Shown here: positions 1 to 36,535 of the stretch, one piece after another | Position numbering within the stretch: position 1 is the first letter of the stretch | Layout of the letters: the number at the start of each line of letters is the position of its first letter | Assembly (NCBI GenBank): GCA_016200355.1 | Contig: JACQEY010000239.1 | Span: 1-36,535, forward strand | Direction: 5' to 3' | DNA from: Nitrospirota bacterium | Lineage (GTDB): Bacteria; Nitrospirota; Nitrospiria; Nitrospirales; Nitrospiraceae | Length of the DNA stretch: 36,535 bases | Made by a program: the position numbers and the translations under genes | Notes under the pieces: generated by a model | The model's database searches: none | The model's input: the letters and a program-made list of their open reading frames with translations, nothing else | Told to the model about the DNA's origin: nothing

Positions 1-2
1 AT

Positions 3-86
3 AACCAGACATTTGACATGTATGGGACCCACAGCCATGGCAAAGAAATGAAGATGATGGAGATCATCTATACGCGGAAGCCCTGA
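3..86 (+). CDS. C-terminal end of a DUF1579-like protein (partial)
   Basis: An open frame runs in from the left edge and stops at TGA 84-86. The 27 visible residues end in KMMEIIYTRKP, which resembles the C-terminal strand of DUF1579 proteins, small beta-rich proteins of unknown function. The gene begins outside the window and is too short for the ORF track. Family assignment rests on a short tail and is tentative. Confidence 0.5.
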   Translation, partial: NQTFDMYGTHSHGKEMKMMEIIYTRKP

Positions 87-87
87 G

Positions 88-113
88 GAACCTGCTCACT
101 TTCGGTTCGACCG
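88..113 (+). repeat. 26-bp direct repeat, copy 1
   Basis: The motif starts gaacctgct and ends ttcggttcgaccg. It matches the copy at 1749-1774 at 23 of 26 positions. Its end is a small palindrome (TCGGT-TCG-ACCGA). It lies in the gap between the DUF1579-like tail and the ABM gene. Confidence 0.6.
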
Positions 114-147
114 ACGAGAATGGCCGAGTCTGCAAAGGAGGCTGCAG

Positions 148-447
148 ATGATTGCCGTCGTGTGGGACACTTGGTTGAAGCCTGGTACCGAAACGGAGGG
201 ACTCAGGCTCACCAGGCTAATCTGGTCCGACATGCGGAGTTTTGACGGCTACTTGTCTCATCAGATTCTAGTCGGTGAGGATGCGCCGGGTCATGTCATC
301 GCCATTGCGACATGGCGGAGCCGAGCGGATGCCGATGCTGTACGGGGAAAATACAAAGACTCCGAAACGATCCGTCAGCTGACCCCACTGCTTGCCCGCC
401 CTCGGGAACGTTGGGTGACACATGAGGATGGAGCAGGTTCGGACTGA
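148..447 (+). CDS. ABM-domain (antibiotic biosynthesis monooxygenase-like) small protein
   Basis: This is a 99-residue protein with the pattern of a single dimeric alpha/beta-barrel ABM domain: an N-terminal strand (MIAVVWDTWLKPG), a helix with a LIWSDM segment, a central strand (GYLSHQILVGED) and a strand ending in IAIATWRSRADADAV. ABM proteins are small dimeric enzymes or heme/quinone-binding proteins; the substrate cannot be read from sequence. A strong ribosome binding site (aaaggagg) lies 6 bases before the ATG. It is followed in the same direction by a methyltransferase and a VOC protein, which may suggest detoxification or stress roles, but that is inference. Confidence 0.7.
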   Translation: MIAVVWDTWLKPGTETEGLRLTRLIWSDMRSFDGYLSHQILVGEDAPGHVIAIATWRSRADADAVRGKYKDSETIRQLTPLLARPRERWVTHEDGAGSD

Positions 448-527
448 CTCGACCAGATACTGGCTTGACCTCAGCCTCGGTTTTGCCGCGATGTGTGGCG
501 GTTGATCGATAGGCGAAGGACACGATC

Positions 528-1205
528 ATGCACATAGCCGCACAAGCCTGTCCTGTCCCAGAGAAAACACGGGGAGCCAGAAGTGTCGGGAGTATCCTCT
601 CGTCATGCGCGCTCCTCCTAGTACTGCTTCTTCCATCGGCTTGTGCCGGTCTGGCGTATCAACACATGAACGATCCCTCGCGGGATGAGTGGCAGAAACC
701 GCGGGAGGTGATCGCAGCGCTTGCCATCAAACCAGGTTCGCGAGTGGCGGACCTGGGCGCAGGCGGCGGATACTTTACCTGGCATCTTGCGGAAGCGGTT
801 AGTCTGCAAGGAAGAGTGTATGCCGTAGACATTGATGAGACCGCGTTGGGCATCATCCAAAAAGAAATGAAGTCCCGCGGAATTACCACGGTAGTGCCGA
901 TCCACGCCGAATCTCATGACGCAAAACTCACAGAGCCGGTAGATCTGATATTTACCTGCGATACCTACCATCACATGGAAGATCGCGTGACGTATTTTCG
1001 GTTACTGGCTCGCTACCTCAAGCCGGGAGGCCGGGTGGCAATTCTGGATTTCCACCCCCATGGGTTTTTTTCAGGCCTGCTCGGACACGGGACCGCCAAG
1101 GAAGACGTCAGACGTGAGATGGAAGCAGCCGGCTACCGACTTGTGAGCGATTACAATCTGGTCGATACCCAGCATTTCCAGATCTTCACGCGCAAAGATT
1201 CATAA
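528..1205 (+). CDS. Class I SAM-dependent methyltransferase with an N-terminal export signal
   Basis: The 225-residue protein has a Rossmann methyltransferase core: motif I VADLGAGGGYF near residue 80, an acidic DID motif near residue 101 and a post-II segment LKPGGRVAILDF. Ahead of it, residues about 15-40 form a basic then strongly hydrophobic stretch (SCALLLVLLLPSACAG) that looks like a signal or lipoprotein signal, although the lipobox is weak. The mature part opens with NDPSRDEWQKP, seen in a family of methyltransferases often predicted to be exported. SAM is normally cytoplasmic, so the export signal is odd. A gaagga ribosome site precedes the ATG. Substrate unknown. Confidence 0.75.
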   Translation: MHIAAQACPVPEKTRGARSVGSILSSCALLLVLLLPSACAGLAYQHMNDPSRDEWQKPREVIAALAIKPGSRVADLGAGGGYFTWHLAEAVSLQGRVYAVDIDETALGIIQKEMKSRGITTVVPIHAESHDAKLTEPVDLIFTCDTYHHMEDRVTYFRLLARYLKPGGRVAILDFHPHGFFSGLLGHGTAKEDVRREMEAAGYRLVSDYNLVDTQHFQIFTRKDS

Positions 1206-1221
1206 GAAAGGATGGCCGACG

Positions 1222-1704
1222 ATGAGAGCGAATAAAGTGCATTTTGTGCCGAAGGGATACCACGTCGTGACTCCCTACTTGAGCATCAAGGGGGCAGCGA
1301 GAGCCATCGTATTTTACAAGAAGATCTTTGAAGCCAAGGAAGTGATGCGCATGCCAGGACCGGACGGCACCATTGGCCATGCCGAAATCCAAATCGGCGA
1401 CTCTCGCATCATGCTGGCCGACGAATATCCAGACATGAACTTTCTCGGTCCTCGAGCATTCGGTGGAACGCCGGTTCATATTCATGTGTACGTGAAGGAT
1501 GCGGGCAAGGTGGCAAAAAAGGCGGTGGCTGCCGGTGCAAAACTACTGAGACCAGTGGCAGATCAGTTCTATGGCGACCGGAGCGGTTCCCTGGAAGACC
1601 CCTTTGGACATATCTGGCATGTGGCAACCCATAAAAAAGATATTTCACTGAAAGAAATGAAGAAACGTGCCGCGGCGATGGCTTCGACTGCTGAGTGCCC
1701 ATAA
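1222..1704 (+). CDS. VOC (glyoxalase/bleomycin resistance-like) family protein, PhnB type
   Basis: The 160-residue protein fits the vicinal oxygen chelate fold: two beta-alpha-beta-beta-beta halves, the first beginning VTPYLSIKGAARAIVFYKKIF and the second VHIHVYVKDAGKVAKKAVAAG. The typical segment DRSGSLEDPFGHIWHVATH closes the second half and supplies likely metal ligands. This is the PhnB/YdeI-like subgroup, whose members lack a single defined substrate. It starts 16 bases after the methyltransferase stop with an aaagga site, so the two are probably cotranscribed. Confidence 0.85.
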   Translation: MRANKVHFVPKGYHVVTPYLSIKGAARAIVFYKKIFEAKEVMRMPGPDGTIGHAEIQIGDSRIMLADEYPDMNFLGPRAFGGTPVHIHVYVKDAGKVAKKAVAAGAKLLRPVADQFYGDRSGSLEDPFGHIWHVATHKKDISLKEMKKRAAAMASTAECP

Positions 1705-2043
1705 CAGCGGACGATAGACGTGGAGGTCACGGGAGCTTCAAACCGCTTGAACCTGCTTATCTTCGGTTCGACCGGCTCGTTTGATTTCTGGGCGTTGTTT
1801 GACCTTGTGCCTCGCGGTTTGGCTATTTGCGAAACTAGCTCTTGACTCACCCCTGGGCGACACTCGCGTGCGCCGCTAGCATCTAAACACCGTCGACTCC
1901 ATTTCCCGTGCCCGTAATCGAATCTCGCTCGCGCAATTCACATTTATACTCAACTCTTTCCTTCACTTCATCACCACCTTGACTCCCCTCCAACCGCTGT
2001 GATTAGGTCTCTCGCCGATCTTCATAGGACAGGCTGTTTTCTA
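1705..2043. other. Intergenic region without a convincing gene
   Basis: No supported gene is seen here. The stretch holds the second copy of the 26-bp direct repeat (1749-1774) and then low-complexity, C- and T-rich sequence leading to the propeller lipoprotein. The frame from GTG 1999 stays open, but the ATG at 2044 gives a better signal peptide. Confidence 0.6.
1749..1774 (+). repeat. 26-bp direct repeat, copy 2
   Basis: The sequence matches 88-113 at 23 of 26 positions, with identical ends gaacctgct and ttcggttcgaccg. It lies downstream of the VOC gene, so the pair brackets the ABM, methyltransferase and VOC genes. Confidence 0.6.
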
Positions 2044-3099
2044 ATGATGACGATGCTTCGGACCTACCAGACCCAGCGGTTGTTCGCTTGCGCCCTTGCC
2101 CTATTCCTCTGCCTGGCCGGCGCCGGCTGCCAAAAAGAGAGCGAAGCGATCGTCTCCATCGCCTTGCATCCGACGAACGCGAACATTCTCTATGTGGCGA
2201 CGAACGACGCGGTCTATAAGTCGCGCGACGAGGGACAATTGTGGGAGCGCTTCCCGAGCTTCAGCGCAAGGCGGGTGACGACGCTCGCGATCGATCCTGA
2301 ATTCCCCGCCACGATCTATGCCGGCACGATGGCCGATGCCGTCTACAAGAGCCCGGACGGGGGGCAACATTGGCTCCCCCACAATGTCGGGCTCAAAGAG
2401 CACGTCTCTTTTATCAATCAATTCGTCTTTCATCCGACAGACCACGATCAAATCTACGCCGCCACGACCGTCGGCGCCTTTTATACCAAAGACGGCGGGC
2501 GCGAATGGGAAGAACGCATGGCAGGAATGAAGGAAGTCCACATCGTGGTCTCCATTGCCATTCATCCCCGCGATCCTCGGGTTCTCTATGCGGGAACGAC
2601 GGGAGGGGTCTACCGATCCGACAGCGCTGGAATGGGGTGGAAGAAAATCAACAACGGGTTGATTCCCGAACAGGAGCTGATGGGGGCAATGGCACTGGGG
2701 GTCAATGTCATTGTCTTCGATGTGGTCAACCCGGACATCGTCTATGCCGGAACCACGAAGGGCCTTTTCCGTACCGCGACGCGCGGGGAACAATGGGAGC
2801 GGATCGGGCAATCGCTCCCTGATCTGTTCGTGAGCAGTATCCTCCTCGACCCTGCCCAGCCGAAGACCCTCTATATCGGAGGGCCGGGGGGAGTTTGGAA
2901 AAGCCCCGACAGTGGACAGACCTGGACTGCCATTAACAGCGGATTGGCCTCATTGAACATTCGCACGCTCGCGATGAGCCAGCGCGATCCGCGACTTCTC
3001 TATGCCGGCACAAATGGGAGCGGGCTCTATCGCTCGACCGACGCCGGCGCGAGCTGGAAGCCCCTGCCGCTCAAGGCTGCGCCGATAAATGCTCAGTAG
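2044..3099 (+). CDS. Exported seven-repeat beta-propeller lipoprotein (BNR/YCF48-like)
   Basis: After a signal peptide ending in CLAGAGC (probable lipidated Cys), the protein contains seven repeats of about 45 residues. Each has the form hydrophobic-HP-x-LYAGT followed by V/LYKSxDGGxxW, for example LYVATNDAVYKS and IYAGTMADAVYKS. Seven such repeats predict a seven-bladed propeller like YCF48 or sortilin/BNR proteins, probably outside the cytoplasmic membrane. Its function (assembly factor, binding protein or glycosidase-like) cannot be assigned. I chose ATG 2044 because the open frame from GTG 1999 adds 15 residues unlike a signal peptide; tandem ATGs at 2044 and 2047 are both possible. Its stop overlaps the convergent lipoprotein gene by 7 bp. 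Confidence 0.75.
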   Translation: MMTMLRTYQTQRLFACALALFLCLAGAGCQKESEAIVSIALHPTNANILYVATNDAVYKSRDEGQLWERFPSFSARRVTTLAIDPEFPATIYAGTMADAVYKSPDGGQHWLPHNVGLKEHVSFINQFVFHPTDHDQIYAATTVGAFYTKDGGREWEERMAGMKEVHIVVSIAIHPRDPRVLYAGTTGGVYRSDSAGMGWKKINNGLIPEQELMGAMALGVNVIVFDVVNPDIVYAGTTKGLFRTATRGEQWERIGQSLPDLFVSSILLDPAQPKTLYIGGPGGVWKSPDSGQTWTAINSGLASLNIRTLAMSQRDPRLLYAGTNGSGLYRSTDAGASWKPLPLKAAPINAQ

Positions 3100-3575
3100 C
3101 CGGCCTTTGGCGCCGCCTCGCCATGTTTATATCGGCTGCTGTAGGCCAGCATCTGGTCCGACAAGGTCTTCCACTCCTCGGCCGTCATAAGTTCCTTCAT
3201 CCTGAAACGGAGCAAGAGAATCTTCGTCGCCGACTGCATCCGCCGATTGTTCGTGTCATCCAGGACCTTGGTAAACTCCTCCAGAGTCGCCGCGTAGTTG
3301 GCGCTCAACTCATAGAGCTGGCGGTGCCCCGCGCGCTCCTGCTCGCGGCTGGCCTTCAACTCTGTGACAATCTCTCCCACAATCGATTTAACTTGCCCGG
3401 CCTTCTCCTGATCCTTGACGGTCCGATCGATCAAGCCTGCCATGTCCTGCTGACCCTTCTGCCAGTAGGCCTCCCCCTTCCCTTCGGCGCCCATCCCATG
3501 GTGACGATGGGACGAGCAACCGGCCAAGGCGAGCACGACAACAAGTCCGAGAACATATCCCTGAATCCACTTCAT
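3093..3575 (-). CDS. Small lipoprotein with helical/coiled-coil body
   Basis: From the ATG at 3575 the product is 160 residues. A signal peptide with a clean lipobox (LALAGC) is followed by a charged, helix-rich region without Pro. The ORF track extends 30 codons upstream, but those residues (repeated NQINQ) are only the translation of the pentamer repeat next door. The ATG at 3575 has a good purine-rich ribosome site (aaaggggg). I do not recognise the family; it resembles periplasmic metal-responsive or Spy/CpxP-like helical proteins only in general character. Confidence 0.7.
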   Translation of the reverse strand: MKWIQGYVLGLVVVLALAGCSSHRHHGMGAEGKGEAYWQKGQQDMAGLIDRTVKDQEKAGQVKSIVGEIVTELKASREQERAGHRQLYELSANYAATLEEFTKVLDDTNNRRMQSATKILLLRFRMKELMTAEEWKTLSDQMLAYSSRYKHGEAAPKAGY

Positions 3576-3591
3576 AAGAACCCCCTTTGAA

Positions 3592-3741
3592 ATTTGGTTT
3601 ATCTGGTCCATCTGGATTGTTTTGTCTATCTGGTTGATTTGGTTTATCTGGTTAGTTTCGTTCAACCAAACAAAGGAGACAAACCAAATAAAGCAAATAA
3701 CAGTCTTCTCCCCCTGGCGGACTTTTCCCGCATCCTGCTAG
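3592..3741. repeat. Pentamer-type inverted repeat with a conserved right end
   Basis: The left arm (about 3592-3664) is T/G rich with units such as ttggt and tctgg. The right arm (about 3662-3700) is the A/C-rich complement (aaccaaa). Beyond it lies ctggcggacttttcccgc followed by atcctgctag, a terminus related to the ends of the elements at 7800 and 15855. It sits between two divergently transcribed genes and accounts for the artificial N-terminal extensions of both ORFs in the track. Confidence 0.75.
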
Positions 3742-3788
3742 CCCGTTGTCACAGCAATGGTTCTTCCCGTATCATCCTTCTGGCCACC

Positions 3789-4133
3789 ATGTCTGAATCG
3801 ACTCTTCCCGCACCCGATTATACCCTGGCGCTTCGAGAGGAGTTTCGTCATCACCTCGAAACATTCTACGCCCAGCTCAAGTTGGCGCCGCCCTATGAAA
3901 GCGTCGAGAAGGCTATTCGTTCCCTCACGACCTCAGTTCACGCATTGCCACCGCCAGAGCGCGCGCGTCTGGCCACCGACGCGACCGCGCGATGGCAGTA
4001 CTTTCGCCAGGCCTTTGAATCGTCCGGGCTCAGCAAGAAACATCGGGGCATTATTGCAGGTCTCGCCCGCAACCGGTCCAGTCTGAAACTCCCCGCCGAA
4101 TACGATCAGTTCTTGAATTTGTATCTCTCCTGA
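3789..4133 (+). CDS. Hypothetical protein, 114 residues
   Basis: I do not recognise this protein. The ORF in the track begins at 3594, but its first 65 codons come from the pentamer repeat (YLVDLVYLV), so I place the start at ATG 3789 (MSESTLPAPDY). The product is soluble, helix-rich and moderately charged, with no signal peptide, membrane segment or cysteine motif. It ends just before another pentamer repeat. It could be a small conserved protein of the lineage. Confidence 0.55.
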   Translation: MSESTLPAPDYTLALREEFRHHLETFYAQLKLAPPYESVEKAIRSLTTSVHALPPPERARLATDATARWQYFRQAFESSGLSKKHRGIIAGLARNRSSLKLPAEYDQFLNLYLS

Positions 4134-4137
4134 GCTT

Positions 4138-4235
4138 GTTCATTTGGTCTATTTGGTTTGTCTTGTTTATTTGGTTGAGCCAGACCGCTCGATGAACTAA
4201 ACAAACCAAATGAACCAGACAAACCAAACAAACCG
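4138..4235. repeat. Pentamer-type inverted repeat
   Basis: A T/G-rich left arm built of ttggt units (about 4138-4177) and an A/C-rich right arm of aaccaaa units (about 4192-4234) are separated by gagccagaccgctcgat. The arms could pair as one long stem-loop. It lies between the 3' ends of two convergent genes and may help end transcription from both sides, but there is no classical GC stem with a T tract. Confidence 0.75.
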
Positions 4236-4243
4236 GGTTTGCC

Positions 4244-4864
4244 TCAGGATGGCAACTTTGTTCCTTCGAGCACCTCTCGGAGTTCTTGATACACCATCGT
4301 AAGCCGGGCATTCTCCAGCCGATACGCAAATACGACTGTAATGGCTCCTGAGAGTAAAAAAACAACTCCCAGCCCTACAACCCCGAGCGCCAGCACCACT
4401 CCACCGGATGCCGTCATTTCTCCCTCGATGAACAACGAGACCACAGCCCCCACCGTACCCACCGCCACCACGGCAAACCAGATACCGGTGAGAAGAGCCG
4501 AGGACCAGGGAGTGAGCTTTCGGCAGAGCACCGCGAGCGCATCGCCTTCCGGAGACAGGGAGATCAACCCTTTCAATGGCCACAGGGTTCGAAAGCCTAG
4601 AGCGAACAGCCGATATTTCTGACGAATCACAATCTGGTTCAGATCCTGGTACAACCGAGCGGTGCCATGCGGCAATGTCAAGAAACCGCCGGCATCGAAC
4701 CGGTCGGCTAGCTGCTTCATGGTCGTATGCGTGAATCGATCGTGTGTGCGGGCAATTCCACATCCGTACCGGCTCGCATCCGGCGTGAGACGCATGAAGT
4801 AGAACCAGTCTCCAAGAATGAGGCCGAGACACAACGCACCGGCGAAGAGACCAGCGAAAATCAT
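4244..4864 (-). CDS. Hypothetical membrane protein
   Basis: The 206-residue protein has an N-terminal membrane segment (MIFAGLFAGALCLGLILGDWFYF) and two more hydrophobic segments near residues 118-143 and 148-178 (including a LALGVVGLGVVFLL run). Between them is a cytoplasmic or periplasmic stretch of about 90 residues. No catalytic motif is visible and I do not recognise the family. The overlapping minus-strand ORF 4197-4901 is a shadow frame. Confidence 0.6.
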   Translation of the reverse strand: MIFAGLFAGALCLGLILGDWFYFMRLTPDASRYGCGIARTHDRFTHTTMKQLADRFDAGGFLTLPHGTARLYQDLNQIVIRQKYRLFALGFRTLWPLKGLISLSPEGDALAVLCRKLTPWSSALLTGIWFAVVAVGTVGAVVSLFIEGEMTASGGVVLALGVVGLGVVFLLSGAITVVFAYRLENARLTMVYQELREVLEGTKLPS

Positions 4865-5100
4865 GCCGGTACCTATCCCATAGGGGCCGTAGGTGAATCA
4901 AGGGACGAAACCGAGATAATCTGTTGACTCGTCGCAGTGAGTTGGCTAGAGTAGCTCACGTGCTGTTCAGGCGGGTCCCCTCGCTCCACTCAGGTGCTCC
5001 GCCGCACAAATTTTTCCACCCTGTAGTTGCGGCAGTCGACTCATCCCTCGCTTGTCGAGGAACGCAAGTCGCCATTCATTAATGTGGAGTCGGAGGTGAT

Positions 5101-5838
5101 ATGGATTTAGCGAAGATCGAGCGCGTCTATACGTCGTACGCCAAGATCTACGATCGGGTTTTCGGGAAAGTGTTTCACGAAGGGCGCCAGTCGATCATTC
5201 AGAATTTGAACGCCCAGCCTCAAGAAAAAATACTCGAAGTGGGAGTCGGAACCGGCTTGGCTCTGCCGATGTACCCCCGCCATTGCCAGATCGTCGGTAT
5301 CGATTTTTCAGAGGGCATGCTGGACCAAGCAAAACAGCGAGCGGTAGAACACCAGATGGGGCACGTGCAACTGCACCGAATGGATGCCGGCGAGATGGAA
5401 TTCAAAGACGATAGTTTCGATACCGTCGTCGCGGCCTACGTTGTTACCGCTGTCCCCGATTACCGCAAGGTGGTCAGCGAAATGATCCGCGTCTGCCGAC
5501 CCGGCGGACGGATCATCATGCTGAATCACTTCGCCAACGACAATAAGGTCATCGCCGCCGTGGAGAGAGTCCTTTCCCCTCTCACGAAGCACTTAGGGTG
5601 GCGCACGGACTTGGCACTCCAGACCGTGCTGGACGGGACGCCGCTGCACGTCGCCAGGAAGCAAAATGTGAATCCGTTGCGGCTCTGGGCCTTGGTGGAA
5701 TGTGTTAACAAAAAGAACAAGAACGTGAACGGCAAGACACACATCAATGGCGTGAAAAACGGCAACGGCACCGCGGCCTACGCACACATCAACGGCACAC
5801 GCCTGTCAGAACAGGCCAGCGGACAAGCATTGGGCTAA
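5101..5838 (+). CDS. Class I SAM-dependent methyltransferase, PmtA/UbiE-like, with Asn/Gly-rich tail
   Basis: The first 200 residues form a methyltransferase domain: motif I ILEVGVGTGLALPMYP near residue 45, the acidic strand VGIDFSEGML, and later DTVVAAYVVTAVPDY and RVCRPGGRIIMLNH. This matches phosphatidylethanolamine N-methyltransferase (PmtA)-like and UbiE-like enzymes, so methylation of a lipid head group or quinone precursor is a reasonable inference. The last 45 residues are unusual: low complexity, rich in Asn, Gly and Lys, with repeated HING motifs and no predicted fold. A good ggaggtgat ribosome site touches the ATG. A pentamer repeat follows at once. Confidence 0.75.
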   Translation: MDLAKIERVYTSYAKIYDRVFGKVFHEGRQSIIQNLNAQPQEKILEVGVGTGLALPMYPRHCQIVGIDFSEGMLDQAKQRAVEHQMGHVQLHRMDAGEMEFKDDSFDTVVAAYVVTAVPDYRKVVSEMIRVCRPGGRIIMLNHFANDNKVIAAVERVLSPLTKHLGWRTDLALQTVLDGTPLHVARKQNVNPLRLWALVECVNKKNKNVNGKTHINGVKNGNGTAAYAHINGTRLSEQASGQALG

Positions 5839-5926
5839 CTGGTTTGTTTGGTTGATCTGGTCTATTTGGTTTGTTTAGTTCATCGAGTTGGTCTGATTCA
5901 ACCAAACAAACGAGACACACCAAATA
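5839..5926. repeat. Pentamer-type inverted repeat
   Basis: The T/G-rich left arm (tttgtttggttgatctgg and similar) starts directly after the methyltransferase stop. The A/C-rich right arm (accaaacaaacgagac) follows. The right flank (caaatagcagccttct) resembles the flank of the repeats at 3592 and 15855, so all belong to one family. Confidence 0.7.
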
Positions 5927-5955
5927 GCAGCCTTCTACCGCCTCGCCTTCACGCT

Positions 5956-6774
5956 CTACACATCAGCCGCGCGGTGCTGTTCAAATGACTTCCAGTTCTG
6001 CCATTCCCCGCCTGGAATAATCGTATTGCCCACCAAGCACTGGCCGGAGAACCGTTGAGCGATCAGGTCAGCCAGGAGCGAGAGCACTTGACCCGTGCGG
6101 CGATCCTGCACCCCACGGACCCGCAGCACCACGCCAAACCCTGGCCCATCGAGCGGCCCGTACAACATACAGTGAACCCCTGTGGCGTTCGTGGTTCCCT
6201 GCATCGACGCCGGAAGCAGATCCCCTTCCCACTGAATGGAAGGATGACGCCCGGATGACGAAATCGTGGCCCGCCAGGTACAGGGAACACCCGCCACATC
6301 CAGTTCCGCCAAGAGCCATGTGACCGTCGGCCAATCCGGCATCTCACTTTGAAAGGTCCATTGAGCCACCTGCTCCAGCGACAGGGGTTCGAGACTCGGC
6401 GCCGCTACTTCCTCCAGCTGCGCTTCCTCGCACACCACATAAAGTTCGCCCTGCGGATCGAACCAAAAGCGGAGTCTCCCGTCGGTCAACTCCGCCTGGA
6501 TCACTCCCAGCGTCGAGCAATCAGCCCCTTCCTGTTCAAACATCGAGAAATCCGTCACGCCGATCATCGTAAGCTTTGCGACGCGAACCATTTGGCGAAT
6601 ACGATAGCGGATCACGACCGTGACTGTGGTCCCTGCCGGCACCTCGCGGCCAGACGCTTCGTCCAACAGACGTCGCTTCGACACCTGCACATCCGTCACA
6701 TAGCCGCCGCGAAACCCGCCAGTGTGGCCCAGCAGCCAACGTAAGTCTTCGATATTCACCACATGATATTGCAT
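5956..6774 (-). CDS. Hypothetical protein, 272 residues
   Basis: I do not recognise this protein. It is soluble-looking, rich in beta-strand stretches and Trp, with no signal peptide, membrane segment or obvious catalytic motif. An early segment (FRGGYVTDVQVSKRRLLDEA) and a later acidic block (EEAQLEEVAAPSLEPLSLEQ) may separate two domains. The ATG at 6774 lacks a clear ribosome site. Overlapping frames on both strands are shadows. Confidence 0.55.
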   Translation of the reverse strand: MQYHVVNIEDLRWLLGHTGGFRGGYVTDVQVSKRRLLDEASGREVPAGTTVTVVIRYRIRQMVRVAKLTMIGVTDFSMFEQEGADCSTLGVIQAELTDGRLRFWFDPQGELYVVCEEAQLEEVAAPSLEPLSLEQVAQWTFQSEMPDWPTVTWLLAELDVAGVPCTWRATISSSGRHPSIQWEGDLLPASMQGTTNATGVHCMLYGPLDGPGFGVVLRVRGVQDRRTGQVLSLLADLIAQRFSGQCLVGNTIIPGGEWQNWKSFEQHRAADV

Positions 6775-7074
6775 AACATGAATGCTCGCGAACTCCGAAC
6801 GATCTTAGTAGGCTTCGGGAAAACCTTTTCAACTCAAGGAACTTCGCTGGACGGGCACATCTGACATAAGAAAAGAACTCCTGCCGCAGGATGATGGAAC
6901 CGCCCATGACTTCCTCAAGCCCTGCTAGTATAAATCCAGGAAAAGCGGGCGTCTACCGAGACCTTCGACAATCAGACAGCCCTTGCTGTCAATACTGCGA
7001 CCATGTATGTTTCGACTAAAAGGGCCGTAGGGTACGAATAGTTATCATCCATTGTCGACGCACGAGGTCTTCTG
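6775..7074. other. 300-bp intergenic region with a short hairpin
   Basis: No gene is supported here. The only structure I see is a perfect 6-bp inverted repeat, GACAGC-CCTT-GCTGTC (6975-6990). It separates two divergent genes, so it should contain the promoters of both; I could not pick convincing -35/-10 pairs. Confidence 0.5.
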
Positions 7075-7758
7075 ATGCGTGCAGTCTGTCTAAAACACGT
7101 TCCTTTTGAAGGGCCCGGAGCCTTCGCAACGGCGTTGACTGAACGCGGCGTGAGCCTGGAACGCTATCTTGTCCCGCAAGACGGGCTGCCGAAGGATGCG
7201 GGCGATGTGTTGATCGTGATGGGCGGGCCGATGTCGGTGAACGATTCAGATGGTTGGATCGCCGAGGAGACGGCCTTCATCAGATCCGCACTTCACGCTG
7301 GCACGCCCATGATCGGCGTGTGCCTAGGCAGCCAGTTCATGGCGAAAGCGTTGGGCGCCACCGTACGTTCCGGTAAGGCGCTGGAAATCGGCATGACACC
7401 GGTGAGGCTGACGGCTGAGGCGAAACAGGACCCGGTTTTCAGCACGCTGCCGGAGTCATTCGAAGTCTTTGAGTGGCATGGCGAAGTGTTTGACCTCCCC
7501 AAAGACTCTGTGCCCTTGGCCGGCTCCGACATCGCCCCACTGCAAGCCTTCCGCTATGCCACCCATGCCTACGGGCTTCTGTTCCATTTGGAGATGGAAG
7601 AGAACGGCATTGAATCGTTGTCCCGAGAATGTGCGCCTGATCTCGCGAAAGCACGCTTGACCGCGCACCATGTGAAAGCGGCTGCCCTCCCCCATCTACC
7701 GAAACTTCATCAGATCGCCGATCGGCTCATTGGTCACCTTCTCTCTCCTCAGCGTTGA
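7075..7758 (+). CDS. Type 1 glutamine amidotransferase (GMP synthase-like, class I GATase)
   Basis: The 227-residue protein carries the full class I amidotransferase triad: nucleophile Cys83 in the elbow motif GVCLGSQ, and His171 and Glu173 in LLFHLEME. The EWHGE motif near residue 133 is typical of stand-alone GMP-synthase-like GATases. These hydrolyse glutamine, or related gamma-glutamyl compounds, and often act in nitrogen or polyamine metabolism; the acceptor is unknown. A gaggt ribosome site precedes the ATG at proper distance. It lies upstream of dapL, from which it is separated by a repeat element, so cotranscription is doubtful. Confidence 0.8.
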   Translation: MRAVCLKHVPFEGPGAFATALTERGVSLERYLVPQDGLPKDAGDVLIVMGGPMSVNDSDGWIAEETAFIRSALHAGTPMIGVCLGSQFMAKALGATVRSGKALEIGMTPVRLTAEAKQDPVFSTLPESFEVFEWHGEVFDLPKDSVPLAGSDIAPLQAFRYATHAYGLLFHLEMEENGIESLSRECAPDLAKARLTAHHVKAAALPHLPKLHQIADRLIGHLLSPQR

Positions 7759-7799
7759 TTGCCGCCTCATTCCTGCTGTACTCTTAACGTTCCTCATCG

Positions 7800-8020
7800 C
7801 AGGATGGTCAAAACAGCCGTCCAGCGAGGCCGCAGCAAGCGAAGGGTCGAATCATACGTTCTTCAGTACGATTAGGATCTGAACGACGCGAGAACGAAGC
7901 CTGGTGATAGGCGCACCCTCTGGGCAAAGAGGCTGTCTTGGCAGCCTCGGGGTGGGTGGGTGAGAAGTAGCCGCCAGGGCCGGGCGGGTGAGAAAAGAGT
8001 TGTTTTCAACATCCTGCTGG
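7800..8020. mobile_element. MITE-like non-coding element upstream of dapL
   Basis: The left end caggatggtcaaaac (7800-7814) and right end gttttcaacatcctg (8002-8016) are inverted repeats matching at 13 of 15 positions. The interior (ccgtccagcgaggccgcagc and following) resembles, from memory, dispersed Nitrospira intergenic elements. No transposase is encoded. The element ends directly at the dapL ribosome site (aaaggag, 8021-8027), so any dapL promoter nearby must lie in or before it. Confidence 0.65.
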
Positions 8021-8036
8021 AAAGGAGCCTGTTCGC

Positions 8037-9212
8037 ATGTCTGGTTTTCCCATCGAGGTTGCCACACGAATCAAGACACTGCCTCCCTATCTGTTCGCCG
8101 CCATCGATACGATGAAGCAAGCCGCGATTGCGAAAGGCGTCGATATCATCAATCTTGGCATCGGCGACCCCGACCTACCGACGCCGGCGCCGATCGTCGA
8201 AAGCCTCGGCAGGGCCGCCAAAGATCCGAAGCACCACCAGTATCCCTCTTATGAGGGTATGCTGTCGTTCAGGAAAGCCATCGCCGACTGGTACAAGCGG
8301 CGATTCAACGTGATGCTCGATCCGGCGAACGAAGTCCTGACACTGATCGGATCGAAGGAAGGCATCGGGCATATTCCACTCGCATTCGTCGATCCGGGCG
8401 ATATCGTGTTGGTCCCGAGCCCAGGCTATCCAGTCTATCCCGTCGGTACCAGCTTCGCCGGAGGCGTCTCGCACCTCATGCCGCTCACGAAGCAGAATGG
8501 TTTCTTGCCAGACTTGAAGGCCATTCCCAAGGACGTGGCAAAGAAGGCGAAGCTGATGTTCTTGAATTCGCCGAACAACCCGACATCGGTCATCATGAGC
8601 AAAGACTACTTTAAGCAAGTGGTGGACTTCGCCCAGGAGAACCAGATCATCGTCTGCCACGACGCAGCCTATTCGGAGATTTTCTACGACGGCAAGCCCC
8701 CTGCAAGCTTCATGGAAGTCGATGGCGCGAAGGATGTGGGGATCGAGTTCCACTCGCTGTCGAAGACGTACAACATGACCGGCTGGCGCATCGGGTTTGC
8801 TGTCGGGCACAAGCAGGTGTTGTCTGGACTCGGCAAGGTAAAGAGCAACCTCGATTCCGGCTGTTTCCAGGCCATTCAGGAGGCAGGCATTACCGCGCTT
8901 AGCCTGGATGATTCTGTGACGGATGGCTTGCGCAAGATCTATCAGGAGCGGCGCGACACTCTGGTCCCAGGCCTCAAACGGCTCGGGCTTGAGGTAGATC
9001 CTCCACCGGCCGCGTTCTACATCTGGGTCACCGTGCCGAAGGGATACACCTCCGCTTCCTTCACGGCTCACTTGCTGGAGAAAGCTGGAATCGTGACGAC
9101 TCCAGGCAACGGCTTCGGCGCGCCGGGCGAAGGATATATCAGGATGACTGTATGTACGTCGAAAGAGCGATTGGCGGAAGCGGTAGAGCGAATTAAGAAG
9201 GCGGGGTTCTAG
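8037..9212 (+). CDS. dapL: LL-diaminopimelate aminotransferase
   Basis: This is a 391-residue fold-type I PLP aminotransferase. Lys243 in SLSKTYNMTGWRIGF is the Schiff-base lysine; NSPNNPTS and DAAYSE are the usual PLP-contact motifs. The length and the segments PPYLFAAIDTMKQ and GIGDPDLPTP match DapL, which converts tetrahydrodipicolinate directly to LL-diaminopimelate with glutamate as donor, bypassing the succinyl or acetyl routes. This fits dapA, dapB and lysA at 21.5-24.5 kb. A strong aaaggag site lies before the ATG. A general aspartate-type aminotransferase is the main alternative. Confidence 0.9.
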   Translation: MSGFPIEVATRIKTLPPYLFAAIDTMKQAAIAKGVDIINLGIGDPDLPTPAPIVESLGRAAKDPKHHQYPSYEGMLSFRKAIADWYKRRFNVMLDPANEVLTLIGSKEGIGHIPLAFVDPGDIVLVPSPGYPVYPVGTSFAGGVSHLMPLTKQNGFLPDLKAIPKDVAKKAKLMFLNSPNNPTSVIMSKDYFKQVVDFAQENQIIVCHDAAYSEIFYDGKPPASFMEVDGAKDVGIEFHSLSKTYNMTGWRIGFAVGHKQVLSGLGKVKSNLDSGCFQAIQEAGITALSLDDSVTDGLRKIYQERRDTLVPGLKRLGLEVDPPPAAFYIWVTVPKGYTSASFTAHLLEKAGIVTTPGNGFGAPGEGYIRMTVCTSKERLAEAVERIKKAGF

Positions 9213-9218
9213 TGCAAT

Positions 9219-9295
9219 AAGGGGTGAAGGGTAAGGGGTAAGGTGAAGTAACTCTTGACCAACCCCTCACTCCTCACGCCTCACGCCTAACCCCT
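9219..9295. repeat. Heptamer-type inverted repeat between dapL and folK
   Basis: The left arm is G/T/A rich (ggggtgaagggtaaggggta) and the right arm is its C-rich counterpart (tcctcacgcctcacgcctaac) with a tandem ctcacgc unit. The arms could pair as a stem-loop. Four G-runs in the left arm could also allow a quadruplex. It starts 6 bases after the dapL stop and ends 9 bases before folK. Confidence 0.7.
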
Positions 9296-9304
9296 GACTG
9301 ATTT

Positions 9305-9856
9305 ATGGAGACGGTCTTCATCGGGTTTGGGTCGAACGTCGGCGATCGAGTCGACTTCTGCGATCGTGCGGTGACCTTGCTGAGCCTGCTGCCACACTCC
9401 CAACTCTCGGGGATATCGCTGCTCTATGAAACCGAGCCCGTGAACGATCATGCCCAGCCTGGCGATGGCTGGTTCTTGAACGGCGTTGTTCAGCTTGAGA
9501 CAGATGTCACGCCGAAGAGCCTCTTGGATATACTCCGTGAGATCGAGCGCTCGCTCGGGCGTGATGAGGAAAACCGGTTAGGTCCCAGGACCATCGACCT
9601 GGACATCTTGTTCTACGGCCAACGAATCATCAACGAACCAGATCTCGTGGTGCCGCATCCTCGCATGCACAATCGCCGGTTCGTTCTCATGCCGCTGAGC
9701 GAACTCGATCCGCTGTTCGTACATCCGTTACTCCAGCGCACAATCAGCCAATTGCTCGCCGATGTCGGGAGGCAGCCTGAAGTCCACCTCCTCTTTCCTC
9801 AGCCCTCGACTCGCTACGGGTCTCGCCCTGCTTGCAGCCCACCCCCAGGCTCATGA
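9305..9856 (+). CDS. folK: 2-amino-4-hydroxy-6-hydroxymethyldihydropteridine pyrophosphokinase
   Basis: HPPK transfers pyrophosphate from ATP to 6-hydroxymethyl-dihydropterin in folate synthesis. The protein has the family pattern: GFGSNVGDR at the N-terminus, LYETEPV, WFLNGVVQLET, and the signature GPRTIDLDILFYG near residue 100, including the DLD metal ligands. At 183 residues it is slightly longer than usual because of a Pro/Ser-rich tail that reads into panC. The last four bases overlap the panC start as ATGA, so translation is probably coupled. No ribosome site is obvious before the ATG, which follows the heptamer repeat. Confidence 0.93.
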   Translation: METVFIGFGSNVGDRVDFCDRAVTLLSLLPHSQLSGISLLYETEPVNDHAQPGDGWFLNGVVQLETDVTPKSLLDILREIERSLGRDEENRLGPRTIDLDILFYGQRIINEPDLVVPHPRMHNRRFVLMPLSELDPLFVHPLLQRTISQLLADVGRQPEVHLLFPQPSTRYGSRPACSPPPGS

Positions 9857-10752
9857 AGATTATACGCACCACGCGCTCCATGGCTGCATGGAGCGAACGA
9901 CTACGCCGGGAAGGCGTCACCATCGGGTTCGTGCCCACAATGGGTGCGCTGCATGACGGCCATCGCTCCCTCATTCGAGCCGCACGATTACGATGCGATG
10001 CGCTCGTCGTGAGTATCTTCGTAAACCCGGCACAGTTCAGTCCGACTGAAGACTTATCCGCGTATCCCCGCCCGATTGCCCGCGATCGTGCACTGTGCCG
10101 CGAGGAAGGGGTGGATGTCTGTTTTGAACCCACGGCCCTGACCATGTATCCCGAGGGCTTCCAAACGACCGTGACAGTGCCGGTGCTCGCGCGCCGATGG
10201 GAAGGCGAAGCCAGACCTCATCACTTCGCCGGCGTCGCCACGGTGGTGACAAAGCTCTTCGGAATCGTACACCCCCATCTCGCCTTGTTCGGCCAGAAAG
10301 ATTACCAGCAAGCCGCGCTGGTTCGGCAACTTGTGGGGGATCTCAATCTCGGCGTGACGATTCAAGTGCGCCCAACGGTCAGAGAGCAGGATGGTCTGGC
10401 CATGAGTTCGCGCAACGTCTATCTCAGCACCGACGAACGTCGGATTGCCCCCTTGCTCTCTCAGGCACTCCAAGCTGGTAAACAGATGATCGTGGGTGGG
10501 ATGCTCGATGTGGCTGCGATCGAGCGGGTCATGAGGCAGACCATCGAACAGGCCCCCACCATCCATGTCGAGTACTTGGCCGTCTGCGATCCGGACAGTC
10601 TGGAACCTCTGTCCGTCGTCTCGGCTCCTGCCGTACTCTTGGGCGCAGTCAGGATCGGGTCGATCCGCTTGATCGATAATCTGCTGGTGAAACTGCCTGG
10701 TGGAAAGAGTGGCCTACGCGTTGAGCGTGGAATCAAGCCCTTGACTGACTAA
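9853..10752 (+). CDS. panC: Pantothenate synthetase
   Basis: PanC joins pantoate and beta-alanine with ATP in coenzyme A synthesis. Visible motifs are the HIGH-like segment PTMGALHDGH, FGQKDYQQ, and the KMSKS-like MSSRNVYL. I chose ATG 9853 (MKIIRTTRSM) over the ORF start at 9832 because it aligns with known PanC N-termini and forms an ATGA overlap with folK; the product is 299 residues. The 3' end overlaps the convergent PilZ gene by 39 bp. Confidence 0.95.
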   Translation: MKIIRTTRSMAAWSERLRREGVTIGFVPTMGALHDGHRSLIRAARLRCDALVVSIFVNPAQFSPTEDLSAYPRPIARDRALCREEGVDVCFEPTALTMYPEGFQTTVTVPVLARRWEGEARPHHFAGVATVVTKLFGIVHPHLALFGQKDYQQAALVRQLVGDLNLGVTIQVRPTVREQDGLAMSSRNVYLSTDERRIAPLLSQALQAGKQMIVGGMLDVAAIERVMRQTIEQAPTIHVEYLAVCDPDSLEPLSVVSAPAVLLGAVRIGSIRLIDNLLVKLPGGKSGLRVERGIKPLTD

Positions 10753-11223
10753 GAGCCCGAGGACGACCTGGCCTAGACGGCGGTGATGTTCCGGTGGAAC
10801 CTCCAGAAAACGGATACCTATTGATGACGGCTGGACGGAACAGACCATCGCCGTCTCAATACGGATCGTTTCCTCCTCCACCGTTGGCTTCAAGACCAAT
10901 TCGATAAAGGCCCCCTTCGAGAACCCCGTCGTTTGCAGGGCGCAGCCATCCATCGAAATATCAGTGATTTGGTTGGTCAGTGGCAGCTGCTTGTGGTCAA
11001 AGACCCGGGCTTCGATGGAGGCCCTAAGGCGTGCGTACTGACGCCGATCAAACGCCTGCGTATTATGGCGCGCACCGGAATGAAATGCACGAAAACGATT
11101 CGTACACAGCTGGCATCGAAATGGAAACATATTGACGCGGCTCAACAGGCGCTCGACCTTACCCTTCTGGTAGGTCACGCGAACGAACGGAGTTCCGCAA
11201 ATTGGACAGTGCAATTCTTTCAT
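10714..11223 (-). CDS. PilZ-domain protein with an N-terminal zinc ribbon
   Basis: Residues 1-45 hold two CxxC pairs (CPICG and CQLC) that form a likely zinc ribbon. A PilZ domain follows: the RxxxR motif in DRRQYARLR and the D/NxSxxG motif in DISMDG are the residues that bind cyclic di-GMP. The rest continues as a PilZ barrel to IGIRFLEVPP. The protein is probably a cytoplasmic c-di-GMP receptor, and the ribbon may contact a protein or nucleic-acid partner. It follows the MazG-like gene by 20 bp on the same strand, and its 3' end overlaps panC by 39 bp in the opposite direction. Confidence 0.85.
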   Translation of the reverse strand: MKELHCPICGTPFVRVTYQKGKVERLLSRVNMFPFRCQLCTNRFRAFHSGARHNTQAFDRRQYARLRASIEARVFDHKQLPLTNQITDISMDGCALQTTGFSKGAFIELVLKPTVEEETIRIETAMVCSVQPSSIGIRFLEVPPEHHRRLGQVVLGLLVSQGLDSTLNA

Positions 11224-11243
11224 GAACCAGAACGGGCCTTGCG

Positions 11244-11624
11244 CTACGCCGGCCCCTGCTCAGCCACAATCGGTTCAATGCGTGCCGGCGAATAGGTGGC
11301 CGGCTTCACCCATTTCCCATCTTCGCGTTTATAGCCACCGACTTTGCTCATGTTGGACCGATGGACTTCTCGAAAGACTGGATCCATATCGATGCCATAG
11401 GACACCGCGGTGCCGTAGACGACGTAGAGGAGGTCGGCCATTTCCTTGGCAATGGAGGAAAGATCTTCTGCCACGAGAGCCTCTTTCAGCTCATCGAATT
11501 CTTCCTGAATAAGTTTGATGCGCAGTTCGCGCGTCCGTCCATCGACGACCCTCGGGGTTGAATTGACGACGATATCGAACGTCTGATGGAAGGCTTCTAC
11601 CATCGCCTGCTCGTCGGCCATCAT
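11244..11624 (-). CDS. MazG-like nucleotide pyrophosphohydrolase family protein
   Basis: The product from ATG 11624 is about 126 residues. The all-alpha NTP pyrophosphohydrolase pattern is clear: an EEFDELKEAL helix and an EMADLLYVVYGTA helix provide the EExxE and ExxD metal ligands. Family members (MazG, HisE-like, dUTPase-like) remove pyrophosphate from nucleotides; the exact substrate is unknown. The ORF track starts at 11792, but those residues are the shadow of rmuC. Two ATGs (11624, 11621) follow an aaggag site; the second has the better spacing. The start lies 7 bases after the rmuC stop, so the two are probably coupled. Confidence 0.8.
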   Translation of the reverse strand: MMADEQAMVEAFHQTFDIVVNSTPRVVDGRTRELRIKLIQEEFDELKEALVAEDLSSIAKEMADLLYVVYGTAVSYGIDMDPVFREVHRSNMSKVGGYKREDGKWVKPATYSPARIEPIVAEQGPA

Positions 11625-11631
11625 GAGCTCC

Positions 11632-13023
11632 TTATTCACTGTCAAACGGCAACGCCTTGCGCGAGACCAGTTCCACCGGGTCCAACATGGGGATCTCTTT
11701 CTCCGACGAGACGCCGAGCTCCTTGAACCGGCGGGCCGCCGGCAAGACTCTCGTTTCGAGCGACCCAATCGCTTTGTTGTAGGCCAGGACACTCTTCCCG
11801 AGTGCCTGCCCGACGTCGTTCAAATGCTCTGTCAGCACAGCCATCCGTTCGTAGAGATCCTTCCCCAACCGTCCGGCTTCCTCGGCATGCTCTGTCAATC
11901 GCTCCTGCCGCCATCCGTAGGCGACCGCCCGTAAGAGCGCCATGAGCGTCGTAGGGGTGGCAAGGACCACGCTTCGAAGGAATCCGTCCTCAATGAGTCG
12001 TGGATCATGTTCGAGTGCGGCGCCGAGAAACTGTTCGCCCGGTAAGAAGAGCACGACAAACTCCGGTGCCTGCGCGAACTGATTCCAGTAGGCTTTCAGA
12101 CTCAGTTCATCCATGCGTGACCGCACCTGCGCAGCATGACGGCGCATCCCTTCAAGACGTTGCTCCTCGGTCGAGGCTTCATGCGCATCCAGGTAACCTG
12201 CCAACACCGTCTTGGCATCCACAATGATCTGCCGCCCACCCGGCAACTGGACCACCATGTCGGGACGGAGTCGTCCGCCATCGACTGTGATGGATTCCTG
12301 CTCGAAAAAATCGCAATGCGCCACCATGCCGGCCAGCTCAGCCACGCGTTCGAGCGTGATCTCACCCCATTGGCCGCGGATGGCCGGTGCGCGTAGCGCC
12401 TTCACAAGGTTACCGGTCTCCGACTGCAGTCGCTGCTGCGACTCGGTCAGGAGCTTGAGATGCTGATCGAGGCCTCCATAGGCCGCTTGCCTCGATTGCT
12501 CCAGCTGCCGGAGTTGGTCGTCGTATCGAGACAGCGAGTCTTGGAGGGGCTTGACCAGACTATCGATCGCCTGCTGCCGCTGCGCGAGATCGCCCTTGGC
12601 CTCGGACTGGAGCGTTTCGAATGAACTACGCGCGAGGTTCAAAAAGGCTTCGTTATTCTGTTTGAGGGCTTCGCCGGAAAGCGCTTGGAAGGTCTCGGCC
12701 AATTCCTGCCGGGCCTGGCCCAGCAAAGCCTTTTGTTCATTGAGATGGAGCGCGGCCTCAGCGGCCCTCGTCTCCGCCACTGCACGGGCCTGAGAGGCCT
12801 CCGAAAGATCCTGTCTGACTCGATCGAGGTCGAGGCGATCTTGTAGTGCCTGGCGGCGCAATTCCTCTGCCAGCGATTCTGCCCGTTGTGCCCGTTCGCC
12901 GGCGGCCAGTAGTTGTGCTTGTACATTCGCGCGTACGCGGGACGCAATCCAGAACCCGATGATCAGCGCACCGAGGACAGCTCCGACGAGAACTCCCACA
13001 CCAAAGTCCGTGCCATCAATCAT
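11632..13023 (-). CDS. rmuC: DNA recombination protein RmuC
   Basis: The 463-residue protein has an N-terminal membrane anchor (VGVLVGAVLGALIIGFW), a long coiled coil from about residue 30 to 200 rich in Glu, Gln and Ala, and the RmuC domain. The RmuC domain starts near RGQWGEITLERV and contains the nuclease-like core DMVVQLPGG...IIVDAKT, which resembles a PD-(D/E)xK site. RmuC limits inversions between short inverted repeats in E. coli. That may matter in a window so rich in inverted repeats, but the link is inference. Confidence 0.92.
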   Translation of the reverse strand: MIDGTDFGVGVLVGAVLGALIIGFWIASRVRANVQAQLLAAGERAQRAESLAEELRRQALQDRLDLDRVRQDLSEASQARAVAETRAAEAALHLNEQKALLGQARQELAETFQALSGEALKQNNEAFLNLARSSFETLQSEAKGDLAQRQQAIDSLVKPLQDSLSRYDDQLRQLEQSRQAAYGGLDQHLKLLTESQQRLQSETGNLVKALRAPAIRGQWGEITLERVAELAGMVAHCDFFEQESITVDGGRLRPDMVVQLPGGRQIIVDAKTVLAGYLDAHEASTEEQRLEGMRRHAAQVRSRMDELSLKAYWNQFAQAPEFVVLFLPGEQFLGAALEHDPRLIEDGFLRSVVLATPTTLMALLRAVAYGWRQERLTEHAEEAGRLGKDLYERMAVLTEHLNDVGQALGKSVLAYNKAIGSLETRVLPAARRFKELGVSSEKEIPMLDPVELVSRKALPFDSE

Positions 13024-13172
13024 GGGTGACCGTCCACGTCATGCCACCGCACCATATTCGACCCGGTTGTTGGAAGTTGCGATGAGGAAAAAACAAATTT
13101 GAAGAATACGTAAACTCCCTTGAAAGGTCAAGACCACAAAATGCTAGAGACATTCAGGCCTACAACATCGCA

Positions 13173-15839
13173 TCATGATTTGCTGGATGGTTCCGACCTC
13201 GCAAACAAATCTCCTTCTCGCCCTTGGACGATAATCTCTCCTCGCTCCGCATCCAAGCTAACTTGATCACCTTCCTTGAGCCTGCTGGTAATGCCTGGCA
13301 CATTCGCCACTGTCGGCAATCCGTATTCGCGGGCAATGATGGCCCCGTGCGAGAGTGTCCCGCCCATCTCGGCGACCAGCCCTGCTGCTATACCAAACAA
13401 TGGTGCCATGCCGGGGTCGATAACTGGGACCACGAGAATGTCGCCACGGCAGACTCGGCTCCAATCTTCCATCGATCGGACGAAACGGATCGGTCCCACG
13501 ACCTGTCCCCCACTGATGGGAATACCACGCAGTATCCCCTCCGAAGCCTCAACGGAAGAAGCGTCCTTGCCTCGGACCATATCATTCCAATCCTGAATCG
13601 TATCTGGAACACTGGTCGCGGCATAACGGTCCCGCTCGGCCCGGCGAGCCTGAATGATCCCTTGCCAGTGACTTGATCCTGTGGCTAACAGTTCTGGGCG
13701 TTCCTCGATCTTGAAGTAAAAAATATCTTCCTGCGACGAGAGTTGCCCCCGTTCGACCAGCCATTCACCCAAGCGAAGCAGGAGGCTACGTGCCGCTGCC
13801 GAGTAGTACATCAGATGATGCCGGTTCGCCTCCCGCAGGGCGAAGAACCGGCATAGCCGTCGATACCACCAAGAAAAAACGGCCCACCGATGGAGTCGCC
13901 ATCCGAACCTGGCGCGAATCTCTGCGAGCGCCTGTTCCCGTACCATTGTTTGGCGCTGAAGAATGTCCGCCGGAGTGGCGCTGGTTGGAGCCAGAATCTG
14001 CGTTCGCAATACCGTCAGCAGCAACTCGGGCCGATCTGCGAACCGAGGCGCCATGACATCCGACTCACCGACCCCTCGGTGGCCATAGTCGTCGAGGTAC
14101 CGGTTAAAGGCACGCAGTACGTCGGTTCCATCGAGCTTTTGACGAACCTCGATCGGGTTCCACCTCTCTGCGGTGAACAGCGAAGTCACTGAAGGGTCAC
14201 GTCGGACCATGTCCGCTATTTCCGCCAACCGGACAATCTGTTGCGCGCTGATCGCCGCCGCCTGGCCCTGCAAGGCCCCGTTCAGCAATGCTCTCCAGTC
14301 TTCGCCTAACCAGCGAGGCAGCAAGCCGCCCAACGCCTGCAAACACTGCGACACGCCTCCCGCAATGGCAAACGTCAGTTCGTGTTCATCAAGCCATTGT
14401 CCGATGGCATCGAGGCGCAGGACGATGTCTTCGCCGGAGAGAGTCCGAAGTCGATCGGCGCGATGCTCGGCCGCCATCGCTTTCATGTACGTAAACCAGG
14501 CCGGCCCGTAGTGCACCGCCTTTCTCATCTCGGCCATCATCACGACGCCGGCACGGGCGAGCGCGAACCACCCGAGCGGGCGAGCCTCCGGCACCCTGCC
14601 AAGGATTTCCCCTCCCATCTGCTCCACCAACAAGGAGGGATCTCCCCGTAGTTGTGTGATGAGGGAATGAAACAGCGTCATATTGATGTAGGGCCGTCCC
14701 TGGAACGTGCGGACCGATGAGATCCCTTCGGGAATTCGGCAGCCCAGGCGCCGATAGGGTAAAATAATGTGGCGCTCCATGAACAGCTCGAGAAACGACA
14801 GCCCAAGTGGGCTCGGCAGTTCCGGCATGGTCTCTTTGAAGTTGGCTCGCGACCATTCGCAGTCATCATTGGTCAGCGGCGTGGATCGAGTCAGAGTCGA
14901 GATGGGACGGGCTTGGAGCAGCCATAGTCTATGATCGTCGTAGAGCCATTCGATATCCATTGGATGCCCGAATGTCTTTTCAATCTGCTTGGCCGTACGG
15001 GCCAGGTCAAACAGTTGGTTGTCCGACAACGTTGCGCGCCCAACTGCATCCTGCGACAGCGGCACTTCGCAAAGACCCTGGCCGGTCCCCCGCAACGCCT
15101 GAGTCTGCCTGCTGATCATCCGTTCGCTGATCCGGTTGGGCTGACTGTTCTCGGCCATCTCGACCACATACTGGTCTGGGGTTGCGCGCCCATCGACGAG
15201 GGCTGCCGCAAGCCCCGCAACCGCATTGATCATCACCTGGGTCGTTCTGCCTGTGAGAGGATGGACGGAATAGGCGACACCGGCTGCTTGCGCCTCTAAC
15301 AGCGGTTGGATTACGACGGCCATGGCGGGAGGAGCTCCGCTCAATCCTGAGGCCGCATGATAATTCAGAACCCGCTCATCCCAGATCGACAGCCAGAGAT
15401 CCTTCACCGCCAAGCCCATTTCCTTCAGCGTGATACCAAGGCGCGTACGGTAGACTCCGGCAAAGCTCGCCTGCGCTCCATCCTCGTTCGTCGCAGACGA
15501 CCTCACCGCCCACAACCCATGCGATGGAAGATCCAACCGTCGCACCTGTTCGACGATCTGCGCCGTCAGTTCAGCGATGCCGTAGTTCCGAATGATGGTG
15601 TGACAGTGGGAAAGTATCCGTTGGCGTTCGACTCCGGAGGAATGCAGGGCAGCCTGCCACTGTTCTGCTGGAGAAAAGTCCGGCGCGCGAAGCGCGTGAT
15701 CGTAGGCCTCCGTCGTCACGCAGAATCCGGAGGGAACAGGGAATCCTCCGGCGAGCAGACGCGCTAAGCCTACGGCTTTCCCCCCAACAAGAGATGGTTG
15801 AGTGCAGGCGGCCAAGGGAAGAAGGAGAGGGCGATCCAT
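13173..15839 (-). CDS. PEP synthase-like phosphotransferase with rifampin phosphotransferase architecture
   Basis: The 888-residue protein starts with a pyruvate phosphate dikinase-type ATP-grasp domain (VGGKAVGLARL near residue 18, WAVRSSATNEDG near 108). A long middle region of about 450 residues, without the PEP synthase TIM barrel, follows. It ends with a swivelling phosphohistidine domain, GGTLSHGAIIAREYG, with His831 as the likely phospho-acceptor. PEP synthase has its barrel after the histidine domain, so this is not PpsA. The order ATP-grasp, substrate domain, His domain is that of rifampin phosphotransferase and related enzymes that phosphorylate a small molecule using both ATP phosphates. 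The substrate here is unknown. Confidence 0.8.
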   Translation of the reverse strand: MDRPLLLPLAACTQPSLVGGKAVGLARLLAGGFPVPSGFCVTTEAYDHALRAPDFSPAEQWQAALHSSGVERQRILSHCHTIIRNYGIAELTAQIVEQVRRLDLPSHGLWAVRSSATNEDGAQASFAGVYRTRLGITLKEMGLAVKDLWLSIWDERVLNYHAASGLSGAPPAMAVVIQPLLEAQAAGVAYSVHPLTGRTTQVMINAVAGLAAALVDGRATPDQYVVEMAENSQPNRISERMISRQTQALRGTGQGLCEVPLSQDAVGRATLSDNQLFDLARTAKQIEKTFGHPMDIEWLYDDHRLWLLQARPISTLTRSTPLTNDDCEWSRANFKETMPELPSPLGLSFLELFMERHIILPYRRLGCRIPEGISSVRTFQGRPYINMTLFHSLITQLRGDPSLLVEQMGGEILGRVPEARPLGWFALARAGVVMMAEMRKAVHYGPAWFTYMKAMAAEHRADRLRTLSGEDIVLRLDAIGQWLDEHELTFAIAGGVSQCLQALGGLLPRWLGEDWRALLNGALQGQAAAISAQQIVRLAEIADMVRRDPSVTSLFTAERWNPIEVRQKLDGTDVLRAFNRYLDDYGHRGVGESDVMAPRFADRPELLLTVLRTQILAPTSATPADILQRQTMVREQALAEIRARFGWRLHRWAVFSWWYRRLCRFFALREANRHHLMYYSAAARSLLLRLGEWLVERGQLSSQEDIFYFKIEERPELLATGSSHWQGIIQARRAERDRYAATSVPDTIQDWNDMVRGKDASSVEASEGILRGIPISGGQVVGPIRFVRSMEDWSRVCRGDILVVPVIDPGMAPLFGIAAGLVAEMGGTLSHGAIIAREYGLPTVANVPGITSRLKEGDQVSLDAERGEIIVQGREGDLFARSEPSSKS

Positions 15840-15854
15840 TGAACTGGATACTAC

Positions 15855-16076
15855 CTAGCAGGCTGCGGAAAAACTATGGGGGTGCGCCAGAACTTCACTG
15901 GTCCGCATGTCTGGGACAAGTCTGGTCTGTCTAGTCCATCCGGTTGGTCTGGTTCGTTTTGTGTATCTGCTTAATTTGGTTCATCTGGTTAGTTTCGTTC
16001 AACCAAACAAATGAGACAGACCAAACAAACCAAATAACGGTCTTCATACGCTGGCGGGTTTTTTCAGCGCCTGCTA
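15855..16076. mobile_element. MITE-like element with pentamer-repeat interior
   Basis: The ends tagcaggctgcggaaaaac (15856-15874) and gttttttcagcgcctgcta (16058-16076) are inverted repeats matching at 15 of 19 positions. The interior holds the T/G-rich arm (ttggtctggttcg, tttggttcatctggtt) and the A/C-rich arm (aaccaaacaaatgagac). The 222-bp size is close to that of the element before dapL, although the interior differs. The right end supplies the TAG stop of the glycerate kinase gene. No protein is encoded. Confidence 0.7.
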
Positions 16077-17444
16077 CAGCACGAGGAGAAGGTAAAGATC
16101 ATTCACGTTCGTACCGGTGGGACCGGTGACGATGAGCTGATGGAGCTGCTTCAATGCAGGATAGGTATTGTGGCATTTCAACGCCCCCTTGAGATCCACC
16201 GAGAGACCTTGTGCGCGCGCCAAGGTCTTGCCATCGATCACGGCGCCGGCCGCATCGGTTGGACCGTCGGTGCCGTCGGTGCCGATCGCCGCCACCCACA
16301 CCTTGGTCAGACCGGCGATCTCCAGAGCGGCAGCCACGGAGAATTCTTGCGCCCTCCCGCCAGTTCCCTTTCCGGTGACGGTCACGGTGGTTTCCCCACC
16401 GGCCACTACACAGCAGGGCCTCTGTAGCGGTTTGCCTTTGCGCACAATGTTTTTCGCCAGGGCACCAAACCGCTGCCCTTCTTCGCATGCCTCTCCTGTT
16501 AAAGCCGACCTAAGCACAAGGGTTCGCAGACCTGCCTCTCTGGCCGCGCGGGCCACAGCCGTAACGGCCGCTACGTTGTTCCCGATGATATGATGATGGA
16601 CGCGACGAAACAGAGGGGAGCCTGGTTTCGGAGTCTCACTCACGAGTCCCTGGCATCCACGGTCAAGATGCCGACGCACGCGTTGAGGGACAGCCTGCCA
16701 AATGCGATAGCGTTTTAGAATCGCGACCGCGTCTTGATAGGTTGTCGGGTCTGGGGCTGTCGGCCCTGAGGCAATGGCGCTGAGGTCGTCGCCCAGCACA
16801 TCGGACAGAATCACGGTTACAACGGTGGCCTCGGTCGACTCGGCGAGACGTCCGCCTTTAATGCGCGAGAGATGTTTCCGAACGGTATTGATGTCGCCAA
16901 TACTCGCCCCGCATCGCAAGAGTTTCTGTGTGGTCCGCTGCTTGTCGGCCAGCGTAACCCCTGCGACAGGTGCAGGCAGTAAACTGGACGCACCGCCCGA
17001 CAGGAGCACGATCAAGAGATCGTGTCGACCAAGTTCTGTCGCCATGGCACGGAGCCTGGCCGCCGCCCGCTGACCGGACCGATCGGGAACTGGATGACCG
17101 GCCTCCACCACGACGATCTGTTTCGTAGGCAAACCATGGCCGTGCTTGACCACGACAAATCCGCCCTGCAGCCGAGGTCCCAGCCGCTGTTCTATTGCCT
17201 GGGCCATGGAGGCCGTGGCCTTTCCAGCCCCGAGCACGACCACACGCTCATAGCGACGCAAGTCATACCGACGCCGGCCGATGACCAGCTCCTCGCCGTT
17301 TCTGGAGATGGCGCGACCGACCGCCTTCCGGGCATCGACCGCGTCCAGCCCTCGAACGATGAGTTTTTTCAGAAGTGGCCGGATAGCCGCGCGAGGCAGG
17401 CTGAGGTCAAGGTTAAGGTTGAGCGAAGACCTGACTTTCCTCAT
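16074..17444 (-). CDS. Glycerate 2-kinase (MOFRL/GckA type)
   Basis: This 456-residue protein matches the class II glycerate kinase family: an N-terminal domain with VVVLGAGKATASMA near residue 70, LIVLLSGGASSLLPAP near 145 and NTVRKHLSRIKGGRLA, and a C-terminal MOFRL domain with GGETTVTVTGKGTGGRAQEF and AIGTDGTDGPTDAAGA. It phosphorylates D-glycerate to 2-phosphoglycerate, as in glycolate salvage. The first 16 residues (including LNLNLDLSL) are encoded by a hexamer repeat, so the true start may be further in or the repeat has become coding. The stop TAG belongs to the adjacent MITE-like end. Confidence 0.9.
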   Translation of the reverse strand: MRKVRSSLNLNLDLSLPRAAIRPLLKKLIVRGLDAVDARKAVGRAISRNGEELVIGRRRYDLRRYERVVVLGAGKATASMAQAIEQRLGPRLQGGFVVVKHGHGLPTKQIVVVEAGHPVPDRSGQRAAARLRAMATELGRHDLLIVLLSGGASSLLPAPVAGVTLADKQRTTQKLLRCGASIGDINTVRKHLSRIKGGRLAESTEATVVTVILSDVLGDDLSAIASGPTAPDPTTYQDAVAILKRYRIWQAVPQRVRRHLDRGCQGLVSETPKPGSPLFRRVHHHIIGNNVAAVTAVARAAREAGLRTLVLRSALTGEACEEGQRFGALAKNIVRKGKPLQRPCCVVAGGETTVTVTGKGTGGRAQEFSVAAALEIAGLTKVWVAAIGTDGTDGPTDAAGAVIDGKTLARAQGLSVDLKGALKCHNTYPALKQLHQLIVTGPTGTNVNDLYLLLVL

Positions 17445-17472
17445 CTCAGCCTTGGCCTCAGCCTTAACCTTC
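17401..17472. repeat. Hexamer-type inverted repeat at the glycerate kinase start
   Basis: The left arm (aaggttaaggttgag) and the right arm (cagccttggcctcagccttaacc) are built of six-base units and are nearly complementary. The ATG of the glycerate kinase (17442-17444) lies between the arms, so a stem-loop here could hide the ribosome site. Confidence 0.6.
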
Positions 17473-17491
17473 CGATAACGCTGGTGATGGA

Positions 17492-18559
17492 CTAGGGAGT
17501 CTTATCCTGCTTGAAGCAACGGGTGGGACAAGTCTGCCGTGGGACTTTCATCTGATAGGTCCCGCGTGGGAGCATATCCTTCTTGAATTCAGGATTTAGC
17601 ATCTTAAGTTCCAAGAAGTACGTCCCAAATTCTTCGGCAATCGAGGTGAGGGCTCGTTGGGAGTCTTTCACGTTGACGGTAACCGTTTCAGTTTCCATCG
17701 GCATATACAAGTCTTTCTTGCTCAGACCCAAATACTTTTCCGGCTGCGAGTAGATTTCCTTGGCGGCGATGATTCTCGGGACATAGCGCATCGTCTCCCG
17801 TGGCCCATGCATCTTCCAATAGTCGGTAATATTCTGGTCCTTCAATAACCGACGAACTCGTTCTTCACCTGCATTGTACGAGGCCATGGCCATGAACCAA
17901 TCGTTTTCCTTGAAATCCTTGAGATAGCGCAAATACTTGACCGCTGCTTCCGTCGACATTTCTAAATTGCGGCGATCGTCGCGGACCGCGTCGCTCTTGA
18001 GACGATAGCGTCGCCCCGTGGAAGGGATAAACTGCCACGGCCCGGACGCTTTCGCCTTTGAATAGGCGGCGGCCACGCATTTGCTCTCCACCAGCAGCAT
18101 ATACTTGAGATCGTCCGGCAATCCGGCATCGGCCAGCTGTTTTTCGGCAGGAGGGAAACAGCGTCCGGTTCGTTTGGCGAGGATGATACTTTCGCCCTGG
18201 TCTTCTAAGAATTGATAGAACTCGTACTCGATGCGTTCACGCACCTGCCAATTATCCAGCGGGACCGGTTGGCCGGCAAAGGTCAGTTTGTCAGGCAGCT
18301 TGAACGAACTGAGAAAGTAGCGCTCTCCATCTCGCTTGATTTCCGGAAGAATGACGAGGCGATCTTCTGGCTCGTTGGGGTCGTCAAGGGGATCGAGCAA
18401 AGTAGCATCTCGCTCTGGTTCTCCATTGACTCCAGATCGAGGCGTGCTCTCCTTCGCCTCGGAATGTTCGGGTTGCGGCTGTGCTCCTGTCGCAATCGGA
18501 AGCGTGACCATCACCCACAACCCACTGAGCATTAGTATTCGTCTAACCCATGCCGTCAT
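17492..18559 (-). CDS. Lytic transglycosylase (SLT/MltD-like)
   Basis: The 355-residue protein has a signal peptide (about residues 1-26), a Pro/Glu-rich linker, then a goose-type lysozyme domain. The motifs are in order: catalytic Glu158 in YMLLVESKC, ASGPWQFIPSTGRRYRL, and MASYNAGEERVRR. This pattern defines family 1 lytic transglycosylases that cut murein glycan with formation of anhydro ends. The C-terminal 60 residues (TVTVNVKDSQRALTSIAEEF) resemble a divergent LysM-like or substrate-binding region. It probably acts in the periplasm on cell wall turnover. Confidence 0.88.
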   Translation of the reverse strand: MTAWVRRILMLSGLWVMVTLPIATGAQPQPEHSEAKESTPRSGVNGEPERDATLLDPLDDPNEPEDRLVILPEIKRDGERYFLSSFKLPDKLTFAGQPVPLDNWQVRERIEYEFYQFLEDQGESIILAKRTGRCFPPAEKQLADAGLPDDLKYMLLVESKCVAAAYSKAKASGPWQFIPSTGRRYRLKSDAVRDDRRNLEMSTEAAVKYLRYLKDFKENDWFMAMASYNAGEERVRRLLKDQNITDYWKMHGPRETMRYVPRIIAAKEIYSQPEKYLGLSKKDLYMPMETETVTVNVKDSQRALTSIAEEFGTYFLELKMLNPEFKKDMLPRGTYQMKVPRQTCPTRCFKQDKTP

Positions 18560-18675
18560 ACCAACCCTGCCTCCTACATGCGGTGAGCAATCCGAAATCT
18601 GGAATGTATGCTAACAGCCTGATGAGGGACCGGCAAGCATGATCGACTTTCAGATCCATGCTAAACTGCGCGACT

Positions 18676-19383
18676 ATGCATGCACTGACCCTCCTCAACG
18701 ATCGCATCACCCACTGCACAGCCTGTTCACGGCTTGTCACCTATCGGGAGACGATCGCCGCAGAGAAACGAAAGCAATTTGAGGACTGGACCTATTGGGG
18801 ACGTCCGGTCCCCGGATTTGGAGACTCGCACGCGCGCCTCTACGTACTCGGGCTGGCGCCGGCCGCCCACGGCGGCAACCGAACCGGGCGGGTATTTACA
18901 GGCGACCGCAGCGGGGATTGGTTGTATGACGCCTTATATCGATTTGGCTTCGCCAACCAACCCCACTCTCATCACCGGGATGATGGACTGAAACTATCGG
19001 ATTGTTACATTGGTGCCACGGTCCGTTGCGCACCGCCTGACAATAAACCAGCCCCTGAAGAATTTAAGGCCTGCCGCCCCTACCTGCGCGAAGAGCTCCG
19101 GTCGTTACAGAAGATTCGAGTGGTGGTGGCGCTGGGCAAGATTGCGTTCGATCACTATTTGAAAGTCTGCCGCGATGAGGGACAGCAACTTCCCTCACCG
19201 CTCCAGAAATTTTCCCATGGTATCGTCCAGATCCTTCCATGGGACATTACACTGATCGGCTCATACCATCCAAGCCAGCAAAACACCTTCACTGGACGAT
19301 TGACCAGGCCAATGTTTCACCACATCTTTGCCACTGCGCGACAGCAACTTGCCGGGTTGGCAGGCGCACAAGCCGGCCAATAG
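18676..19383 (+). CDS. Uracil-DNA glycosylase, family 5 (UDGb) type
   Basis: The protein removes uracil or other deaminated bases from DNA. Motif A reads GLAPAAHGGN, lacking the Asp/Asn of other UDG families, followed by RTGRVFTGDRSG; motif B is HPSQQNTFTG. Both are the family 5 (UDGb) forms. Four cysteines (C14, C17 and two in CAPPDNKPAPEEFKAC) should bind a 4Fe-4S cluster. I chose ATG 18676 (MHALTLLN) because it places the first CxxC as in homologues; ATG 18658 is possible, and neither has a good ribosome site. It ends 3 bases before the convergent transaldolase gene. Confidence 0.88.
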   Translation: MHALTLLNDRITHCTACSRLVTYRETIAAEKRKQFEDWTYWGRPVPGFGDSHARLYVLGLAPAAHGGNRTGRVFTGDRSGDWLYDALYRFGFANQPHSHHRDDGLKLSDCYIGATVRCAPPDNKPAPEEFKACRPYLREELRSLQKIRVVVALGKIAFDHYLKVCRDEGQQLPSPLQKFSHGIVQILPWDITLIGSYHPSQQNTFTGRLTRPMFHHIFATARQQLAGLAGAQAGQ

Positions 19384-19386
19384 GCC

Positions 19387-20034
19387 TTACTTCTTGGTCT
19401 GAGCCTCCCAATCCGCCAGGAACTTCTTGAGCCCGCTATCAGTCAGTGGATGTTTCACCATCTGCTGAAAAATCGAAAAGGGCATTGTGCAAATATGCCC
19501 ACCAGCTAGCGCAGCCTCAACGACGTGCTGAGGATGGCGCACGCTGGCTACCAGCACCAGGGTTTTATAGTCATAATTGCGGTAGATGGTCAGGATCTGG
19601 CGGATCAATTCCATCCCGTTTGAACTGATGTCATCAAGCCGGCCGATGAAGGGTGAGACGCACCAGGCGCCAGCTTTCGCCGCGAGAAGCGCCTGGGTTG
19701 GAGAAAAGCACAATGTGACATTTACCTTGATACCCTCGGCTGCTAATCTTTTGGTGGCCTTCAATCCCTCCGCAATCAAAGGCACCTTTACGACAATATT
19801 CTTATGGATCTTCGCAAGTCCTTTCCCTTCCTTCACCATGGCATCGGCTTCAAGGCTGACGACTTCTGCACTGATCGGCCCATCCACGATGTTGCAAATT
19901 TCAACGAGCATTTCCTTAAAGCTGCGCCCTTCTTTGGCGACAAGCGACGGATTCGTGGTCACCCCGTCAAGAAGTCCGAGGCTGGCCGCCTCCTGAATTT
20001 CCTTAACATTGGCAGTATCAAGAAAGAATTTCAT
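19387..20034 (-). CDS. Transaldolase/fructose-6-phosphate aldolase-like (TalC/Fsa)
   Basis: The 215-residue length and sequence fit the small transaldolase subfamily: [21 protein letters not shown], and the Schiff-base Lys83 in [22 protein letters not shown] and SPFIGRLDD are further family motifs. These enzymes transfer a dihydroxyacetone unit between sugar phosphates, or cleave fructose 6-phosphate; sequence by eye does not separate transaldolase from F6P aldolase. The ATG has no strong ribosome site. It is convergent with the UDG gene. Confidence 0.92.
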
Positions 20035-20228
20035 GGCCTTGTCCTTTCTGTCGAGATGAGAAATCCTTGTGATCGGTTCATTATCGGTTATTCTATGAAG
20101 AACTCAACCTGGCTGCAATCATCTGCCGACATACGCCAGTTTGACAGGCCCTAGACTGCCGGTTAAAATCCGGCCATTCATTATAGGCTCGTTTCTACGC
20201 TTGTATCTATAACGACCGAGGAGAGTGC

Positions 20229-20543
20229 ATGATGCAACGATTAGCTTGGTTGCTCCTATTCAGTCTGGCCCTGACCGGCTGCGGCGGTAGCAACCCCTAT
20301 CTTGAACAATCGCTCAAACCGGCTGAGCTTCAAGGCAAGGACAAGGCTTGGTTTGAGAAGAACTGGGGAGCACCGAGCGGCAAGGCCACGAGGTTTTTTG
20401 GCGGCGAAACCTGGACTTACTATCGCATCGCCGGTGGCAAATCAGGTCTGCCTCTCTTTAACTTCTCCCCTAATCAGTGCCAGATCACGCTCAAATTCGA
20501 CAAAGAAGAAAAGCTTTCTGACTCCAGCTATTCAGGTTGTTAG
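20229..20543 (+). CDS. Small lipoprotein, possibly SmpA/BamE-like
   Basis: The 104-residue product has a clear lipoprotein signal (LLFSLALTGCGG). The mature part has the pattern WFEKNWGAPSGKATRFFGGETWTYY, which resembles the small alpha-beta fold of SmpA/OmlA (BamE) proteins that help outer membrane protein assembly, but I cannot confirm this. Two adjacent ATGs follow gaggagag, a good ribosome site. Its stop overlaps the convergent YHS-like gene. Confidence 0.75.
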   Translation: MMQRLAWLLLFSLALTGCGGSNPYLEQSLKPAELQGKDKAWFEKNWGAPSGKATRFFGGETWTYYRIAGGKSGLPLFNFSPNQCQITLKFDKEEKLSDSSYSGC

Positions 20544-20791
20544 CCCGCGAGTTTTTCCTGAAACTTGTGCGCGCAAGATCGGCTGCAGAAGTAATAGGTC
20601 TGCCCCCCAATATCTTCCGTCACCGCTACTCCCCTTGGAACAAACACCAGGCAGACGGGATCCTGGACCATCTGATCCTTTCCAGGAGCAAGACGCTCTG
20701 GCTGCCCTTGGCCCTTGAGCCCCCGAAGAGCCTTCCGAAGCAGGAAGTACAGCACTACAAGTAGCCCAAGAATGAGGATTACTCTATACAT
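20540..20791 (-). CDS. Small membrane-anchored YHS-like protein
   Basis: The 83-residue protein has one N-terminal membrane segment (VILILGLLVVLYFLL), a basic linker, then DPVCLVFVPRGVA and TYYFCSRSCAHKFQEKL. This is the YHS pattern (DPVC...YYFCS..CA..F) found in small metal-related domains, though CLVFV replaces the usual CGM. The three cysteines could bind a metal. It converges with the lipoprotein gene with a 4-bp overlap of stops. Confidence 0.7.
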   Translation of the reverse strand: MYRVILILGLLVVLYFLLRKALRGLKGQGQPERLAPGKDQMVQDPVCLVFVPRGVAVTEDIGGQTYYFCSRSCAHKFQEKLAG

Positions 20792-21002
20792 AGTGGGTGC
20801 TCTTCCTTATGCCACAATCCTATGGGACAGAATCACCGCTGTCAAGAACTCCAGACGTTGTTCTTTCAAGTAAGTTGCCGAATTCTCATTCATACCCTCG
20901 ACGCAAATGGCCTAGCTGTATGTGGGCGGAAGGCCCATTTTCACGCAGCACCCAGTACTTCAGATGGATATGCTTCTCTTTTCCAGCATGGTAAAGTGCA
21001 AC

Positions 21003-21155
21003 ATGACAATTTGCGATAAATGCCGCGGGGCAATGTTACCGGAACGGGCAGTGGATCTGAACGCAGGGCTTGCGATCACAGTGTTTGCGTGCTTGAACTG
21101 TGGACGCCGGAAATCAGCGGACCAAGAACCTCGGCCTATTACCGCGAGACATTAA
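21003..21155 (+). CDS. Small zinc-ribbon protein
   Basis: A 50-residue product with two CxxC pairs (CDKC and CLNC) spaced by about 25 residues, the pattern of a zinc ribbon: MTICDKCRGAMLPERAV and FACLNCGRRK. ORF-track starts further upstream (20922) add residues unlike a protein start; ATG 20988 (MVKCNM) is also possible. Such proteins can be regulatory or folding units, and its role is unknown. The short length makes it less certain. Confidence 0.5.
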   Translation: MTICDKCRGAMLPERAVDLNAGLAITVFACLNCGRRKSADQEPRPITARH

Positions 21156-21163
21156 CCCGCGCG

Positions 21164-21358
21164 ATGACAGAGCCGAAACCGCTCACGTACGATGAGCGGA
21201 AAGCAGCCAAAGCCGCTTTCCGTGGGTATTCGCCCAATACTGATTGGGCGGACTCCGCCCAGGAGATTTACACGCGTCTATCTGCAGCAATCTCCAAACG
21301 AAGAACCACGGCTCTCAATCCCACTAGCAAGCGGGATCTTGAAGAAGTCAGTCGGTAA
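21164..21358 (+). CDS. Small conserved-looking protein, 64 residues
   Basis: From ATG 21164 the product starts MTEPKPLTYDERKAAKAAFRG and contains NTDWADSAQEIYTRL. This resembles small hypothetical proteins I recall from Nitrospira and other bacteria (LT...E.KAAEAAF.G), without known function. The longer ORF from 21020 reads the zinc-ribbon gene in another frame. No ribosome site is clear. Confidence 0.5.
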   Translation: MTEPKPLTYDERKAAKAAFRGYSPNTDWADSAQEIYTRLSAAISKRRTTALNPTSKRDLEEVSR

Positions 21359-21551
21359 CTCGTGCTGTATTCCCCTCCCCCGCAAGCCTGCGCTAGTCCC
21401 AGAGATCATCCTGCTTCGCTCTTCATTCAAGCCCACATCTCCGCATTGCTTGGTTGATATAGACCGGAGGAGTTTCGGTAGAGACTCCCTTGCGGAAGCA
21501 GATTGATGCTGGCCAGGCTCACGATATAGGCTCTGGAACAGGAGCGAGGAC

Positions 21552-22355
21552 CTATCGGAGACTCAGCACATCCATCATGTCGTACAGGCCTGGTGGCTGC
21601 CGAACCACCCACCGAGCGGCACGCAAAGCGCCTCCCGCGAAGGTATCCCGGCTACTCGCTCGATGCGTCACTTCGATGCGTTCACCCATCCCGCCAAAGA
21701 GAATCGTGTGGTCCCCGACAATGTCGCCGGCGCGGATTGTTTGAATTCCAATCTCACCCTTCTTGCGTTCCCCGATAAGGCCTTTTCTGGCATAAACGCC
21801 GACCTGATCTAGATCACGACTCACGGCCTTAGCCAAGACTTCCGCAATCTTGAGCGCCGTCCCACTCGGCGCATCTTTTTTTAAACGATGATGGGCTTCA
21901 ATCACTTCAATGTCGTAGTCATCCCCCAGCGTTTTTGCCATCTCGCTGATGACCTTGTAGATCAGATTGATACCCACGCTCATGTTGGGGGACAACACGC
22001 AGGGAACTTGACTCGCCAACGATTTTAGCTCTTCGACTTGGGGAGCGGTAAACCCCGTCGTGCCGATCACCATGGCTCGTCGATGTTGCGCCACGGTACG
22101 TAAATGATCTAGGGTCGCCTCAGGAGCGGAGAAATCGACGACCACTTCGCCTCTGTCGAGGAGCGCTGCGAAATCGTCGGTGATCGGTATGCCGGCACGG
22201 CCACAACCCGCTGTTTCCCCGGCATCGTCACCCACAGCGTAATGGCCTTTCTCTTCGATCGCACCAGCAAGCGTGAGGGTGGTCGAATCTTTAATAAGGG
22301 CAACCAGCCGGCAGCCCATGCGACCGGCAGCCCCTGCGACAATGACGTTGATCAT
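21552..22355 (-). CDS. dapB: 4-hydroxy-tetrahydrodipicolinate reductase
   Basis: DapB reduces the product of DapA with NAD(P)H to tetrahydrodipicolinate, the substrate of DapL. The 267-residue protein has the Rossmann motif VIVAGAAGRMG at the N-terminus and the catalytic signature EAHHRLKKDAPSGTA (His155, Lys160), then IGIQTIRAGDIVGDHTI. It is the last gene of the lysine group, 33 bp downstream of dapA on the minus strand. Confidence 0.95.
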   Translation of the reverse strand: MINVIVAGAAGRMGCRLVALIKDSTTLTLAGAIEEKGHYAVGDDAGETAGCGRAGIPITDDFAALLDRGEVVVDFSAPEATLDHLRTVAQHRRAMVIGTTGFTAPQVEELKSLASQVPCVLSPNMSVGINLIYKVISEMAKTLGDDYDIEVIEAHHRLKKDAPSGTALKIAEVLAKAVSRDLDQVGVYARKGLIGERKKGEIGIQTIRAGDIVGDHTILFGGMGERIEVTHRASSRDTFAGGALRAARWVVRQPPGLYDMMDVLSLR

Positions 22356-22388
22356 AGAATGAATATACGAGCCAAGGCCGTCGGGTTA

Positions 22389-23261
22389 CTAAATGAGGCC
22401 TGCATCCTTTAGTGCTCGTGTGAGTTGGTCCCTCGTCTCAGTCGCCATGGCACAGAGCGGCAGCCGCAATTCTGGATCGATTTTCCCCATCATGCCTAAC
22501 GCGGTTTTCACCGGAATCGGATTGGTCTCGTAAAAAAGCGCCGTAAAGAGCGGCGACAATGCGAAATGAATCCGACGCGCCTCTTCAATCCGCCCGCTTA
22601 GAAAAGCCTTAACCAATTGAGCCATCTCGGATGGGACGATGTTCGACGTGACGCTAATAACACCTTTTCCTCCGACTGCCATCATGGGCAATGTCAGGGC
22701 ATCATCGCCGGCAAGGACCGTCATCCGGTCGCCACACGTACTTGCAATCTCAGAAGCCTGCTGGACTGATCCGCTGCCCTCTTTGATCCCGACAATGTTC
22801 TGTAGTCCACAAAGCCTTGCGACAGTGGACGGCAGCATGTTCACGCCGGTCCGGCCGGGAATGTTATACAGGATCTGTGGAAGATCCACAGACTCCGCGA
22901 TTGTTTTGTAGTGCCGATACAATCCCTCCTGCGTCGGCTTGTTATAGTACGGCGTAATGAGCAGCGCCCCATCGGCTCCCGCCTGCTTGGCATGCTTTGT
23001 CAGTGACACCGCTTCCGCCGTGCTGTTGGAACCAGCCCCGGCGATCACGGGGATGCGCCGATTGACCACCTCGACGGTCAATTCGACCACGCGGTGGTGT
23101 TCCTGGTGTGAGAGGGTGGCGGATTCACCGGTGGTGCCGCAGGGCACAATCCCGCTCGTTCCGTTGGTAATTTGCCATTCTATAAGATCGCCGAAGGCCC
23201 GCTCGTCGACTTTGCCATTCCGGAACGGGGTCACAATGGCGATCAATGCACCCGTAAACAT
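22389..23261 (-). CDS. dapA: 4-hydroxy-tetrahydrodipicolinate synthase
   Basis: DapA condenses pyruvate and aspartate semialdehyde, the first step committed to lysine. Key residues are present: Lys160 in IVGIKEGSG (Schiff base), Tyr132 in LYNIPGRTG, Tyr106 in TPYYNKPTQ and the GTTGES loop. I start at ATG 23261 (MFTGALIAIVTPF) because it has an aaggagt site and matches the family; the ORF track begins 11 codons earlier. Product 290 residues. It lies 29 bp downstream of lysA. Confidence 0.96.
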   Translation of the reverse strand: MFTGALIAIVTPFRNGKVDERAFGDLIEWQITNGTSGIVPCGTTGESATLSHQEHHRVVELTVEVVNRRIPVIAGAGSNSTAEAVSLTKHAKQAGADGALLITPYYNKPTQEGLYRHYKTIAESVDLPQILYNIPGRTGVNMLPSTVARLCGLQNIVGIKEGSGSVQQASEIASTCGDRMTVLAGDDALTLPMMAVGGKGVISVTSNIVPSEMAQLVKAFLSGRIEEARRIHFALSPLFTALFYETNPIPVKTALGMMGKIDPELRLPLCAMATETRDQLTRALKDAGLI

Positions 23262-23290
23262 GCTCACTCCTTCGCTGCAACGCTCACTCC

Positions 23291-24553
23291 TCAATCGAGG
23301 AATGCCGGAATCGTTTCGCCCTTTACCAAGTCGTCGTATGTCTCTCTGGTCTTGATGACGTGGATCTCCCCATCTCTGATCAGAACTTCCGGTACCCGCG
23401 GTCTCGAATTGTAATTGGAGGCCATCACAAATCCATAGGCCCCCGCGCTCATCACCGCAAGCATGTCCCCCGGATTAACCTCCGGCAATGACCGGTCCTT
23501 CGCCAGAAAATCGCCGGACTCACAGACCGGGCCCACAACATCAACCTGATGCTTGGGCCGCTGCAGCACCGCCTGTGACAAGGGGCGAATCTCGTGATAG
23601 GCCCCGTAGAGGCTTGGCCTGATCAGGTCGTTCATCGCCGCATCGACAATAATAAACCGTTTCGCTTCGCCATCCTTCCGATACAACACTTTCGTGACGA
23701 GAATGCCGGCATTGCCGACGATGACGCGGCCAGGTTCCATGATGAGGGTGACATTCAAGTCCTGCAGCAGCGGCGACACGGCATCCGCCAAATCTTGTGG
23801 TAACGGCGGCGTTTCATCCGAGTAGGTAATGCCGAGGCCTCCGCCGATATTGACGTACCGGATGTTGATTCCTTGAGCCTTCAAAGCTCCGACCAACTTC
23901 ACCACCTTCTTCACGGCCTCGACAAACGGCGTGACTTCCGTCAACTGTGACCCAATATGCTTATGAACCCCGACGACATCGATGTTGGCAAGCGAGGAAG
24001 CCAGTGTGAATTCTTCGAGCGCCCGGTCGGCGGCAATCCCGAACTTGCTCTTCTTGAGACCGGTCGAAATGTAGGGGTGCGTTTTCGGATCAATGTCAGG
24101 ATTGATACGGAGAGCAACTCGTGCCTTGGTCCCGACGGAGACAGCCACTTCATTAAGCGCCTGCAGTTCGGCCGAGGACTCGACATTGAACATGAGTACG
24201 TCGGCCTTCAAGGCTTCGCGAATCTCCTCCGCGCTCTTGCCGACACCCGCGAAGACAATCTTTGAGGGGGGAACGCCCGCCTTGAGCGCCCGAAAGAGTT
24301 CCCCGCCTGACACGATATCCACCCCGCTCCCCTCCTTTGCCATAAGGCGGAGGATCGCGATATTGGAATTGGCCTTCATGGCGAAGGCAATCACATGGGG
24401 TACGCTCTTGAAGGCCCCATCATAGGCCCGGAAATGACGAACGAGGGTCGCGTAGCTGTAGATATAGCACGGTGTGCCGACCTCCTTCGCAATCCGGCTG
24501 ACCGGCACCTGTTCACAATAGAGTTCGCCATGTCGATATTCGAAATTATGCAT
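23291..24553 (-). CDS. lysA: Diaminopimelate decarboxylase
   Basis: LysA makes lysine from meso-diaminopimelate with PLP. Lys60 in AFAMKANSN binds PLP; VHKHIGSQL, the CESGDFLAKDR motif with its catalytic Cys and AYGFVMASNYNSRPR are all family signatures. From ATG 24553 (MHNFEYRHGELY) the product is 420 residues. The start lies inside the end of the upstream radical SAM gene: the two share 8 bp (24546-24553), so lysA translation is probably coupled to it. A dapF-type epimerase is not in this window. Confidence 0.96.
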   Translation of the reverse strand: MHNFEYRHGELYCEQVPVSRIAKEVGTPCYIYSYATLVRHFRAYDGAFKSVPHVIAFAMKANSNIAILRLMAKEGSGVDIVSGGELFRALKAGVPPSKIVFAGVGKSAEEIREALKADVLMFNVESSAELQALNEVAVSVGTKARVALRINPDIDPKTHPYISTGLKKSKFGIAADRALEEFTLASSLANIDVVGVHKHIGSQLTEVTPFVEAVKKVVKLVGALKAQGINIRYVNIGGGLGITYSDETPPLPQDLADAVSPLLQDLNVTLIMEPGRVIVGNAGILVTKVLYRKDGEAKRFIIVDAAMNDLIRPSLYGAYHEIRPLSQAVLQRPKHQVDVVGPVCESGDFLAKDRSLPEVNPGDMLAVMSAGAYGFVMASNYNSRPRVPEVLIRDGEIHVIKTRETYDDLVKGETIPAFLD

Positions 24554-26474
24554 CCTGCAAATCTTCGTTGAGATGCTCGATGCCTGCGAGCGGGAAACCC
24601 TGCAAGGAGGCCTCGAACGCATCCTTGAATTTACGATAGCGGACCTTCACATTCGGAATGGCTACCTTCATTGCATTTGAATCCACTAACGCTTTGAGGG
24701 CGTCTGGCGTCGCCAGCTTGAGGTGTTCGAAGTTGACGATGATGTCCATGCGTGCCTGATTGGCCGCTTCCTTGATCCGCTTAATCAATTCCAAAGCATT
24801 CAGGCGATCAAGGGTACCCTCAAGATCCACGAACAGCGCAGCGAACTTATCATGCCGCTTGGCCTTGATGTGGAATATCAACTGTTGTGCCGAGAGCGTG
24901 TTCGGATCTAACGCCTGTTTCAGTGCATGCAGCGCGCTAGGAATCAATTGCTCCTTGTCCAACACCGGGAGCTTCGCTTGGAGATTCTTCAACACCCCCG
25001 CGAGCGGCGACAGGGACGCTTTGGGGCAGGTTCTCTTGACCAACTTCCGGAATTCCCGATTCATTTCCAATCGCGGAATGAATCGTTGACTCGTGCCCGA
25101 GAGCCGTTTCCAGATCGAGGGGATCGAATAGAACTCATGATTGGCCCAGTGGAATCCGTCCAGTAACTGCTCGACCGTCATCCGGCTCGGCTGGAACACC
25201 ACATGCTTGCCGTCGTACTTCGCCCAATCCCTATCGAAGATACGGCCGGACTTTTCGAAGCGGTCGAACAACTGCGTTCCAGGAAGAGGTGTCAACACGT
25301 TGAAGTACGCCAATTCCACCTTGTTCTTTGTCAAGAAATCGACGGCCCGTTCGAACACGGTCACATCGTCGCTGTCGAATCCGAATACGATCCCGGGATT
25401 CACCATGATCCCATAATCATGGAACATCTTGATCTCCTTGGAGAACTTCAGAACCCGGTTAAAGGGCTTGTTCGTTTCATCCAATGCATCTTCATCGAGC
25501 GATTCCATCCCGACGAAGACCGACACGCAGCCACTTTCTGCCGCAAGCTTGACCATCTCCTCGTCGTCAGCGAGGAACATCGTGGCCTGGCAGCCCCATT
25601 TAATCTTGAGCGGCTTCAGCGCGGCCCAGAGCTCACGACAATAGGCACGGTTGCTGTTGTGCAAGTCATCGACGAAGGCGACAATACTGCCGTCCTCGAT
25701 GCCGACCCGAATCCGAAGCGCGGTGAGCATGGCGCTCCACAGCGGCTCGTCGCCCAACCGCTCGACCAACTCGCTACGAATCCATCGCTGAACGTTTCGA
25801 AGCTCAGTGACCACTTCCTTCACCGGCCGGCGCCGCGTCGTCTTTCCGTTGAACGGGGACACGCTACAAAACTCGCAATCGAAATGGCACCCACGGGTCG
25901 TGAAACTACACTGTCTCGTCATGTACGAGTCGGGGCTTAGCAGTTCGACACGGGGACTCTTGTAATTCTCCAGAGAAGGGAAGGATGTCATCTTATACAT
26001 GCGCTGCATCTTTCCCGCCTCATAGTCCGCGACCAATTGCGGCCAGAGATCTTCGGCTTCTCCACAGACGATCGCATCCGCATGTTGAAGCGCTTCGTCG
26101 GGGCAGTAGGTGGGATGGACTCCTCCCATGACGATCGTCTTCCCTCTCTTGCGAAACTCTGCTGCGATCTCGTAGGCCCGGTGGGCATAGCAGGTAAACA
26201 TGGAGATGCCAACCATGTCGCAGGGAAAGTCGAAATCGATTTCGTGCACCGCTTCATCGACCAGACTGACTTCCCAATTCTCCGGCGTGTAGGCCGCAAT
26301 CGTCGGCAAACTCAGCTTGGGAAACCATACCGAACGGCGCTCAGAAGCGGTCAGTCGATAGGGATTGTTGAGCGGGTAGGGATCGACCAGTAAGAGCCGC
26401 TTGCCTGGTGCATGCTTGATCGTTGCCGTCTGCCCAATAAGCTGACTCTGCCGCACTGGTTGGATTAGCTCCAT
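24546..26474 (-). CDS. B12-binding radical SAM protein with C-terminal STAS-like domain
   Basis: The 642-residue protein has three parts. Residues about 25-150 match a cobalamin-binding (B12) domain (MVGISMFTCYAHRAY, IVMGGVHPTYCPDEAL). Residues about 185-460 form a radical SAM domain with the CxxxCxxC cluster motif CHFDCEFC (Cys196, 200, 203) and typical later motifs (GMESLDEDALDETNK, PGIVFGFDSD). Residues about 540-625 (LFVDLEGTLDRLNALELIKR, then FEHLKLATPDALKAL) resemble a STAS-like domain. B12 radical SAM enzymes methylate or rearrange unreactive carbons; the substrate here is unknown. The gene starts with a good aggagg site and overlaps lysA. Confidence 0.85.
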   Translation of the reverse strand: MELIQPVRQSQLIGQTATIKHAPGKRLLLVDPYPLNNPYRLTASERRSVWFPKLSLPTIAAYTPENWEVSLVDEAVHEIDFDFPCDMVGISMFTCYAHRAYEIAAEFRKRGKTIVMGGVHPTYCPDEALQHADAIVCGEAEDLWPQLVADYEAGKMQRMYKMTSFPSLENYKSPRVELLSPDSYMTRQCSFTTRGCHFDCEFCSVSPFNGKTTRRRPVKEVVTELRNVQRWIRSELVERLGDEPLWSAMLTALRIRVGIEDGSIVAFVDDLHNSNRAYCRELWAALKPLKIKWGCQATMFLADDEEMVKLAAESGCVSVFVGMESLDEDALDETNKPFNRVLKFSKEIKMFHDYGIMVNPGIVFGFDSDDVTVFERAVDFLTKNKVELAYFNVLTPLPGTQLFDRFEKSGRIFDRDWAKYDGKHVVFQPSRMTVEQLLDGFHWANHEFYSIPSIWKRLSGTSQRFIPRLEMNREFRKLVKRTCPKASLSPLAGVLKNLQAKLPVLDKEQLIPSALHALKQALDPNTLSAQQLIFHIKAKRHDKFAALFVDLEGTLDRLNALELIKRIKEAANQARMDIIVNFEHLKLATPDALKALVDSNAMKVAIPNVKVRYRKFKDAFEASLQGFPLAGIEHLNEDLQDA

Positions 26475-26564
26475 GAATTGATCCTCCTCACCTCTATCCA
26501 GCTGAGATTGTCAATACGTTCGTTGAAATGTTCTGCGCTGCGCTCGTGGTTGTCTCACGCCGTC

Positions 26565-26643
26565 CCTTCGACTACGCTCAGGACGGACTTCTTCGTCGGA
26601 GCGAACTTCGGCCCTGCCCGCTCTGTCCTGAGCCTGTCGAAGG
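26565..26643. repeat. REP-like inverted repeat
   Basis: The left arm ccttcgactacgctcaggac (26565-26584) and right arm gtcctgagcctgtcgaagg (26625-26643) are inverted copies that share 17 bases around a 2-3 bp centre. Such ccttcgacaggctcaggac units are common dispersed repeats in bacterial genomes. This one lies in the 279-bp gap that separates the arginine and lysine blocks. Confidence 0.75.
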
Positions 26644-26753
26644 ATCGGCCTCGATAGCCGTAAGAACCTGTGCCATCCCTGCACAGCCGTTTACGCAATT
26701 AGGTAGTATAGCTTTATCCGGCTACACAGGTCCAGCAAATGACAGCCTCAACA

Positions 26754-27020
26754 TTACCGGGTTCCCACCGGTTGTACCGAGGGGAGATCGACATCCTGCC
26801 CCTGTAGCATTAGGTCCGGTTGTGATTCGGTCGATTCGGCTGCCGCTGCGGCCTCATGCTGTTTCTTTTCAAGCGCCTCTAACTTCTTTTGCCGCTCAAT
26901 GGTCGGAGTCACACCGACCATTTCAGGAGGAATCGGCGACCCCACGGTCCCGCAGGCCACCAACATTCCCATCGTCATACCCACGACGATAAACGTTGCT
27001 TGCGGCCTCCGCACCGTCAT
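26754..27020 (-). CDS. Small lipoprotein, LptM (YifL)-like
   Basis: The 88-residue protein has a signal peptide with lipobox LVAC and the mature start CGTVGSPIPPE, similar to the conserved CGxxGP start of LptM/YifL-type lipoproteins, which in Enterobacteria are encoded next to lysA/dapF. The rest is a charged, Gln- and Glu-rich tail. The ATG at 27020 overlaps the argH stop by 4 bp (ATGA). LptM assists maturation of LptD; whether this protein does so is inference. In this window it sits between argH and the lysine block. Confidence 0.65.
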   Translation of the reverse strand: MTVRRPQATFIVVGMTMGMLVACGTVGSPIPPEMVGVTPTIERQKKLEALEKKQHEAAAAAESTESQPDLMLQGQDVDLPSVQPVGTR

Positions 27021-28429
27021 GAGAACATCCTCTCGAGTTCTTGAATGCGCTGTTCCACTCTCGCTCGGGCAGTGCCGCCTACCTGAGACTTCCGATCGAT
27101 GGCGGAAGTGACTGTCAACCGAGCGAACAGACCCTTTTCAATTCGTTCGGAAAATGTCCGCAGCTCCTCAAGCGAGAAACTCGTGAGTTCGCGGCCTTGA
27201 TCCAGTGCAGCCCGCACCAGCCGGCCCGTGATCGCATGCGCCTCGCGAAATGGTACGCCCCTGGTCACAAGGTAGTCCGCCACTTCCGTGGCCAGCATCC
27301 CACCACCCTGAACCGCTTGCTTGAGAACGTCCCGGTTGACGGTGAGTCGGCGCATCAGTTCCGTCAAGACTTTCACCGAGGCAGTGACGGTATCGAGGGC
27401 ATCGAAGAGTGCCGGTTTATCTTCCTGAAGATCTCGATTATAGCTCAAGGGGAGAGCCTTGAGCGTCGTCAACAGATTGACCAAATGGCCATAGACCCGC
27501 CCCGTCTTGCCTCGCACCAATTCCGGCACATCGGGATTCTTCTTCTGCGGCATCATACTGCTCCCGGTACAGAAGGCGTCGGGAAGCTCAACGAATTGAA
27601 ACTCCTGGGACGACCAGAGAATTAATTCTTCACTGAGCCGGGACAGGTGCATCATCGTGATCGACAGCGCCGAGGCCACCTCGATGATGAAGTCCCGATC
27701 GGACACGGCATCGAGACTGTTTTGCGTCACGGAGGGAAAGCCCAACAGACCAGCGATGAACCGGCGATCGAGTGGGTAGTTCGTCCCCGCAAGTGCGCCG
27801 GACCCCAACGGCATGACATTCAAGCGCATTGATGCATCGCGAAATCGCCCCTTGTCCCGCTCGATCATTTCCACATAGGCCAAGAGATGATGCGCGAACA
27901 GCACCGGCTGGGCACGCTGGAGATGCGTATAGCCCGGCATGGCAACCGTTCGATTCGCCTTTCCCTTCGCCACCAAAACCCGCTGAAAGTTTTCCAGATG
28001 CTCCACGAGCTGACTGAGGTGATCCCGCATATAGAGCCGAATATCCAGCGCGACCTGGTCATTCCGGCTCCGGCCCGTGTGCAACTTGCCGCCGAGCGGA
28101 CCGATCAATTCTGTCAGCCGGCGCTCGATCGCCATGTGAATATCTTCATCCTGCGGGGTAAAGCGAAAGCGGCCCCGATCCAGTTCCGTCTTCACCGACT
28201 CCAGGCCCCGCACGATCGTCCTGGTTTCAGAGGCGGTCAACACGCGCGCCTTCCCTAACGTCTTGCAATGGGCGATGCTACCCTGAATGTCATAGACGTA
28301 GAGACGGCGATCGACCGACACAGATACGGTGAACGATTCCACCAACCGGTTCGTCTTGTGTCTGAACCGCCCGCTCCAAGCTTTTCCACCTTCCGGCGTG
28401 GCAGGGCTGCGGCCCGTTGCTCGTGCCAT
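27017..28429 (-). CDS. argH: Argininosuccinate lyase
   Basis: ArgH splits argininosuccinate to arginine and fumarate. The 470-residue protein carries the fumarase/aspartase signature GSSMMPQKKNPD near residue 285, plus HTGRSRNDQVALDIR near residue 100 and YTHLQRAQP. The ATG (28427-28429) shares one base with the argG stop (TGATG), so translation is probably coupled. Confidence 0.96.
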   Translation of the reverse strand: MARATGRSPATPEGGKAWSGRFRHKTNRLVESFTVSVSVDRRLYVYDIQGSIAHCKTLGKARVLTASETRTIVRGLESVKTELDRGRFRFTPQDEDIHMAIERRLTELIGPLGGKLHTGRSRNDQVALDIRLYMRDHLSQLVEHLENFQRVLVAKGKANRTVAMPGYTHLQRAQPVLFAHHLLAYVEMIERDKGRFRDASMRLNVMPLGSGALAGTNYPLDRRFIAGLLGFPSVTQNSLDAVSDRDFIIEVASALSITMMHLSRLSEELILWSSQEFQFVELPDAFCTGSSMMPQKKNPDVPELVRGKTGRVYGHLVNLLTTLKALPLSYNRDLQEDKPALFDALDTVTASVKVLTELMRRLTVNRDVLKQAVQGGGMLATEVADYLVTRGVPFREAHAITGRLVRAALDQGRELTSFSLEELRTFSERIEKGLFARLTVTSAIDRKSQVGGTARARVEQRIQELERMFS

Positions 28430-29640
28430 CAGGAGGAGGCCTTCTTTCTTTGGGCTCTGATTTTCAGCCGCAACGCGTTCAACCGAATAAAACCCTCGGC
28501 ATCTTTCTGGTTATAGACTTCATCCTCTTCAAATGTTGCGATGTCGAGACGATAGAGCGAATTCTTCGACTTGCGTCCAGCCAATGTGCAACTCCCCTTA
28601 TAGAGCTTCACCCGCGCCGTGCCGGTCACGTCCTTCTGCGCCGCATCGATCGAGGTTTGAAGCATCTCTCGTTCAGGGCTGAACCAATAGCCGTTGTAAA
28701 TCAGATCGGCGAACCTCGGGATCAAACTGTCCCTGAAGTGCAACACCTCGCGATCCATTGTCAACGACTCGATTCCGCGATGCGCCACATGGAGGATCGT
28801 CCCGCCCGGAGTTTCATAGACCCCGCGAGATTTCATTCCGACGTAGCGATTCTCCACCAGATCGACACGCCCAACTCCATGTGCGCCGCCCAACTTGTTG
28901 AGGTGCGCCAACAACGTCGCCGGGCTCATCTTCTTGCCGTCGACAGCCACCGGATTACCCGCCTCGTAGTCAATCTCGACTTCGAGTGGCTTGTTCGGCG
29001 CCTGCTCCGGCGACACCGTCATTTGAAAGATTTCATCCGGCGGGGATTCCCAAGGATCTTCGAGAATGCCGCCCTCATAACTCACATGGAACAAATTCAG
29101 ATCCATGCTATAGGGCTTGGCTTTCGTTGCCGTCACGGGAATGCCGTGCCGATCGGCATACTCGATCAATTCGCGCCGCGACTTCATCGTCCATTCACGC
29201 CAAGGCGCGATGATCTTGAGACTTGGAGCCAGCGCCGTATAGGTCAGCTCGAACCGCACTTGGTCGTTGCCCTTTCCGGTGGAGCCATGCGACACCGCCT
29301 CGGCGCCTTCTTTGAGCGCAATCTCAGCCTGACGCCGCGCAATGAGGGGCCGCGCGATCGAGGTCCCGAGCAGATAACAGCCTTCGTATATGGCATTCCC
29401 GCGTAACATCGGAAAGACATAGTCTTTCACAAAGGTCTCGCGCAGATCCTCGACATAGACCTTTTTCACGCCGAGCTTTTGCGCCTTTGCCTTGATCGCT
29501 TGCAGATCTTCGCCTTGCCCAAGATCGGCGCAGAACGCGATCACCTCGCAGTCGTAAGTTTCTTGCAGCCACTTCAAGATCACAGAGGTATCGAGTCCGC
29601 CTGAATAGGCCAGCACCACTTTCTTGATGACACGACTCAT
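28429..29640 (-). CDS. argG: Argininosuccinate synthase
   Basis: ArgG joins citrulline and aspartate with ATP. The 403-residue protein starts with the ATP-pyrophosphatase P-loop [17 protein letters not shown], then [14 protein letters not shown] and other conserved segments. Its ATG at 29640 overlaps the argF stop by 4 bp, continuing the coupled arg cluster. Confidence 0.97.
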
Positions 29641-30623
29641 CGTCTCGTTCGACTCCTCTTGCCTAATAGGTTCGTTAAGATGGCCTTCTGCATATGCAAC
29701 CGATTCTCTGCCTGGTCAATGATGACCGACTGCGGACCATCCAGGACGTCGGCACTGATTTCTTCACCCCGGTGGGCGGGTAAACAATGCATGACGATCG
29801 CATCGGGCTTGGCGCGATGCAACAGGCGGCTGTTCACTTGATAGGGCGCCAAGACTTTTAATCGTCGCGCATGCTCCCGCTCACGTCCCATGCTGATCCA
29901 GACGTCGGTGTAAATGACGTCCGCTTCCTTCGCCGCGATATGAGGGTCGTGCCCGATCTCGATCACCGCACCAGTTTTTGCCGCTTCCACTCTAGCCCGA
30001 TCCACAACATGCTGCTCCGGCTGATACCCCTCCGGACAACCGAGGGTGATGGTCATCCCCATCTTCGCCGCTGCCTCGATCAATGAATTCGCCACATTAT
30101 TGCCGTCGCCGATATAGGCGATCTTGATCCCCTGCAATCGGCCCTTCTTCTCACGAATGGTCAAGAGGTCTGAGAGGGCCTGACAAGGATGGCTCAGATC
30201 GGTCAGCCCATTGATCACCGGCATCGTCGCTTCCCGCGCCCATTCCTCCACGATCGCGTGGTCATAGGTGCGGATGACGATCGCGTCGAGATAGCGCGAC
30301 AATACACGCGCCGTATCGGCGACACTTTCTCCGCGCGAGAGTTGGATGTCGGCCATGGGCAGGACCAGAGCATGGCCACCCAACTGGTTCATGCCGGCCT
30401 CGAACGACACCCGCGTTCTCGTCGAGGGTTTCTGGAACAGGAGCCCCAACGTCCTCCCTGGCAACAGTGGATGAAGAACCCCGCGTTGCTGCTTGTCTTT
30501 CAACAGAGCCGCCGATGCCAGCAAACCCTCCACCTCCGCCTTGCTGAGGGCCGCCACATCCAGAAAATCTTTTTTGCCGGCCCGCAGGCCTGTCGCTCGT
30601 GTGGTCATTCCGGTTGTGTCCAT
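29637..30623 (-). CDS. argF: Ornithine carbamoyltransferase
   Basis: ArgF makes citrulline from ornithine and carbamoyl phosphate. Motifs are [11 protein letters not shown] (carbamoyl phosphate binding), [11 protein letters not shown] and [11 protein letters not shown]. The ORF track begins at a GTG (30656) inside argD, which adds an unlikely basic N-terminus; I prefer ATG 30623 (MDTTGM) 17 bp after the argD stop, with ATG 30608 possible. Neither has a strong ribosome site. Product about 328 residues. Confidence 0.93.
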
Positions 30624-30639
30624 TCGGCGGGAATATGCT

Positions 30640-31836
30640 TTATGCCGCCTGTTCACTGAAAATCTGACCGAGCGTATCGATCAAGCGATCGATTTCCAGT
30701 TGAGTGATGATGAGGGGCGGCACGAACCGCAGCACATGCTCACCGGTCCCATTGATCAAAATGCCTCGTGCCAAACACTCGCTCACGATGGTTTTCCCAT
30801 CCATATCGAGATCCATCCCCTGCAAGAGACCGAGACCACGCACCTCTCGCACCACCCGATGTCGCGCCTTACAATCGGATAAGCCCTTCGCAAAATACTC
30901 TCCCATTTGGCGCGCATGATCGAGTACCTTGCCCTCCAGCAAAGCACGACAGACGGCCAAGCCAGCCGCGCAAGCGAGCGGATTGCCGCCGAAAGTCGAG
31001 GCGTGACTGCCAGGTGAGAAGGCCTTTGCGACAGAGTCCGTCGCAAGACAGGCCCCGATAGGCACGCCGCCGCCCAATCCTTTTGCCAAGGTCATGATGT
31101 CCGGCTGCACCCCCAATTGCTCGTAAGCGAACAGCGTCCCAGTGCGTCCCATCCCGGTCTGTATTTCATCGAACATCAACAGCACATCTTTTTTCGAGCA
31201 CAGATCTCTTACCTGCTTCAAATACTCACGATCCGCGACGTAGACGCCCCCCTCACCCTGAATCGGCTCAAGCAGAATTGCCGCGGTCTTGTCGGTCACG
31301 GACCGTTCCAGTTCTTCCAGATTATTGAAGGCGACATAGCGAAAACCCGGGAGCAACGGCTCGTAGTCCTTCTGTACTTTCTCCTGGCCCGTTGCCGTCA
31401 ATGTCGCGAACGTCCGCCCGTGGAACGAGTTCTTCATCGTCACGATCTCGAACCTCCCGGCCCCATACTTGTCATGGGAATACAGGCGGGCCAGCTTGAT
31501 CGCCGCTTCATTCGCCTCCGCCCCGCTGTTGCAAAAGAACACCTTGTCGGCAAACGAGTGATCCACCAGCATCTGCGCCAGTTTCACTTGCGGTTCGGTG
31601 TAATAGAGGTTCGAGGTATGGATCAGCTGCGCAGCTTGGCGCTGGATCGCCTGAACCAGATCAGGATGGCCATGCCCGAGGACGTTCACCGCAATCCCGC
31701 CGACGAAATCGAGGTACTCTCGCCCCTCGAGATCGTACACCTTCGTCCCACGCCCTCGCACGATCGAGAGCGGTTGACGCGTATAGGTCTGCATCAAATA
31801 ACGTGCGGCGTCCTGCTTCAGTTCTTCTGTCGGCAT
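30640..31836 (-). CDS. argD: Acetylornithine aminotransferase
   Basis: ArgD transfers an amino group to N-acetylglutamate semialdehyde, and related enzymes also serve lysine synthesis. The protein has the class III PLP pattern: FCNSGAEANEAAIKLAR, LFDEIQTGMGRTG and the PLP lysine in LAKGLGGGVPIGA. From ATG 31836 (MPTEELKQDA) the product is 398 residues; the ORF track extends 40 codons upstream into non-coding sequence. It is the first gene of the arginine group; its promoter must lie in the 144-bp gap before the divergent DUF2628 gene. Confidence 0.93.
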   Translation of the reverse strand: MPTEELKQDAARYLMQTYTRQPLSIVRGRGTKVYDLEGREYLDFVGGIAVNVLGHGHPDLVQAIQRQAAQLIHTSNLYYTEPQVKLAQMLVDHSFADKVFFCNSGAEANEAAIKLARLYSHDKYGAGRFEIVTMKNSFHGRTFATLTATGQEKVQKDYEPLLPGFRYVAFNNLEELERSVTDKTAAILLEPIQGEGGVYVADREYLKQVRDLCSKKDVLLMFDEIQTGMGRTGTLFAYEQLGVQPDIMTLAKGLGGGVPIGACLATDSVAKAFSPGSHASTFGGNPLACAAGLAVCRALLEGKVLDHARQMGEYFAKGLSDCKARHRVVREVRGLGLLQGMDLDMDGKTIVSECLARGILINGTGEHVLRFVPPLIITQLEIDRLIDTLGQIFSEQAA

Positions 31837-31980
31837 GACAGACGTATCCCTTCGTAAAGCAAGGGAAAGTAGCATAGGCTTGTCGGTGGAATCAACTTGG
31901 ATGAAGCAGTGGAGTGTGTGAGGCGCAGTCACGTCGCTTCTTTGCCCAGGTGGCACCTACATTGTGATACTCTCGGGTGG

Positions 31981-32631
31981 ATGAAACTCTGCGCACAGTG
32001 CCAACAGCAGAACCAAGACGACTCCAAATTCTGCTACCAGTGCGGAACCGCACTTGCCGTCGAGCCTGAACCACCGATCGCGAGCCCCGTGGCCCCCGCC
32101 ACCCCTACAATCCATCCCGATGAACATCTCTGGCGCCAATTCATCGGCCCCTACGCCGATCAATATCTGAAACATTTTAAAAAGTTTGGATTAGGGGGAG
32201 AACCGAAGTTCGCCCTGACGTGGAATTGGCCGGCCTTTCTCTATATTTCCTTCCTCTGGTTTCTCTACCGAAAAATGTATGTGTACGCGGCGGTCTACGC
32301 CCTCGGTCCGATGATCTCGACCTACTTGACCGGCGATATGACCGTGGGTCTCGTCTGGAGCATCATGGCCGGAGCGACCGCGAATTATGTGTATTACTGG
32401 CACTGCCGTGAACGTATCGGTGAGATCAAGAAGAGCGCAGGGATCGATCCGGCAAAGCAGGATGAAGCACTGAGGGAGGCTGGAGGAGTCCAGCCCTATG
32501 TGATCTGGATCGGAGTCGCCTTGTACGTGTTATTCGCAATCACCATGTTCAAAATGCTTCAGGATGGCCTGCCGGATGGTGAACGGCCGCTAGAGAAGCC
32601 AGCAAAACCGACTGCAGCGAGCAGCGTGTAA
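31981..32631 (+). CDS. Zinc-ribbon membrane protein of the DUF2628 type
   Basis: From ATG 31981 the product is 216 residues. It begins with a zinc ribbon (CAQCQQQN...FCYQCG), a Pro-rich linker, then a DUF2628-like region: ALTWNWPAFLYISFLWFLYRKMY, and three or four hydrophobic segments to LYVLFAITMFKML. Such proteins sit in the inner membrane; their function is unknown. The ORF start at 31897 adds 28 codons without support. The start has a gggtgg site close by. Confidence 0.75.
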   Translation: MKLCAQCQQQNQDDSKFCYQCGTALAVEPEPPIASPVAPATPTIHPDEHLWRQFIGPYADQYLKHFKKFGLGGEPKFALTWNWPAFLYISFLWFLYRKMYVYAAVYALGPMISTYLTGDMTVGLVWSIMAGATANYVYYWHCRERIGEIKKSAGIDPAKQDEALREAGGVQPYVIWIGVALYVLFAITMFKMLQDGLPDGERPLEKPAKPTAASSV

Positions 32632-32731
32632 GTATGGGTGCGCTTGCGTCTGTATGGTGTCAGCCGGTCGGTGCCGTGGGCAATTGAGCCAACAATCCTC
32701 TTCCCACATTTCATTTTTCTGCATCGAAGTA

Positions 32732-32746
32732 TCAAGTCAAGCAACG
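32732..32746 (+). repeat. 15-bp core repeat, copy 1
   Basis: This copy of TCAAGTCAAGCAACG lies about 31 bp before the DUF433 promoter -35 site. The wider 19-mer AGTATCAAGTCAAGCAACG (32728-32746) is identical to that of copy 3. All three copies lie in gaps between accessory modules. Confidence 0.8.
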
Positions 32747-32762
32747 ATCCCATCGCGCGTCA

Positions 32763-32791
32763 TTGACCCACCAAGTGAGGCTTGCTAATAT
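32763..32791 (+). promoter_or_regulatory. Predicted promoter of the DUF433/DUF5615 module
   Basis: A -35 box TTGACC (32763-32768) and a -10 box TAATAT (32786-32791) are separated by 17 bp, near the sigma-70 consensus. It lies 51 bases before the DUF433 ATG. Confidence 0.6.
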
Positions 32792-32841
32792 GAGCACGTC
32801 GTCGTGTGTGAGCCACGATGTCCGCTCTTGGAGGGTCGTCC

Positions 32842-33066
32842 ATGCGCTACGAACGAATCAGCATCGATCCGCAGATCTGTAGCGGCAAACCCTGTATTCG
32901 TGGGACTCGAATTATGGTGACGAACATCCTCGGGTTGATCGCCGGGGGCTACACGAACGAGCAGATTCTTCACACCTACCCGGAGCTGACCCGCGAAGAT
33001 CTTGCCGCCGCGCTGGACTATGTCAGTCACGTGGTCGACGAAGACAAAGTGATTCCTCGTGCCTGA
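32842..33066 (+). CDS. DUF433 protein, putative antitoxin
   Basis: The 74-residue product (MRYERISIDPQICSGKPCIRGTRI) matches DUF433, a small winged or helix-turn-helix-like family often encoded before DUF5615 (Mut7-C/PIN-like) proteins. The pair is thought to act as a toxin-antitoxin or RNA-linked module, with this protein the antitoxin and operon regulator. I start at ATG 32842 because a ggagg site precedes it; the ORF track begins 8 codons earlier. Its stop overlaps the DUF5615-like frame by 8 bp. Confidence 0.85.
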   Translation: MRYERISIDPQICSGKPCIRGTRIMVTNILGLIAGGYTNEQILHTYPELTREDLAAALDYVSHVVDEDKVIPRA

Positions 33067-33436
33067 GGCACTCACCGGTCTGCTGGATCAAAATGTCCCC
33101 CGTGCAATCGCTCACTGGCTCCGCGCCCGACGCGCACCGTGAACGATCTACCATACCTCAGATGTCGCCCTGTCGGGACGTCCCGATGCAGAAGTCTTTG
33201 CCTGGACGCAGCACCGACACGCCATCATTGTGACCTTCGACGAAGACTTCGCCGATCAACGGTCCTTTCCCATGGGCTCCCACGCAGGGATCATCCGGCT
33301 CCGAGTCTGGCCGACCACCATCGAAGAAACCCAAGACGCGCTCGAGCGACTCCTCGCAGAAGTGCCCGATGCGGAACTCGCGGGGGCACTCGTCATCATC
33401 GACCGTGACGCGATTAGGGTCCGTCGGGGTCAATAA
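33059..33436 (+). pseudogene. DUF5615 (PIN-like) putative toxin, interrupted by an in-frame TGA
   Basis: One reading frame from GTG 33059 to the stop at 33436 encodes a DUF5615-like protein: LLDQNVPRAIAHWLRARR, then after one TGA (33140-33142) TIYHTSDVALSGRPDAEVFAW and IIVTFDEDFADQRS. The frame does not shift; only codon 28 is TGA. As I recall the family, this position is often Trp (TGG), so one G-to-A change would explain it. The ORF track shows only the later piece (33230 on). The conserved acidic residues (DQN, DED) remain. Most likely the toxin is inactive, while its DUF433 partner is intact. Confidence 0.8.
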
Positions 33437-33530
33437 TCTGTAGGCTATGTCATTGGGACGTTCTGCAACATCTGTCATGTCGTGTGACCGTGGAAGCATG
33501 AATCGACCGGGCGACTAGAAGCAGCAGGTC

Positions 33531-33545
33531 TCAAGTCAAGCAACG
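33531..33545 (+). repeat. 15-bp core repeat, copy 2
   Basis: This copy of TCAAGTCAAGCAACG lies between the broken DUF5615 gene and the Phd/RelE module, 34 bp before the -35 box of the Phd promoter. The bases after the core (accccacctcgc) are related to those after copy 1 (atcccatcgcgc). Confidence 0.8.
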
Positions 33546-33564
33546 ACCCCACCTCGCACGCCCC

Positions 33565-33593
33565 TTGAGTCTGTGAAAATTATGCGCTATATT
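33565..33593 (+). promoter_or_regulatory. Predicted promoter of the Phd/RelE module
   Basis: A -35 box TTGAGT (33565-33570) and -10 box TATATT (33588-33593) are separated by 17 bp. The promoter overlaps the operator palindrome described next, as expected for antitoxin autoregulation. Confidence 0.7.
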
Positions 33594-33612
33594 ATGCGTA
33601 CAATTTATCACA
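33572..33612. promoter_or_regulatory. Probable operator palindrome of the Phd/RelE module
   Basis: TGTGAAAATT (33572-33581) and AATTTATCACA (33602-33612) are inverted copies with one extra base. Between them two direct copies of ATTATGCG lie 12 bp apart (33579 and 33591). This nested pattern over the promoter is typical of operators bound by Phd/YefM-type antitoxins. It is inferred from layout only. Confidence 0.6.
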
Positions 33613-33624
33613 ATGAGGTGCGCC

Positions 33625-33918
33625 ATGGCCGTCGCATACAAGAAAGATGAAATACTCAGCGCTTCCAAAGTAGCGCGTTCCTTCGGACAGGTATTGGCTG
33701 ATCTAAGCGGTAAACGCCGCCGCCGCGTGGCGGTCGTCAAGAACAACCACTTGGAGGCGATTCTCCTCCCCATTGAGGACTACGAAACGATGGCGGAGGC
33801 CCTTGCCATTCTGGAACATCTTGAGATCTATCGTCTCGTACAGGAACGGAAAGGCAAGAAACGTCCCAACACCATTAGCCTCGATGCCTTGCTGAAGGAA
33901 CAACGCCTTGCCGTATAG
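33625..33918 (+). CDS. Phd/YefM-like antitoxin
   Basis: The 97-residue product (MAVAYKKDEILSASKVARSFGQVLADL) has the N-terminal Phd/YefM DNA-binding fold, then an acidic C-terminal helix (LEHLEIYRLVQERKGKKRPN) likely to bind the toxin. A gaggtg site precedes the ATG; the ORF track start at 33613 is less likely. Its end overlaps the toxin start by 11 bp, so the two are coupled. Confidence 0.9.
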   Translation: MAVAYKKDEILSASKVARSFGQVLADLSGKRRRRVAVVKNNHLEAILLPIEDYETMAEALAILEHLEIYRLVQERKGKKRPNTISLDALLKEQRLAV

Positions 33919-34216
33919 AGTCACCCTTACGGCGGAGGCTGCCGACGACTTTCGGCACCTCGATGGTTCCCTGAAAAAACAGGTCGCCAAGCAGCTTAAA
34001 AAGCTCGAAACGTCTCCCCTTCTCGGCGAGCACTTGGGAAATAGGGCAGGTCTCGACCTCACAGGCTATTACAAGCTCTATGCGGCAAAGAAGGGGGTCA
34101 GAATCGTCTACCGCATCATTGAACAGAACATAATTGTGGAAGTGGTGGCGATCGGGAAACGTGAGGACATGAGCGTCTACCAAACCTCGCTCAAGCGAAT
34201 CAGCTCAACATCCTGA
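33908..34216 (+). CDS. RelE/ParE-like toxin
   Basis: The 102-residue product starts at TTG 33908 inside the antitoxin gene. It shows the RelE/ParE fold: VTLTAEAADDFRHLDGSLKKQ, LDLTGYYKLYAAKKGVRIVYRI and VVAIGKRED. The Lys/Arg residues in the YYKLYAAKKGVRIVYRI strand are those that often act in RelE mRNA cleavage, but ParE-type gyrase action cannot be excluded. It is intact and fully paired with its antitoxin. Confidence 0.88.
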   Translation: MPYRVTLTAEAADDFRHLDGSLKKQVAKQLKKLETSPLLGEHLGNRAGLDLTGYYKLYAAKKGVRIVYRIIEQNIIVEVVAIGKREDMSVYQTSLKRISSTS

Positions 34217-34236
34217 TTAATCACCCTCAGCCAGGC

Positions 34237-34258
34237 AAGACAGATCCGCATCTGTCTT
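34237..34258. terminator. Hairpin AAGACAGAT-CCGC-ATCTGTCTT, possible end of the RelE transcript
   Basis: A perfect 9-bp stem with a CCGC loop lies 20 bases after the RelE stop. It is only moderately GC-rich and is followed by aacg, not by a T tract, so it may be a weak terminator, an RNA stability hairpin or a protein-binding palindrome. Confidence 0.4.
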
Positions 34259-34396
34259 AACGATGCGTTGGCGCGCATTGCCGCGACTGGTGATGTGGTA
34301 GATCGCGTGGAAAATTCAATTCGCAGCGGACGGGCCATGGTGGGATAGTCCACCGATGAGCATGTCGTTTTGTAAGACCCACCTGGTGGCGCAGTA

Positions 34397-34411
34397 TCAA
34401 GTCAAGCAACG
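34397..34411 (+). repeat. 15-bp core repeat, copy 3
   Basis: This copy of TCAAGTCAAGCAACG lies between the RelE gene and hsdM. It shares the 4 bases before the core (AGTA) with copy 1, giving a 19-base identity. The downstream flank (ccccaggtgatcc) differs from those of the other copies after about 6 bases. Confidence 0.8.
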
Positions 34412-34574
34412 CCCCAGGTGATCCACCCAAAAGCCTTCTTTCCATGCTAATCCCAGCAGGATTGAACGCGAGTGCCAGGGAGGAATGGGTCCATCTCTAG
34501 GGCAAACTCGCTCCCAAGTTGGGGTGCTTTCCCATGGGGAAAGGGGTATTCTGCAGCGGTCTATTGGATTGCTC

Positions 34575-36512
34575 ATGGAAAATATCGAAGCTATCGAAAA
34601 GCGTCTCTGGTCTAGCGCCGACAATCTTCGCGCGAACAGCAACTACGCCAGCAACGAATACTTCCTGCCCGTTATGGGCCTCATCTTCCTGCGCCATGCC
34701 TATAGCCGATATCTAGCGGTTAAGGACAAGCTTGAAGCGAATCTCCCCAAGCGCGGTGGCAAGCCGCGTTCCCTGGCCAAAGAAGATTTCTCGGGCAAAG
34801 GTGCAATCTATCTCAGCCCAGAATCGCAGTTTGACTATTTGGTTGAGCTGCGAGATGCAGACGACCGTGCGGCTGCGATCATCCATGCCATGGAGACGAT
34901 TGAGAAGAGCTACGAAACCCTCAAAGGGGTGCTCCCCAAGGCAGAATATCGAGAGCTGGACAATGATGTTATCGGTCAGCTCCTACGCACGTTCAACGAT
35001 CCAGCTCTGAAGAGCGCCTCGGGCGATGTATTTGGTCGCATCTACGAATACTTCCTCACAGGCTTTGCCGACCAAAAGGCCCATGACAACGGTGAGTTCT
35101 TTACGCCGGTGTCGCTGGTGCAGATGATCGTAAACGTCATCGAGCCGGACCATGGCACAGTGTTGGATCCGGCCTGTGGTTCAGGTGGCATGTTTGTTCA
35201 GAGCGCTCATTTCGTCGAACGTCTGCACCACAATCCAACCGAAGAGCTGACCTTCTTTGGAATGGAGAAAAATGCCACAACGATTCGCCTTGCAAAGATG
35301 AATCTGGCCGTGCATGGCTTGGAAGGAAACATCCAAAAGGCGATCACATACTACGATTGGGAAACCCATGAATTAGTGGGCAAGGCCGACTTCGTCATGG
35401 CTAATCCGCCATTCAACGTGGATGAGGTAGATGCGGAGAAGATCAAGAATGATCTGCGCTTGCCGTTCGGTCTACCCGGTGTGAATAAGGCCAAGAAGGT
35501 CTCCAACGGCAACTACCTCTGGATTTCCTATTTCCATTCGTACCTAGGAGCAAAAGGCAGAGCAGGGTTCGTCATGTCCTCGCAGGCCAGTAGTGCGGGC
35601 CATGGGGAGGCTGAAGTCCGCCGCAAGCTCATCGAGACTGGCGACGTGGATGTGATGATCGCCATTCGCTCAAATTTCTTCTACACCCGCACCGTCCCCT
35701 GCGAACTGTGGCATTTCGACAGAGGGAAACCTGTCGGCCGCCGAGATCAGGTACTGATGCTTGATGCCCGCAACGTTTACCGGAAAGTCACACGGAAGAT
35801 TTATGATTTCTCTCCCGAACAGTTAGCCAACCTCTCGGCGATCGTGTGGCTCTATCGTGGCGAAGCAGGCCGCTTCGTTGACATAGTCCAACGCTACCTC
35901 GGCCGTACACTCATCGAAGCGGTTAAGCTCACTGAGCTGGTCATGACGTTCCATAAAGCCTATGACGCTATGGCCGATGCGACAATACCTTTCCTCAGAG
36001 CCGTTCACAAGAACCCAACGCTGAATGATCTGGCAAAAGAACGAGAAGATGCAGCCAAGGCGTGTTTCCAGGAACTTGAAGTATGGATTGCCCGCATCGC
36101 CAAGGATTGGAAGAAACCTTGTGAACAGAAGCTCGCTGCCCAGAAAAAACGGACTACGGAGCTTGATGCATTGGCTACGGCCTGTCGGGACCTCGTCAAG
36201 GATGTGGATCTTGTTTGCAAGCTCGCGGCGCGATTGGTGGATACCGCTGAGAAGGACGCTGGGGCACGGGAACAAGAAGCTTGGGACGGCCGCTTAATCA
36301 ATCGTCTCGAAAAAGAGTTAGACGCTCACCGTAAAGAGTTGGTCGAACAGCTCAAACAGACTGCCTATTTCCAACGACAGGCCCATTGGCTCCTCTCGCG
36401 CTTCCCTGACGCGAAGCTCGTACCGGTGCCAGGGCTTTGCAAAGTTGTCACACGCGCCGTGATCAAGGCAGCTGACTGGGTTCTACCCCGATATCACGGA
36501 CGGTTGAGTTAA
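34575..36512 (+). CDS. hsdM: Type I restriction-modification methyltransferase subunit
   Basis: HsdM methylates adenine N6 in the recognition site set by HsdS. The 645-residue protein begins with the HsdM N-terminal helical domain (MENIEAIEKRLWSSADNLRAN), then the N6-adenine methyltransferase core: GEFFTPVSLVQMIV, motif I DPACGSGGMF (residues 198-207), and motif IV NPPF (277-280). After residue about 440 an extra helical, Glu/Lys-rich region of some 200 residues follows; this long form occurs in a subset of HsdM proteins. I start at ATG 34575; the ORF track starts 30 codons earlier in non-coding sequence. hsdS and hsdR are expected beyond the right edge. Confidence 0.9.
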   Translation: MENIEAIEKRLWSSADNLRANSNYASNEYFLPVMGLIFLRHAYSRYLAVKDKLEANLPKRGGKPRSLAKEDFSGKGAIYLSPESQFDYLVELRDADDRAAAIIHAMETIEKSYETLKGVLPKAEYRELDNDVIGQLLRTFNDPALKSASGDVFGRIYEYFLTGFADQKAHDNGEFFTPVSLVQMIVNVIEPDHGTVLDPACGSGGMFVQSAHFVERLHHNPTEELTFFGMEKNATTIRLAKMNLAVHGLEGNIQKAITYYDWETHELVGKADFVMANPPFNVDEVDAEKIKNDLRLPFGLPGVNKAKKVSNGNYLWISYFHSYLGAKGRAGFVMSSQASSAGHGEAEVRRKLIETGDVDVMIAIRSNFFYTRTVPCELWHFDRGKPVGRRDQVLMLDARNVYRKVTRKIYDFSPEQLANLSAIVWLYRGEAGRFVDIVQRYLGRTLIEAVKLTELVMTFHKAYDAMADATIPFLRAVHKNPTLNDLAKEREDAAKACFQELEVWIARIAKDWKKPCEQKLAAQKKRTTELDALATACRDLVKDVDLVCKLAARLVDTAEKDAGAREQEAWDGRLINRLEKELDAHRKELVEQLKQTAYFQRQAHWLLSRFPDAKLVPVPGLCKVVTRAVIKAADWVLPRYHGRLS

Positions 36513-36535
36513 GAGTCGGTCTGCTTGTTGCTGCA

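Follow-up and report, generated by a model that had tools for sequence, protein, structure and literature searches.

A B12-binding radical SAM protein with a C-terminal STAS domain encoded beside lysA in Nitrospirota

Gene neighborhood and overlap with lysA

The window, i.e. the whole stretch of 36,535 nucleotides that was analysed (contig JACQEY010000239.1), comes from a genome that carries amoA/pmoA-family genes; among named genomes, Nitrospira MAGs are closest to it, and the organism is very likely a comammox-type Nitrospira. On the minus strand, at 24546..26474, lies a gene for a protein of 642 amino acids (P0001) with B12-binding, radical SAM, DUF4070-like and STAS regions, as delineated by its open reading frame, Pfam matches and Ka/Ks values. 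It starts with the ATG at 26474, with a ribosome-binding site, GAGGAGG (26489-26483), 8 nt upstream. On its upstream side and on the same strand there is a gene for a small lipoprotein with a VACG lipobox (26754..27020), which is conserved in orthologous loci, gives no match in a Pfam search and is LptM/YifL-like by position only, followed by argH for argininosuccinate lyase (27017..28429; PF00206, 3e-79) and then argG, argF and argD. Downstream are lysA for diaminopimelate decarboxylase (23291..24553, minus strand; PF02784, 1.1e-67 and PF00278, 4.9e-32) and, with conserved synteny, the other genes of the lysine unit on that strand, dapA (22389..23261) and dapB (21552..22355).

The start of lysA is at 24553 (MHNFEYRHGELYCEQ), inside the last codons of the radical SAM-STAS gene, and the preliminary description was right in claiming that the two genes share 8 bp, namely ATGCATAA at 24546..24553 on the minus strand. 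Of 67 locus rows, which include some re-fetched copies, 51 have an overlap of exactly this length, and it is kept across Nitrospirales. Because the lysA start lies within it, the upstream gene is probably translated together with lysA, and it is plausible from the overlap that its product is made in step with LysA.

Orthologues were surveyed within Nitrospirota with a single-sequence query on genomes sampled evenly from a larger group. The order argH, lipoprotein gene, radical SAM-STAS gene, lysA recurs in the orthologous Nitrospiria loci (52-95% identity) and, with or without the lipoprotein gene, in several of the distant loci of the same phylum (L061-L064, L069 and L070), which we infer to belong to the class Thermodesulfovibrionia. 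As the order holds across Nitrospiria and a part of Thermodesulfovibrionia, the place of the gene beside lysA is not due to chance, which settles the question to which the preliminary description had directed a survey of lysA neighborhoods. In six further Thermodesulfovibrionia loci (L056, L058, L060, L065, L066 and L071) the gene sits behind argH and lysA was not found downstream, making argH the more constant neighbor of the two. Distances among the radical SAM-STAS proteins track those among the LysA proteins (Mantel r 0.86 for n = 53, against a null maximum of 0.25), the pattern that vertical inheritance would produce. A locus labelled Nitrospinota (L024, JACZVJ010000038.1) carries the operon of the Nitrospirales type in full, at 67% identity, and its label may be a misclassification. 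In L065 (1392-8470) the orthologue, a distant one, is followed on the same strand by apparent dnaA, dnaN and gyrB genes, and thus likely sits at a replication origin.

A weak promoter-like site, TGGACC-18-TATACT, lies at 26705..26734 on the minus strand (1 found against 0.3 expected), in the spacer that separates the radical SAM-STAS gene from the lipoprotein gene; its GCTATACT core is also present in the lipoprotein-lysA spacer of three loci that have lost the gene (L075, L076 and L079). The spacer in the window also has an inverted repeat at 26576-26633, with 12-nt arms that are 92% complementary and 34 nt apart, which looks like a REP-type element. Elsewhere in the window, 33613-34216 likely encodes a type II toxin-antitoxin pair comprised of a Phd/YefM-like antitoxin, whose match is under the cut-off (E 4.8e-5), and a ParE-family toxin (7.5e-8), and 32818-33066 encodes a protein of the DUF433 family (4.2e-25), members of which are often paired with a toxin-like gene.

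The enzyme part

The three-part architecture proposed earlier was recovered, its first two parts by direct Pfam matches and its STAS part through orthologues, profiles and fold comparison. The N-terminal Rossmann domain of the B12-binding family, which marks cobalamin-dependent radical SAM enzymes, spans residues 53-147 (26034..26318, minus strand; PF02310, E 8.9e-11) and was detected with Pfam in all 26 of 26 orthologues. It is followed by the radical SAM core at residues 192-359 (25398..25901, minus strand; PF04055, E 2.5e-14), within which the CxxxCxxC cluster motif that defines the superfamily is formed by C196, C200 and C203 (25866..25889, minus strand); all three cysteines are invariant in 65/65 orthologues, as is the R194-G195 pair beside them. 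An insertion of about 32 amino acids in this core (residues ~229-260; 25695..25790, minus strand) is shared by the aligned Nitrospiria orthologues and absent from those of Thermodesulfovibrionia (alignment A2). Residues 400-465 (25080..25277, minus strand) form a DUF4070-like stretch, with a score in the window protein that falls under the cut-off (19.2 against 22; E 0.0013) and matches in 24 of 26 orthologues, the best at 4.1e-5.

A layout of B12-binding, radical SAM and DUF4070 domains is that described for HpnP-like proteins (PMC10697835). The likeness to HpnP and its relatives, the hopanoid C-2 methylase class, is one of described layout, with the three N-terminal regions in the same order and the DUF4070-like one under the cut-off in the window protein; the protein under study differs in its additional C-terminal STAS domain and in having orthologues in genomes that lack squalene-hopene cyclase. 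None of the NCBIfam equivalogs (BchE, HpnJ, HpnR, the lipid "ladder" B12-radical SAM family, AprD4 and others) was matched over its curated cut-off, the best being a partial match to BchE (TIGR02026) at 87 bits against a cut-off of 481. Foldseek searches with the full-length AlphaFold model, which is of low confidence (pLDDT 50), retrieved the cobalamin-class radical SAM enzymes AprD4, OxsB, MgmA, TsrM, TokK and CysS (E 1e-10 to 2e-6; 11-17% identity in the fold alignments), with STAS structures lower in the list matching the tail. Neither this model nor that of the tail by itself is confident, because the set of input loci was shallow (one scan). None of these six enzymes is known to have a STAS domain. 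AprD4 and MgmA (9ccb) match the protein by sequence too, and, since AprD4 is the nearest solved structure by sequence and is an enzyme of such fold that is not known to use cobalamin, the use of B12 predicted from the N-terminal domain is probable rather than certain. Plasmid-borne homologues of about 30% identity have a match that reaches residue 496 at best, and therefore do not display the STAS tail.

The STAS tail and its phospho-acceptor position

Searched by itself against Pfam, the window protein shows no STAS match in its tail (residues ~531-625; 24600..24884, minus strand). Among its orthologues, PF01740 (STAS) is matched by 20 of 26, with a best E of 1.6e-6, and STAS_2 by 10, and the orthologue in L056 passes the PF01740 gathering cut-off (26.1 against 22.6 bits). 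A profile built from 24 tails and run against all PDB sequences placed SpoIIAA (1auz) at the top (E 6e-4), and a profile-profile comparison (hhalign) of the tails with genuine STAS domains from relatives scored 43.9 with a probability of 93%, as against a maximum of 14.5 in 20 column shuffles. The AlphaFold model of the tail, which is likewise of low confidence (mean pLDDT 52), has the alternating order of strands and helices expected of STAS, and its best 15 Foldseek matches are all STAS structures. These lines of evidence draw on overlapping sets of tails and are not fully independent, yet they are concordant. As the orthologue, profile and fold searches agree, the structure-prediction check did not overturn the earlier assignment, and by homology the tail can be assigned the STAS fold.

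The STAS phosphosite lies in the β3-α2 loop (PMC10120452), and a serine or threonine at the phospho-acceptor position is broadly conserved among STAS proteins, including MlaB (PMC7367683). In the hhalign columns T589-P590-D591 of the window protein pair with the Asp-Ser-Ser/Ala of classical STAS domains, so that P590 (24705..24707, minus strand) stands where SpoIIAA-type domains have their phosphorylated serine. It is a proline in 65/65 orthologues, and within the STAS core G553, D556 and N581 do not vary either. The tail is thus alike in profile and fold to the anti-anti-sigma factors SpoIIAA and RsbV, and differs from them in its invariant proline at the phosphoserine position, in place of the serine or threonine of these switches, and in its fusion to an enzyme. 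Because of this proline a SpoIIAA-type kinase switch is unlikely, which weakens the earlier idea that the STAS domain acts as an on/off switch. In the loci examined, no anti-sigma factor, kinase or other evident partner for a STAS domain was seen next to the gene. MlaB, the STAS subunit of the MlaFEDB lipid transporter, is among the Foldseek matches of the tail model; it differs in being a stand-alone single domain with Thr52 at the phospho position. Its interaction with MlaF is a precedent for the docking of a STAS domain to a partner other than a sigma-factor regulator (PMC7367683).

Repeated loss with retention of lysA

The radical SAM-STAS gene is present in 37 of 175 genomes of the family (24 of the 114 near-complete ones) and absent from the other 138, some of them incomplete. 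On the LysA tree its presence changes eight times, with supported branches forcing at least six changes; since the gene is present in the outgroup, losses, about eight of them in the sampled tree, are the simplest reading. Between the stop codon of the lipoprotein gene and lysA, deletion scars stand out significantly from shuffled controls and differ in their end points, the remnant beginning at nt 1616 of the gene in L075, at ~nt 1800 in L077 and L078, at ~nt 1845 in L080 and L081 and at nt 1866 in L082. In all six of these loci the final codons of the gene, just ahead of the lysA ATG, survive. In L076 and L079 the best alignments are to an internal stretch of the gene and not to its 3' end, and no convincing scar was found on aligning L083-L085, L088-L090 and L092 to the gene. 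The comparison extends to L094, a locus that starts within lysA. Where the gene is retained it is under purifying selection, the STAS domain like the core, with Ka/Ks against orthologues of 0.05-0.11 overall and 0.04-0.08 for the STAS domain where Ks is measurable.

A gene of lysine biosynthesis should be needed wherever lysA works, and lysA is kept in 20 of 20 examined family genomes that lack the radical SAM-STAS gene; it follows that the latter is not needed for lysine synthesis. This repeated loss with lysA kept, along with the orthologues behind argH without a lysA found nearby and the second copies elsewhere, tells against a role that is linked to lysine or diaminopimelate or that depends on lysA. 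Purifying selection in conjunction with repeated loss instead indicates a functional, accessory gene that is no lysine gene, and the fusion is an old one, ancient in Nitrospirota.

Candidate substrates and alternative explanations

Presence of the gene showed no significant relationship to amoA, and hence ammonia oxidation, in the genus (7/12 against 6/20; Fisher p 0.15). An HpnP-type hopanoid methylase would be expected to occur with squalene-hopene cyclase, which is encoded by 167 of 175 family genomes; outside the family 19 of the 28 orthologue-bearing genomes, including 13 of 21 near-complete ones, have no cyclase match, and hopanoids are therefore ruled out as the general substrate. Two genomes have second copies of the gene away from lysA: one (L126:4632-6587) is ~100 bp after a gene for MlaC (L126:6672-7241; PF05494, 1.6e-37), and the other (L125:4976-6859) is between two SPFH/Band 7 genes. 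Together with the STAS tail these settings, though seen in no more than two cases, hint at envelope lipids.

One account of the conserved neighborhood would be an enzyme linked to lysine, diaminopimelate or peptidoglycan, kept beside lysA because it modifies a metabolite of the LysA reaction. The adjacency and the exact overlap across Nitrospirales speak for it, but we consider it very unlikely in view of the six or more independent losses that left lysA intact, the six loci with argH and no lysA found, and the second copies in L125 and L126. Alternatively, the position may be devoid of functional meaning, the start and ribosome-binding region of lysA in the 3' end of the gene constraining its removal while the enzyme itself is unrelated to the operon. 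The codons preserved before the lysA ATG in the six scarred loci and the number of losses are both in line with such a constraint, to which we give somewhat less than an even chance; the lysA start does not, however, explain why adjacency to argH and the lipoprotein gene persists where no lysA lies downstream. This account concerns only the place of the gene, and can be compatible with the explanation that we favor below.

As for the activity itself, STAS domains are mostly regulatory and the tail resembles SpoIIAA/RsbV, so one could envisage a signalling device in which an idle radical SAM domain senses B12 or redox state and controls a sigma-factor or stressosome partner via STAS. We give this little credence: 65 orthologues share the cluster cysteines and core residues without variation, purifying selection on the core is strong, an invariant proline replaces the phospho-acceptor, and the loci examined showed neither a kinase nor an anti-sigma gene beside the radical SAM-STAS gene. 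A less remote alternative, though still an unlikely one, is an enzyme like HpnP, HpnR or HpnJ that modifies hopanoids or other lipids, with the STAS domain docking it to a lipid-transport complex in the manner of MlaB. The HpnP-like layout (PMC10697835), the prevalence of the cyclase in the family and the settings of the second copies are consistent with this proposal, but the cyclase is missing from most of the orthologue-bearing genomes tested outside the family, which counts against hopanoids and leaves other lipids as candidates, and the link to MlaC is seen in one case only.

On balance we regard as probable a catalytically intact radical SAM enzyme of the cobalamin class with a non-phosphorylatable STAS module for docking or dimerization, which is accessory and dispensable for lysine synthesis. 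In such an enzyme the [4Fe-4S] cluster held by C196, C200 and C203 would cleave SAM reductively, with a cobalamin-assisted methyl transfer or radical rearrangement following on a small molecule or lipid. By analogy with STAS domains elsewhere, the tail would serve as a constitutive docking or dimerization surface and would tether the enzyme to another protein or to a complex, and translation would be coupled to lysA in the arg-lys operon. A more far-reaching and tentative version, which we rate as possible but clearly less probable, is that the protein represents an undescribed class of cobalamin-type radical SAM enzymes, ancestral to Nitrospirota and tied to lysine genes translationally, whose non-phosphorylatable STAS domain docks these enzymes to partner machinery such as a lipid-transport or envelope complex.

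Implications

So far STAS domains have been described chiefly in sigma-factor control, in anion transporters and in lipid ABC transporters, and no described radical SAM enzyme is known to carry one for docking. A search of a collection of papers found none that describes a B12-binding/radical SAM/STAS fusion, and none that treats comammox together with radical SAM; a paper on NTP-dependent conflict systems reportedly mentions both radical SAM and STAS domains. The fusion brings a protein-docking domain into a family of radical enzymes with mostly unassigned substrates. As it has been lost repeatedly between close relatives, sister strains that have the gene and ones that lack it could reveal its product when their metabolite or lipid profiles are compared.
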